From positions 45,720,401 to 45,784,400 of the forward strand of contig OY754465.1 of the NCBI GenBank assembly GCA_963575645.1: DNA of 64,000 nucleotides, in the 5' to 3' direction. The translations under genes and the position numbers were made by a program. Of the stretch, positions 1 through 64,000 are shown one piece after another. This DNA is from Xanthostigma xanthostigma. Its lineage: Eukaryota; Arthropoda; Insecta; Raphidioptera; Raphidiidae. The notes beneath the pieces were generated by a model, which was given only the letters and a program-made list of their open reading frames with translations, was not told where the DNA came from and ran no database searches. Every line of letters begins with the position of its first letter. Position 1 is the first letter of the stretch.

Positions 1-214
1 TGAACCAAATAAATAACTACTTACGTTCGGTGAATATGACCATCAGGTAAAAAGTTCGAATTATCGAAGTTGATATTCGATTTATCGAAGAAAATATTAC
101 ATTGTGATATATGAGGAGTTCAAGGGACCACCCAAGAAATTCGAAATATTGGAGTTCGAAGTAACGAAGTTCCACTAGAAATCTACATACCAAATGTTAT
201 AGAAAATATAGAAA
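1..214. other. left edge, no gene recognised
   Basis: AT-rich sequence with several short 'attcgaa / tcgaag' motifs. I see no exon, RNA gene or clear repeat boundary. It is upstream of, or in an upstream intron of, the chaoptin-like gene. Confidence 0.4.
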
Positions 215-470
215 AAATGAGTAATGAATTATCGAAGTTTACTTATGTCTTAAAAATCTAAATTTCTATATAGATAATGACGTAACTTTGTTAAGAACAA
301 TATATTATAACTTTATTTTTCCACGTTTGAAGTATGGAATTCTGACTTAGGGCAATAGCTCTAATTCCAAAGATATTTTTATACTCCATAAAAAATCTTG
401 TTCGCATCATCATGAAAACGGTGTGATTCATGTAGGGGTCTATTTAAAAATATTAACTTTCTAACCGTCC
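215..470 (+). pseudogene. LINE reverse transcriptase C-terminal remnant
   Basis: Translating across frames gives the thumb and post-RT pattern of non-LTR elements also seen at 40.6-42.3 kb in this window. A leucine-rich piece near 230-300 is followed by a match to 'PRLKYGIL.WGNSS' and 'KDIFILHKKS' around 318-400. Stops and frame changes break it up, so it is dead. The family is probably the same broad CR1/L2/Jockey-like group as the better preserved copies. Nothing marks its ends. Confidence 0.5.
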
Positions 471-919
471 CGTGTATTTTTGTTTATTGTCGCTAAGTTT
501 GTGCGCGTCTACACTTAAATTCGTATGCCAGTACAAATGCTGTACATGATCATAACACCCGTCACAATAATCTATTAATAAGACCGAATTGACATATAAA
601 TTTATTTTTAAGTAGTCCCCACAATTTTCCCATCCGAGCTTATAACAAGTTGCCATAGTATATGGAAATGTAGGTACTAACGACATAAAAATAAAATAAA
701 ACAATTTTTAATTGCATTTGAATTTTATAACACTAATACATTTTTAAATTCGCAAGTTTAAGCTTTTATGTACCTACTTATGACATGTCAAATAAATGTA
801 TCACAATTTCCATTGACAAATAAAGTATGTTGGGTATAATCAAATACAAAATACGTAAATAATATAAAATATCAATTATATTTAACAGTTGTTTATATAA
901 CTATATCTATACTTCTATA
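471..919. other. gene-less AT-rich stretch
   Basis: No coding pattern, RNA gene or repeat pair was recognised. Reading frames here are short and look random. Confidence 0.4.
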
Positions 920-1622
920 TCTATGCTAATATATAAAGCTGAAGAGTTTGTTTGTTTGTTTGAACGCGCTAATCTCAGAAACTACTGGTTCGAATTGAAA
1001 AAAAAAATTTTTTCTTGGATAGCCCGAGGAAGGCTACAGGCTATATAATATTACGCTACGACCAATTGGAGCGGAACTTAAATGAAAAATGTTGCAAGAT
1101 GTATCTCAAAATTAGTCCGTCCGACAAATATTATGAGGTGAAATGCCTTAACTAAATATTGCAATATTAGAGTACAAGCCCGGATAGCTCAGTCGGTAGA
1201 GTGTAAGACTCTTAATGCCAGGGTCTAGGGTTCAAGCCCGACGTCAGCGAATATATTTTTATTTTCTACATTGATTTCTTCTAAGGCTTACATTTCAACT
1301 TTTTTGAAATTTTATTGCGACTAATTAAAATTAAATAAATCTAATTAATAGCTCATTTGAAAAATGTTACAACTATAGGCACCTATATAAAAATAATTTT
1401 CCTACAGTGTTTTCAATTAAATATTTATTATAAGAAATTTATTACTTAAAAAAAGTATAAATACTGCTTTTTAACGGCAAAAACTTTTGAACGGTAACGC
1501 CGATCATTATGAAGTTTGTACACAACATTCATCTCGGTAAACTAAGATGAATGTGTGTACTCATGTCCCTTCCTTCCCCATTCGTTCTTTTGCACCCGGG
1601 TGAAACCGGGCGGGACCGCTAG
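920..1622 (+). mobile_element. non-autonomous Helitron-like element, copy 1
   Basis: The element starts with TC after an A at 919 and ends in CTAG at 1619-1622 followed by T, the Helitron end signature. A GC-rich terminal hairpin region (CCCGGGTGAAACCGGGCGGG, 1596-1615) precedes the end. The head ('gctgaagagtttgtttgttt', about 938) and tail match a second copy at 4573-4912. Relative to that copy this one carries extra sequence at about 1112-1478 that includes a tRNA-Lys-like stretch. No Rep/helicase ORF is present, so it is non-autonomous. Confidence 0.65.
1178..1249 (+). pseudogene. tRNA-Lys(CTT)-like pseudogene or SINE head
   Basis: Both internal pol III boxes are recognisable: A box TAGCTCAGTCGG and B box GGTTCAAGCCC. 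The loop 'gactcttaat' gives anticodon CTT as in tRNA-Lys. The acceptor stem (GCCCGGA against the 3' end) and the anticodon stem are mispaired, so it is not a functional tRNA. It lies in sequence absent from the second Helitron-like copy, so it is probably the head of a tRNA-Lys-derived SINE inserted in that element. Confidence 0.65.
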
Positions 1623-4003
1623 TTTAGATATACTTTAAACGAACGGTTAGCGGATTCTAACAGTCACACGAGTCATTATATCATTGCGCCTGAGATTTAT
1701 ACTATATATTTTGCACTGCCCTCTATAGAACAGCTGCTTTTCACCTCATTATCAGTAACAAACTTCACTTTTAATTGCGTAGGCTATCTCTCTCCCTCTC
1801 TGGTTCGAACTCGCAGCACAAAAATAAGCATAATCTGCTATAGAAATGGTTAGTGCGACCACTTGGTTTTATTTTACGCCCTCGTGTTAAAACGGTTTAA
1901 TTAACGCAACTTTGAATGTCATGTTTTGTTTCTGTACCATTCTGTATACACGATGTAGCATCTATACTCGTGTCTACATTACAGGAGGATTATAGCTGAA
2001 ACGATACGACATTTTTAAATCTTTAGGGAAATAGCAGATTGTATACAAATTGTACTTTACGTTGAAGTTTAAAAATGATCGCCGTATTACCGAAAGAGAA
2101 AAAATGGAAGAACATGTAACTTGGGAATAGCTGCTAAGTACACGAAATGAATGATTCGACGTAATGACAGGTTCGGAAATCAGGAATATAGATAGAAATA
2201 TAATTTCGTAAATGTTTTTCATGTAAATTCCTAGACACTTCCGGTGCGATTACCAGACGCTGTCTTTCAAATTTATTGAACACGACGGGCTTTATTATAC
2301 ACACAAAAGATAACACTGAATATTGTAATTAAAAAAAAGTAAAATAATTAAATGTCTCAGCCTGAAAGTTTTATTATTAAAAAAGATTTTATAAAGTAAT
2401 AGTTATTGGCGTAACTAGTAGTCTAAGTCATTCATCGCGCTGACAGGTCATGACTTAGCCTACAAGTTACGCCCATAATTTTATTCAACAATTGCGCGTT
2501 ATTCATGTTTTATTTATTGTTATTAATGAGATGTTGTAAATATCTATTTATTTCTTTATAAAAAAAAACTGTCAATACTAACAGCACCAAACAGCACGAT
2601 TCAATGTTTTGGTTTGAGGTTAGCCGGTTATGAATAAACTCCATGTCGAAAACATTCGGCCTCTCAATTTTAGCCTCAATGGGTAACAACGGAGTTGTTG
2701 TTACCGACTATTTCGTTACGACTCAGAAAATAGTTACGTTTATTTTCATTACTCCACAATGGCCGAGCTAGTAGGAATCTTCACTAAGTTATGACAAGTA
2801 ATTGTCACCAGTCGGTAAATGGCTATTTAGGGTTCGGTTTTTAGGCATCATAAAACATGAATAACGCGCATGAGTTGAATAAAAGTGATTTTTATATTTT
2901 AAACAGTATAAACAAGGTTTCAAAAAGACATCGTCAAAACGCACATTCATCAGAATTTTAAAGATTAAAAAGAGTACAGCCAAAATCATACGGTAGATAT
3001 TTTGATAATTTTCAATCAATACCGGCCTGACTGCAATCTTTGTGCAGTCTACACAGCAAATGTCCGATCAACGGGGATTTCCCGAAGGACTCTGCTATAC
3101 TTGAAATAATCTCTGCTATTGACAATATAATATACTCTTCTTCAATATCTATCATATATTCTTCATAATATAAATGTGTAAGCTATGCCACGGACTACAA
3201 CATGTCTACGTCACTAGACTAATGACTTTCTTTTTGTTTGAAACAAAGTAGATACGACAAAAATTGACAAGAAGTTGATTTCTAACCGATTTGTAACAGT
3301 TTGATCGTTTCAGTTGGGGTGGAAGTATAACACAGATACAATTATTTTATATATATTTTCCTTTTTATCTCAAAAACAGTGTCGTTGCTAGATTCATCGG
3401 CAAAGCAAGGTTCTGATTTTTTGCCCTTAAAAAGTGGTTGTTGGTTGATATATTCAAACTAGCTATTCTCTCTCTCTCTCTCCTTCTCGGGAAATATTAT
3501 GTTGACCTTCCTATCTACGCAACCATCCCCACTTATAACTTACACCCATAGAATATGTGACGGTAGGTGAAAAATCCGTTTTGATAAGATTGGCAAAAAA
3601 CCCGTTCTTACATCGAGAAAGGAGTAACTATCCCAAATTTAAAGTATGTATAGTTTAGTAGATCTCGTGATGAGTCAGTCAGTAAGTCAGTGAATATTAA
3701 TCGTATTGCTGATTGCGTGTTTCCAGATTTGCGCCCCTGGCGCGGATTCCAGTATCCAGGTGCTGCTGTTAGTTTAAACTGTGGGGTGAAATAGGGTAAA
3801 CTCTACCTTTTTGCAAACATCTATAAAATTATCAAAATCCGTATTGTTTCTTCATATGAAACATTTTTAAATGAGAATGTTTTTATTTTACATTTGTAAT
3901 TTTAATTCGTTTATTTGTAGGTATATATAATACTCATTTCATAATTTCATGCTCGAATAAACTCGAATATTTTATTTTGTTGCAGCAATTTGATAGTTTA
4001 TAA
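1623..4003. other. gene-less stretch upstream of the first visible exon
   Basis: Mostly unremarkable AT-rich DNA. There is a short CT microsatellite at about 3463-3484. A GC-rich 33-bp segment at 3727-3759 sits behind a good acceptor-like 'gtttccag' and ends at CAG before GTGCTG. I do not claim it as an exon. No signal peptide or LRR N-terminal cap was found for the downstream gene. Confidence 0.4.
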
Positions 4004-4250
4004 CGGGGCTTTTCAATCTTTTAGTCCTTAGTATAAAAAAATATTTTATGACCCCCTACCCTCTGCTGTTCTTAACCAGTGTAGTGTATTTTATTATATT
4101 ACAAATATTAAATCCGTACATTTTTATTTATTTTCATAGTTAGGTTTCGGGTAAATACATAATTAAGTACTTTTTTTTTACTGAGGCTTCGCGATCCTCC
4201 TCGACCCTCTTGTAGAGACTTTGCGACCCCCTAGGGGTTGAAAAACACTG
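4004..4250. mobile_element. hAT-type (Charlie-like) non-autonomous element
   Basis: The left end reads 'cggggcttttcaa'. The right end, on the minus strand, begins CAGTGTTTTTCAACCCC, typical of hAT termini of the Charlie type, with 'gaccccc' motifs just inside both ends. Flanks gtttataa and ttataata resemble a degraded 8-bp target duplication. It ends 72 bp before the splice acceptor of the first recognised exon of the chaoptin-like gene. Confidence 0.55.
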
Positions 4251-4322
4251 TTATAATATAGTATGTGCTGTATTTAGTAAGAAAATATTGTGAAAAATTC
4301 AGTTGAAATGTTTTGTTTACAG

Positions 4323-4467
4323 ATTTGCCTCGTGGTCCAATAGCACAAGTAGACATCGCAAACAGTGGCCTGACCGCCGTGGAAAGTGGACCCTTGGCAG
4401 GCACCCAAGTTGATTCTTTGCGGCTTATGGCTAACAAAATTAAACATATCGAAGACAGAGCTTTCAG
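4323..4467 (+). CDS. chaoptin-like LRR gene, internal exon A
   Basis: The acceptor 'tgttttgtttacag' precedes it and CAG|GTACCT closes it. It starts with the last two bases of a codon and ends with two bases (AG) that the next exon completes as Ser. It encodes the first visible LRRs: VDIANSGL and VDSLRLMANKIKHIEDRAF show the LxxLxLxxNxI spacing. This is the most N-terminal part seen, so at least one more exon with signal peptide must lie upstream. The exon itself looks normal and unbroken. Confidence 0.85.
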
Positions 4468-4572
4468 GTACCTATTTATTTATTTAAATAGTCAGCAGTT
4501 TCAGTAGGTATTCGAGAATCTATTGTTTTTGAAATAAATGTTATAGTAACATGATTATGACAGCGTAAATAC
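4468..4572. other. 5' end of the 39-kb intron
   Basis: The donor GTACCT starts the 39,053-bp intron that runs to 43520. All repeat features between these points are intronic to the chaoptin-like gene. Confidence 0.8.
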
Positions 4573-4912
4573 AGCTGAAGAGTTTGTTTGTTTGGTTGAA
4601 CGCGCTAATCTCAGGAATTACTAGTTCGAATTAAAAAAAATTTTTTTTGTTGAGTAGCCCATTTATTGAGGAAGGCTATAGGCTATATAATATCACGCTA
4701 CGACCTATTGGAGCAGAGCATCAATGAAAAATGTTGCAAAATGTATACCTAACTCAAAATTTCGTCCCACAAAAACTTTTGAACGGTAACTCCGATCATC
4801 ATTACATTTGAACACAACATTCATCTCGGTAAACTAAGATGAATGTACGTACTCATGTCCCTCCCCCCATTCGTTATTTTGAACCCCGAGTGAAACCGGG
4901 CGGGACCGCTAG
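4573..4912 (+). mobile_element. non-autonomous Helitron-like element, copy 2
   Basis: It shares the 'gctgaagagtttgtttgttt' head and the 'gaaaccgggcgggaccgctag' tail with copy 1 (920-1622). It ends CTAG|T at 4909-4912. The extreme 5' end (TC...) seen in copy 1 is missing, so this copy is 5' truncated. It lacks the tRNA-Lys-containing segment of copy 1. Confidence 0.6.
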
Positions 4913-7354
4913 TCATTCAGTGAATCTGTAACAATAAAAAAATGCCAGCCAATTGAACCACAGAACCATTCCAACTTAAAAAATATGGAAATTTGGCACA
5001 TGCGTCGATTTTCCCCAAAACCAATAAGGCTTTTCATATTTGCATATCAAACATCCTTCCAAAATTTGGTTCCAATTCGCTCATTGGTTTCACCTGTATA
5101 GTGTTCACAAACTAGCAGATAAACAGACTTTTTCCAAAAGTATGATTTTGAATTCGGGGGATCTCAAAATGAAATAGTGTAAAAAGTTCGGATTTTTAAA
5201 TTACCACTCAAATGGAATCACATACGTGAAAACAAATAGAAAAAAACATTTCATTTTGAAAATTAACAATAATTAGAAATATCGAAATTAAATAGCACAA
5301 AGATATTTAACGCTAAAATGAACATTCCGTAACTATTTCAACAATTATTATAAATTATAAATTATTAATAAACGTGCCCATTCATCTGCAAATTAGAATT
5401 GTCGATAAAATCGTTCGATTAAAACAAATTTAATTTGGTTAACTAACAGTGTATAAAAATTGTGGGTGCGTGTAGTATTTACTCGCGGTTGAAATGAAAC
5501 TCTATTGACCACAAAATATAAGCTCAATTTATTACTAAACATAAATCCACTAAAATAAATATGTAAATAATGTTCAATTAAAGACAATGAGCGTAAGCTC
5601 TTTTATTGAGAACAGCGAAACAAATCACAACAGAAATAATTGAAATATAGGTACTCTCAATCACGTTTTCAGTCGGAGTTTTGTAATTGATCAACTGTTT
5701 ATTCATAGATATGTATTATAATTGTCCCTCTTAGCGATAAATACTAGTACTCGCAAACATTCCGAACTCGCATATGAAGTTTTACTTCAAAAATTCAGCT
5801 AGAGGTGCAGAACCCAGCCGACAAAATAGTGTATTTATAAACTTCTTATGTAAACTCCCTCTAAATGCACTACTATGTTTTATTTACCTAGCTGGCTTGC
5901 AGAAAGGATTGTCAAAAAATCTTATTTGTCAATGACCTTAGATTGTGAATATACATATTTCTCCATATAAAAAGCATAGTAGAGTTTTAAATCGATCCTG
6001 CTCGAAAAATAACTGATCGACTGAAACAATATTTTTCTTAATCTATTCATGTAAGTATTTAGCATCATTTTTTGTACAGTTTTCATTTCAATACAACGTT
6101 TTTCTACGCATTTTTATCAAAATTTAGTTTGAAAAGCGATCTTCTTCTATAGACTGCTCCTGATGTAAGGAAACTGTAATTTATGATCACAATCTAAAGT
6201 CATTGTCAAATCAAATTCTCTGACAATCTTTTCTGCAACCCAGCACTACACTATTAGATATGGAAATGTTACTTTTAAATGAAATAAGAAATAAAAAAAG
6301 CATTGTCAACTAAAAGTTACTTAGTTCACTTTTAAGCTATTGCATAGCTTCTATCGCGGGCTTTGAGCGCGGCGACCGAATCAAGAAATTCCGTAACGAA
6401 AAAAAACCTAACACCCCCCACTCCGACCGGCACAGCGGTGTGGCGTTGAAAGCCGTGCATCGTCTAACGTCGTTTCAGTTCGGCAGACTTCGGCACGGTG
6501 TTTGTGTGCGTGCGACTTGAATTTATATATAATACTGCTATAAAAATAACCTAAATTATTTAGGTTATGTGCAGAGAAAGTATATATGATATTATATCTA
6601 TATACATGTACATCGCGCGAAATTCTATGATCAAACTCTTAATATCGTTCTTTTTGTTCAAATTTTTTGAATTGTTTTGGTGTGTAATTACACTATTTAT
6701 ACCTTATTATTTATACCTAGCTATTTTCGTTTTATAGAGAAGAAAAACTTAAAGACCTAAAAAGAATATGCAATAGCTTTACCGCGGCAGTCCCCGAGTG
6801 CCACACGTATTTTTTGTGTTAGGCTAAATCGGATCCATTGAATGTTTTATGATACCAGGAAATTATTGAACTTTACGACCTGCAACTTTCCTATCACGCC
6901 ATATTTTGTAGTTTGCGGCTCTTTTTTGGGCAAAACTTGGACAAGCAATATTCAGATCGAGTTTCCTCAATGTTAAGTTTGTTGCTCGTGTTATCTTTAT
7001 CCAGTACACCACACTTATTCATACATACGTAGTTACTTAGGCTTTTGAAAGTTCTGGCTGAGCAAGTGTCCGTCTGTGTTTGGAAGTGTATGTGTTTACG
7101 TTGACTTCCGTTGAGGTTTATGATAAAGTTTCATTTCTGTCTGCGTTTTGCCAAGTCACCAACCAACATTATAATGTTATACCGACCTCACTTTGCGGTC
7201 TGTGAGATTTAGTTTGTAAATCAGTTACAGAAAGTTCGTTGTTGTTCTAAAATAAAACTAAATCTCTTATGTATAAACTAAATATGTGGTTATGTGATAC
7301 AAACTTCAACAGAAATAATGTAACCCAAAACTCTTCTCTATTTTGACATGTAAC
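4913..7354. other. intronic stretch with a GC-rich island
   Basis: No gene was recognised. Positions 6355-6515 are far richer in G+C and CpG than the surroundings and contain 'gtttcagttcggcag', an arthropod initiator-like TCAGT. A perfect palindrome (taacctaaattatttaggtta) lies at about 6548-6568. The rest is plain AT-rich intron. Confidence 0.4.
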
Positions 7355-7812
7355 TTCTTATAGTCCAAGAGCTAGCAAACATTTTTTGAGTAGGTACTCG
7401 TATTTGAGGCACCGTGAAAATTTGTGTAACTTCTTTTGTTATAATGGCTAATGATAAGCATTACGATTAACGTCATAATATTTTTAGAAGGCTTGTACAA
7501 GAAAAATTTAAATGTCACTGTCGGGACATGAACCCGAAACAACCAATTTCGCGTTGGCTGAGTTACATTACTCTACAGTTCCCACGACAGTTAATTTTGA
7601 TTTCACTCTTTTGTTATGTCTGAATACAAAATCAAAGGCCTAGCTGAAGGGTAGTGGGGTCTAGCCAAACCTTGAGTATTTAATTTTGCGAAATTTTATT
7701 TGCAAAAAAAAGTCCTTGAGACATCATGAAATTTTAATATCTTCAAATTTAGTATTTAATAAAATAAAAAATAAATAAGCCAGATTATTTAGTCGGGTCT
7801 AAATGTTTGCCT
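7355..7812. repeat. degraded copy of the 28.0-kb foldback repeat
   Basis: The sequence from 'gtccaagagctagcaaac' (7363) to 'ttagtcgggtctaaatgtt' matches 28025-28290 closely, including 'aaaaaaagtccttgag' and 'ggcctagctgaagggtagtg'. The similarity is interrupted only by the SINE-like insertion at 7443-7608. A single arm is present here, without the inverted partner seen at 28.4-28.6 kb. Confidence 0.65.
7443..7608 (-). mobile_element. tRNA-derived SINE with 9-bp target duplication
   Basis: The 166-bp insertion is flanked by direct repeats TTTTGTTAT at 434-442 and 609-617 (offset 7000). The empty site is visible in the related repeat near 28090. On the minus strand it carries a B-box-like GGGTTCATGTCCC and a 6-bp pairing of CTGTCG with CGACAG around a tRNA-sized region (about 7518-7590). 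The A box is weak. The tRNA of origin cannot be assigned. Confidence 0.6.
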
Positions 7813-9883
7813 GGGAGTGTATTCTCAACTTTTTTTCGTTATATTAGCAAATTCGTTATATTGTTAGCACTTCTTATTATTAATCGGTGGAGGGGATTTT
7901 CACCGGTACTCAACTTCGTCTAGTAGATTCATTAAAAAATCACGTGTTTTTATTAAATATTTAACCTCTATATTTTTTTTTGCATCTAGTTATTACAACT
8001 AGATGCAAGAAAATTTTATAAATCCTATAGATCCTTTATGTGGACTACTCTATCTGGCGGCGAAACTTACAACTATAATCAGAGGAACATGATTATGAAT
8101 CGTACTGTGAATCGGTACTGATAATTGTTAATTTTTTTATTATAATAATAAAAAGCGTTGAATAAATTAATAAATAACTTATTATGGAACTTGCGAAGAT
8201 TTCACCTCGTGCAAACACAAATAAAAAGTTGTAATAGTACCTCGTCAAAAAAATCCTACGTCACATTGTAGAATATATTATAAGAAATAAATGTTGCAAA
8301 TTTTATTCAAATCGGTTGAGTAGATATCGTGTACACCGTTTTGAAAAAATGTAGTTTCAAGAAAAAGGCAAAAGAAAAAACTAACTGATTGCTATAACTC
8401 CGGTAATAATTTGAATTTTGGAATAGTAAACGCTTAAAATATTCTTAAAAGTATAAACAATTCATGTAGGTATACTCTAAAAAAAAAAACGATTTTTTGA
8501 AAATCTTAAGGTGGCGTAACCCCTTAAAAATTGTTGTTTAAAAATGGAACCAAAGATTCTTGAAAATTGTAAATTAATTTCTGTGAGTTTTTTTATACTA
8601 CCTATATCGCGATCATTGGTATATTTAGTTTTTATGGGGTTTGTTTGGTTTGTAATGCATAAGGTGTTCGCGGGTTCACGGCTTATTGGCCGCCTGGACA
8701 GCGACTCGTACGGGAACACAGTGTGTGGTGACATTGTGGAAAACAGACGTATTAATTGTTCAGTGTTCATTATTTTATTATCATATATATTAATACGCTA
8801 AGATTTAAGATGTTTGCCTCCCTTTTTAGAAAAAAACCACACAATTTCTTCACATAAATTATATATCATTTTACAGATAATTGCTTGCTCTACTGACATC
8901 GACAACTAAAACATTTATTATTGCTATTGTTTTTGTAAATTAATTTTAGTTAAACTCTGAACAACGTCTGCCATCTGACGGCGTAACGTTAACACTTCGA
9001 TCTGTCATCTGACTTTCATATTGTAAATACTGCATACTGCCATCTGACGGGCAACGCTGAACAACGCTTTTGCTATTTACGCCTCTATATGACAATTTTG
9101 GTACAATATTTCTTTTACAACAAAAAGAAGAACGTTATAAGCAGTGTGCAAAATTAGAAACGAATTGAATACCTGCAATCATATTTAAAAAATAATTTTG
9201 TAAAGTGATAATTATTATACTTATTTAGCGCGAATAATTCGCACAGGTCACGCTAGTTATATATATATTCTTCATATTAATGATTTTATATTAACTATTA
9301 TCTTATCCTATTTTAAATCAAAATCAAAAATCAACAGTACACTTATTTAAATATCGAAATCCCATTAATTTGGAGACGGCGAAATCGTTCAGAGTTTGAA
9401 AACTGCACTAAGTAGATACCTAAGTTATTCCTGATTAGTATTTTTAATTTAGTTCGTCTTCTAAATATGTAACTTTTTCCAATTTTTCACTTTTGTGTTT
9501 TTTATCACATCGACAATGATAAGGTAAAATTTATTCACTCGGTATAAATTGTAGCTTTAATGACGTGTTTGTAAAGCACATAAATAGTAAGTATTAAATA
9601 TGTAAACATCGGATATGCCGTTAGAAATCGTTTCATCACGAAGTGATGTTAGCCGTCAGATTGTTGATTAAATGCAGATAGATATATCTACCTACATAAT
9701 ATAGTACCGGTATATTACATCTAATCTATATAGCGTAATAAAGTGTAGGTATACTATTTACACAAATGACTGGAATATAAGAATTTTGAGAATTTATGTC
9801 AGTCGCGTTAAATAATTCTATAATCTACATTAAAATATGATGACGTTTACATTTTCACCGTTATAGATTAGTGATGGCAGTGG
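7813..9883. other. intronic stretch, no gene seen
   Basis: AT-rich DNA. The only structure noticed is a motif GCCATCTGACGG or near variants recurring at about 8970, 9005 and 9040, probably a decayed repeat. Open frames around 8480-8800 on both strands overlap each other and show no domain. Confidence 0.35.
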
Positions 9884-9990
9884 CGGCGCATGATAATTTT
9901 AAATGGGTGTTCTGCAGGGTCAACGGAGAAATATCCTAACACGGGCTCCGAATAAGGAGAGAGGTGGGGATTAATTAAATTATGAATCAG
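9884..9990. repeat. dispersed repeat shared with 36124-36260
   Basis: The block 'ttttaaatgggtgttctgca' followed by 'cctaacacgg' and a GA-rich piece recurs at about 36180-36250 in the same orientation. Both follow a 'cagtggcg' motif (9880 and 36135) like the start of some hAT termini. The ends are not defined. Confidence 0.45.
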
Positions 9991-10535
9991 GTCCATGTTT
10001 ATGATGTTTTAATTGTTAACTTTTTTCAAACACTGTTGACAACAAACTACAATAAACACTGTAACACTAGTCACTACTGCCATAAGCCGGGTGTATCACG
10101 TATATGTATGTACGCCGAATAAAAGCCGTCAAAGGTGTTGATCGAATCACATAGAACACTTCTAGCACATGGCAGTGATATATTATGTTTATTTGTAGTA
10201 CTAATGTACTGACGATAAATGCAGCTCTAAATAACACGCTATAACATGTACTGCTTTGGAGTGCAGAACAGCGCCCAGACGCAAGAAAGTCTGCCACACA
10301 GAATACAATAGTTTTGTGGTATGCCAGTGGCTGTTAAACTTTAGCGTTGATTGTGTAACTATATTACACTATTTTCTAACAATAAATATTGAAAATGTAA
10401 TTCATTCTAAAATTATGAAGTATGAAGATTTTGGTTGCTCTGCATGGGTTGAATGAATAAGTTAGGGGTTATGGTTTAATAACCCGTTATGCACGTCATC
10501 CTAAAAGAATTTTTGTGCTCCCCCTTGTCCTGAAT
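9991..10535. other. intronic stretch, no gene seen
   Basis: Short overlapping frames on both strands around 10067-10456 have no recognisable domain. No repeat partner was found. Confidence 0.35.
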
Positions 10536-10690
10536 CTAGTCCTCTAATAGTTCGGATCTCCTCATGAAATCCAGAAGATTGGTGACAAGATTGTCCTGAG
10601 AAATTACTTCGCTCTCATCAATGTATCCATCGATGGTTGTTCTCCTGTAGGCTATGGCCTCGCATTCGAACAGTAAATGGTTGGCTCTGC
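10536..10690 (-). pseudogene. LINE C-terminal tail (post-RNase H zinc-knuckle region)
   Basis: On the minus strand an open stretch from about 10690 to the stop at 10536-10538 reads 'LLFECEAIAYRR' and continues to 'LLDFMRRSELLED'. The pattern 'H/LLFxCEAxAxxR' is the end of the zinc-binding C terminus of R1/I-group non-LTR ORF2 proteins. Upstream ORF2 sequence is absent, as expected for a 5'-truncated insertion. Low but specific evidence. Confidence 0.5.
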
Positions 10691-11109
10691 AGGGCTTATA
10701 AAGGAACCGTCACTGATTGATAAGTGAATTAAAAGAGGCCAATTTTTAAAAAACAAGTACCTAAAATGGACAAAATTTTCTCATGAATAGTCAGGAAAAT
10801 TTTGTGTTTCCTTGACGGTAATGCTGTAGAGAATGGTTTACATTTTAAATCGTCAACAATTCCTGTATATACTGACAATTAAAACGATAGCGTGATTTAA
10901 ATCATTATGTTGAAAAATTGTTCACTAACATTTTTATGTCTATTTCGTAAACAGTATACTTTTTGCTTGAAACAACACCTATAGATTGTTGAACTTAAAA
11001 TCATTTTCATAATGACTCTATTCTTAATTGACTTGTTTATCCAATCTACATACTAAAAAATGTTTGTACTTAAATATGCGATTTGTATGTCGTTACGAAT
11101 GTTTTCTTC

Positions 11110-12075
11110 TTTATTTTTTGACGTGATAACGTCTTATAAATTGATGAATCACGTCAAAATAAAAAGATGAAACACCGGCTGCATGCACGAAAAAGTGTAA
11201 CGTTCTTAACGTTCCTAACGTTACTAAGTGAGCGACTAGAATGCCTTCGGTAATTTTGAAGCAGATAACATCAACCGATTGAGATGAAAATTTGTATACA
11301 CGTTTAGTTTGAATGACAATGCATGGTTAGCTGTGTGACGTCACTCTAAATCCAATATGGCGGACTTCTAAAGATGGTGGAAATGCCTTCGGTAATTTTG
11401 AAGCATCGTCAACCGATTAAGATGAAAATTTGTATACACGTTTAGTTTGAATGACAATCCATGGTTAGCTGTGTGACGTCACTCTAAATCCAATACGGCG
11501 GACTTCTTAAGATGGCGGACTAATTTTATTATGCTTTCCTACAATATGGGTATCAAATGAAAGGGCTTGCTGAGAATAACTCGAAAAATAAAGTGACGTC
11601 ACTCTAAATCCAATATGGCGGACTTCTAAAGATGGCGGACTAATTTTATTATGCTTTCCTACAATATGGGTATCAAATGAAAGGGCTTGCTGAGAATAAC
11701 TCGAAAAATAAAGTGACGTCACTCTAAATCCAATATGGCGGGCATCTAAAGATGGCGGATTAATTTTATTATGCTTTCCTACAATATGGGTATCAAATGA
11801 AAGGGCTTGCTGAGAATAACTCGAAAAATAAAGTGACGTCACTCTAAATCCATTATGGCGGACTTCTAAAGATGGCGATCTAAATTTTTGACGTGATAAC
11901 GTCTTATAAATTGATGAAACACCAGCTGCACGCACGAAAAAGTGTAACGTTCCGTAACGTTCCGCCTGATCCTGTGCGTGCAAGCGAGAACGCAGTAATG
12001 TATTATTAAATATAATATTCGAGCGGAATACGTTATCACGTAAAACTATCGTCCGTAAACCGACTTTACAGACAA
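11110..12075. mobile_element. composite repeat element carrying tandem arrays
   Basis: Two near-identical blocks 'gacgtgataacgtcttataa', each followed by 'attgatga', lie at about 11118 and 11888 and bracket the tandem repeats. The right end (about 11998-12072) reads 'ttcgagcggaatacgttatc' and onward to 'ccgactttac'. It recurs inverted at 59514-59590 inside a SNAPC1 intron, so this is a dispersed transposable element. I cannot assign the superfamily. Confidence 0.55.
11239..11880 (+). repeat. tandem arrays: two ~145-bp units then three 120-bp units
   Basis: Units with the start 'atgccttcggtaattttgaa' occur at 11240 and 11385. Then 120-bp units with 'atgctttcctacaatatggg' occur at 11531, 11651 and 11771. 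Every unit ends in the same block, 'gtgacgtcactctaaatcca' followed by an 'atggcggacttctaaagatgg'-type tail. Because 120 is divisible by three, the minus strand stays open for 190 codons with a 40-residue repeat; I regard that frame as a by-product. Confidence 0.85.
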
Positions 12076-13744
12076 CCAATTTTTTATCAAGATATGCAGA
12101 GGAGCGTCTAATAATGCGATTCGATTTTTCTTTCTACACATTCCGCAGTTCATGTAGGTGCTTAGGCGACGTCAGGCGCTATATCATGTCGCTCTTTAAC
12201 TGTTTTTGTAGATAATTTCTATGTCTTTATTTTGCTATAAAACTTTTTTTTTGTAAAACCAACATTTTCTGAGATTTTTGTAAAAACGTCATTTTTTACA
12301 TTTCGCAAGTTGCAACTTGCATTACACTAAGATTCGCGTGGGAAACCTTAAATATCAGGCCTATTCTACTAACCATAGCCACCGTGATTACCAAATTTTT
12401 GGCAAAATGAGCACTCTGGGCAATCACTTTTATTTGTTTTTTTATTCTGTACAAAGTGAATAATGATTAGCAAACAGTACTTATTTTTGTAATCACTGTG
12501 GCTATGTAAGAACAGTAATTAGAACACAAATAGTAGAAATATGGCAATGCTTGTTAGATTAGATAGTAGATTATAGACGCTACAAAATTGAGGTTATCAG
12601 CGTCTCTGTGTGTTTTAGATAATCTGTCAGTCACATCGACTGGTACGAGCTCGGGTACCTAAGAGTGCTAATTCCTGTAAAACATTGGAATGTTAACTAC
12701 ACTCTAGTGTTTCCCTTGAGGGGGGCAATGTTTGTAATTTTGCTATTGATGGTAATGTATCAGTTACTAGGGTTATATCTAACTAAGCTACTGATCTCAG
12801 ATAAATAATTATACAATGACACCAGTGAAAACAAATCTACCTCAGTGTTTTCAAACTGCAACTGATCATTGAATGATGCAATAAAACATAATGATTAACA
12901 GAAATGACACATTCAAGTTTGTTATTGATATACATAAAAAATAATAAAATTAGAAGTGAACAGAGCTAATTTTGCACTCGGCGTTATTATTATCTATTAT
13001 TTTCCTTTTTCTATGAGCCGACATTTGGTAACGCTGCGATTTGTCAATCTGTAGCAGCCAAATTACCGTGAATATTATTTTATTTTAATATTTTTTCGAA
13101 GTTGTTATTTTTTTGCGATTTTGCTGTGAATAAATAAACGTTTTTTTTAATTTTCGAACTGTCCACGATTTTTAAGAATAATTAAAGATGGTAAAGTAGT
13201 GCTATATGTATGTATGAAATCACGAAATAATTATCCCAAACTTTCATTTCACCGGTAAGTAAATAAGACATTAGAATGTGCTTTTGACAAAGTTTTTATC
13301 AGTTAAAGATTGAACAAATCTAAAATATATTATTGTCAACAATATAAGATTTATAAACCTTTTTAATCGTCATTTAAATCCTTCAAAATTGCACACTTAC
13401 ATTTTATCGGTATTTTTTGTTATAGTTTGTGTATAATCACAGAACAGTAATAGGTGTATAATATACTATATAATATTATGGTGCAGTATGTATTATGTAC
13501 AGAAATTTACACTGTTACAGTGAAAGCCGATTAAATGCCCGTTGTGTAGGCAACCCAGCATAGATTGTTGTACAATTCATTTTTGAGATTAATTTTTTGT
13601 GCAGTGCAGCGCCCTCTGAGGCGTTATCGTCGTAAAATCTATCTAAGAACCATCGCAGATGAATTACAAACCCTTTACAGAAAACCGCATCTGAATTGAT
13701 CAAACCGTTCTCCAGATAAATGGCGACATCCGATTGCACAAACA
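12076..13744. other. intronic stretch with one dispersed repeat
   Basis: The part at about 12560-12730 ('gactggtacgagctcgggta', then 'taaaacattg' and 'gtttccc') recurs at 42690-42805 in the same orientation, so it is an interspersed repeat of unknown class. The remainder shows nothing I can name. Confidence 0.4.
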
Positions 13745-15262
13745 AACGCAAAGAATAAATTTGTTGCTGTTGTTTTGCCGCTTTGAGGCTTGAGCCGTAC
13801 TGGCTAATGTAAGCACGTTATCAATCCTAACACATCGTTAATTTTTTTCCTATGCACAGCAACAAAATAAATTTTTATATAATCTCAGAGCAACAAATTA
13901 GCAACAAAATCATACGCAAAGAATAAATTTGTCGCTGTTGTTTTGCCGCTTTGAGCCGTACTGGCTAATGTAAGAACGTTATCAATCCTAACACATCGTT
14001 AATTTGTTTCCTGTGCACAGCAACAAAATAAATTTTTATATAATCTCAGAGCAACAAATTAGCAACAAAATCATACGCAAAGAATAAATTTGTCGCTGTT
14101 GTTTTGCCGCTTTGAGCCGTACTGGCTAATGTAAGAACGTTATCAATCCTAACACATCGTAAATTTGTTTCCTGTGCACAGCAACAAAATAAATTTTTAT
14201 ATAATCTCAGAGCAACAAATTAGCAACAAAATCATGCGCAAAGAATAAATTTGTTGCTGTTGTTTTGCCGCTTTGAGCCGTACTGGCTAATGTAAGAACG
14301 TTATCAATCCTAACACATCGTTAATTTTTTTCCTATGCACAGCAACAAAATAAATCATATTAATTAATTAATTAATAATAATAATAATAATAATCATATT
14401 AATATTATAAATGCGAATGTAAGTTTGTTTGTTACGCTTTCACGCAAAAACTACTTAACCGATCATCATGAAACTTTGCACATACACTCTTGAAGGTATT
14501 AGAAGTAACATAGGATACTTTTTATTAAAAAAAAATAAAAATTTTTTACGAAAAATAAGAAAATTGTTTGTCAAAATATGTGCAATACCTCAACCCCTGA
14601 TATGCATGTCAAAAGTTGATTTCCATCTCAATCGCGGGCGTAGCCGCGGGTAGCGGCTAGTTTTTATATAATCTCAGAGCAACAAATTAGCAACAAAATC
14701 ATACGCAAAGAATAAATTTGTCGCTGTTGTTTTGCCGCTTTGAGCCGTACTGGCTAATGTAAGAACGTTATCAATCCTAACACATCGTTAATTTGTTTCC
14801 TGTGCACAGCAACAAAATAAATTTTTATATAATCTCAGAGCAACAAATTAGCAACAAAATCATGCGCAAAGAATAAATTTGTTGCTGTTGATTTGTCGCT
14901 TTGAGCCGTACTGGCTAATGTAAGCACGTTATCAATCCTAACACATCGTTAATTTTTTTCCTATGCACAGCAACAAAATAAATTTTTATATAATCTCAGA
15001 GCAACAAATTAGCAACAAAATCATACGCAAAGAATAAATTTGTCGCTGTTGTTTTGCCGCTTTGAGCCGTACTGGCTAATGTAAGAACGTTATCAATCCT
15101 AACACATCGTAAATTTGTTTCCTGTGCACAGCAACAAAATAATTTTTTATATAATCTCAGAGCAACAAATTAGCAACAAAATCATGGACAAAGAATGAAT
15201 TTGTTGCTGTTGATTTGTCGCTTTGAGCCGTACTGGCTAATGTAAGCACGTTATCAATCCTA
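13745..15262 (+). repeat. 161-bp satellite array, about 7.5 copies
   Basis: Successive units beginning 'aatctcagagcaacaaatta' sit at 13881, 14042 and 14203, exactly 161 bp apart, and continue after an insertion to 15262. Each unit also contains 'gccgtactggctaatgtaag' and 'cacatcgt'. Copies differ at few positions, so the array is young or homogenised. It is split once by the Helitron-like element at 14355-14660. No ORF runs through it. Confidence 0.9.
14355..14660 (+). mobile_element. Helitron-like element inserted in the satellite
   Basis: The 306-bp insertion starts TC (14355) and ends CTAG (14657-14660). It sits exactly between the A and T of 'aaataaa|tttttatata', the junction intact in the neighbouring 161-bp units, with no target duplication. 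A hairpin GCCGC-GGGTA-GCGGC lies at the 3' end. The head has 'gtttgtttgttacgctttca', a widespread arthropod interspersed repeat. It is non-autonomous, with no Rep/helicase. Confidence 0.8.
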
Positions 15263-16608
15263 AAACTAACTAACAAACAAACAATCTCTCAGGCTAAACG
15301 CATATACCTGCTCCGTTCTGTCGTGGGTAATAATAATAAGTATAAAGATCAGAAACTTTTGAAAGGCAACGGTGGTGTTTGTAAAACAGGTTTTATAGTT
15401 AAATGGCACGTGCGAAATGTGCAAAAGAACCGTATTATCGTGTACACAGAAGTAGCCATATATGAAATAGAGTGATCCCGGTGCGACCGTAAAAGGGTAA
15501 ACCAAATTAACAAAACATCAGATGTTCTTATTATGCAATTAGTGTTAACCAGACCGGTGGTCGTGTATAACCTACTCGTGTAAAGATTCGCTCCTCCGAA
15601 AATTTACAGTTGATCCGATTTAACGCTTCTGTTTACCTTTATGCCTAATGTGACCATTTATTTTTTTTCCTCAGAGCGGGACACCCTTAAATTGTTATTC
15701 TTTTAAAAATGAAACACATGTTTGTAATATAGTTATGAAATGTGAAATGATCACAAATGTAAATAAGAACCATTTATTTTTTTCCTCAGAGCGGGTGTGA
15801 GATAGTATCGAGAGTGATTTCATTTTTGTTAGATTTTACTAATATTTTTTAGTAATTTTATAGTTTTTTCATATCAGTATAATCATATATTACTAAATGT
15901 ATAATATCAAGTTTAAAAATGACATCAAAATCAAAAATTAATTTTATATCATATTGTTTTTTTATTTTTTGTTTTACTTTTGAAAAGTGCGCCATAAAAA
16001 AGCGGAAATTCTTCTTTCCTCCTTAACGTTTCTATTCTACTCTAATAATTACGCTTGCTTTAAAATGTACCTTGCGACAGTGGCGGTCCCCTAACTTACC
16101 GCTTTCGTACACAGAGATGATTCTCCATAACCTCTACCCTCCATAGTTTTTAAGCCTTCGTCTTCGGCTTCGGCTTCGACCGAAGGTTGTGGCGATATCC
16201 GATTAATCGACTTCGGCCGGAAATCGACCTTTGGTCGGACACTAGTTACAATACGCGATTGACTTAGATTAAATTGTAGATTATAGACGCTCAACATCTA
16301 ACGCGACTAACTTGACTATACTGTGCACAAGCCACGTGTACATGTTGTGTACGCATATGTATGTCTGCTCTGTAACAATTTCCACGTCTAATTATACCCT
16401 ACAATTAGTGTTATCGCCTGCCCTCCCTACCTTGGGAGTGTGGCGCCGGAGCGTTCATCCACGTAACGCACGCGATCCTATAGTATAGTATAGCGTATAT
16501 ATGCTTATTACTTTATTATTGACAGCTATGAGGGACGGCTTTCGTCCAAATGTTTTAGAGCCTGTTAATATTCAATTAGTAAATTTCCGTACGATATATT
16601 TCGTATTA
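15263..16608. other. intronic stretch, minor repeats
   Basis: The sequence 'ccatttattttttttcctca' with 'gagcggg' occurs twice, at about 15655 and 15769, as a direct repeat. Positions 16150-16240 are locally rich in 'cttcggc' repeats with short inverted matches. No gene seen. Confidence 0.35.
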
Positions 16609-16870
16609 CTGATACAGAGGTGTGACAATTAAATAAAGAGACTGCGCATGCCCATCCGTTAGACTTGAAGAGAGGGAATGAGGGTGGTCTTGATGTTTCC
16701 TGTGCAGGTGAAGTCAGCACGTCGGGTATCATGACGCGCAGTGCAAGAATATGAAACTTTCGGCCCTTGTGGAGTAATATACTATTTCTAACGCGAAACA
16801 TTTGATGTTGAATTGGTGTAAAGAATTTAATAATGCCGTTCATCGTATTTCTAGAGCCTGCTTTTAGTTC
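16609..16870. mobile_element. possible mariner-family remnant
   Basis: The block starting 'ggtgtgacaattaaataaag' followed by 'agactg' resembles the 5' untranslated end of mariner elements of insects. No transposase catalytic region follows, and the minus-strand open frame here has no recognised domain. Assignment rests on this resemblance alone. Confidence 0.3.
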
Positions 16871-16895
16871 AATCAACGAAGACCAAACACTGCCA

Positions 16896-17534
16896 AATAG
16901 GGGAAATAATTCGTGTAAAAGCGATTTTTGGCATAGTTGTAGGGGATGGTGTCTGAAGCAACATACTTAAAGTACTGATGAATGGGGGTGTAGCTAAGGG
17001 GTGGGGGGCGTTATTAAGGTCCCCTTTTAAAGTTTTTCTTATATATCTTCTAAACGGTGGCTCATAGCAAAAAAAATTCTTTTACTCAAGCGATGTCAAT
17101 AATATTCTCTACAAAAAAGGTCCTGTACACTTTTTCGCTGGGATTAATATTTAATGAGACGTGAAGGAAAGAAGATGGACAACAATAAAATAAAGATACA
17201 TTTCTAAAAGTAGGTGTGGCATGTATTAAAAAAATTCTTATTATCTTCTAAATCTAACATATCATCATCAACATCATCGTCGACGGTATTTTCGATTGGG
17301 GCTCCGTTAGTGCATGAGCCAGAGCATACACCGGAAACACTGGAGCAGGCAATTCCTGCTTTCCGGCAGCCGCATCGCACCCCAAACCCAGTCGTGCATC
17401 GGCAAAATATGTTGTTGAGGATGGAGTCAGATGCCACAGGATCGTTTGTTGTCACCGGCTTTAGGATGCCATCGTCTCCTCTGGCCCAGCCCCATTGTCA
17501 AAAATTGCTTTTACACGAATTATTTCCCCTATTT
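16896..17534. mobile_element. element with 38-bp inverted repeats around a cysteine-rich remnant
   Basis: The stretch 'aataggggaaataattcgtg' onward (16896-16933) is found inverted at 17497-17534 with about three mismatches. Between them on the minus strand lies a cysteine-rich coding remnant (17204-17463). Either a small terminal-inverted-repeat element captured this piece, or a retroelement fragment duplicated in inverted orientation. Confidence 0.5.
17204..17463 (-). pseudogene. transposon-type protein tail with CXC-like cysteine cluster
   Basis: The minus frame reads from 'GILKPVTTNDPVASDSILN' into a cluster 'FCRCTTGFGVRCGCRKAGIA' followed by 'CSSVSGVCSGSCTN'. It ends in an acidic D-rich tail. 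The CxC...CxCRKxG.xC pattern resembles cysteine-rich C-terminal tails of uncharacterised insect transposon proteins and, more distantly, CXC/tesmin zinc domains. One expected cysteine is replaced (SVSG). No N-terminal catalytic part is present. Function not assigned. Confidence 0.4.
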
Positions 17535-17894
17535 TTGCTTCTTTGAGTGAGCTATTTCAGGAATCACAATTAACACTTTTATACGGGTTGTTTATTTTAT
17601 TGATCTATTGACGTACATTACGATGTTTACTTTCAATTCTGTTACTGTTTACGTGCAACGCGTGGCTATATTAGGTATAATTTTTTTTTTCGATAAATAA
17701 AACATAGTTTTTTTAAATATCTGTTAGGCAAATGTTATTTTGTCTCACCAAAAATACAATAGAGAAAAATATAAAATCCTCTTCCAATGCTCTTCTTTAA
17801 ATATATTTTTTTTAATTTACCTACGTATTTCCGGCCTCAGGCCAATTTTCAATATAATATAAAGAGTACCTATAACCAAAAGCCTAAATATAGG
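17535..17894. other. intronic spacer
   Basis: AT-rich, nothing recognised. Confidence 0.35.
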
Positions 17895-18023
17895 ATGCGG
17901 CAGCATAACTTCTTTTTTTTTAATGCGCGCCATTCAGTCGGTTGATGTCGTAGCGGAGCGCTAGTGGTGTCGTTCGAGAGGCAGAACTATAAAGTTTAGT
18001 CCCGACACAGTTCAGTCGCCATC

Positions 18024-18350
18024 ATGCGTTGGAACAGTGAGGAGCGTGCGTTTGCCATTGAGGCCTACTTTTCAAACGGATGTTCTGTGATTGCAACCCA
18101 GCGCGCCTTTCGGAGTCGTTTTAATTTAGCCCCGTTGACCCCCATCCCGGACCGGAAATCAATTGTTATGTGGGTCACTATGTTCAGATAAACTGCAAGT
18201 GCGACGAGATGAAGAGCTCGTCTCTGGTTCCATATTAGATCACCTGAGAACATTGAGACAGTGAGAGCTTCAATGTTGCGATCACCACGGCGTTCTGCGA
18301 GCAAACATGGGGTTTTTTGAAATCCCGTGTTTATGTGAACTGTTCAAGGA
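18024..18350 (+). pseudogene. mariner-like transposase N-terminal fragment (DUF4817-type helix-turn-helix)
   Basis: From ATG 18024 the frame reads MRWNSEERAFAIEAYF, then 'TQRAFRSRF' and 'PIPDRKSIVMWV'. That is the N-terminal DNA-binding domain common in insect mariner-like proteins. A stop follows at about 18189. After frame changes the linker reads 'SPENIETVRASMLRSPRRSA', again typical of the family. The DDE catalytic domain is missing because the LINE end begins at about 18390. Confidence 0.75.
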
Positions 18351-18389
18351 CCCTACAATCCAGGAAGACATTGCCAGGATAACACCTGA

Positions 18390-18990
18390 TTTAATAATAA
18401 TAGTTTATTGCTCTAAATATACAAATTTAGGCAATAGGGACAGGATCAAACTAGACTTTGATCTTCCTCCTGCCCCTGTACATTAATACTTGAGACAGTA
18501 TATTTACAAAAATCACATTTAAAAAAACAAAAAAAATTAAATCTAGTTGGTTTAACACACACAGGCAAGAAAATTGTTAGTGTTAAGTTGCCTTTTGTAA
18601 ACAAATTGTTTTATCAATATTTTTATTTTTTCTGGTTTTAGATTTAAAATTTTGTTTATTGTATCTGCCAAGTCAGGTGATTCAGACATATCATTTAAAA
18701 GTTTTGGGGCTACATATGAAAAGGATTTTTGAAATTGAGAGGAGTGAGGTAAAGGTAATGTAAATAAATCATAGCGAGGACTATACGGATTTTGACTGGC
18801 AGACAGTTTTCTAAGTAGATACTGGGGCTTATTAGATTCTACTATTTTTATTAAAAAGTTGCATAAATACAACAAACCCCTATGATACATGTCGAGAAGG
18901 TTATGTTCAATAATTAATGGCGTTAAATTATGATTTCTAAATGATATACATAAACCTTAAACATGCATTCTGCATCATATGCTGGCAAGA
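18390..18990 (-). pseudogene. 5'-truncated LINE 3' end with ORF2 C terminus
   Basis: On the minus strand, frame 18890-18552 encodes the ORF2 tail: 'NPYSPRYDLFTLPLPHSSQF' followed by 'QKSFSYVAPKLLNDMSES'. This motif is characteristic of the end of CR1/L2-like reverse transcriptase proteins. The minus-strand 3' end runs into a TTATTATTAA-type tail at 18390-18400. The LINE lies inside the mariner-like element and is therefore younger. Confidence 0.7.
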
Positions 18991-19177
18991 GTCATGACAA
19001 ACACTAGAAATCGGTTTACTCAGTGTATGTATCACATACCTGATTTGATCTTTAAAAACAAGATAAGTAAAACAAAACTTTAGGTGTGTGCCTACATTAT
19101 AAAAAACAAATAAAAATTTTCTGATTCATCCAATGGGTTTTATTAAGTTTTGAAAAAAGGAAGTTATGCTGCCGCAT

Positions 19178-19458
19178 TCTGTATATCGATAAATTTTGAC
19201 AGAATAGGCTGTGTAATGATGGGAAATTTATATCACCGATAAAAAGCTAGGGATTAGACAGATATAAAACTACATAACTAATGAAACATATTTTTGTACG
19301 ACCCTCCATAAAAGAGCAGTTTTTCATGCCTGTATGTCAGTAGTAAAATAACCCATTTCGCACTAGTGCATAAAGCAAAACAAAAGAAGTGTTTTACGAA
19401 TCAAAGAGTAATTTCTCAGTCAGTTACCATTTAATACTATATAAGCCGGTACATGACG
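19178..19458. other. spacer before the foldback element
   Basis: AT-rich, nothing recognised. Confidence 0.35.
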
Positions 19459-21015
19459 TTTTGGTACGGCCGTTTTGGTCCCGCCGTTTTGGTCCCGCCG
19501 TTTTGGTCCCGCCGTTTTGGTCCCGGCCGTTTTGGTCCCGGCCGTTTTGGTCCCGACCGTTTTGGTCCCGGCCGTTTTGGTACCGGCCGTTTTGGTCCCT
19601 GTTATTAGATTATGACAAATAAAATTACCGACCGATTTGTCAGACAATATATTGACAAAAATTAAATAATATAATTATAACAATTAACGTTCGATCCGGA
19701 TTTGGATCTTCTTCGGAATTGAGCTAAAAAATAAAAAATATAAAAAATAAATTAGTAATTATTTTATATAATAAAATGCTGTGTATTTTTTCAATATGAA
19801 AATAATAATGATAAAATAATAGCTAATTACTAATTAATTTTTTATTTGAACGATTTTTGTTAAATAAAGTAACGTCACTCTAAATCCAATATGGCGGACT
19901 TCTAAAGATGCAAAAAATTTATAGGCCAATTATTTAAATATTTTTTGTTGTTCTCAGTGGAAGCGGTTTTTCGAAAAACAAAAAATAAATAAATAAAAAC
20001 AATTTAAAAAAAAATTTAACATTTTTTTCACCGGAACTTTATTCTTTCAAGTGTTAAGATGACACCATAATTTATTCAAATTGTTATTTTAAATTATTAT
20101 TTAATACTATAAAAAAATTATTTTATGTGTTGTACTCTATCAACAGGGCTGTGTGCTCGGGATGTAGGGGCAGCGCGGAACCCTATTTTGAACGTTAAAT
20201 TAAAACTATAAAAAATACGGATGAGTCCCGAAAGATGAGTCTTTCTTATAAGAAATTTTCTCCAGTGGAGTCTTCGGCTCCACAGTATTGCAATCTTGTC
20301 TCACTGTTAAGCAGTTTGGGCTGTACGCATATATCTCTTCTACGCATGCGCCGATTTTCTCCAAAAAATTTTTTCACAAAACTCTTGTATAATAAAATAA
20401 TGACCCGTTATGAAAATTATGTCATTATTATATAAAAAAAACACCGTTGTAGCATATATATCTTCTGCACATGCGCCGATTTATCTAAAATTTAAGAAGT
20501 TACCTGGAAACAAATCGAACAAAAAAGGTTTTTCAAAATCGGTTAAGCCGTTTGGGCTGCACGCATATATCTCTTCTACAGCGTGACGCGAAACACCGTG
20601 ACGATCTGACACGAATCACCGTGACGCGAATCCATCAGTTTACTCCCTACCAAAAATCGATCAAATAAAAAATTAATAAGTAATTATTAGTTATTATTTT
20701 TTATTAATATTTTCATACTGATAAAATACACAGTATACATTTATTATATAAAGTAAATACGAATTTATTTTTTATAATTTTTTTTAGCTCAATTCCGAAG
20801 AAGATCCAAATCCGGATCGAAACGTTAGGTAATTGTTTGAATTATATGATTTATTTTTTGTCAATATATTGTCTGAAAAATTTTTCGGTAATTTTATTTG
20901 TCATAACCTAATAACAGGGACCAAAACGGCCGGTACCAAAACGGCCGGGACCAAAACGGTCGGGACCAAAACGGCCAGGACCAAAACGGCGGGACCAAAA
21001 CGGCCGTACCAAAAA
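19459..21015. mobile_element. foldback element with minisatellite arms
   Basis: The left arm begins with 8-9 tandem copies of a 15-16-bp unit (about CCGTTTTGGTCCCGG, 19459-19600) and continues through 'gacaaataaaattaccgacc' to at least 19860. The right arm (about 20655-21015) is the inverted copy ending with the same minisatellite as 'gggaccaaaacggcc' units. The roughly 0.8-kb centre contains a copy of the 'gtcactctaaatccaatatg' block of the 11.2-11.9 kb tandem repeats. Open frames in the arms are repeat by-products. No transposase is seen. Confidence 0.85.
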
Positions 21016-21121
21016 GTCCTGCTTCGATATAAGCAACATCAAGCAAAGTAGGCGTGGTCTTCGTAAACAATCCGAATAGATTTTAATATGGCCGAACACT
21101 CAGCTGTCAGATTTAAGTGTA

Positions 21122-21545
21122 CTAGCGGGCCGGTCCGGTTTCACTCGAATTTGTAGATTGTCACCGTCGACTTACGTTGCAAAATTGATATCCACGAAAA
21201 GCTCTTAACATTAAAACGGGTATAGTAAGCTATTAAAAAATAGACTTAATATGCCATCGCGGACTTCTCTGTAGACCTATAAAAGAGGAACAATTCCACT
21301 GTTATATCTCACAGGAATTAGGCAGCGTTTTCGATGAAAGCTCTTAATCGGCTTGATTTTTTTCGATATCTTCAACAATCATCGTCACATTTCAACCAAT
21401 TTATATAAAACATTAATTATACACATAAGCCTTTCTCTTGAATCACTCGATTCAGTTGTAAAAACCGTATGAAAATCCGTTCGGTAGTTTTTGAGTTTAT
21501 CGCGTTCCGACAGGCAGATGGACTTTGTTTTATAATATATAGTGA
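21122..21545 (-). mobile_element. Helitron-like element, minus orientation
   Basis: Read on the minus strand, it starts TCACTATATATTATAAAAC after an A (21545-21546) and ends CTAG at 21125-21122 followed by T. Just before the end lies 'gaaaccggaccggcccgctag', similar in style to the other Helitron-like tails in this window. It is 424 bp with no ORF. Confidence 0.65.
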
Positions 21546-22738
21546 TATACTTATTACGAATTGAAAATCAGTTTTTTATAGGAGATACGTGCAAAAGGTG
21601 GTGTGTATCTCGAACGTAATCGCGCGCCGTTTGACTGTTAAAACTCGCCGGTCGCTCGTTCTAACTGCCACAACACTCGTACATAAAAACTGCATTTCCA
21701 TTCTATAGACACATAAACTACTATTAATTGATAGTTTAATTCTACATTTTAATCATATTCAGCTTTCCGATCGAATTTGTGAAACATTTGAAAAATATGA
21801 GACTTTCAAAATCGGTGTTATTCACTAAATATGATCGAAATATTGAATAATTGGTTCAATTAATTACGGCCCTGTAAAAAACGAGCGTAAAAGAGACAAG
21901 TAAGTTTTCTGATCTCAATGCAGAAAAATAAAAAAAGTTCTGACCTCCTCGAATTTATTCAGATAAACACCGACTTGTAAGTAAACTAAACACGCTTTTA
22001 AACTTTATTTAATTTTTGTTGAAATAAGGAAAGATGGTTCTCGATGGAAAATTTTCCCCGGGGCCGCTAGAGTCACGTTTGCAGCTTAATTATTTCACGA
22101 AAGAAAGCACTTTTGTAACGAACCAGTGGTATATAGTTTCTTAGCTGACCTCATTGAGCAACTAAACTCTTCACATTTTCTCTTTTCTTGTTTGTCTACG
22201 TTTTGTTTCTTAAGTAAATCATGCACAAGGACTACAATAAAATCGACGTTGTGGTGGATTTACGTAATTACTTTTGTGTAACAATGGTGACGTACGGTGT
22301 TTGATGGCGCGTCAAAAGCATGCACGGCAGCAGTTACAGCCGTTATCATCCAAGACAAGATAATAACGAAACAAAACACACACACACGCACCTCGGGTGT
22401 TCCCGGTTTTGCTTGCGTGTTTTGTTGTTGCCGAGACCTTTGCCATGTCTGCTGCCTATGTAGAATGTATACCTACCTACATGCGTGCTGCGGTCTGTCA
22501 GGTGAACTTGATTTACACTAAACGGAGTTTTAAAAGCGAGCGTTTGATCTTAAATCGTACAACGTTTAATGATAAACGCTACACCTTTTTTTGTTTGAAA
22601 AGATAAGCCAGTGTTTGCTTAGTCAAACATTTGATTCAGTGATTATAATGCTCAATTTTTACCTACCTAGGCTACTAATCGTTTTTAAAAAGTAACTATA
22701 TTTTAAAGCTGATGAGCTGGCGATAAAAAGGATCTTTA
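21546..22738. other. intronic stretch, no gene seen
   Basis: It includes a CA microsatellite-like run at about 22375-22388. Short frames at 22297-22606 overlap in two registers and lack domains. Confidence 0.35.
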
Positions 22739-24110
22739 ACTCCATACATTGGCCCAGAACCTGTCTGGGAGTATCCAAAAGCACAGTACGGGGTCAACAG
22801 GGCCGTACCGACAATGGGGAAAGCGGGGCTGTGCCCCAGGGCCCCCGTCAAAAAGGGGTCAATTTTCGTTGCCCACTTTTTAGGGGTTCGAAGGTGTTCA
22901 CACTCGTTTCTTACTTTTTGAAGCCCTTCCACAAATTACCTCTAGAATATTGTATGTAAAAAAACCCATTGAAAAAAAAAAGCGAGTGTGCTTTAGACCA
23001 CACGACTGAAGTCAAACTTCTTCCTGCCATATATAATATATAATAATATATAATATAAAATAATGATACAATAATATTCGATAATCTAACACCATATTTT
23101 AATTAGACATCTTGATTTAACGACACAATATAACCTCACTCTAGCAAAGACGAAATGTTTAAAATATAATTTTTTATTAATTACTAAATTTTTAATACTT
23201 ACATTTAAAAGGATTTATTAACTAACCTACATTATTTCCCGTTACAAAATGCAGCAGAATTCGATGAAATGTATTTTTGATTCAAAAACAATTGTTTTCA
23301 TTTTAAACGTCAAATAGTTGTCTAATAAAAAAGAATTTCGATTAATGCTCCGTCTTTGTCGCACTAACTTATATCTCCCTCTCAACTTCCAATATACGAA
23401 ACGTAACTCTCTCTCTCTCTCTATTACTATCTTTACTAACTTATATCTCCCTCTCAACTACCGTTCGTCTCGAACGATCACGCACCGTTCGCCTCGTCCG
23501 ATGATGCACTTCCGTAAACGCTTTCGTCAAGTGTGCTTAAAGAAGTTTTACTTCAAAGATTGTATAATAACTTAATAAGTAATGGCCTTTTTTAAGCACT
23601 TTTTTAACGTAGGGGGGCCCAATTCACGGGGGGCCCCCGAAGTTCTACTTACGGCCCTGAGGGTCAAATAAGGGAATGGATCAAAAATCAGCACAAGACA
23701 AACTGGAATCAAATTTCCGGGCAGCAACATGGCAAGACTTTTATTAAAGGGCCATCCCGAAAGATGAATGAAAAACTACTACAACTCATTAGGAACAATC
23801 TTCGCCTGATAGTAGCCCTCCTGACAGGACATTGTGCCCTGAAAGGACACCTCCAAAGAGTCATACTGTGTAACGGGGACTTAAAGTGCAGACATTGCAA
23901 TAAGGAGGCGGAAACAGCGTATCATATTCTGTGTTTTAGATCGTAGAAGACGTAATTTATGAACAATGTAGAACGAGGCCAGAAGATTATAAATCATATT
24001 AATCACCCAGTCCACGGACTGCACAAACTAGTACAAGGAACGAGGATTCTGGATCGGGTGATATAATTAGAGATTGGGACAATAATTAAGTCCTAGAGGC
24101 TTCGGTGTTC
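22739..24110 (+). pseudogene. R1/I-type LINE ORF2 C terminus split by a hAT element
   Basis: Coding sequence at 22741-22797 reads 'WPRTCLGVSKSTV' and resumes after the hAT element at 23660 as 'GQIREWIKNQHKTNWNQISG'. It reaches a zinc-binding motif 'CRHCNKEAETAYHILC' at about 23886. This is the segment following RNase H in R1/I-group LINE ORF2 proteins. Joining 22797 to 23668 (one target copy removed) keeps a single open frame. The 3' part to about 24110 is decayed. The RNase H and RT domains are absent. Confidence 0.7.
22798..23659. mobile_element. non-autonomous hAT element
   Basis: The 862-bp element has termini CAGGGCCGTA / TACGGCCCTG and an 8-bp target duplication GGGGTCAA (22790-22797) / AGGGTCAA (23660-23667), matching 7 of 8. 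Both features are typical of the hAT superfamily. It interrupts a LINE reading frame. No transposase frame exists inside; a CT microsatellite lies at about 23408-23421. Confidence 0.85.
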
Positions 24111-26734
24111 CCGGTGACAAGCCGACTCCCGTTATTTAAAAAAAACTATATTTTATGTATTAATTTGTTTTAAAATTTCGGAGTTGATGCTGTGAACAGA
24201 ACTTTTATAGGATCACCCGTTTTTCTGTTCTATAAAAATTAATTATTTATAAAAACAAGAAACTCGACTGCACAAAAATGAAATTAATAGCTACAAAGAG
24301 GAAAAAAGTCGGATAATCTCAACATACACCAGTTTTTTAATGGGTCCCCACTTGTTTTCCTATTTTTAGTAATTAATTTCATTTTCGTGCAGATTTCTTG
24401 TTTTTCTAATTAATTAATTTTATTTCTTCCATTTTGTTACCAACTTTTACACGCAATGTCGTTTCAATGAGTACTTTAGGATATACAACAGATTCATTCA
24501 TTACGCGCAACAAGGATTAATATGCAGAAATTCTACCTATACAGTATACAACTTTCAGGTTGTATAATTCTTAAACGGAGCTTATAACTGTAAAATAATC
24601 GAGGAAAACACTATCTTGGTTTTGAATGACGTATTCAGTGATACGCCACTCAATATGGTACGCATTTTTTTTCCGTCTCTACCGCTATTTTGTATTTTAC
24701 GACCTTTGTTTTGATTTTATAAAAACAAAACTTAGTCTATGATCATCTCACGGCTTAGATCAATAGATAACCACCTCATTGATTATTAACCATCCACCTG
24801 TTGGGATGCTTCGAGGGTATATTAAGATTTCCACATACATACATGCGCACATGTCTATAGTTATTTGCGTGAGAAACATAACTCTGTCTTTGCTATCGCA
24901 CAGTCGGCTAAAAACCAAAAATAGTTGGCAAAACCAAAAGTGCACATCCCGCAAGTTTTCCACTGTATGATAAAAAAAAACAATTGAAAAATATTCTTTA
25001 AAAATTTAAAATTAAGATTTCAAAAATTTAAAGAAATAAATGATTAAAAATTGAAAAAATATTTTTTTAAGTTTGAAAAAATAAAAAAGAAATAAGAACT
25101 ATACATAATATAATATATAATTAATATCAAGTGGAATAAAGTGGAATAGAAAAAAAATCAATTATTTTGTTAGGAATCGAACCCAGGACCTTTCCCTTGT
25201 GGATCTAACGGCATAACCATTGCGCCGCGAAGCTTGCTATGCGTTTTGATGTTATTGAAGTGTAGCACTTGTTTTATGGATTTACACTATATTTACACAG
25301 AAACTATTACATTGTTTTTTCAAACTATTAGCTGTCAAAAATAATAAAATAAAACTGTTTATAAAAATTAAACTACTGAACACATTTTAATGAATTTAAA
25401 TAGGGTTCTGGTCTGATAGTAAACAAAGTGAATAAAATATAACCCAAGGCCATCCGACCAAAATTGCGATCTGTAGAGTCGTGACGTATATACGTACAGA
25501 CCAACCGACAACTGCTGTTTGTGATTTTCAATTACAATTTTAATAGTATTTATGAACTCGAATTGATTTAAAAATGGTTCTGTTTTATAGATCAGAATCT
25601 CCTCTTTTCAAAAAGCTTCAATTTGAATGGATTTCTTGTGAAATTAACTTAGATATAACTTCTTATATGAACGAAAGTCAGCTCTGATGCACAAAGCGAT
25701 AATAAAGCACATACCGCTAGTTTAGCGGTATGTGCAATAATATTCATACATTTGAGGGTGAGGAGGGGTAAAGTTGGGCACCCCAAAGATATCTTTGTAC
25801 ATACTCGGTTTTGTAAGGTGCATTTGAAAGGACCTTTTTAAAGCTCTCAAAACTTTTTTTTTCAGAATTTTGTGCCTGCGGAAATTGATGATAATATAGT
25901 TCTTATAAAAATTTTAACGTTAGTTTTTACTGTCATAGTTTTAGAAATTCAAAAGCAAATAACATGGTTAATGGTACGGAACTTTGACGCGTAAGTCTAA
26001 CAAACATTTTTTTTTATTTTTAATTTAGGTAAAATCCAGCGTCGGGTCATATCTTTATAGCTATAAGTGTATAGGTTTGAGCGTTATTTACAGAAACATA
26101 ATAATTTCAATTTAAGAAATTGGAATATGCATGATATTCAGGCATAAAATCTTCTGGAAAACTAACCGTAGTCGTATTGTTCGATAATTTTGTATCTTTG
26201 TATAAATCTTGACTCCACCACTGCGAGTATAGCATGTAAAATAATAAACAGTTGTTATTTCTCCCCTGAGTCTTAACGCAAGTTATTATTTGTATCCACG
26301 AAATGTTCGAAACGCAACCAATTTTCTGCACAGGCGCGCCAAATGTTTTCATTTGTTTACACTTTGTATCTGTTTTTACGCTATTTTTTTATCTATCAAA
26401 ATTTGGTTTCGATCTGCTCAGCCGTTTGACCAGTATCGTGCGCACAGACTAACAGATTTTTTCCAAAATTGTTTTTTTGGATTCGGAGAACCCAAAAAAA
26501 TGTATTGTTTTCTTCTGTTTAGCGGCTTTTTTGAAGAAGGTTCAATTTTTTTTTGTTCAAGTTTTTGTATGGAAATGATTCATCGTCGTATGAATCGTTT
26601 TTTACAAAAAAAAAATAACTTAAGCCATCTTGATTTGTGATAACATGTTGACTCTAGAAATTTTCCAATTGCAAATTTTCTTGGTTTCCGTGGTCACAGG
26701 TAAGTGTGTGGGTCACTGTTTTTCCTCCTTACTT
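24111..26734. other. intronic stretch with one tRNA-like remnant
   Basis: No protein gene seen. A tRNA-like remnant is listed separately at 25172-25236. The rest is AT-rich, with open frames at 24760-24970 and 26107-26640 that overlap in both strands and have no domain. Confidence 0.35.
25172..25236 (-). pseudogene. tRNA-like remnant
   Basis: The minus strand shows an A-box-like CGGCGCAATGG and a B box GGGTTCGATTCC at tRNA spacing. The acceptor, anticodon and T stems do not pair properly, so this is a decayed tRNA or SINE head. No amino acid identity is assigned. Confidence 0.45.
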
Positions 26735-26872
26735 TTATACTTAGCATGCTAGTGTTCTCTGCGCCGTCATATTTTTGCTCTTCTATTGGTACCAACCCAC
26801 TGAGTGCAACGACCAATGACAGAAGAGCAAACTACGACCGAGCAGAGAACACTAGAGCGCTAAGTATAAAAT
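26735..26872. repeat. ~60-bp-arm inverted repeat
   Basis: The left arm 'ttatacttagcatgctagtg' with 'ttctctgc' and 'gctcttct' is mirrored on the right by 'agaagagc', 'gcagagaacactagagcgct' and 'aagtataa'. The loop is short. It is probably a miniature inverted-repeat element. The following 26880-27050 has a retroelement-like motif 'ggcgaaacattaggtagaaa' but no coding. Confidence 0.6.
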
Positions 26873-27426
26873 AATGAATAGCGGTCGTCGAAGCACTTAG
26901 CCGTGAGTCGCCTAGAAGGACACTTCGCCCGCTGCCACATCGCCTTTGATAATGTCTACCGCAGTTATAGGCGAAACATTAGGTAGAAATACCAATGGAC
27001 CACGGCCTACAAGCCCGGAAACCAAGAATATTTGGAACTACACCGGCGATAAAAGTGATATTTTTTCCATTGTTTTCACAGCGTAAACAAAGAATTTTTA
27101 AGCATAATACAACTGGATATAATATTTATTCTTCAAATTAATGATGTTATTCTGTACGGTCAATGTAAGAATTTACAGTGCTGTTAATTTGCTGTCACTT
27201 TCTAACAAATTTAACATTGCATAAGTTAAAGTGCGATAGAAATTTAACAGTGCTGTACATATCTAACAGAGATTACAGAATCTCGCGATAAGTGTAGGTC
27301 GAAATCAATTAAAATTGTAAATAATGAGATTTTAAATACACAAGTAAGCTTTTAGCTGTTTTATTTATACGTACCGTGTGTTTTAGTTAAGTAAAAAACA
27401 ATGGTCAATTATAACTAACTTATTGT

Positions 27427-27865
27427 ATATAGGCTGATCGGTAATTGCTCGTATTCCTCTTGAGAGAAGAAGTTATGACTAGTTTGGAATGATTTAACCT
27501 CTATACTTGGGGGTCGGAAATGCGTCGTTCTTTTATGATAATAAGTGAAGAATTTTATTTTTTTTATTTATTGTAAGTTTTAACACAACATAAAATCTGA
27601 TAGTATTTTTTTTTTACCTTTAGGAAGTTTGGCTGTTATTAGTAAGCTATCAGATCATGAAAAAATTCAAGCCAAAAAGTGAGAATATTTGTTTTATATT
27701 TTTAATTCCAAAAATTCGTATAGGTAACAGTAAAAAGAAAACCGAAGTAGATTTTCTCGAAAATGACGCATTTCCGACCCCCAAGTGATAGAGGTTAAAT
27801 CATTCCAAATTAGTCATAGTTTCTTCTCCCGAGAGGAATACGAGCAATTGCCAGTCACCCTATAC
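27427..27865. repeat. inverted repeat with ~110-bp arms
   Basis: The left arm ('ataggctgatcggtaattgc' to 'gggggtcggaaatgcgtc', 27430-27525) is mirrored at 27760-27865 ('gacgcatttccgacccccaa' to 'caccctata'). The terminus 'ccagtcaccctata' recurs alone at about 45619, suggesting a dispersed family. The spacer is about 235 bp with no ORF. Confidence 0.75.
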
Positions 27866-28014
27866 GTATAGTGATACATTCTGAAGGGAAGGAAAATATG
27901 TGATATGCCGATAGTTTTAAATTTTCTTTATATAATTACTATAACAAGGAATATTGAAATGTACAGCAATTAATTAAAAATGTAGAAAACAATATAGTAC
28001 ACCTACATATATGT
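27866..28014. other. spacer between inverted repeats
   Basis: AT-rich, nothing recognised. Confidence 0.3.
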
Positions 28015-28595
28015 AAACTTGTAAGGTCCAAGAGCTATCAAATATTTTTGGGTGTATATTTGAGACACTATGAAAATTTGTAACACTTCGTTTGTAATGT
28101 CTGAACACAAAATCGAAGACCTGGCTGAAGGATAGTGAAACCTAGCCAAGTTTTGAAGTTTTATAGCTATGCGTAATTTTATTGGCAAAAAAAGTCCTTG
28201 ATCCATTTTGAAATTTTAATACCTTCAGTATTTAATATAGGTAAAGGAAATAAATAAGCTAGATCATTTAGTCGGGTCTAAATGTTACAAAACTGTCTAT
28301 TATACTTGAGTGCGAGTAAGATGCTACGGGTAGGTTGAAGTGTGTATATCGGCGTGCTGCGGTACAATTGACTCTAGCAAGTCTCTCTCGCATTTCAACC
28401 TACAGTTTTGAAACCGCGTGGCAAACATTCACACCCTACTAAATAATCTGGCTTATTTATTTTTTATTTTATTTCAAGGACTTTTTTTGCAAATAAAATT
28501 TCCCAAAGTTAAAAATTCAAGGCTTGGTTAGGCCCCACTACCCTTCGATTTTGTATTCAGACATTACTATCTATCCAAAAATGTTTAATAGCTCT
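28015..28595. repeat. foldback repeat, two-armed copy
   Basis: The left arm (28015-28290, 'gtccaagagctatcaaatat' to 'ttagtcgggtctaaatgtt') is matched inversely by 28430-28595 ('ctaaataatctggcttattt' to 'aatagctctcctac'). A related single arm lies at 7355-7812. Arm similarity is moderate, so it is an older copy. No coding content. Confidence 0.7.
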
Positions 28596-28611
28596 CCTAC
28601 TCCTTCAAAAT

Positions 28612-29122
28612 GACTTTTAAGTTGTTTCTTTTTTTGAACAGCGTGTAGAAATCAAATAGACGAACAAACATTTCAAGAAGCTTTTTTTATCAAAACTCAA
28701 AAATGAAAGAAGAATTTTTCAAAGTTTTATTAAATTTTATCAAACTTCAAGGTCGGTCATGGCGGTATGTTATGTCACTATGAAAATATGTTAAGTCATT
28801 ATCAAGTATTCAGAAAAATTGTTTGAAGTTGTCCCCGTTTTGTTGGATACAAAGATGCGTGCGTCGTAGCCACACTTCTATACATGGTTATAGTAGCGAT
28901 AAGGGCCTTCCGCGAATTATTTAGAATGCATTTCCGATTCGTGCTATCATTTCTTCGCGTGTTTTTTGAATTAATTAAATAAAATTTACATAATTTAATT
29001 GAACTTTGAAATGCTGTTTCTCTCTTATTTTTGAGTTCTGATAAAAAAGTTACTTAAAATATCTATTTTATTTCTACATGCTGTTCAAAAAGAAAAATCA
29101 ACTTAAAAATCAATCTGTATGT
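28612..29122. mobile_element. foldback MITE, older copy of the 52.5-kb element
   Basis: Left (28612-28850) and right (28960-29122) arms match the arms of the near-perfect palindrome at 52495-52978: 'gtgtagaaatcaaatagacg', 'ttttttatcaaaactcaaaa' and 'aggtcggtcatgg' are shared. The copies have diverged and the spacer differs. No ORF. Confidence 0.7.
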
Positions 29123-29224
29123 ACACCTTACCTGTGTACAGACTGTATAAAATGTAAAGCAGACGTTTATTTTTTTTTAAATATAATGGAAGTCCGGGAT
29201 TATTTCACATAATTTCCGGGAAAT

Positions 29225-29353
<129 letters not shown>

Positions 29354-29518
29354 GTTGTTCGAAAAATAAAATACGCAATGATGCGCAAAAATTCTGCACC
29401 TATTCGTCGTTGTTAACTCACGACCACTGAACGTCACCTGCAATACTGCGTAACGTTTTGTTGCAGTCTCGCGTAAGCGTTGAAAACAAATCTTTGATTA
29501 ACGTCTGATTAGAACTCT

Positions 29519-30060
29519 TCTATAAATAAAATTATCGACAAGTTTTTCAGACAATTATATTTTTGTTAATATAATTGGGCTTTTGAATGAAATTTTTTTT
29601 TGTCATAAATGGAAAGATCGTGTATAAGTTTTATAACAAAACTATTTTTATTTTTTTTATTTTCGTTATAATTCAAAAGTTATATCACAATAAAAATAAA
29701 TTTTTGTACCCAGTTCCGAGAACGCGCCGACATTTCCCGAACATAATGTGACGTCATAATGTTTTAGTCAATACACATGTAGAAGCCATTGATAGTATAC
29801 TGCGTATATACATTTTACCATTATGATGTCACAACTGTCAAAAACAATTTTAGTGCGTTTGCAGTCACGTGATTTTTTTAAATATTTTATCAATTTTAAA
29901 TTGCTTATAATTAATTTAAAAAAAGTTTTTTGAAAGTTTTTCGCATCGATTATTAATATTATTTATAATAAAGTTTTAAAATACAATAAAAAAATCGATA
30001 ATTATTTTTTTTTCAAAAGCCTAATTGTCTGAAAAATTGGTCGTTAATTTTATTTATTGT
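29519..30060. mobile_element. 542-bp element with terminal inverted repeats
   Basis: The left end 'tataaataaaattatcgaca' with 'tttttcagacaatt' is mirrored at the right end, 'aattgtctgaaaaattggtc' to 'gttaattttatttat'. The same core (AATAAAATTAnCGAC...TCAGACAAT) sits inside both arms of the foldback element at 19459-21015, so they are relatives. Non-coding. Confidence 0.7.
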
Positions 30061-30590
30061 TGAAAACAAAATTTAACACAACATAAACTGAAGTTCTAAT
30101 GCGGTACTGTATCGAATGATATTGATTGGCTAATCCTGATGATTGGCTAATTCAAATAAGTACCGATTTCTTTACTCCATTTAGATATACCTAATAAATC
30201 TCTTAACTGTGTTACTTCAAGCAGTTACACAGTGACGTTACATGTTCCGCGGTAACATAGAGTGACATTTAGTGGGTTTGGGGTTTCGCCGACGAAATGC
30301 GAAGTAGAAGAGAACAACAAACAATACAAAATATAGTATACACAAATATGGCAATTAAATGTCAAAGGTAAGGAAAGTTACTTTTTGAAGTTATACTTCT
30401 TTTGGCGCGTTAATGAATTATGAGAGTGAGTTTTTACGAATTAACAGAATGAAGTTACCGACAATGACCGAAAATTAACAGACTGAAGTTGCTCAAAATA
30501 TTCAATAAAATGTCCAAGGCACATAGTTTCACGCCTTTGATATTTTATTGTTTTTTTTATTTTGTCTAGTTCATATATTTATTCCTAGTA
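30061..30590. other. spacer, no gene seen
   Basis: Nothing recognised beyond AT-rich intron. Confidence 0.35.
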
Positions 30591-31464
30591 CTGAAATAAA
30601 ACATTACCTGATATCTGTCATATTCATTATTTTATATTTTCGCTGCGCCATAAATCCAATGTTATAGCCTAGTTCACATGTCCTTTTTTGTTGAATTCCA
30701 GTCCTCCTTTACCGCAAATTATGATCATAGTGTCATTCGATTCGGAATGACATCAAAAACTTTTTTAAAAATATGTAGTGGGGGACGAGAAAATTGCAAA
30801 AGTTATAAATATTTCAGTAAAAAAAGAGGGTTATTTTGCGATTATCTTGAAAACATTTGCAGATATTTGAAATCGCTAAAAAGATTCTGAAAGAGCAAGA
30901 AATTTCCTACAAAAAAGTCCCATCTCCCGGAACTCTACCACCAATATTTTTAGTTTTAATTTAGAGTTGAAAATAGGGCTAACATATTTTTTTTCTATTT
31001 ATTATATAATTTTCAATATTTTCCTATCTTTTAATTTTTCGTATAAATAATAGAAAAAAAAAACAATTTTTAGCCATATTTTCATCTCTAAACTAAAATT
31101 GGAAATATTGGTGGTAGAGTTCCGGGAGGTGAGACTTTTTTGTAGGAAATTTCTCGCTCTTTCAGAATCTTTTTTGTGATTTCAAATGCCTACGATAGTT
31201 TTTGAGATATTTGCAAAAAAACATACTCCTCTTTTTTTTACTAAAATATTTATAACGCTTGCAATTTTTTTGTCCGAAAAGTTTCTAGATGTCATTCCGT
31301 ATTGAATGACACCAGAATCATAATTTCCGGTGAAGGAGGACTGAAATTCATCAAAAAAGGACATGTGAACTAGGTTACAAGCACATTTACCAAACATTGG
31401 ATTCATGGCGCAGCGAAAATGTAAAATAGTGAATATGACAGATATCAGGTAATGTTTTATTTCA
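30591..31464. repeat. 874-bp palindrome with ~420-bp arms
   Basis: The left arm runs 30591-31017 ('ctgaaataaaacattacctg' ...) and the right arm 31044-31464 ends '...caggtaatgttttatttca'. Internal landmarks such as 'ttttcgctgcgcca', 'acatgtcctttttt' and 'ccggaactctaccaccaata' occur in both in mirror order. The short open frames at 30678-30890 (+) and 31182-31406 (-) are the same sequence read from each arm. Non-autonomous foldback element; superfamily unknown. Confidence 0.85.
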
Positions 31465-31470
31465 ATTGAA

Positions 31471-32485
31471 AAATTATCGATATTAATGATTACAAATCAG
31501 TCAAAAACAATGTATCAATAGGCGTTCCTCAGGGTAGTAATCTAGGCCCTTTATTATTTATATGTTTTATAAATGACATGCCTGATTATATAACAGAAGG
31601 TAAAGTAATTGTGTATGCAGATGTTATTACCGTGTTGATAGCGGCACCAAATACGATTGAAATGGAAAATAAAAGAAAAAAAAGTAGTCGATCAATTTGC
31701 TGAATATTGTCGTAAAAATCAACTTATTGTAAATTTGAATAAAACATCTTCAGTTCAGTTCAGAATCAGGAGTCCCGTACAAAAAGGAGTTGCAATAAAA
31801 GCTCAAATAGATTTCAACTTGTCCGCAAAATTTTTAGGTGTCATTATAGATGAAAACATGAAATAGATTTTACAGGTGAATAACGTGTGCAAGAAGCTTA
31901 ACTTTCATTATTATCAGCTAAGGCAGCTAAAGAATGTATATGACCGAAAAATCTTACTTATTTACTATGATGCTTTTATTGCAAGTACCATAAAGTACGC
32001 TATAATTATCTGGGGAACAGAGTTTTTAAGATTCAAAAGAAAGCACTAAGATTAATAATCGACTTAAAATATGCTGAATCTTGTCGCCCGACATTCAAAA
32101 ATAACAAGATACTAATGTATTACGGGATTTTTAGTTGTGAACTGCTAACTGTAATGTATAGACTGTACTAAAACACTTCAGTGCCAGATACAACAATGTT
32201 AAATGCTACAATACTCGGCCCAATAGCAACATTGCCATGAAGCATAAAACGTCATTTTATATAAAATGTATATACATAGGATATAAAATATATGCAAGGT
32301 TACCTGAAGTGGTTAAAAGCGCAAATAATGAATCTCAATTTCAAATAAATATAAAGCATTATTTTTTACAATCTGTGCCTTATGCTATGTGATTTGATGT
32401 CACCATAATGATTGTGTTTTTTATTGACGTTTTGTATCTATTTTATAATTGCTCCGCAAATAAATGTGTATCTATCTATCTATAG
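31471..32485 (+). pseudogene. LINE reverse transcriptase remnant (TATC-tailed family)
   Basis: Broken frames encode RT motifs. 'VSIGVPQGSNLGPLLFICFI' (about 31530) precedes a degenerate catalytic 'YADVI' in place of YADDT, then 'KFLGVIIDENMK' and 'YAIIIWG'. Stops and frameshifts abound and the catalytic aspartate is lost. The 3' end has AATAAA and a (TATC)n tail at 32470-32485. The same family reappears inverted at 53484-53930. It starts immediately after the 30.6-31.46 kb palindrome. Confidence 0.75.
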
Positions 32486-33093
32486 AAAGTTATATACAGT
32501 AGTGATTGGTAATGAGTATTGGTGTATATTAATGTAAATATTTATTAGTTGTGAATATTAGTGATAATATCCCTCCCTGGTTCGTTTATTTTCATAAATT
32601 ATTTTCATGCAAAAAAAATAGTTTTTAATCACGCTAAAGAAGCATAACTTCTAATGCGCGTACTAAATACACGTATCCACTTTTTAAATCAAAAGAAAAA
32701 GAAATAACTGGGACAATAAAGGAGTTGAAACTGTCGTAATTGTTCGCTTACCCCAGATATTCAAATCAAATCGATTGGAAAACAGTAATAACAGTCAGTA
32801 AACGTAAATACAGACAGCTTATGCATACCAGTGTTGTTTACTTACCCTGAAACACAGGCGGACATTTTGTTTACACTTCGTCATGGTCAGTTTAATAATT
32901 AGCTTTTTTCTTTATGTGGTCTGTTTTTACTAAGTGTTTTTTGAAACGTAGCGACGCGACGTTCTAATAACAATGTAATGTATTGGCTGAAGGTTGAATA
33001 ACAATTCATCATAGTTAATGTTCAATTTACGTTGTTAAATTTTGGTTAACTGTTATTGAACTATTTTTATAATCTATAACAACAATTTAATCT
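32486..33093. other. intronic stretch, no gene seen
   Basis: Nothing recognised. Confidence 0.35.
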
Positions 33094-33840
33094 TATAATT
33101 TATATGACCCAAGCTCACTGTAATCGCTCTTTTCATGGTTTGAGACGCGGTTATTGTTTCAGCTTGCTCAGCAAGTATCCCTTGTCTTAGGACGACAAGT
33201 CCGAAGTTTTGGGTGCTTGTGAATGCAAAATTCTTTAAGAAATTTTTCCTTACGACGATAATAATAGTAATAATGTTCCTGGTGATATTGAGTCCGTTGT
33301 CAAGAATGAATCGTGTAAGATTTCTGGAACTATTCATTCAGTACTACCAGACAACTTTTAGCTACAAAGCCTGATATAGTTCTTCTTGATAAAACTACGT
33401 GAATTATGTACGTCATCGAGTTCTCAGCTTCAGCTGAAACGAACATAGCCGCGAAGGAGACTGAAAAGCTGACAAAATATCAGACCATCTTTTTAAACTC
33501 AGGAAGTAGTATTCTGTTAAATTAATAATTGTTCTTATAATTGGTGTTCTTGGAGGAGCTAAATCGTCACTGTTGGCAAATATAAAATCTATTTCTGCAT
33601 GTCAGCGTAATGCTAAGTCACTAGTCTATCGCATGCAAAAATCCGTGCTTATCAGGTCGCTCCGTGTGCTCCGTGCGCACGACCCAAACTCACTGTAATC
33701 GCTCATTTCATGGTTTGAGACGCGATTATAGTTGCACCTTGCTCCGCAAGTATCCCTTGTTTGACGGTGACGAACCTGAAGTTTTGGATGCTTGTGGGTG
33801 CAGAATTCTTTACGGAATTTTTCCTTCTCATAATAATAAC
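33094..33840 (+). pseudogene. retroelement 3' fragment between two direct repeats
   Basis: Between 33369 and 33680 the plus strand reads 'VLLDKTT', then after a stop 'YVIEFSASAETNIAAKE' and later 'ACQRNAKSLVYRMQKSVL', the C-terminal region of certain LINE ORF2 proteins. It is flanked by two direct copies of a 3'-end block ('actcactgtaatcgctcatt' with 'catggtttgagacgcg', at 33113 and 33685), each running into an AATAAT-rich tail. Probably tandem truncated insertions. Dead. Confidence 0.55.
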
Positions 33841-34339
33841 AATAATAATGCGTTTAACGTCCGTTTCTCAACATTATGTCATAACAGAAGCCATTCGGAT
33901 TATGACTATTTCCGTATGCCAGAAATTGCTGTTTTCTATATTTTTTTCACTTCAAAGTTATTAGCAGCGAATGGACAGATTTTAAATAATTGGAATAAGG
34001 TAGGTAAGTGGCCTCATCGTTGACCCCATATAAAGTAACATTTATTTTTTCCCAAATTCAAGAATATTATAATAATTGTTTTTCTTTCGTAACGACCCAG
34101 AATTTCCTTTTAAGTCTGACACTCTATGCCCAAGCTTTGTGATCCGTAGAATAGATCTACTCATAACAACAGTACCTCACCCTAGTGAGCTTAGCTTGAA
34201 GATAGATTCAGTAATTGTTAGAGATTCAGGGCTTGATTTACATGCCACTTGACTTGATTCAAGTCAAGTATTAAAATACGAGTAGCTTATCAAAATCAAA
34301 TAGTTTTTCAAGATTACCTGATTTTTCACCTATGCAGCT
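33841..34339. other. intronic stretch, no gene seen
   Basis: The plus frame through 33664-34023 mixes the retroelement tail and downstream sequence and is not a gene. Confidence 0.35.
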
Positions 34340-35280
34340 ATGGTTATTATCATCAGTATTGATTTTTTTTATGAGGCTTCGGCAGCAAGGCCATTAGCTA
34401 GCCAGGTATAAAATAGGTTGCTGCAAATAACGAGGTTTAATCGATGCTTAGATTTTGTTAAAAAGTTCAGTATTTTTTAGGAACTGAAATAATTTTTCAA
34501 TATTTTCTCTGTTGTCGCTGAGGATGTCTTGAAGTTGAGCGGGGAGTTGTAGTCTATGGTAGACTACTAGACATATGCTTGACATTCGGTGAGGATGTGA
34601 TGAACGGTCAGTGTTGTATTGCATGTGGGGCAGATGTCCGGATCAGTTCTTCTGAACTGGTGGCTATGTGTTTATAAGGTGTGGCCAATTCTTAGTCGGG
34701 TCAGCACAGTATTTTCTTTACGATTCATGGGCAGGTTGATTCATTTCAATACTATCGGTTTGATGACTCGAAGTTTGTTGTTGGAGATTGTCGTCCATTT
34801 AGATTGCCAACTTTCGCGGATTTTGTTCTTAATTAGATTTTTGACGTCAGGGAATGGAATGGGAATGTTGATTATGGGAACATTTGTAGAGCTTTTGGCA
34901 GTGGAGTCATCTTTTTCATTGCCGTCAATTCCTACATGGGATGGGGACCAAATAAAAATGACTTCCTTGTTTTGAACAGACTGGAGTTCGTAGAGTACAT
35001 TCAGTATTTTAGTCATTATGGAGTTTGTTGACGAGGGAGATAAAATATATTTAATTAACGATAAGGAGTCAGAGCAGATAATAATATTATTTCGATTTTG
35101 AGATGTTATGAACTTTAGGGCTTCGAGGATGGCATACAGTTCTCCAGTGAATACGCTGGCTATATTTGAGATGCGGAAGATCTGTGTCGTCGCAAATAAA
35201 GGCTGCCGAAGTGTTGTCGTTTGATTTCGAGGCGTCTGTGTAGATGTCGGTGTGTTCACGATAGCGATTTTTGATGCTTA
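34340..35280 (-). pseudogene. LINE ORF2 fragment: RNase H and zinc-knuckle tail
   Basis: On the minus strand, 'IYTDASKSNDNTSAAFI' (about 35250-35200) gives the first RNase H aspartate. After a frameshift near 35170 come 'FTGELYAILEAL' (Glu), 'IICSDSLS' (Asp) and 'WSPSHVGIDGNEKDD' (His/Asp). Further on 'RLRIGHTL' and, after a stop, 'CPTCNTTLTVHHILTEC' form the zinc-binding tail ending near 34560. This order is typical of I/LOA/R1-group LINEs. At least one frameshift and two stops make it non-functional, and RT is absent. Confidence 0.8.
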
Positions 35281-36123
35281 GTCATAATTGTTTGATCAGT
35301 ATTGATATTTTTGAGAATCATTATTATCTTACATTTTAATCAATAAATAAGTTATTATAATTACAAAACCCATATGACAACTTTGTGGCATGTGGATTTG
35401 AACCCTCTGCCGGGCATCTTATATGAGTAAACAAGTAAATAAGTATCTGAGTTTACTACTTCATACCAGATCCTATCAACGCAAGTCAAGTAGTGAACTT
35501 TTAAAAAGCTTATTGTTCAAATCAGGACAATTAGTAAAAACGTCATATAGCTACTTGACTTAACGAATCCCTGGCAATTGTTCCCCTAGTTTCCTCCTGT
35601 TCCCGGCTCTGTGTAAAATGCAGTGTTTTTTTAGACCAACCTGTGAAACGTTTATTTAGTTTTGTTTAAAGTGAAAATTATAAAACGTGACAAGTTTTTT
35701 ATTTATGTTGTCGGCTTGAATTAATATTTCAGACAGAACAACACACTCACATTCTAATTTAATGTCTGCTAAGCTTGTAACAAACCAGGTGTATACGAAT
35801 GTGTCATGTGCGATAAAGTTAATGCTATTGGCAAGTTTTTCAGCCAACTTTTTGCCGTCAGAAGAAGCGTTGCATACAGGTATCGTGCATATATTTGCAA
35901 CCACAACAAAGTTCTGTAAGCCACTAAAACCGTTTTCTCTGCAGCTTAACGGTTATAGCTCCGCTGCAGTCCGAGAGAGCGTTGTCAGTCGTTATTCTGT
36001 TCTATTGTTTAGTAAAGGCGTGTTTAGACTACTTGCGTTCGTAATGTTTGTTTATTAGAACGACTATTTTGTCGGTTTTATTCCGGTGTTGTTTTGTAAA
36101 CGTAAAACGAATCGTAATAACTG
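35281..36123. other. intronic stretch, no gene seen
   Basis: Overlapping frames at 35656-35904 (-) and 35762-36058 (+) have no recognised domain and are mutually exclusive shadows. Confidence 0.35.
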
Positions 36124-36260
36124 AAAACACTATCAGTGGCGTACGTTCAACATGTGCTTCTCTCCAGTGGGGCGCGCGAATATTTTAAATTGGTCTTCTG
36201 TAGGATAAACCGATGATACCTCCTAACACGGCCTAGGAATGAGGGGTTCATGAATAACAT
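36124..36260. repeat. dispersed repeat shared with 9884-9990
   Basis: It repeats 'tattttaaattggtcttctg', 'taggataaac' and 'cctaacacggcc' of the 9.9-kb copy. It is preceded by 'cagtggcgtacg', which resembles a hAT terminus. The ends are undefined. Confidence 0.45.
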
Positions 36261-38133
36261 CCGTGTGTATGATTTTGTGATTACCAGGGGGCAAGTCGAG
36301 TACTGCCCTACCATCCTTTTCTCGAAGCGACTCACGGCTAGGGTTACCATATGATAAGCGTTTGCCGCATTTGACAGGCATTTTATGGTTTAGACAGGCG
36401 TGCGGCCGGCATTGGTCTGAGACAGGCATTTTCAAATTTTGCGCCTATTGAAAAAAATAATGTCCTCTAACAAATATCAGTAATAAACATCCTTCTTCAT
36501 TATTATCTGTTGGCTTTTACTTATTACCTATACAGCGTTTTGCTTTAGACAGGCATTTTTCTGAAAAATCAGGCATTTTAGGTACCATAGACAGGCGTCC
36601 CTCTATTTACATATGGTAACCCTACTCACGGCACTTTTGAAAGCTATTAGTTCAGAAGCAAATCTGGTAGAATTTGTTTGTAGCTATTAGTTTAGACGCC
36701 GGGCCGCAAACGAAATACCGTTTGTAGAATTATATCTATCGCACCCGGGTGATACCCGGCCGGGCCGCCAGTATAATAGTAAAAATGAAGTATGTCATTG
36801 AAAGAATTGTACTTCAAACGTTTTTTTTTCCTAAAACAAACATTTTTTAATGTCCTAAGAAATAACATAGGGTTTCTAAATCAGTCAATAAACTAAGTAG
36901 GTACGTACATTATTTTATGCGTGGAACGGGTATGTTTTACATAGTTTCATTGCTCTTCGCTCCATTAAGCGATCTATACTATAATTATGAGTCACTTTCT
37001 ACTATTTTTAAACCGTAGTTTAGGTCTTTTTCATCAGCCTCGTCAATTTCTGTGACAGAAAATTTTGCGTTCCTTCGAGCTAAAAATTTTCACTTTAATA
37101 ATTTATTTTATCGATATGGAATATGTTAAACATATATTTTTGAGAGAAGTTTTTTTTAAATTTATTATCCGGGGATTAGAAAGTTTGATCAGCATAGCTG
37201 ATTAGTGATTGAGCTACTTCAGAATGAAGGCTTCGCCGATTTATACGTCATCGACTGAGGGCTTTTATTAGGTAATTCACTTTACATATTATGTAATGCA
37301 AATATGCAGTCCAGAAAAAAATGAAATCGGAGAAATCAATTGGACAGGAAAAGGTAAGACTAAAGTTTCCAGATGACAAAATACCGCAATTGTTCAGAAT
37401 TTTGGAGCACACAATTCAATTTTTCGTAACTAAGAAAAAAAATTATACAGGCTGTCCAAATGAACGTTGGCTAACATGGATAACTTTGTTATTAGTGGAG
37501 ATAGAAAGTCGGCTAAATGGGCAGAGTAGTGCAAAAAACTGGGCTCATTAACGTGCCGTCGAAAAAACAATTGAATTTTGACACCCTATGAATTTATTTA
37601 GAAAATAGTGAAGTTGCCGTTTTCGAAAACTAGCCATAACTTTTTTATTTATGAAGATATCTAAAAATTTCTTGCACCATTTTTTTCAACTTTTTAAGGT
37701 CTTTTCAGTGACGTAGGCTTAATTCTTTTATATCTACTACATACTGAGATATTGACATGAACTTTGGTTTTTCACTTCACTTTGGATTTTTGATTTTCGA
37801 ATTCTGCTTATTTTCTGATTAATTTGATATACCTATTATATCCTATATCTAAACTAAAATAGATTTTTGACGTTATCTGCATTAATCAAAGTGTGCTGTG
37901 TAAAACAAAATTTGTTGAAACAAATGATTATCGACAGTTTAACAATCTGTCAAGTGATCGCTGCGGTTTTTTTTTATATAAAGACTCGCAGCTGCTAGGC
38001 TATATGCGTCGAAATAAGTCTATGAGTGCACGTAAGTTGTTATCATATTATGCGCTGCGGTTTTACTAGTCAGTTTTATTTATTTTACACTCTAAAATAG
38101 CTCAATAATTTTCACATTGCTTTTTTGAGCAAA
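36261..38133. other. intronic stretch with a Helitron-like tail
   Basis: At about 36740-36772 the sequence 'gcacccgggtgatacccggc' and onward to 'cgccag|t' matches the Helitron-like tails at 1622 and 4912, but the terminal CTAG is changed to CCAG and the head is not visible. A tract 36330-36620 has 'gacaggcattt' four or five times with 'ggtaccatat' at the ends, possibly a small inverted-end element. No gene. Confidence 0.4.
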
Positions 38134-38410
38134 AATCTATCAGGAAACAGGTTCTTGTCACGTGAGCGACATGAGCAAACGCCCACAAACAAACCATGAC
38201 GTCACATTGTGTGTTCTGTTCAGAGACGATAAACGCTTACTTTTGTTAACATTCAAACTGTCACTGCACGTACACCAAACTCATCTACAAAACCAGCTTC
38301 AATATACGCATCGTGTGAAGCCAACACATAAAAGCCATCACGAAATCCAGTGCCGCAGCATGCTTGCAAGGAAGCTAGTATTAAAATCATCCTCGTGTGC
38401 AGCGGTCTTA
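38134..38410 (-). mobile_element. MITE family copy (GCTGCACACGAGG ends)
   Basis: The inverted copy of the element at 55140-55527 ends 'cctcgtgtgcagcggtctta' at 38391-38410. It shares 'gacgtcacattgtgtgttct', 'gttcagagac' and 'tcactgcacgtacacc'. The left terminus is missing. The 129-codon frame at 38162-38551 runs through it and is not a gene. Confidence 0.65.
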
Positions 38411-39466
38411 AAAATGTTTCTGTCAAGTCAGCCATCTAGAGGAGATTTCATTGTTATCTCTCTCTCTCTAGCACATGGGTACAATGAATTCCGGTACTTG
38501 GTAAATCTAGAGACTTTAGTAAAGATAGCACATGGGTGCCTAAACGGATAGCGGCTGGCATGGATACTATCTATCTGTTATTTTTTTGATGATGACGGCT
38601 CTGGTTATACAATTGTAACAGACAAGCTCAATAAAATAAAAGAACACCTGTTCTTTTTCATCGCCTGTTAACTTAATTAAGCGAACTTGGCAACAAAAAG
38701 TTTCCACACGTACAGACTACGTGCCCTTCCCATGAAAGCACGTTGGCTTAGTTTGTATGTTATAGGTACACAGGATTTACTCCTATAATATTCATGCATA
38801 GAAAATTACAATATACAGGACCATCCATCGAGCCAGTCTCTCCAAAACAATACATTTTAGGTTTTCAGTTGTAATAAAATAAGTGTGAAGTTTAGAACGC
38901 TTGCTTTAGATGCTTGTCCGCACATCTATATCGGGAAGGAAAAAGAGTGTAGTACCGATTTGAGTGTGTTAATTCGCACGCATTGTGTTATGAAAAATAC
39001 ATCATTCTCTTCGTTTTAATGAGGGGAAGTGCACAATATATATATTTTATCACGATGTGTACGAATTAACACAGGTAAAATCGATTCAGGAGAAATCCGT
39101 ATAATGACAAAAGAACCTCAATAACGTTCAAACGTAAAAATGTAATGAATTACTGTCAAATTTCTTCCACTAGTTGCAATAAAACTGAAAAGTTTATATT
39201 GAAAATATTTGCAAAAAAAAATTGTGTTAGGATTATGAATTAAAACAATTTTTTTGATTTTTTGTTGCTTTGTGCGTTTGCTTGTGCACGCATCGATTAA
39301 AAGTACTGACCCATATCGTATGGTGTTTTTAAACTTGAAGAACATTGAGTTTTTATTTCCTCGCAATTGGCTTCAACAAAGGCAACAGGAATTCTTCATA
39401 TTGATTCATTAAAATCACATTTTTTAGATATTATTTAAAAAATTTCTCAGCAGGGTACGTCTAGAT
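38411..39466. other. intronic stretch, no gene seen
   Basis: Nothing recognised. Confidence 0.35.
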
Positions 39467-39813
39467 CAATGATGTCAAAGATACGGCCCGCGAGCCGCAT
39501 CCAGCCCTCAAGCCATCTCAATACGGTCTGCGACCAGAATCTATCCAGTGAAGATTTTAATTTATTCTGTAAATAACTACCTCAACTATGACACCTGAAA
39601 TCAATGAACTTACCAAAAACCCTCAGATGTTTGAATCCTCAAACTCAAGATAATTTACCTTTTTTCTAACCTTTATAGGAAAATTGATTTAAACCAAATA
39701 AATAAAGTGTTTAGTTTAGTATATGTGTTTTAGTTTTTAATTTAGAGTCTGGCCCGCTAACACACCCTAAATTTTATAAATGGCTCTTTAGAAAAATCAG
39801 TCTAACACCTCTG
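39467..39813. mobile_element. 347-bp non-autonomous hAT element
   Basis: A perfect 8-bp target duplication GTCTAGAT lies at 39459-39466 and 39814-39821. The ends CAATGATGTCA and TAACACCTCTG are imperfect inverted repeats of the CAGAGGTGTCA type. No transposase. The exact duplication suggests a recent insertion. Confidence 0.85.
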
Positions 39814-40592
39814 GTCTAGATGTTATAAATTGGCATTTACAAAAAAAATGCAATATTTTGTTGATTTATTTTTTGTTGCTTCGCATAGCAAGGCAATCGA
39901 TATTACAAATTAGTATGTCAAATGCTAAAACGGACTCGCTGAATTGAAGTTTTCAAATCTCCAAACACCGGATTTATAAAAAAATCAGCCGGGATTACAG
40001 TTTCTATTGACTTTCCTTTATAATCGCTTTTATAATGTCGGTATACCTAATATGCGAAATGCGTAGGCGGTTGTATTACGTTCAGTGTATTGTGTTGAGT
40101 GTAGACTGTAGATAGTTAATACGTGGCTTTAAAGTGGTGGAAACACAGAATAAACATTGATTAGATTTGTAAACAACACATGTCGTACTAAATGTGTTTG
40201 GAATAGAGATACCAAATGCCACGTGTGTAAACATATCTTTAAAATCGGCTCTATACTCTATTCCAATTACAGACACTGTAAATCTAATCCTATAAAATAA
40301 TAATATTTTCTTTCCAGCCATTGTTTGTTGAAACTGATTTATAATGAATTAATATTATGTAATAGTTCCGAAACGGATTACAACCGGGAAGTATGTTTTC
40401 ATCATATATACAGGATGACAAAACAAACTACAGTCCATAGCAGCACGCGATAGAGAACCAAAAAATAATTTTAAAAAATCCGAAATACTAATGTCCGATC
40501 GCTTTTTGTTTTCAAGTTACAGGCTGTTAAGTTTTTTTTAAAATAATTTTAATAAATTAAGAAAATTTTTATTAAATACAATAAATATAAGG
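39814..40592. other. intronic stretch, no gene seen
   Basis: A minus frame at 40082-40321 has no domain. The sequence 'gcgatcggacattag'/'ctaatgtccgatcgcttttt' occurs inverted at about 40490 and 42880, bracketing the nested LINE pair. Confidence 0.35.
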
Positions 40593-41072
40593 TAGATATA
40601 AGGTTGGGTGACACTGTCAGATTTCTTGGCCTTATTATAGATAAAAATCTGGACTTGAAATCCCATATAGATTCTATACTACCTAAATTGAATAAAGCGC
40701 TGTATATATTACGAATTTTAAAAAAATATGTCAACGACCAAAATATGTTAACAAATATATATTATGCATATTTCCATTCAATCGTGCAATATGGTATCAT
40801 TTTTTTGGGGCAGTTCTACTCATACCATTAAGATTTTTGAGCTGCAAAAAAAGTGTATCAGAATCATGGCAAATGTGACACCTCGCGCTAGCTGTCGTCA
40901 ATTATTTACTAAACTGTCTATTCTTACTGTCTATGATCTATACATCTATGAATGCAGCAAATTTATGAAAGATCATCCATATTTATTCAATAGGAACCAT
41001 AGAAATCATAATTATATCACTCGTGACAAAAATAATTTGAAAACCGATTTCTCGGCGCTGACAGTCACATAT
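40593..41072 (+). pseudogene. older LINE ORF2 C terminus, 5' part (split)
   Basis: Two overlapping frames encode 'LGDTVRFLGLIIDKNLDLKS', then 'IYYAYFHSIVQYGIIF' and, after a frameshift, 'FELQKKCIRIMANVTPRASC'. This is the thumb and C-terminal region after the RT catalytic core of CR1/L2/Jockey-like LINEs. It stops abruptly at the 5' end of a second LINE and continues at 42361. The RT core itself is absent. Confidence 0.8.
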
Positions 41073-42360
41073 TAAGACAATTTTTGACGTTACAAATGAA
41101 TTATATAAATCTTGGGACAAAAAAGAGCCTATGGTTGCTCTCCTACTTGACCTGTCAAAAGCCTTTGACTGTGTCAGTCATTTAAAACTAACTGAAAAAT
41201 TACAGCATTATGGGATAAGAGGAGTTACCTTAGATCTCTTTAAATCGTACTTAAAGGATCGAGTACAACAGGTTCAAATAAAGTGTAAAAATAAATATGG
41301 TCAAGTTGACAACTATAATTCAGAATGGAAAAATGTCAGTAGGGGAGTACCACAGGGTTCTATTTTGGGCCCGATTCTTTTTATATTATTTGTGAATGAC
41401 TTTCCTGATTCTATCACAGATAAGTGTTTTCAATTTGCTGATGATACTTGTATTATTGCCAAGATGAATAGTTTCTGTGATATCTCTAATAAATTAAATG
41501 ATGTCTTGTCAATAGTGTCAAAATGGTTTAATGACAATGAATTAGTAATGAACATAGATAAAACTCAAGTATTCCGTGTAGGCAATTATGACAACTTTGG
41601 TAATAATATCATACTAAATAATAACACTACTATACCCATAAAACATACTGTTAAATTCTTAGGAATCTTGCTTGATAATAAATTGTCATATAAAAATCAT
41701 ATTAACTATGTGCTAGGTAAACTAGCTAAATCTTACTTCATTGTATGTAATTTGAAACATATTGTATGTCGTGAAACACTTTTAATAGCCTATCATGCTT
41801 ACGTGGAAAGTCACTTATCGTACGGTGTAATATTTTGGGGAAATTCCACTGACTTTTTAGATATTTTTATAAGACAAAAAAAAATAATTCGAGCTATAGT
41901 TGGAGTTCACCCTAGTCATTCATGTAGACTTCTTTTTAAACAACTAAAAATTTTAACTGTATATAGTATTTATATTTTAAGCTGTATATTGTTTTATAAG
42001 AAGAATGTAAATCTTTTCAGTAGAAGAATAACTGTACATAACCATAACACACGATTTAAAGAAGACATTAATTATAAAACTAGTAACTTAAACATCACAC
42101 TTAATAGTCCTTACAATACAATAGCTAAAATTTGTAACAAATTACCGGTAAATATCTTAAATTTAAAAGCACCCAAATTAACAAATACTATAAAAAACAT
42201 TCTTCTTGATAAAACAATATACAGCTTAAATGAATACTATAACATAAATTTTAAGAATATTTTATAATATATTTTATGTACCACCTACTATCTTCTGACG
42301 CATTCTATGCTCTCTCTGTTGCAAAAGTGAATAAAGAATTATTATTATTATTATTATTAT
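41073..42360 (+). mobile_element. nested 5'-truncated LINE with a long open reverse transcriptase frame
   Basis: The open frame runs from about 41073 ('KTIFDVTNELYKSWDKKEPM') to the stop at 42265-42267. It carries RT motifs LLLDLSKAFDCVSH, RGVPQGSILGPILF and the catalytic FADDT, then KFLGILLDNKL, YGVIFWGNS and a zinc-free C terminus. No stop or frameshift occurs in about 400 codons, so it is young. The endonuclease and first RT motifs are missing (5' truncation). The 3' end is AATAAAGAATT(ATT)n at 42330-42360. It is inserted in an older LINE. Family: CR1/L2/Jockey-like, not resolved further. Confidence 0.85.
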
Positions 42361-42565
42361 GAAATGCCATGATTAGAATATATAATAAAATGCCAAATCA
42401 TCTAAAAGATGAACCAAATAAAAATAAATTTAAAAGGGAATTAAAAATATACCTGCTGGGACTTAGTAGTTATTCTTTAAAAGGAATACTGTAAATTAAT
42501 TTTATGACGCTATTTATACTGTGTGGTAAACCAAATAAAGAGTTTTATTATTATTATTATTAACA
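42361..42565 (+). pseudogene. older LINE, 3' part after the nested insertion
   Basis: It reads 'RIYNKMPNHLKDEPNKNKFK' then 'RELKIYLLGLSSYSLKGIL' and a stop at about 42492. That is the expected extreme C terminus of the LINE begun at 40593. A polyadenylation-like AATAAAG and (TTA)n tail end it near 42560. Confidence 0.8.
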
Positions 42566-42689
42566 TTTAAAAAATGTAAGATATTTAGCTCTGCAGAAGG
42601 AGTCCAATTTGATGACTTTGTTCATGGATACACATTTCCAATCTTCGTATTAATGATTGACGGCATCTTTGAAATCACGGCAACTTTGA

Positions 42690-42805
42690 TCATTAGCGTC
42701 TAGTTGTGTATTAGAACAGACCGACTGGTGCGAGCTCGGGTCCCTGAGAACGCTAATCTTATAAAACATTGCAACACAAACTACATCCCAATGTTTCCCC
42801 TGGGG
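42690..42805. repeat. dispersed repeat shared with 12590-12725
   Basis: 'gactggtgcgagctcgggtc', 'cctgagaacgctaat', 'aaaacattg' and 'gtttcccctggggg' recur from the 12.6-kb copy in the same order. Class unknown. Confidence 0.5.
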
Positions 42806-42939
42806 GAGCCTGCTTTCTTAATTTATTAAAATTGTGAAAAAAAAAAACTTAACAGCCTGTAACTTGAAAACAAAAAGCGATCGGACATTAGTGTACTGAA
42901 TTTTTTAAAATTATTTTTTGGTCCTCTAAAATTAGGGCA

Positions 42940-43245
42940 GGGACCATTTTTCTTGCTAGGTATGAGCAAGAACCAATCAGGAAGCAGTATCTTGTCACGA
43001 TGGGCGACTTGAACAAACGCACACACACAAATACTATGCCACAGTTTATGTTCTGTTCAGAGACAATAAACATCCACTTTTGTTACCGTTCTGTCACTGC
43101 AAGCGCACCGAATCTACCTACAGAGCAATCTTGTAAAATGTCTCGTGTGAAGCGAGCACATAATAGTAATAATTAAAAAAACCAGCGCTAGAAAATCTAG
43201 CAAGGAACCTATCGGTAAATCCAGCCTCGTGTGCAACGGACTTTA
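42940..43245 (-). mobile_element. MITE family copy (GCTGCACACGAGG ends)
   Basis: An inverted relative of 55140-55527: it shares 'gagcaagaaccaatcaggaa', 'ttctgttcagagacaataaa' and the end 'ccagcctcgtgtgcaacgga'. Diverged; non-coding. Confidence 0.6.
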
Positions 43246-43520
43246 GAAACTATTTTGTTGTAAAAGAGAGTCATACTTCTGGTTATTTGTTAATTCTTAA
43301 GTTCTTGTTAACCAAAACATATGTACTAATCAAATATAATATAAATAAAATCTGTATAAATCTGTCAATAAATAATAATTATAAGGATAGTGTTGCAATG
43401 AATTTGTCGTGAACTTAAAATAAATTGTGGCGATAGTATTTTAATAATACAAAGAAGCATTGCAATAATAGCTAGTCAATAGCACACTTTAATGTATTTT
43501 GGTTTGTTTGACTGTTACAG

Positions 43521-43631
43521 TTCGATGTCCAGATCATTGACGTCACTGGATTTGGCATTTAATGAATTGGATGCGGTTCCTTTGTCTGCCATGAAGGATC
43601 TGAATAACTTGCAGTGGCTCAACTTGCATGG
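43521..43631 (+). CDS. chaoptin-like LRR gene, internal exon B
   Basis: The acceptor 'gtttgactgttacag' and donor GG|GTAAGT define it. The first base completes Ser from exon A; the last two bases join A of exon C to make Gly. It encodes one and a half LRRs: 'LTSLDLAFNELDAVPLSAM' and 'NNLQWLNLHG'. The frame through A-B-C is continuous, which confirms that the 39-kb gap is one intron with no obligatory exon missing. Confidence 0.92.
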
Positions 43632-43916
43632 GTAAGTTTTAAGTAGTACAGTCAGTTACAACACGCTCACTGTATGTGTCAATAGAAATTCGTACGTGAT
43701 CATTTTAATAGTGATTGGAAATACAGTTCTTCTCAAATAACAGGTGTTATTGTCCCTGGTCTTTAAAAAAAGTCTGTTCTGAATATGTAACTGTTATTTA
43801 TACGTGGTTTCAAATTTCAATCATCAATAATTAGAATAGAAAGCTGAAAAATATATTCTTCAATAATTCCATAAAGGGTTAATAATAACTTAACATGATA
43901 AAGATACAATCAAATG
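43632..43916. other. intron, nothing recognised
   Basis: Start of the 2,875-bp intron 43632-46506. Confidence 0.5.
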
Positions 43917-44322
43917 TCAGCGTTTCATGTTTATAAGAAATCTATTTTTTGAACCTTGTTCGATTTCGGACATTGCCCGATGTGGCTCGGGTATTGTCGA
44001 CATTGACCGGTCAATGTCGACATTGCCCGGATTCCGGACATTGACCGCAACATATATAAAAAAAAATCCCTCCGCCGCGTCTCTTTGTCTGTCTAAACGC
44101 AATAAACTTAAAAAATACTGAACGAATTTTCATAAAGAGCAAAAAACGGGGAAGGTTTCTGTATATAATTTGTAAATATTTTGTACAAAATGGCTGAACT
44201 ATGACGGTGTTTTGTCAAAAAATACAGTTTTCGTACGCTTATATGACTAACGCTGACCAAATCTTATATAATACTTCCAGAACAGTTTTGCACCCGGGTG
44301 AACCGGGACGGGGGGCCGTTAG
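43917..44322 (+). mobile_element. Helitron-like element with CATTGACCGG palindrome
   Basis: The 3' end 'gcacccgggtgaaccgggac' to 'ggccgttag|t' parallels the Helitron-like tails at 1622 and 4912, with GTTAG replacing GCTAG. The 'aacgaattttcataaag' segment is typical of such interspersed repeats. Positions 43970-44050 carry repeats of 'cgacattgcccgg' around a perfect palindrome GTCGACATTGACCGG... centred at about 44011. The 5' end is uncertain. Confidence 0.45.
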
Positions 44323-44771
44323 TTATAGATAAAATAAACCTGTAGGTCACTCTGTAGATTCACATACCTATACTGTTTGCGAATGCAAAATATACCAACC
44401 ACAAATCTGTATTATTTTTGCACTACGACATCAGAGAACTATTTTGTGAAGAAATTTTTGTTGTTAAGAATTATTTTTGTATATTTTTCCTATAGCATAC
44501 GCAGTTATGGGCAGATACACTTTTGGTTTAGGTCGGATGGTGGGATTTAGGAACGGGATAATAAAATATAAGCGTTTCAAAACCTTGACACCAATTTTTG
44601 AGTTGTATTCACATCATTTTTGATTATGTCTAGTAAAATTAGTAAACCGTAGATTAAAATAAAATAACTGTATATTTATAAATTAAATAATACATTGCCA
44701 AGAATTTTTAAATGTCAAATTATTTCTTAAATTTATTAAAAAATAGTAATTAAAAATAATAAAAATTTAAA
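44323..44771. other. intron, nothing recognised
   Basis: AT-rich. Confidence 0.4.
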
Positions 44772-44788
44772 CGCCCCCGGGTGGGCTC

Positions 44789-44825
<37 letters not shown>

Positions 44826-44845
44826 GCCAATTGCGCCACGGAGGC
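44772..44845 (-). tRNA. tRNA-Asn (anticodon GTT)
   Basis: The 74-nt gene folds as a complete cloverleaf on the minus strand: acceptor GCCTCCG/CGGGGGC (one G-U pair) with G discriminator, D arm GCGC...GCGC, anticodon arm TTCGG-CTGTTAA-CCGAA, T arm GGTGG-TTCGAGC-CCACC. The A box TGGCGCAATTGG and B box GGTTCGAGCC fit the consensus. A TTTTT run follows within 15 bases of its 3' end as a pol III terminator. It lies antisense in an intron of the chaoptin-like gene. No intron. It should be functional. Confidence 0.97.
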
Positions 44846-46506
44846 TCACACCTGTTTGTGTATTATTAGCGTATTTGCCATATGGCACATATTAGCGTCT
44901 GTCAAATGGTGAAACCCGAGTCGGACCAAAATTTCTTGACGTTTTATGGTCCTTTGAACAATTTGGCCCCATTTTTGAAAATGTTAATATATTTATATAT
45001 ATTAGTGTAAGTATATGTGTTTATGTATACAGGTAATAACTTTCGAAAGAGTTAATCGACTTTGACGAAATTCGATCAACGTACGAGAATTCGTCGCCGC
45101 ACGAGACCTATTTAAAATGGATCTAATCAGGTCATTCTAAGGGTGGCTTTTAGGGGTTGAAAAAAGTTTTCGGGCCCAAAAATATCGACAAAATTTTTAG
45201 AATTGTTTCAGAATTTAAATTTAACCCTTTAGTAAAAATTAAAATGTGCTGCTAAAATTTTAATTAACTCGCCCCGACAGGACCGGACTTACAAAATTTA
45301 TGAAAACACTAGTTTGTGGATACGAATTTACTTACTGAAGAGTGCATTTAATTTGGTGCAGATGTTTGAATTGATAATAATAATCATTAATTCAGCTACG
45401 AAAATATTATTATTTTAAGAGGTGTATTAAGGGGTTATATTTTTCATTTTCTCCAAAAACAAACTAAGGTTACGTAATAAAGCCATAATACCTGTATAAG
45501 CAAATGAAGTAATCAACAGTTTTAACATGGAGGACAATTAGATTTTAATTTTATTCGAATCCTACTTCATACTATGCTTTGTCCGCGTCGTTTAAATCTA
45601 GACGTTTAACTTTTCTTCCAGTCACCCTATAAAATCGGTGCTTTATACGCCTGCATAGCGGCAGTAAAATGACCCATTTTGCACAAGTGCGTAAAATAAA
45701 ACAAAAAAAAATATTTAAAACCATATAAGCAACAGAGATATATACTTACAAAATGTACCTATCTAAAAAGCTAATTTATATCGAAATAAAGATTATGGTC
45801 GTATCCATGTTGTTGCCACTCCAACCTATATTGATCATACTTTGCGAAGAATATTTCAAAAATACTATCTGCCTAAAATTGCAAATACACATGTTAATAA
45901 TTAAACAAAAAAGAGTTCAAGTAAAATTTACGTATTTTTTGTAGTAAAATCCGAATCTTCAATAAAAATTAGGGGTTTCCATTTATAATTGCAAAGTTGC
46001 CCACCGCTTCATCCGCTGGGTGGAGGGGTCATGTGTGGTCTCATTAAATAGCTCTCAAAAAATATTTTTTACGTGTTTTCATGTTTTTTTATTCAATGCA
46101 TCGTCTGCGAGATTTTTCGGGGTTCCGGGACTTTTCTAGCACCCTGTATGTTCATTTCTTAAAAGAAAATTTATTTTAACAGTATAGGATAGTTATAGTT
46201 TGCTACAATTGCTATGAAACACCCAGTGCTACAATGCTATATTAAAAAAAATGTGTCCAAACACTGTCACCATTTGGTCTTTCCACTCTCATCTAACGGT
46301 GGAATGAGTTATCAATTACTCAATAGTGACATATCCAAATAGTCTAAGTCAATTTTTCTTATATGTAAATCATATTTGTAACTGTTTTTTCACATCATGC
46401 GAGAGCTAATTTTAATCCTATAAGTAAATCTAAATATGAACCTTCACAATAATGTGAGTTATGGTTAAATCAAAGATGAAAAAAATAATAAAGTATTTTT
46501 TTTCAG
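44846..46506. other. rest of intron B-C
   Basis: No gene seen. 'ccagtcaccctata' at about 45619 matches the terminus of the 27.4-27.9 kb inverted repeat. The plus frame at 45753-45944 has no domain. Confidence 0.4.
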
Positions 46507-48988
46507 AAATGAAATTCATTCAATCGCAGGCGATTGGTCGCATCTGCAAGCCACCTTGTCATCTCTACTACTCGGCGACAACGATATTACGTCACTGTCT
46601 CACAAAACAGCTGATTATCGTGACGAGACAAGTCTGCACGATTTTGAATCACTGACGACAATCAATTTGGACGGCAATAAAATATCCCGTCTCGACAGAC
46701 ATTCGCTACCGAGAACCATTCAAACGTTGCGACTAGCTCACAACTTACTCCGACATTTTCCGACCGACTTGATTGAACACCTCCACCACTTACAGTGGCT
46801 TTTCATGCGCGGAAATGAGATAGAACATCTGCCGCAACATACATTCCGTCGCGTTCTTACAATTGAGAAGTTTGATCTTGGAGAGAATGGCTTGAAGTCA
46901 ATACCAAAACATTTGTTTAATCACAGTTTCCATGTCAGAGATTTAAGTCTCGATTTTAATAAACTGGAAACTTTACATCCTGAAACATTTGCAGGTTTAA
47001 ACGTAGCCCGTATTCTGTTAAACTACAATCAAATAAATACATTACATTTGAAAACATTTCTGGGCGTTGAGAATACTTTGGAGTATTTAGATCTTGAAAG
47101 CAACAAACTCTTTCAAATTCCGAAAGCTTTGCATAGACTTAAGGCACTTAAATATTTGTACATATCATCTAATATGATATCTGAAATTAAAGACGACACT
47201 TTTTTGTCTTTTTGTAAAAATCTGCGAGTTTTAAGTTTAAGCGGGAATTTGTTAACAAATATTCCTAAAGCTTTATCGAATTGCTTCAGATTATCACATT
47301 TAAATTTGGGTTATAACCAAATATCTGAAATTAAAGAAGATGATTTTTCAACTTGGGCGTCAAATTTGGACACACTTTTACTTAGAAGTAATAAAATTGC
47401 AAGTTTAGACGAAAATGTTTTCAACACAACAACGCGTCTAAGAGAACTGAGTCTGAGTTTTAATCCTCTTAATTATTTACATCCAAATGTGTTTCAACAA
47501 CTGTCGAACACGCTTGAAAGTCTAGAAATGTCATTTGCGCTGTCACAAGAAAAGTTCCCGTTGGATACTCTTCAGCCTCTAAACAAATTATTGTGGCTTA
47601 CACTAGACAACAACAATATTGATTCTTTTCAACTTCAAACGTTGCACTCATTTCCAAATTTACAGTATTTAAATTTAGAATCGAATAAAATAAAAAGTTT
47701 GGATAAAATCCAGTCATATATTCGAAGCAATTTAACTCACCTTCGACTGTCCTACAATAAATTAGAAACAATTGAACCGAAAACGTTTACGTCACTAGAA
47801 ATGTTGCAGAGTATATCATTGTCCGGCAACGAACTTAAAGTAATTAAAACAAACGGATTTCACAATTTGTCAAAATTGGTCAAAATCATTATGTCTAATA
47901 ATAAAATTCAACAAATACAATCGGGCGCATTTTCCAATTTACCAATGTTGACAAAATTGGATCTGCATCATAATCAATTATTTACGTTTTCAATGAATTC
48001 GTTGAAAAACAGTACAAATTTTGAATACTCTTTGTCACTGAATCTCAGTTCGAATAATTTGATTGACGTAACACCGGGCGAAGATATAATAAATATTAGA
48101 AAAGTCGATTTAAAGCATAATAATTTACGATCGCCGCCGAAAAAGTTCTTGGAAAAAATATCGCATTCGATCAGAAACCTACATTTGGATTACAATAATA
48201 TAGCTTCATTGGAACTTGAAGCTTTTGGACAGCTGATAAATTTGGAGGAATTGACTTTGAAACATAATAAAATAATGTCAATGGCTAAACATTCTTTCCT
48301 CGGATTGGACAGCTTACAGATTTTAGATTTATCGCAAAATAATATTGATAAAGTTCATATTGGACAATTTTCTTATTTGCAACAACTGCGAATATTGGAT
48401 TTAAGTTTTAACAGCTTAACATATTTGTCAAAGGAAAGTTTACGCAACACAAAAATAGAACGGTTAGATTTGAGCAACAATGGATTCGTTGTTCTACCAA
48501 GTATAGTTTTGAGTGACGTTGGATCAACACTACGATTGTTAAAATTGAACAAAAATAATATTGAACATATTGATAGTACAATATTTCCATCAACACCGTT
48601 TTTATTAAATTTAGATTTAAGTTGTAACAAGCTGAATATATTGCCAGACAACGTTTTTGCCAATCTCGATAATTTGCAAATGTTAGATTTAAGCTGTAAT
48701 CCACTAAGAGCCAATTTTAAGGAACTGTTTCACTACGTCCAATCACTGAAACATTTGCATTTGGCTGATATTGGCTTAAAATCTATGCCAGCTTTGCCTC
48801 TTCCAAATCTCGTGTATTTAAATCTTTCTTCGAATTTTATAACGGAAGTGAACAGATATTCGATAAAAGGATTGACAAAACTAAGACATCTTTATCTCAG
48901 AAATAACAACTTATCTGTCATTCCAACAAATATTTGGGGCTATTTACCTACGCTGAAAACTTTGGATATTGGAAAAAACCCAGTTAAG
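46507..48988 (+). CDS. chaoptin-like LRR gene, large exon C
   Basis: This 2,482-bp exon encodes 827 uninterrupted codons, roughly thirty tandem LRRs. The acceptor is 'ttttttttcag' and the donor AAG|GTAAGA at 48988; the phase ends at 0. Typical repeats are 'LTTINLDGNKISRLDRHSL', 'LEYLDLESNKLFQIPKAL' and 'LRELSLSFNPLNYLHPNVF'. The asparagine ladder (N in LxxLxLxxN) is well kept and many N-x-S/T sites fit an extracellular protein. The same sequence read backwards gives only shadow frames (48373-48714). No frameshift or stop is present. It forms the core of the ectodomain. Confidence 0.97.
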
Positions 48989-49150
48989 GTAAGATCTCAA
49001 CGTGTCTTATTTGCTTAGTTTTCCATTTGCATGCATTCTATTTTCTAGTTTATTCTTATAATTCTTTTTAAATATTGACATTTTTGAACACTTTTTACTT
49101 CTTAGTCCAACTCTTCTCTAAATAATTTCCATTATTTCGCCATATTTTAG
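48989..49150. other. start of intron C-D
   Basis: Donor GTAAGA. Nothing else seen before the mariner-like element. Confidence 0.5.
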
Positions 49151-50312
49151 TTAATGCACTCAATAGCAATAGTAAATTAACAGATGGTGGAGGGACGTGT
49201 GTAATACGGTGGAAGTAAAGAGTCTTTATGGAAGTATTATTAAAATCTATACTTATCGGATGTTTTTTTAGAGTGATAGAATTTTCGATCGGGATAACTG
49301 TAATTTGACAGAAAGTAGAAGCCATGTTGTTTTGACATTTCTGTTCAGTAAGCATTGACAAATAATCATGGAAAGAATCACGCCGCAACGACGTTTAGAA
49401 ACTGTTGAAATTTATTTTCAAAATCAGGGTTCTATTCGCCAAACTTACAGAGAACTTCGTGAAATTTATGGTTTACATAATCGTCCATCAGAGTAGCTTA
49501 TTCGTCGAACTATCGATAGATTTCAGGCAACATTTTCTCTACTCAATGCAAAAACAACAACAAGACAAAGAACTGTACGTACAGAAGAAAATATCGGTCG
49601 ACGTTCACAACAAGTTGGACTCTGTGCATCCACCACATGGAAATTTTTGCCTAAAAATATTGGTCTACACCCATACAAGATCCAACTGGTTCAAGAACTA
49701 AAGCCACTTGACTATAATAAGCGTCGTTTGTTTGCTGATTGGGCCCTAGACAACCGTGACTAACTTCCGAATTTTATTAAATATAACCTCGAGTTACTTG
49801 TCTGTAAATGTAATAGGTACAGTCGATTTTGATTAATTGTTAAGTCGGGGCTTTGGTTATTTGCAATAAACGGTTTATCATTCGTTAAAAAATCTTACTT
49901 GAATGTTCGTGAAAGCCTTATATAAATTTGAAGTTAGTATACAAAGAAAATTTTGCGATACCATGAAAATTTACCAGTTCTGAAATGTATTGTTCAATAG
50001 ATATATTTGCGTTAAAAATAATTTTTGAAAATAGGGCTTGAAAAGTTAGTGTTTTTTTGTTGCCAAGCTTTAAAAACAGTAAAAACGTTATATGAATAGA
50101 TTTAAAAAAAATACCAGTGGTTGTTATAAAAACTAAATTTTGATGTGAAAATTTCATCATTCTAAGTGCACGGAAAGACTGTAAAAAAGTAATTGAAAAT
50201 AATAAAATAGGTAGATTTTAATAATACCTCTGTAGAGACCTTGTACTCCCACCATATTAGACACGTACCTCCACCATCTGTGAATTTACTACTCACTGCT
50301 GAATGCATTAAT
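49151..50312 (+). mobile_element. mariner-like element with ~65-bp terminal inverted repeats
   Basis: The left end 'ttaatgcactcaatagcaat' to 'acagatggtggagggacgtg' is mirrored at the right, 'cacgtacctccaccatctgt' to 'gctgaatgcattaa' (50312). Between them lies a damaged transposase frame (49368-49763). The 1.16-kb length suggests an internally deleted copy. It lies in intron C-D of the chaoptin-like gene. Confidence 0.8.
49368..49763 (+). pseudogene. mariner-like transposase N-terminal half, broken
   Basis: From ATG 49368 the frame reads MERITPQRRLETVEIYFQN, 'RELREIYGLHNRPSE', a TAG stop at about 49494, then continues in frame 'LIRRTIDRFQATFSLLNAKT', 'TRQRTVRTEENIGRRSQQ' and 'HPYKIQLVQELKPLDYNKRR'. 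It ends with TAA at 49761-49763. This is the helix-turn-helix region and linker of the DUF4817-type mariner-like family also seen at 18024. The DDE/DDD catalytic domain is missing. Non-functional. Confidence 0.85.
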
Positions 50313-50849
50313 TTAGTTGGGACTGGTTGGAACGCATTGCCATTTAATTGGGATCGTACCTGTTGGATGGTACGCTGTGTAAGTCAGCATAATTAATTTT
50401 TAAGAACTGCACGTGGAAAAAAACACACTTACTTGAGCTGAAGTTGTTTTGCCATAAATATTGTTTTCGATCATTTCAATTATCGTGTTGGCGCAATGTT
50501 AATGGTAGTTTGTATTTGGGTTTATTCTTTTTTAAATATATGTTGATTTTCACATTACTGGGGCAATCGCTTGATTACCTATGTACATTGTACAGTAATC
50601 AACTGTATATTTTATGTCTGTCTATTTGTAATACCATGTTCCAGATTAGTTCGATAATGACATTTTTACCGCACAAGTTCAGTGTGTTGATACACATGCC
50701 ATTAATTTATACAGAGTGTGTTTTTAAAACCCGAACACCCTTTTATTTCATAGAGAAAGAATTTTCGAAAAAAAAGTTTCGAACAAAAATTGCAGTTTTT
50801 TTTTGGTGGAGTAGCCTCCGAGATATCAAGATCTTTTCCACTTTTTAAA
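50313..50849. other. intron, nothing recognised
   Basis: The 134-codon plus frame at 50444-50848 is hydrophobic and AT-driven, with no family resemblance. I do not call it a gene. Confidence 0.4.
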
Positions 50850-51248
50850 ATAAAAACCCATGTTTTTTATATCGAATTATTGTTCTTTGGGTCAAAGAAA
50901 GCAACTTTTGTATCAAACATTTTTCGATTTGATGCAATCCTGCACCGCTGTTTGGTTTTCAATTCAACCCATGTTTCCGCTTTTACTGGATTGTGTGAAA
51001 TGGGGAAAATCCGACTGTTGCCTGATGCAACTGGTTTTCGAGAACACCGAACACACACGCATCCATACCCAAATAAACAAAATGACACAGCTTAGTCTGT
51101 GCGCGACAGAAACAAGAAACATGTGATAAATTGAGAACCAAACAGCGGTCCAGGATTGCATTAAGTCGAAAAAAATATTTGGTACAAAAGCTATTTTCTT
51201 GAACCGAAAAAACACTAATCTGAGATAAAAATATGGGTTTATATTTAA
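50850..51248. repeat. inverted repeat truncated by a LINE end
   Basis: The left arm (50855-50990, 'aaaacccatgttttttatat', 'tttgtatcaaacatttttcg', 'gcaatcctgcaccgctgttt') is mirrored at 51125-51245 ('aaccaaacagcggtccagga', 'aaatatttggtacaaaagct', 'aaaaatatgggttta'). The open frames on both strands here are by-products. The right arm stops where the LINE 3' end begins. Confidence 0.7.
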
Positions 51249-51249
51249 C

Positions 51250-51560
51250 AAAGCTAATAATAATAATAAATTTTTATTGTACATAACAAAACGTACAAAA
51301 GGCACGGTTCAACTTTAAGTTGATCTTCCACCTAGCCCAGTTACATGACAAAATTTTTTACAAAATAAAAAAAAATATACTAAAAAAGATTACAGTAACA
51401 GTTGTTCTGTCAGTAGTTTATTATAAATAAATTTTGAAAAATTGTTCTTATTATAATTTTTAACATGAGCAGGCAGATCATTCCACATATTGGATGCAAC
51501 GTATGTAAAACATTTTTGATACGCCGCTGTTTTATGTATGTCGATTAAGAAATTTGACCT
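51250..51560 (-). pseudogene. 5'-truncated LINE 3' end
   Basis: On the minus strand the ORF2 terminus reads 'KCFTYVASNMWNDLPAHVKN' then 'SKFIYNKLLTEQLL' and a stop at about 51395. The 3' untranslated part ends in a TTATTATTATT-type tail at 51250-51262. The motif is equivalent to 'SFSYVAPKLLNDM' at 18.7 kb, so it belongs to a related LINE family. Confidence 0.75.
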
Positions 51561-51839
51561 TTACCTATATATCGGAGGCGTCTCTATACCAAATGAAAAA
51601 AAAACTACACCAATGTTCTTCCCCATTGATTCCCTGCAACTTTTGTCCAAAACATTTTTTTCTAAAATCCTTCACCTACGAAATAAAACGATGTTCGAGT
51701 TTTAAAAATCTGCACTCTGTACAAAATGCATGCATACAGAAGTCAGCATAGAAGTTCTTGATCTAAATAAAATTTACTTAGAGGTACCTAGTTTATAGTG
51801 GATATATTTCCGTCACTTTGAAGTAATGTTTTATTATAG
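51561..51839. other. end of intron C-D
   Basis: No gene; ends with acceptor 'gttttattatag'. Confidence 0.5.
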
Positions 51840-52359
51840 GAAATTACATCCAAAAGTTTTCAAGGCTTGGAGAGACTTCAGACATTAATAATGGATAGTA
51901 TCCCGTCTTTGGAACACTTGGAATCGGATGCATTTGTACACATGAAACATCTAACTTCATTGACAACTCAAACGTGGCAAAATATTGAAAGACAGATAGG
52001 TTCTTTCTTATCCAACGTATCAAGTCTACGTAAATTGTCAGTAGAAATAAATGAATCGACTCTGTTTAATCAGTTACATGGAGTTCTGAACAACCGTATT
52101 AAACAGTTGGAAATATGGGGGAAAAACCTTAAAGTGATACATATGTCGGCGTTTGTCGGTTTAGAAAACAACGCCGAGTTGCTGTTAAGAATAAGAGATA
52201 CGCAGATTGAAGAATTGCCGGTTAATATGGTCGCCAATTTATACAGGGTACCGCACTTAATTTTAGATCTAAGAGGAAACATGTTGACGTCTTTAACACC
52301 AGATGTTTTTTACACTAACATTACTAATTGGGAGAATATTGGAACGAAAATAATGTCTG
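51840..52359 (+). CDS. chaoptin-like LRR gene, exon D
   Basis: 520 bp between acceptor 'ttattatag' and donor CTG|GTAAGT; it starts in phase 0 and ends with one base (G) completed by exon E. It continues the LRR run with more irregular repeats: 'FQGLERLQTLIMDSIPSLEH', 'NVSSLRKLSVEINESTLF', 'NNRIKQLEIWGKNLKVIH' and 'VPHLILDLRGNMLTSLTPDV'. The last repeats before the C-terminal cap diverge in the usual way. No defect seen. Confidence 0.94.
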
Positions 52360-52494
52360 GTAAGTTTACTTCTGTTAGTATTCTTAGATACGGGATTATT
52401 GTCGAAAGAAAAAAACAATAATAAGTTTGACTTCTGTTAACAATAAGCACATATACTCAATAATGACTAACCTTTTATAATAATCGTAGTATTA
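52360..52494. other. start of intron D-E
   Basis: Donor GTAAGT. The frame that runs through the donor to 52421 is intron read-through. Confidence 0.5.
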
Positions 52495-52978
52495 TACAGG
52501 ATGAGTTTTAAGTTGATGCTTTTTTTACAGCGTGTAAAAATCAAATAGACGAGCAAATATTTCAAATAGTTTTTTTATCAAAACTCAAAAATAAGAGAGA
52601 AACAGCCTTTCGAAGTTTAAATAAATTTTATTAAATTTTCTTTAATTTTGAGGTCGGTCCTGGGGTTATATTATGTCACTATGGAAATATGTTATTATTA
52701 TCAAGTATTCACAAAAATAATTGAGGCACACACAATTCTCTCAAAAACAGAACAATACACATTATACTTGATAATAACAACTTATTTCCATAGTGACATA
52801 ATATAACCCCAGGACCGACCTCAAAATTAAAGAAAATTTAATAAAATTTATTTAAACTTCGAAAGGCTGTTTCTCTCTTATTTTTGAGTTTTGATAAAAA
52901 AACTATTTGAAATATTTGCTCGTCTATTTGATTTTTACACGCTGTAAAAAAAGTATAAACTTAAAACTCACTCTGTAT
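52495..52978. mobile_element. near-perfect 484-bp palindromic MITE
   Basis: The arms of about 205 bp (52495-52705 and 52765-52978) are almost identical in inverted orientation; I count only a handful of differences over 'gtgtaaaaatcaaatagacg' to 'tatgtcactatggaaata'. The short centre has 'gaggcacacacaattctctc'. A diverged relative is at 28612-29122. The low arm divergence suggests recent origin. No ORF; transposase source unknown. Confidence 0.88.
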
Positions 52979-52994
52979 CTGCCACGATCGTATA

Positions 52995-53142
52995 TATATG
53001 TCGCCGGTATATTGTCAAACCCGTGATATTATAATTTCACTTAGTGAAATTATAATATCACGAATCTTTGTCAATCGTGATATTGTAATTTCACTAGTGA
53101 AATTACAAAATCACGGATTTGACAATATCCCGGCGACATATA
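52995..53142. mobile_element. 148-bp palindromic miniature element
   Basis: The ends 'atatgtcgccggtatattgt' and 'gacaatatcccggcgacata' are inverted repeats. Inside are two further nested palindromes, 'aatttcacttagtgaaatt' (about 53033) and 'aatttcactagtgaaatt' (about 53089), each with 'gtgatatt' flanks. The whole can fold as a stem with two side hairpins. Non-coding. Confidence 0.8.
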
Positions 53143-53165
53143 CACTCAGAATATATAGACTGTAG

Positions 53166-53452
53166 CAGGGGTGACGAACCTTTCTACACGTACGTGCCAA
53201 TTTTTTAAAAAAATGTTTAATGTAGCAATGATGTGCCGACATGCAAACAAAGAAATTTAGTTGTCAAAAAATGATTCAAACAGATAGAAATAATAATTTT
53301 GATAATACATTGAGCGCCATGACACTTATTCGTATTTGTTATTTCGATTGTTTTCGGCATCAAGCATATTTTTAATAATTATTTCGATTTTGCACCTCAA
53401 TCAATGCCGTGTCAACAATAATCTGTTGCGTGCCATAGGTTCGCTACCCCTA
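53166..53452. mobile_element. 287-bp non-autonomous hAT element
   Basis: The ends CAGGGGTGACGAACC and (inverted) TAGGGGTAGCGAACC are flanked by the 8-bp duplication GACTGTAG / GACTATAG, matching 7 of 8 (53158-53165 and 53453-53460). The termini are typical of hAT. No transposase. Confidence 0.85.
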
Positions 53453-53483
53453 GACTATAGCGTCTACGCTGTAATATGGGTTA

Positions 53484-53930
53484 GTATAGATAGATAGACT
53501 ATTTATTTGTGAAGCTATATATACAATATAGATACAAAACGTCATATTCAATGAATAAAATATAAAATGCTAAAATAACTATAAATAATTAAAACTCACT
53601 AAAAATATATCCTTGCAATTTTTACACCGGTTTTTTAACAAGCATGTTTTTAATTCTTTTTTAAATGGTTTTATTTCTATTATATTTTTAAGTCTTTCCG
53701 GCAATGTATTATATATATCAACACCTGCAATTGATAAGGACTTACAGCAAAACGTTTTTGAAAAATTCGGTTTATACAGTAACTTGCTCTGGCGGGTGAT
53801 ATAAGAATGTTTTTGTGACACTGTTTCGTAGTTTTTTATATTTGTTTTAACGTATGACAATAATTTGTATAAGTAGATACCGTATATCGTTAAGTAAGAC
53901 AAGGAAAGCAATATACTTCACTCTGGAGCA
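53484..53930 (-). pseudogene. LINE 3' end (TATC-tailed family), inverted
   Basis: The minus frame 53911-53579 encodes the ORF2 C terminus: 'LSLSYLTIYGIYLYKLLSYV', 'HSYITRQSKLLYKP' and 'IYNTLPERLKNIIEIKPFKK'. The 3' end (plus 53484) is a (TATC)n tail preceded by AATAAA, as in the copy at 31471-32485. It is 5' truncated. The frame itself is intact over this short stretch. Confidence 0.78.
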
Positions 53931-54683
53931 ATATCAAGATCAGCTGTCTACACGACATTACGACCATGACATAGTATAACGAACACATAATATAGTAGAA
54001 TTAGTTCTCTATCAGTGTCTAAATCGCGCAGACGAGCTGCGCAGGTTGTGTTAGATTGCAGAACGATGAAATAGGCCGCACAGCGCCGTATTTAGAGATA
54101 AGCTTATCTATTACCCAATGCGACACAATGGCAGCATTAAAAAAAAAACATGTTTCTAATACCGCCCTATTATACTGCATGCAGTCGAAGGAACATCACA
54201 CACGATTGTGATTGGCTGTCTCAAGGTCAAAGTTGTCAATCAAACATCAAAGTGCCGATATAGCGCTAATTAGACATGTGAAAAGTCGTTACTATGTGAT
54301 CACAGTGACTGTTATTCCAGTTACACAAAAATCACAGTGGAAAATCATCGTGACTTTGTCACGTCGATTCCGCCCGGGTCGGTCGGACGTTACGTCGGCT
54401 ACTCGGTTGGAGCGACCGTCGTGATTGCGGTGACATAGAACAACATACGCTAGTTCGAAACGTAGCTCCCTCTTGTCAGATCACAGTGATCATTTTAGAC
54501 GGCTGGTCACAGTGATTTTTTCATCGCGAAGTTATTTATTCCCCAACTCTAGTACTGATTCTACTACATGTATTCATTCTACTATGACTGTGGTCTCTAC
54601 AGAGACCCAGGGCCCAGCCCCCATTTCTAAGAAATAAAAGGTTATGAACTTCGTTGTCAGTCTCAATTAATTATTCTTTGTAG
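53931..54683. other. end of intron D-E
   Basis: No gene recognised. It is GC-richer at 54340-54430. Ends at acceptor 'ttattctttgtag'. Confidence 0.4.
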
Positions 54684-55006
54684 GTGGTCTTCTATTGAAC
54701 AACAATCCCTGGATTTGTGATTGCCGACTAGTGTGGCTTGGCCATTGGCTACGAAGATGGCTCCGTGAAAGTCTTCAAATACACACCATGGATATAGCTA
54801 GTGCCGAACTAGTTCAGACGCAAGTACGGGAAGCCAAATGTAAAGATCCGGAAACGGGTTCTATCACATCTTTGATTGATTTATATTCGGAAGATATGAG
54901 TTGTCATGCAAGCGCATTAAGTAATAGTGCGACAAAATATAAATGGAACGGCATTTTGTATAGAACAATGTTGATCTTTACTATTTTTGCATTTACTTAC
55001 AGGTAG
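54684..55006 (+). CDS. chaoptin-like LRR gene, terminal exon E (LRR cap and GPI signal)
   Basis: It starts with two bases completing Gly and ends at TAG 55004-55006. It encodes an LRR C-terminal cap, 'NNNPWICDCRLVWLGHWLRR', with further cysteines in 'EAKCKDPETG' and 'EDMSC': the CxC...C...C pattern that closes extracellular LRR domains. After a short polar stretch rich in Ser/Asn ('ALSNSATKYKWNG') the protein ends in about 17 mostly hydrophobic residues with no cytoplasmic tail. That is the layout of a GPI-attachment signal, as in chaoptin. A short transmembrane anchor is the alternative. Confidence 0.93.
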
Positions 55007-55139
55007 CATTTAGTTTTGTAAATGTCTAAAAATGAAGAGTTGGTGGTGAAAATTACGAATTTTATTTTTGAGATTTGAGGCTGCGTAGATAAAGAAAACT
55101 AAAAGCAAGAACTTTTTTAACAATAATTAAAATACATAT
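55007..55139 (+). other. probable start of 3' UTR of the chaoptin-like gene
   Basis: It follows the stop codon directly. No clean AATAAA is seen before the MITE at 55140, so the cleavage site is uncertain. Confidence 0.4.
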
Positions 55140-55527
55140 AAGGTCACTGCACACGAGGCTGGCTAGATTCCTTGCTTTTGGTTGCTAGGTTCACTTGACA
55201 CGATGCGTGTATTGAAGGTGGTTTTGTAGACGGGTTTGGTGCGCGCGCAGTGACAGTTCGAGTCTTAACAAAAGTGAACGTTTATTGTCTCTGAACAGAA
55301 CGCCCACTTGGCACTATGACGCCATGTTTGTTTGTGAGCGTTTGCCCATGTTGTCCACGTGACAAGGGACTATTTCCTGTTTGTTTCTTGCTTAAAACAA
55401 GCACGAAAAATAGTCCCAGTTGTTTTTTTGAAATCCACCCGCAGTGACGTCATTTCCATCATTGCAGCCATCGCGAGTCCCAGTAACGATTCCAGCGGAA
55501 AAATCAGCCTCGTGTGCAGCGGCCTTT
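55140..55527 (+). mobile_element. 388-bp MITE, most complete copy
   Basis: The ends AAGGTCACTGCACACGAGGC and, inverted, AAAGGCCGCTGCACACGAGG form ~20-bp terminal inverted repeats. Three other copies lie at 38134-38410, 42940-43245 (inverted) and 56464-56779 (same strand). Internal landmarks are 'gcgcgcgcagtgacagttcg' and 'tctctgaacagaac'. TA-rich flanks leave the target duplication unresolved, so I do not assign a superfamily. Confidence 0.8.
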
Positions 55528-56463
55528 ATATTGCAATTTATTGTCTCCAAAATACTTACTACCTGTTATAGGTACCGTTTGTCTATTTAAAGTGATTCTC
55601 TCTATATTTTTAAAAAAGTAAACGTAAACGTATCTACTATTTCTCAACAAAGTTGCTGTCAAATTGTTATAACGGTGCAGAACCGTAATGGCGCGAGTTC
55701 AACTTGCACTTGCTTGCCTTTTTTACTGTCAATTTTAAGTCTAAAATTTGCATTGTTATATTGTATACTATTTCAACTGAAAACAGATTTTGTTTTATAA
55801 AAAAAAAAACACATTTTTGTAATGTGATTGTTTATAATTTCAAGTTAAATTGTTATCAGAAGTATAGAGAGAACGCTATTAGTGGCATCTAAAAACAATT
55901 TTTACGTAAAATTATAAAATTAAAAATTTTACAATGGAAAGAAATTTATTTCACGGATCTATTACGGCTAAACAGGGTGATAGAATAATTTGCATACGTG
56001 ACTGTAGCTTGTACATTATAAAATTATCATGAAAATATAATAATTTAAGGCAATAGATAATGATTATATATTTTGGTTTTGGAGTTTTTAAGTTTATTTC
56101 ATACAATTTTCTTGAATTCGGTACACTTTCTACGAAAACTAAGTATTACAAAACCTTATCTATAGTAAAAATATAGGTATCTATATTTTCTAATAACAAA
56201 AACACATGTTACATAATACTTTCGTGCTTTTGATTAGCTTAAGGTTGAATTAAATAATTATCTTGACTTGTTTAAAAGTATTTTCATGGATTATTCTATC
56301 CCAACCACAATATAGGACAAGAGAGATTCATCAGTCATCACACTTTCGGTATTAGCGTGTAACGTGGGGATGTTGAAAAAGTAGTTTTTGTAAAGAGAAA
56401 GGCACTTTTAAAGCAATTCCCGGTGTCAGATTATGAAAAAAATAGGTTAAAATGTCAGAACTC
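55528..56463. other. intergenic AT-rich stretch
   Basis: No gene seen. It may contain part of the 3' UTR of the chaoptin-like gene. Confidence 0.35.
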
Positions 56464-56779
56464 TAAAGGCCGCTGCATACGAGGCTGGTTTTGCCGTTAG
56501 ATTCCTTGCTATATTTGGCTGTTAGGTTCCAAGCGTGCTGTGGCGCTGAATTTCGTGATGATTTTTATGTCTTTGCTTCATACGATGCTTGTTTTGAAGA
56601 TGGGTTTAGTGCGCGCGCAGTGACAGTTCGTACGTTCACAAAAGTTTATTGTCCCTGAACAGAACACACAATATCATGACGCCATGTTTTTTTGTGAACG
56701 TTTGTCCATGTTGGTCACATGATAAGATACTGTTTCCTGACTGGTTCTTGTCCAAAACAAGCACGAAAAATAGCTCCGG
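56464..56779 (+). mobile_element. MITE family copy, 3' truncated
   Basis: It begins 'aaaggccgctgcatacgagg' like the termini of 55140-55527 and shares 'gcgcgcgcagtgacagttcg' and 'acaagcacgaaaaatag'. The right terminus is missing. Confidence 0.7.
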
Positions 56780-57029
56780 GTCTAATACATTCAAATGTCC
56801 AAAGTTTCAGTATTGTAACCATTAGATGTGATATTTTTCAATATTTAATACAATGAAAATGAATAAAATAAATCTTTACACACAGCTACAGTGAAAAACA
56901 CGAACGTTAATTTATAATTTAGTCGTAATATTTATTATAACAATGTTTTAATAAAAGATGGACTGTAAAAAATATTTAATGGTTTTTACTTACCTATTTT
57001 ACCCTTTTCTGATACAATCCAAGGATTTA

Positions 57030-57890
57030 CTATATACAGACTGAGTCAGACCACCCGTACCGGTCGTTTTTTTAGAAAACGGTTAGTCGTATAGAGTTGT
57101 GTCAAAAATCTGTATAATAAAAGCACAAATGAAGAATCGAATGCTGATATTTTTTTTCCAGAAAGGTCGGCTTCCCTATTAGTTTGCTCCGGAATGTTCA
57201 GAACTCCGGAATTTTAAATTGCACGACAGGTCGAAAGTGGTATTGTTGAAGAGATCTTTAAAAAATAAGCACGTTTTGTAGGACATTTTTTTTGTTACTG
57301 CCACCCCTGTTAAGTAATATTCGTTTGAAATTATTAAATTAACATGTCATAATAACGAATTAATTTTAAAAGTCGGCATTTAAAATCTAGTTACCTACCT
57401 AATGACCTCTTCTAGATATGCTGTGAGTACTTACAAGTATTTACCGACAAAAAAAAAAAAAAAAAAAAAAACAATTGCAGTTATTGAAAACTTATTGTAA
57501 TATTGTATTAGGTAACTAGATTTTAAATGCCAACTTTTAAAATTAAGCTCGTTATTAAGACATTTCAATTTAATAATTTCAAACAAATATTACTTAACAG
57601 GAGTGGCAGTAATAAAAAAAAATGTCCTACAAACTTGCTTATTTTTTAAAGATCTTTTCAACAATACCACTTTCGACCTATCCTGCCATTTAAAATTCCG
57701 GAGTTCCGAACATTCCGAAGCAAACTAATAGGGAAGCCGACCTTTCCGGGGGAAAAAAATATCACCATTCGATTCTTCATTAGGGCTTTTATAATACGGA
57801 TTTCTGACATAACTCTCTACGACTAACTTTTTTCGAAAAAAAAAAAAAAAAAACGACCGGTATGGGTGGTCTGACTCACCTGTATATAGG
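57030..57890. repeat. 861-bp inverted repeat with ~375-bp arms
   Basis: The left arm 57030-57405 ('ctatatacagactgagtcag' to 'aaatctagttacctacctaa') is mirrored by 57507-57890 ('taggtaactagattttaaat' to 'ctgactcacctgtatatagg'). The spacer carries an A-run of about 21 at 57450-57470, and another A-run lies in the right arm at 57837-57853. It is intergenic between the chaoptin-like gene and SNAPC1. Non-coding foldback element. Confidence 0.85.
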
Positions 57891-58218
57891 TACTATAATA
57901 TTTGGTACGTTTCATGTCGGAACATGAATGAATGTATAAAATTTTTAGAAAAAAATATTATTTATAACAAAATATTTGTACATTTAGTAATTTATACACT
58001 TAATAAATATTAATATTAAACTTAACTAATAACACTTTTACATGGTATTTTATTTTACGAATCAAAGTACAAATTGTAGATTTTGACGAGTTGTGGCGTT
58101 GTCACATGAGCGCCAGCAAACACACGCTGTTGTGTCATTTTCAGCACTTATTTTTTAATTTTTGACGACTATGTGACATTTCATTTGTGTAGTAAACGAA
58201 TTATAGGCTACTGTAAAC
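57891..58218. other. intergenic stretch, nothing recognised
   Basis: AT-rich. Confidence 0.35.
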
Positions 58219-58314
58219 CAGTGGCGTAGCTTGCCCTAGATGGGTTCTGTATTAAAATTTATCGGGGGGTCTTTCTACCTCCGGTTTGATCATACGGCGG
58301 TAGCTACGCCCCTG
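58219..58314. mobile_element. 96-bp miniature hAT-type element
   Basis: The ends CAGTGGCGTAGCT and AGCTACGCCCCTG are inverted repeats of the hAT kind. The flanking octamers CTGTAAAC and CTATAAAT agree at 6 of 8 positions. The body is only about 70 bp. Confidence 0.7.
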
Positions 58315-58663
58315 CTATAAATATTATGTTTAAGCACCATCTATAAGTCGTCGCAGCTATGTCTGTGAATGGCAGAATTGACTAAGGTGTCACGCTTTGT
58401 TATACTGTTCCCGACTTCGATCCCAGTTGAAGTAATAGATAATTGAATTTTACTTTATCATTGTCATCGTCTTGAAATCGTTCATTTTTCAACCGATTTA
58501 CATGAATGAAAACCAATTATTTTATAGAAAGTCGAACATAAAAATACTTATTTATTTAATTCCTTTCTCATTTTATTTTTCTGAATTTTAGATTTGCACT
58601 GCGTTCTTTTTGGACCATTGTTCAGAATCCACTTTCTTGACGCTTCAATGTGTCCTTCGTTTT

Positions 58664-58669
58664 TTATTT
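58664..58669 (-). promoter_or_regulatory. AATAAA polyadenylation signal overlapping the SNAPC1 stop
   Basis: On the minus strand the stop TAA is part of 'attaaataaaaaacg'; the hexamer AATAAA overlaps it. Use of this signal would leave a very short 3' UTR. A second AATAAA lies about 90 bases further at about 58573. Confidence 0.5.
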
Positions 58670-59284
58670 AATCACTATCGGTATTTTCCAATTGTAATTT
58701 CATTTTTCGGTTTACTGAATACTTGCGTTTTTCTGGATTTTTACCATTTACAATATCATTATCTGTACTTTCCGATTTTATTTCCTTAATTTTTTGGGTT
58801 ATTTTCTGTTTTCCTTTTTTCAAACTGTTATCATCAACCGGCTCATCATCTGCACTTTCTGAATCCATTTTCTCTGAGCTTCGATCTACATCTTGATCTG
58901 TTTTTGAACCGAGCTTCTTTAAAATTCGACTTATTACAAGTTTACGTTTTTTGGGACTTTTATCGTTCACAATGTCACTATCTGTACTATCCGATTTCAG
59001 TTCCTTTAATTTTTTGGTCACCTTACGCCTGCCTCTTTTCGAACAGTTGCCATTCACTACATTATCGGTGATTGAGAAATTGTGATTATCTAGAACTGAT
59101 GATTTGGATGCAGCTCTCATCATAAATCCTTTAAGACGTAATTTTTCACGCCTGCTTCCTATCCTTTCTACTTTGCTATTATCTAATTCTTTGGTTAAAA
59201 ATTCATCATAATGTGTATCTAAGACAATCGACATATCTTTGTTCACAAGATTTAAAGAATCTTCGGGTGCAGTTCCCGTTCCTC
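58668..59284 (-). CDS. SNAPC1: SNAPC1 exon 4 (C-terminal tail)
   Basis: The acceptor 'tgttattatatag' precedes it; it completes Gly from exon 3 and ends at TAA (58670-58668). The segment 'SRREKLRLKGFMMRAASKSS' corresponds to the 'LxxKAFxxxxQASKSRR' element that follows the globular domain in SNAPC1. After it the tail consists of about four imperfect repeats of basic (KKRK, KKLK) and acidic/serine (KSDSTDSDI, KSESTDNDI) blocks starting at 'VNGN', 'VNDK', 'VDDN' and 'VNGK'. The tail is probably disordered with several nuclear localisation signals. Confidence 0.9.
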
Positions 59285-59513
59285 CTATATAATAACAAAA
59301 AAAAGAAAATTGTCAGTTACAATGCATTTAGTAAAGAATGAGAAATTAGTATATGAAATTTATTGAGCAAATTTTGTAACTACATATTATAAAAACACGC
59401 ATGATAAGATGAGCCTGTCAAGATTACGGAGGTCACCACTTTGGGTTTTAATATCTTATAATAAATTTAATTAACATTAATTCGTTTTCTTGAAAAAAAT
59501 GGTTGTCAGTAAA

Positions 59514-59590
59514 GTCGGTTTACGGACGATAGTTTTACGTGATAACGTATTCCGCTCGAATATCATATTTAATAATACATAACCTAAATT
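59514..59590 (-). repeat. element terminus shared with 11998-12072
   Basis: 'agtcggtttacggacgatag' and 'ttttacgtgataacgtattc' are the inverted copy of the right end of the 11.1-12.1 kb element. It lies in intron 3 of SNAPC1. Confidence 0.75.
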
Positions 59591-60104
59591 TTAGTAGCTG
59601 TCAAACTTGGGCCGATCGTGCGCGGAACGTGACACATTTCGGAACGTCAAAAATTAATATTTTGTCAAAATAATGAATACACTATACTAAACACTTATAT
59701 TGTTGGATACTTTTTATTTGAGTAATACTTTTTGTGTGTAGTATTTAGAGTTCGAATACTTTTTTTTTTGCAGTATTTAGTATTCAAATACTTCTGTAGA
59801 CAACCCAGGGATTTAAAATATAAAAGTCTGTTATGTAATATCAGCAAATAAACATTGTGGTAGCAAGAAAACTATCGACAATGCCTTTTATCAATACTGG
59901 TACAGTGATTTATTTAAATTCAGATATTGCAATACGCGTTTTGAAGGTCTGGTAGAATGAACAGTAGATTTAATCTTTATTTTTTTTGATATGACTGTTA
60001 ACGATAAGCAAGTTAAATTTTAATAAAATCTCAAAACAATAGCAGGATACTTAATTTAAAATTACGTACAAATAGAAGAATATTATATAACTGTTAGCAC
60101 ATAC

Positions 60105-60430
60105 CTGGCAGAGCACATTTGGCGAGATAATACATTTCATTTAAATTTTCTAACGCCTTTAAGTAGTCTTCATCTTTCGATACGTTTTTAATTGTTTCAG
60201 ACATGGAATATTTCTCTCTTTCTGCTAAATCAAAAATTCTATCATTGTATTTGCGATAGGACCTTTCTAATCCATACCCTCTGTCAGTGATTACATGATA
60301 AAAAGCATGAGCTGCCTGCAGTTTGCAAGCTATGAAAACTGCATCATAATGTTCCCCCGCTTTTAATTCATTAACGAAGCTTGTAAAACTCAGCCAATCA
60401 ATACAGCTCATACGAATTTTGTAGAAACAG
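60105..60430 (-). CDS. SNAPC1: SNAPC1 exon 3
   Basis: 326 bp. The acceptor 'gttttctttcag' is followed by C completing Asn; the donor is CAG|GTATGT. It encodes 'KIRMSCIDWLSFTSFVNELK' through 'LNEMYYLAKCALPG', the second half of the conserved SNAPC1 domain. The tract 'AAHAFYHVITDRG' matches 'DRAFHFTAMPK' of the human protein in position. Confidence 0.92.
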
Positions 60431-60533
60431 CTGAAAGAAAACAAAATTTGAGCAAATTTTAAACATTTTTTTCTAACTCTGAACTTTAATTTCGCAAAAT
60501 ATATGTACAGTTAAATTGAAAGTTTATATTTAC

Positions 60534-60683
60534 TTTGTAGGCTGTTTGAAATAAAGACCATAAAGCATGTAAAGTCCACACACACGCGTGGTTATCCCTT
60601 TTTCTCTATCGGTGACATAATATTTAACCATATTCAAAACTTCTTCAACGTATTCGCGCAGTTCAGAAAAACATGACCGACCA
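60534..60683 (-). CDS. SNAPC1: SNAPC1 exon 2
   Basis: 150 bp between acceptor 'ttatattacag' and donor AAA|GTAAAT. It completes Cys from exon 1 and reads 'GRSCFSELREYVEEVL', 'ITTRVCGLYMLYGLY' and 'FKQPT'. The 'GLYMLYGLYFKQP' block is the best conserved SNAPC1 motif. Confidence 0.92.
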
Positions 60684-60767
60684 CTGTAATATAACACAAA
60701 ATCGATTTATTATTTGGCTTCATGGAATCTAAAGAATAATAAGTTACAAATATGAAGACGCACTTAC

Positions 60768-60904
60768 CAAAATATTAAAGAAAAATTTGTTTTCTGCCAC
60801 AAAGATGCAAAATGCTCATAACGTATTGTTTGTAATTCATTAAACAACTTTATAAATTTCTCACAATCATCTCTAAATCCTGAAGCAATATACAAACTTG
60901 CCAT
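60768..60904 (-). CDS. SNAPC1: SNAPC1 exon 1 (start)
   Basis: ATG at 60904-60902 opens MASLYIASGFRDDCEKFIKL and runs to '..FSLIF' with donor GTAAGT at 60767. The start is chosen because it precedes the family-conserved 'DCExFIxxFxE' helix by the usual dozen residues and no upstream ATG continues the frame. This exon escapes a simple ORF scan because it is only 137 bp. Confidence 0.9.
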
Positions 60905-61137
60905 TTTACACAATAATTAGTTTAAAAAAAGAACCTTCAAAACAATCGTTTCAAAATTTCTTTCTGAAACTAAATCTGACAGTGATTGAAAGTGAGGTTA
61001 GGTCAACAAATAGTAGACGTCAATTTCTGGATGTTCCATAGACACAGTTGATTTTTGATACCTATAACCTTAAAGTTTTATGTCATGCTTGACGTTTGAG
61101 TGAACCCTTTAGTTTTTTAAATAAAATAATAAAGATA
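60905..61137. promoter_or_regulatory. putative bidirectional promoter SNAPC1 / ALKBH4
   Basis: The two start codons are 233 bp apart in divergent orientation. No TATA box is evident at a standard place. 'gtgaggttaggtcaac' (61003-61018) stands out as a GC-richer candidate core. The 5' UTRs must be short. Coregulation is inferred from the arrangement only. Confidence 0.6.
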
Positions 61138-61239
61138 ATGGATTTTCCGCGACCGTGTGGGTGTAAAGGTTGTAGGACATGTTTAATTTGCGAAAATAAT
61201 TTCAAAGTCCCAAAAAAACAATTTGACTATATTAAATCG
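61138..61239 (+). CDS. ALKBH4: ALKBH4 exon 1
   Basis: ATG 61138 starts MDFPRPCGCKGCRTCLICEN; an upstream in-frame TTG (61096) is not used. 34 codons end in phase 0 at TCG|GTAGGC. The donor is weaker than the others, but it is the only one giving an open join to exon 2 with conserved content. Five cysteines in 12 residues probably bind zinc. Confidence 0.85.
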
Positions 61240-61311
61240 GTAGGCAATTTTGATTTAATTCGAATCCTATTTCTAGACCACAAAATATAATTTACTGGCT
61301 GGTTTTTTCAG

Positions 61312-61437
61312 ATAAAAAATAGTTATGTTTTTTGCCCCTGGTGTAACAAAGCATGGGAAGGATGGGACATGAATTTATACAAGACCCATCCAAATCACTC
61401 TGGAAATTCCATAGATTATCCAGGAATATTTATTCAG
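61312..61437 (+). CDS. ALKBH4: ALKBH4 exon 2
   Basis: 126 bp, phase 0 at both ends, between 'ggttttttcag' and CAG|GTACGT. It reads IKNSYVFCPWCNKAWEGW and ends 'SIDYPGIFIQ'. The CPWC pair could complete the zinc site of exon 1. The 'YPGIFI' matches 'FPGVML' before the dioxygenase core of the human protein. Too short for an ORF scan. Confidence 0.88.
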
Positions 61438-61512
61438 GTACGTATTTAAAATATTTAGTTTAATTAATTTAATTGTACAGCTGTTGTTAAAGTCTTCTGG
61501 TAATGTTTTCAG

Positions 61513-62042
61513 ATGGATTTTTTAACTGAATCAGAAGAACAAAGTCTTCTTGAAGGTGTCGATGAAATGAACTGGGATTTGTCACAAAGCGGTCGTAGAA
61601 AGCAAAATTTTGGACCAAAATGCAACTTTAAAAAACAAAAGCTACGCGTTGGCAATTTTAATGGTTTTCCTGCATTTACAAAGTTTGTTCAAGATAAGTT
61701 CAATGATTTCCATATTTTAAAAAATTATCAGTCCATAGAGCAATGTTCATTAGAATATGATCCATCAAGAGGTGCTTCAATTGACCCACATGTTGACGAT
61801 TGTTGGATTTGGGGCGAGCGTATTGTGACCGTAAACTTGTTGTCCGATTCTGTTTTGACCATGACACCGTACGATGGAGATAGTAAAAAATATAATTTAT
61901 ATTGTATAGAAAGCTACCCTCCAGTATTAGATTCTAAAGGCTGTGTTATAGAAAAGTCATCTTTAATTGGTTCAGAAGAAGGGGTTCAGATAATTAATAA
62001 GGAATGTGACCTCGACGTTGTTGTTAGAATTCCGATGCCAAG
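61513..62042 (+). CDS. ALKBH4: ALKBH4 exon 3 (dioxygenase core)
   Basis: 530 bp from acceptor 'atgttttcag' to AAG|GTAAAG. It encodes 'WDLSQSGRRKQNFGPKCNFK', nearly identical to the human 'WKLSQSGRRKQDYGPKVNFR', then 'SIDPHVDDCWIWGERIVTVN' with iron ligands H169 and D171. It ends in two bases completed as Arg by exon 4. Confidence 0.95.
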
Positions 62043-62118
62043 GTAAAGTATTATAATGATAAGAAATGTTCGTAGTGGCGATTTTTAATTCTAAACTCGT
62101 ATCGTTTATTGTTTTAAG

Positions 62119-62320
62119 GCGATCTTTATTAGTGATATATGGTGCACCTCGATACAAATGGGAACATTGCGTTCTTCGGGAAGATGTTTCCAAAAGAAGA
62201 GTCTGTATTGCTTACAGAGAATTTACTCCTCCATATTTAGAAGGAGGTAAATATGAAAACGAAGGCAGTGAAATTATAGAAAAGGCCAAAGTATTTTGGG
62301 ATCACAAAGTCATAGTATGA
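62119..62320 (+). CDS. ALKBH4: ALKBH4 exon 4 (C-terminal)
   Basis: The acceptor 'attgttttaag' is followed by G completing Arg. It encodes 'RSLLVIYGAPRYKWEHCVLR' with the third iron ligand H269, then 'KRRVCIAYREF' with the 2-oxoglutarate-binding arginines. Stop TGA at 62318-62320. Confidence 0.93.
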
Positions 62321-63135
62321 TTGTAATTTGATAAATTATATGATACTTTTCATCATTCAAAATGTAAATATTATTTAATTGAACTAAACTACTCAACGAA
62401 CGTTTAAACCAAGAATCGGAAACAGGCTCACTGCTGTCTGCATCCGGACAACAGAGGGTAGAGAACTGGGCTGCTACTTACAAAGAGAGGGTTTTTAAAA
62501 GGGGAAAAAGGTATGTAAAAGCGATAATATTAAATATAATCAAAATATTTTCTCAATTATTCAGCGTTATTTATATATTTTTTGAACTTCATTAATTGTA
62601 ATAAGTATTAATAATATTAATATAGTCTGTTCTAATCTATTCGTTCAAAAAATACAAAAAGAGATGGCACCACCTTTATTCTATTGGTTATGTACTAAAC
62701 ATTTAATTTTGTTTCTCGTGAACTTCCTCCAGTTATCGAACGATAACTTACTAGAAATCGCTTGTCGACTCATGGTTTAAACTATCGTAAAGTTTATTCT
62801 TTGATTTAGTGATGTTTTAGAAATTTTCAGTTGAACAAAGCAAATTTGGTGTTGTTTTTCTTTATTGCTAATATTATGTATTATTAATAAACATGGTAAA
62901 TGACAAATATACTAATTTAATTTTAATGAAAAGACTTTCTATAATGCACCATTTATTTTTATATTATATAATTGACACATGAAATAGACCTAAGTACATA
63001 AGAAACCAGAGACTGTAAATAGTCTTCAGTGCTGTTAAGCGTTTACACAAAGGGGCACATGTTATGCATTGTACATCGAACAATACATTTTTTAAATTAT
63101 TGGTTTCTATTATTTCTAATGACTTAAAATATTAA
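62321..63135. other. intergenic stretch between convergent genes
   Basis: It contains the 3' UTR of ALKBH4 and that of the tetraspanin-like gene, which converge here. No ALKBH4 polyadenylation site could be fixed; AATAAA occurs at about 62886. No other gene seen. Confidence 0.45.
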
Positions 63136-63141
63136 TTTATT
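63136..63141 (-). promoter_or_regulatory. AATAAA polyadenylation signal of the tetraspanin-like gene
   Basis: On the minus strand 'gtacaataaattaat' lies 6 bases after the stop codon. It is well placed only if the 3' UTR is very short. Confidence 0.55.
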
Positions 63142-63146
63142 GTACG

Positions 63147-63341
63147 TTAAGCATCGGTTGATGAAGCAGTGTACATGACCGGAGTAGGTCCTTTAACGTC
63201 ACCTCGTGCCAACTGGGTATAATTTGTATCTGCTCCATTGTTGATGAGTTGGTTACGTAATTCCCATCGCCTCATTTCGCGTTCTGTTTTTGCTCTTCTG
63301 ATTGATTTGCCAAGCATACAGGAGAAAACTATGCCCAGAAA
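63147..63341 (-). CDS. tetraspanin-like protein, terminal exon
   Basis: The minus-strand acceptor 'aaaatttcgtag' (63342 side) opens a frame of 64 codons ending at TAA 63149-63147. It begins FLGIVFSCMLGKSIRRAKTE; compare the end of human CD63 'LGIVFACCLVKSIRS', the last part of transmembrane helix 4 and its cytoplasmic exit in tetraspanins. The remaining about 45 residues form a long cytoplasmic tail ('REMRRWELRNQLINNGADTN', ending 'PTPVMYTASSTDA') unlike the short tails of most tetraspanins. The rest of the gene lies beyond the right edge. Which tetraspanin it is cannot be told from one exon. Confidence 0.6.
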   Translation of the reverse strand, partial: FLGIVFSCMLGKSIRRAKTEREMRRWELRNQLINNGADTNYTQLARGDVKGPTPVMYTASSTDA

Positions 63342-64000
63342 CTACGAAATTTTAGAAAATAGAAAATGTAATTTCGATATTAGAAAGTAACGTTAATAAT
63401 TATTAGCTTCATTTGTTTTGCCCTTAATTTTCGGGGTACAATTTAATTTTTTTCAATTGTATTTATGATTTTTCACAGTAAATTCTCGAAGGGATAAATA
63501 TTTAAAATGACTTTAATATAATTTGACATTTGTATATTGTTTACAAATTGAACTACTAAATTCGGGTACATTTCACTAAATCATACTTTGCTTTGTTTGA
63601 TATCTACATCTTTATTTTTCAACGTACTATCATAATAAATTCCAAAATTGAGCTTTGACGCCCCCTTGCCAGGCCCGGCCTAAACATAGCGGACTTTTCC
63701 CCGGCGGGCTAGTCCCAACCTTGTAAGTGATCTGTATTACCTAATTTTAATAGGCGTAATATAATGTAGTAACTACAATCTCGTTTGTCTACACACGACA
63801 TACCGGGGCCGATTTTTTTACCCGTCCGGGTCTGTTCCCTGCTAGCTTCATTGATAAAAATATTAATTAATTTTTTTATTAATTTACTTGAAGACTAAAA
63901 TATGCAACTCAAATGCTCTTACCGCAAACTGAGACAGAAGCACTTTTCGTAAAATGTCTGTTTAATTTACAATTAATTTAATCCTTGCAACCTATTATTT
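63342..64000. other. intron of the tetraspanin-like gene to the right edge
   Basis: No further exon recognised. 'ccccggcgggctag|t' at about 63700-63712 resembles a Helitron-like 3' end, but no matching head was identified. Confidence 0.4.

Follow-up and report, generated by a model that had tools for sequence, protein, structure and literature searches.

An element of 1,580 bp occupies positions 19447-21026 of the window, which is the whole 64-kb stretch of DNA that was analysed. Its inverted arms measure 416 bp on the left and 379 bp on the right, and each is made up of a tip, a GC-rich array and an AT-rich inner arm. The features, by window position, are:

19439-19446, forward strand: left copy of the putative target-site duplication (TSD), 8 bp, ATATAAGC, identical to 21027-21034
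19447-19458, forward strand: left terminal motif, CGGTACATGACG, differing from the right tip at 5 of 12 positions
19459-19599, forward strand: left array, 10 units of 14-15 bp (TTTTGGT, spacer, CCG), the last running into the inner arm
19600-19862, forward strand: left inner arm, AT-rich, 263 bp, inverted against 20648-20916
19618-19648, forward strand: 31-bp inner-arm motif, left copy, found also as an inverted pair at 29525-29555 and 30024-30054
19863-20647, forward strand: core, with pieces of other dispersed repeats (19862-19910 and 20181-20258) and no recognised transposase in the frames scanned with Pfam
20648-20916, reverse strand: right inner arm, inverted against 19600-19862
20868-20898, reverse strand: 31-bp inner-arm motif, right copy, with 2 mismatches, from the motif search
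20917-21014, reverse strand: right array, 7 units, from TRF and splitting at TTTTGGT
21015-21026, reverse strand: right terminal motif, read inward as CGAAGCAGGACT, from comparison with the left tip
21027-21034, forward strand: right copy of the putative TSD, 8 bp, ATATAAGC, identical to 19439-19446

Long inverted arms with tandem repeats place the element in the structural class of foldback-type TIR elements, and this one copy has both defined ends and a putative target-site duplication. "Foldback element", the term used in the initial annotation, is thus right as a structural description: long inverted arms beginning with an array, defined ends and a TSD. The coordinates given there, 19459..21015, need extending by 12 bp on the left and 11 bp on the right, to 19447 and 21026, at the 8-bp repeat. 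An intronic setting, also proposed there, is not supported, and the nearby DNA has repeats and a frame with a DUF4817 domain (18024-18191). This short frame, 1.3 kb to the left of the element, carries the DUF4817 helix-turn-helix domain (Pfam E 3.7e-11) and is possibly a decayed transposase of another family.

Inverted arms

The two arms align between 19501-19862 and 20648-21014 with 88.7% identity over 373 columns (E 1e-133). The inner arm alone scores 362, against a maximum of 58 in 300 Markov-random pairs. The further inverted repeat inside the arrays, initially put at ~300 bp, is present, with the left inner arm measuring 263 bp. Base composition changes along the arms: GC content is 62% and 60% in the two arrays and 19% in the left inner arm, compared with 36% and 35% in the 5-kb flanks.

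Allowing up to 3 mismatches, the 31-bp inner-arm motif AATAAAATTACCGACCNATTTNTCAGACAAT has four matches in the window, where 0 are expected and none appeared in 100 shuffles. Apart from the two in the element, the motif forms the inverted pair 29525-29555 / 30024-30054 around a core of ~470 bp. The array unit is absent from this pair, as judged by a search of the 64-kb window at up to 3 mismatches. The pair at 29.5-30.05 kb is possibly a sister element.

Minisatellite arrays

In the left arm TRF reports a 15-bp unit repeated 9.8 times with 93% match (19457-19599), and in the right arm one of the same length, oppositely oriented and repeated 6.7 times with 88% match (20917-21014), which bears out the description of oppositely oriented arrays at both ends. 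Splitting the arrays at TTTTGGT gives 10 units on the left and 7 on the right. The tandem unit is confirmed in both arms, at 14-15 bp and not the 15-16 bp first given. A search for the unit TTTTGGTCCCGGCCG at up to 3 mismatches gives 13 matches in the 64-kb window, all 13 of them within the element; 0.41 would be expected by chance, and the highest count in 100 shuffles was 3. All differences among the 15 complete units (the innermost unit of each arm being left out) fall between TTTTGGT and CCG, in the spacer of 4-5 bp.

Read from the tip inward, the unit variants run F-E-E-E-D-D-C-D-A-x on the left and F-E-d-C-D-A-x on the right, d being D with one changed base. With d counted as D, the right-hand units form a subsequence of the left-hand series, a fit achieved by 2 of the 360 orders of the right units. 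The surplus of the left array, two E units and one D unit, amounts to 43 bp and is the whole difference in array length; therefore the arms share one ancestral array, so that units would later have been gained in, or lost from, one arm. The variable unit number anticipated for a mobile family is thus seen between the two arms of a single copy, as 10 versus 7.

Arm-to-arm differences number 1 in 98 aligned bases of the array, a low value that may partly reflect which units were chosen for alignment across the 43-bp gap, and 22 in 258 in the inner arm (Fisher P 0.007). Constraint on the unit, conversion between the arrays, or the free choice of units across that gap could each contribute to the similarity of the arrays.

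Element ends

The perfect 8-bp direct repeat ATATAAGC abuts both ends of the element in the same register (19439-19446 and 21027-21034), and the pair reads as a target-site duplication. From base composition, the probability that 8 bases match by chance is 2.4e-5 for a single register and 3.6e-4 for 15 symmetric registers together; an 8-mer is repeated at the spacing of 1,588 at 7 of 62,399 window positions, the ATATAAGC pair among them. The repeat was spotted by eye before testing, and these chance figures serve as a guide. The only other 8-mer common to both end regions searched, ACGGCCGT, belongs to the array repeat unit. We take the duplication to be 8 bp long because the bases flanking the pair mismatch on either side; a 9-bp duplication needs one mutated base.

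The tips themselves are unequal, with 7 of 12 bases agreeing in a gapless alignment. GAC is common to both, and its end lies 11 bp inside each copy of the 8-bp repeat. Alternative ends at CATGAC and CAGGAC, which would give a P-like CA tip, were rejected: the 8 bases adjoining them are not repeated, whereas ATATAAGC is.

The ends also bear on a non-mobile origin, by inverted duplication of a local minisatellite together with its neighbourhood. Such a process yields no direct repeat abutting both ends, and here an 8-bp pair stands in exact register. Nor is the part of the arm that holds the inner-arm motif unique, since the motif turns up again in the inverted pair at 29.5-30.05 kb. In favour of a non-mobile origin, one full copy is known, and the palindromes at 30531-31525 and 57030-57889 of the window have no TSD evident by eye. 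We regard this origin as very improbable and treat the element as a transposon.

Core and coding capacity

Stop-to-stop frames of at least 25 aa overlapping this putative transposon number 38, and the longest, of 84 aa, crosses the left array. Of these 38, 10 core frames were scanned with Pfam, and none matched a transposase. One core frame matched a methyltransferase model at E 0.017 and 15.2 bits, against a cut-off of 27, which looks like a chance match.

The core contains a degenerate internal repeat (about 20306-20357, 20448-20482 and 20542-20579). The stretch 19862-19910 shares 98% identity with part of a 120-bp tandem unit at 11.5-11.9 kb, and 20181-20258 resembles part of the palindrome at 30.9 kb, with 76% identity; therefore at least part of the core consists of other dispersed repeats. 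Only the inner-arm motif and these short core pieces recur elsewhere in the window.

Near position 20218, the sequence CGGATGAGTCCCGAAAG resembles the core motif of a hammerhead ribozyme. This candidate was rejected, there being no Rfam match at gathering score in the element. Across 19000-21500 at E values up to 5, Rfam returned three matches, none of them a ribozyme; their E values run from 0.13 to 3.2, and they reach 43-64% of the respective gathering scores. The one Rfam match in the window at gathering score is a tRNA at 44772-44845.

Surrounding repeats and reading frames

The window has other repetitive structures. At 30531-31525 lies a long near-palindrome with arms of about 470-480 bp and a spacer of about 35-50 bp; both arms begin ACGCCT, and its part 30900-30978 resembles 20181-20258 of the element core. 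Another foldback structure occupies 57030-57889, with arms of about 370-380 bp that are 88% identical and both begin CTATATACAG. Tandem repeats of 138 and 120 bp lie at 11240-11877, and a 49-bp part of the 120-bp unit has a 98% identical counterpart in the element core, immediately inward of the left arm. An array of a 161-bp unit (9.5 copies) spans 13746-15263, and a perfect AT dinucleotide run of 62.5 copies spans 29228-29352. Also in the window are a reverse transcriptase frame (41062-42267) and a long frame for an LRR protein (46469-49018), and these two frames suggest animal DNA. The host may be an insect, probably a moth or butterfly, a tentative reading that draws in part on repeat motifs.

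Searches for relatives in other data

Exact patterns built from the array and inner arm had no match in viral contigs or in genome contigs; the gaps in one viral-contig pattern probably needed at least 5 bases, so that it would miss 4-base spacers. Equally, blastn of the whole element against phages and plasmids gave no match. The collections covered are described as holding viruses, bacteria, archaea and plasmids, which makes the absence of matches of little weight. Searching the full-text literature with 13-letter pieces of the unit returned no repeat context, a result with no bearing on repeat databases such as Repbase. The matches that did appear, to a cat-cell probe in a paper on a sequencing tool (PMC13172811) and to a peony primer (PMC12564517), are in the reported contexts chance matches.

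Superfamily assignment

The element is probably an old, non-autonomous foldback-type cut-and-paste DNA transposon, most likely a MULE of the animal Phantom/Muta/Tm1 kind. Both MULE membership and mobility are drawn from the structure of one copy, which makes it a candidate and not a proven member of the superfamily. Its 8-bp duplication lies within the 8-11 bp of MULE duplications, and its 14-15-bp units, in arms of 416 and 379 bp, lie within the 9-15 bp of the subterminal tandem repeats of long MULE TIRs, which are common, not universal, in the Phantom/Muta/Tm1 kind. The element tips equal no published MULE tip that we compared. The rarity of MULEs in a survey of 100 animal genomes (median 0), which reports no Pack-MULE in reference genomes (PMC8277862), counts against a MULE. 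A 2026 arthropod survey lists MULEs in 222 species (88 Lepidoptera; complete elements in 75, according to its table) (PMC13359780).

That the element is a foldback from another superfamily (P/Galileo-like, hAT or KDZ) whose tandem arms arose by convergence is possible but unlikely. Target-site duplications of 8 bp occur in hAT and KDZ and count for such an origin; the length found here fits these superfamilies as well as MULEs. The CAGNG tip is of hAT type, and it is absent from both ends of the element. Long TIRs are also a feature of Galileo (P superfamily), some of whose subfamilies carry tandem repeats in them, and its describers call multiple binding sites a convergent trait (PMC3573991). 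As reported there, repeat number differs between Galileo arms and the repeats hold secondary transposase sites (PMC3573991). Galileo duplications are, however, described as mostly 7 bp, and the tandem repeats of the F-subfamily TIRs as about 210 bp (PMC3573991), against 8 bp and 14-15 bp here. The 7-bp duplication of Galileo and P elements was not found: the repeat extends over 8 bp, with mismatched bases beside it.

Membership of the Drosophila FB / Rehavkus branch proper is a good deal less probable than that, and the MULE assignment above remains our preference. The arm units of FB4 differ from the unit of this element. The duplication is 8 bp, as opposed to 9 bp in Rehavkus and 9-10 bp in FB4, and a length of 9 bp would require one mutated base in the flanks. 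What speaks for this branch is that FB4 of D. melanogaster, with its long inverted arms and TSDs of 9-10 bp, is considered more likely to be a MULE (PMC8277862), and that Rehavkus is described with a minisatellite and TIRs of 26-400 bp (PMC6446971). The Rehavkus minisatellite, though, is described before the 3' TIR (PMC6446971), whereas both arms carry an array here. Its transposase is reported to have a PHD finger.

Proposed mechanism and significance

For a MULE-like element of this kind, we infer all the steps that go beyond the anatomy. A transposase coded elsewhere would have bound the arms. The GC-rich row of repeats probably served as docking sites for this enzyme, which once moved the element; the repeated TTTTGGT...CCG units would be multiple binding sites, and the 4-5-bp spacer a tolerant filler. 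The transposase would then have cut at the tips, and insertion would have followed an 8-bp staggered cut of the target. Slippage or unequal exchange within one arm may have added or removed units. Fragments of other repeats may have come to occupy the core, as happens in other non-autonomous MULEs.

A more speculative idea, doubtful in our estimate, is that the element represents an undescribed foldback lineage. Its GC-rich arrays would be tunable landing pads for the transposase, kept alike by selection or conversion while the AT-rich arm drifts, and the pair at 29.5-30.05 kb would represent a sister family whose array was lost or never acquired.

Links to chromosomal inversions in flies have been reported for Galileo and similar foldback-like elements, and the tandem arrays of foldback elements are thought to collect transposase sites (PMC3573991). 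This element offers a small, concrete case for that idea, in which an unvarying unit core can be distinguished from a tolerant spacer and unit gains or losses are visible between the two arms of one copy. Otherwise, this is routine repeat annotation for the host genome.

Comparison with known foldback elements and MULEs

Drosophila FB is not the closest comparison, because FB4 has a TSD of 9-10 bp against 8 here and the Muta and Tm1 MULEs match in more points. FB4 likewise has long inverted repetitive arms, described with 9-10-bp TSDs and a TIR of about 700 bp (PMC8277862).

The Muta elements, which have been placed in Phantom by a source that gives the TSDs of MULEs as 8-11 bp (PMC6446971), come closer. 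All 14 MULE families described from Aedes aegypti have 8-9-bp TSDs (PMC5225508). Twelve have TIRs longer than 100 bp, and 10 of these 12 carry subterminal tandem repeats of 9-15 bp (PMC5225508). Muta5 is described with 9 copies of a 15-bp repeat and an 8-bp terminal motif, and Muta1 is termed a type 2 foldback element by its authors (PMC5225508). The non-autonomous derivatives of Muta1 are reported for the most part to keep the TIR, with unit number and interiors variable (PMC5225508). As described, Muta1 and Muta5 thus resemble our element in having an 8-9-bp TSD and a TIR made of a short terminal motif followed by 9 copies of a 12- or 15-bp repeat. Their arms, reported at 145-151 bp, are shorter than those found here, in which the array is succeeded by ~263 bp of AT-rich inner arm; the likeness described is one of anatomy. 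The Muta1 tip is described as an imperfect palindrome; no comparable palindrome is evident by eye in our element.

Tm1 of the root-knot nematodes Meloidogyne, a Mutator/Foldback family with a Phantom-like transposase (PMC3169594), is similarly built. It is described with unequal 7-bp tips, then GGA, then units of 13-15 bp whose number is unequal at the two ends (PMC3169594). Its motif B is GGA (PMC3169594); our element has GGA on the right and TGA on the left. The mean TIR identity of Tm1 is given as 93%, its TSD is commonly 9 bp, and its unit is CGATTCAGTATCCGC (PMC3169594), as against TTTTGGTCCCGGCCG here. Set against the published Tm1 motifs, the left tip agrees with A1 in 5 of 7 letters and the right with A2 in 3 of 7, matches that may be due to chance. 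Of the GA-rich motif D described in Tm1, none was seen by eye in the element.

Tetris, a foldback element of D. virilis, is described as non-autonomous, with 8-9-bp TSDs in three complete copies (PMC4079207). It too has tandem repeats in its TIRs, the unit being TIR-220 (its name implies about 220 bp), and this unit occurs in satellite-like arrays as well (PMC4079207). It was assigned to Mutator on TSD length and previous opinion on foldback elements, with no transposase to go by (PMC4079207); the evidence used here is of the same kind. Elements of this build are already known, and the one described here is ordinary in kind.
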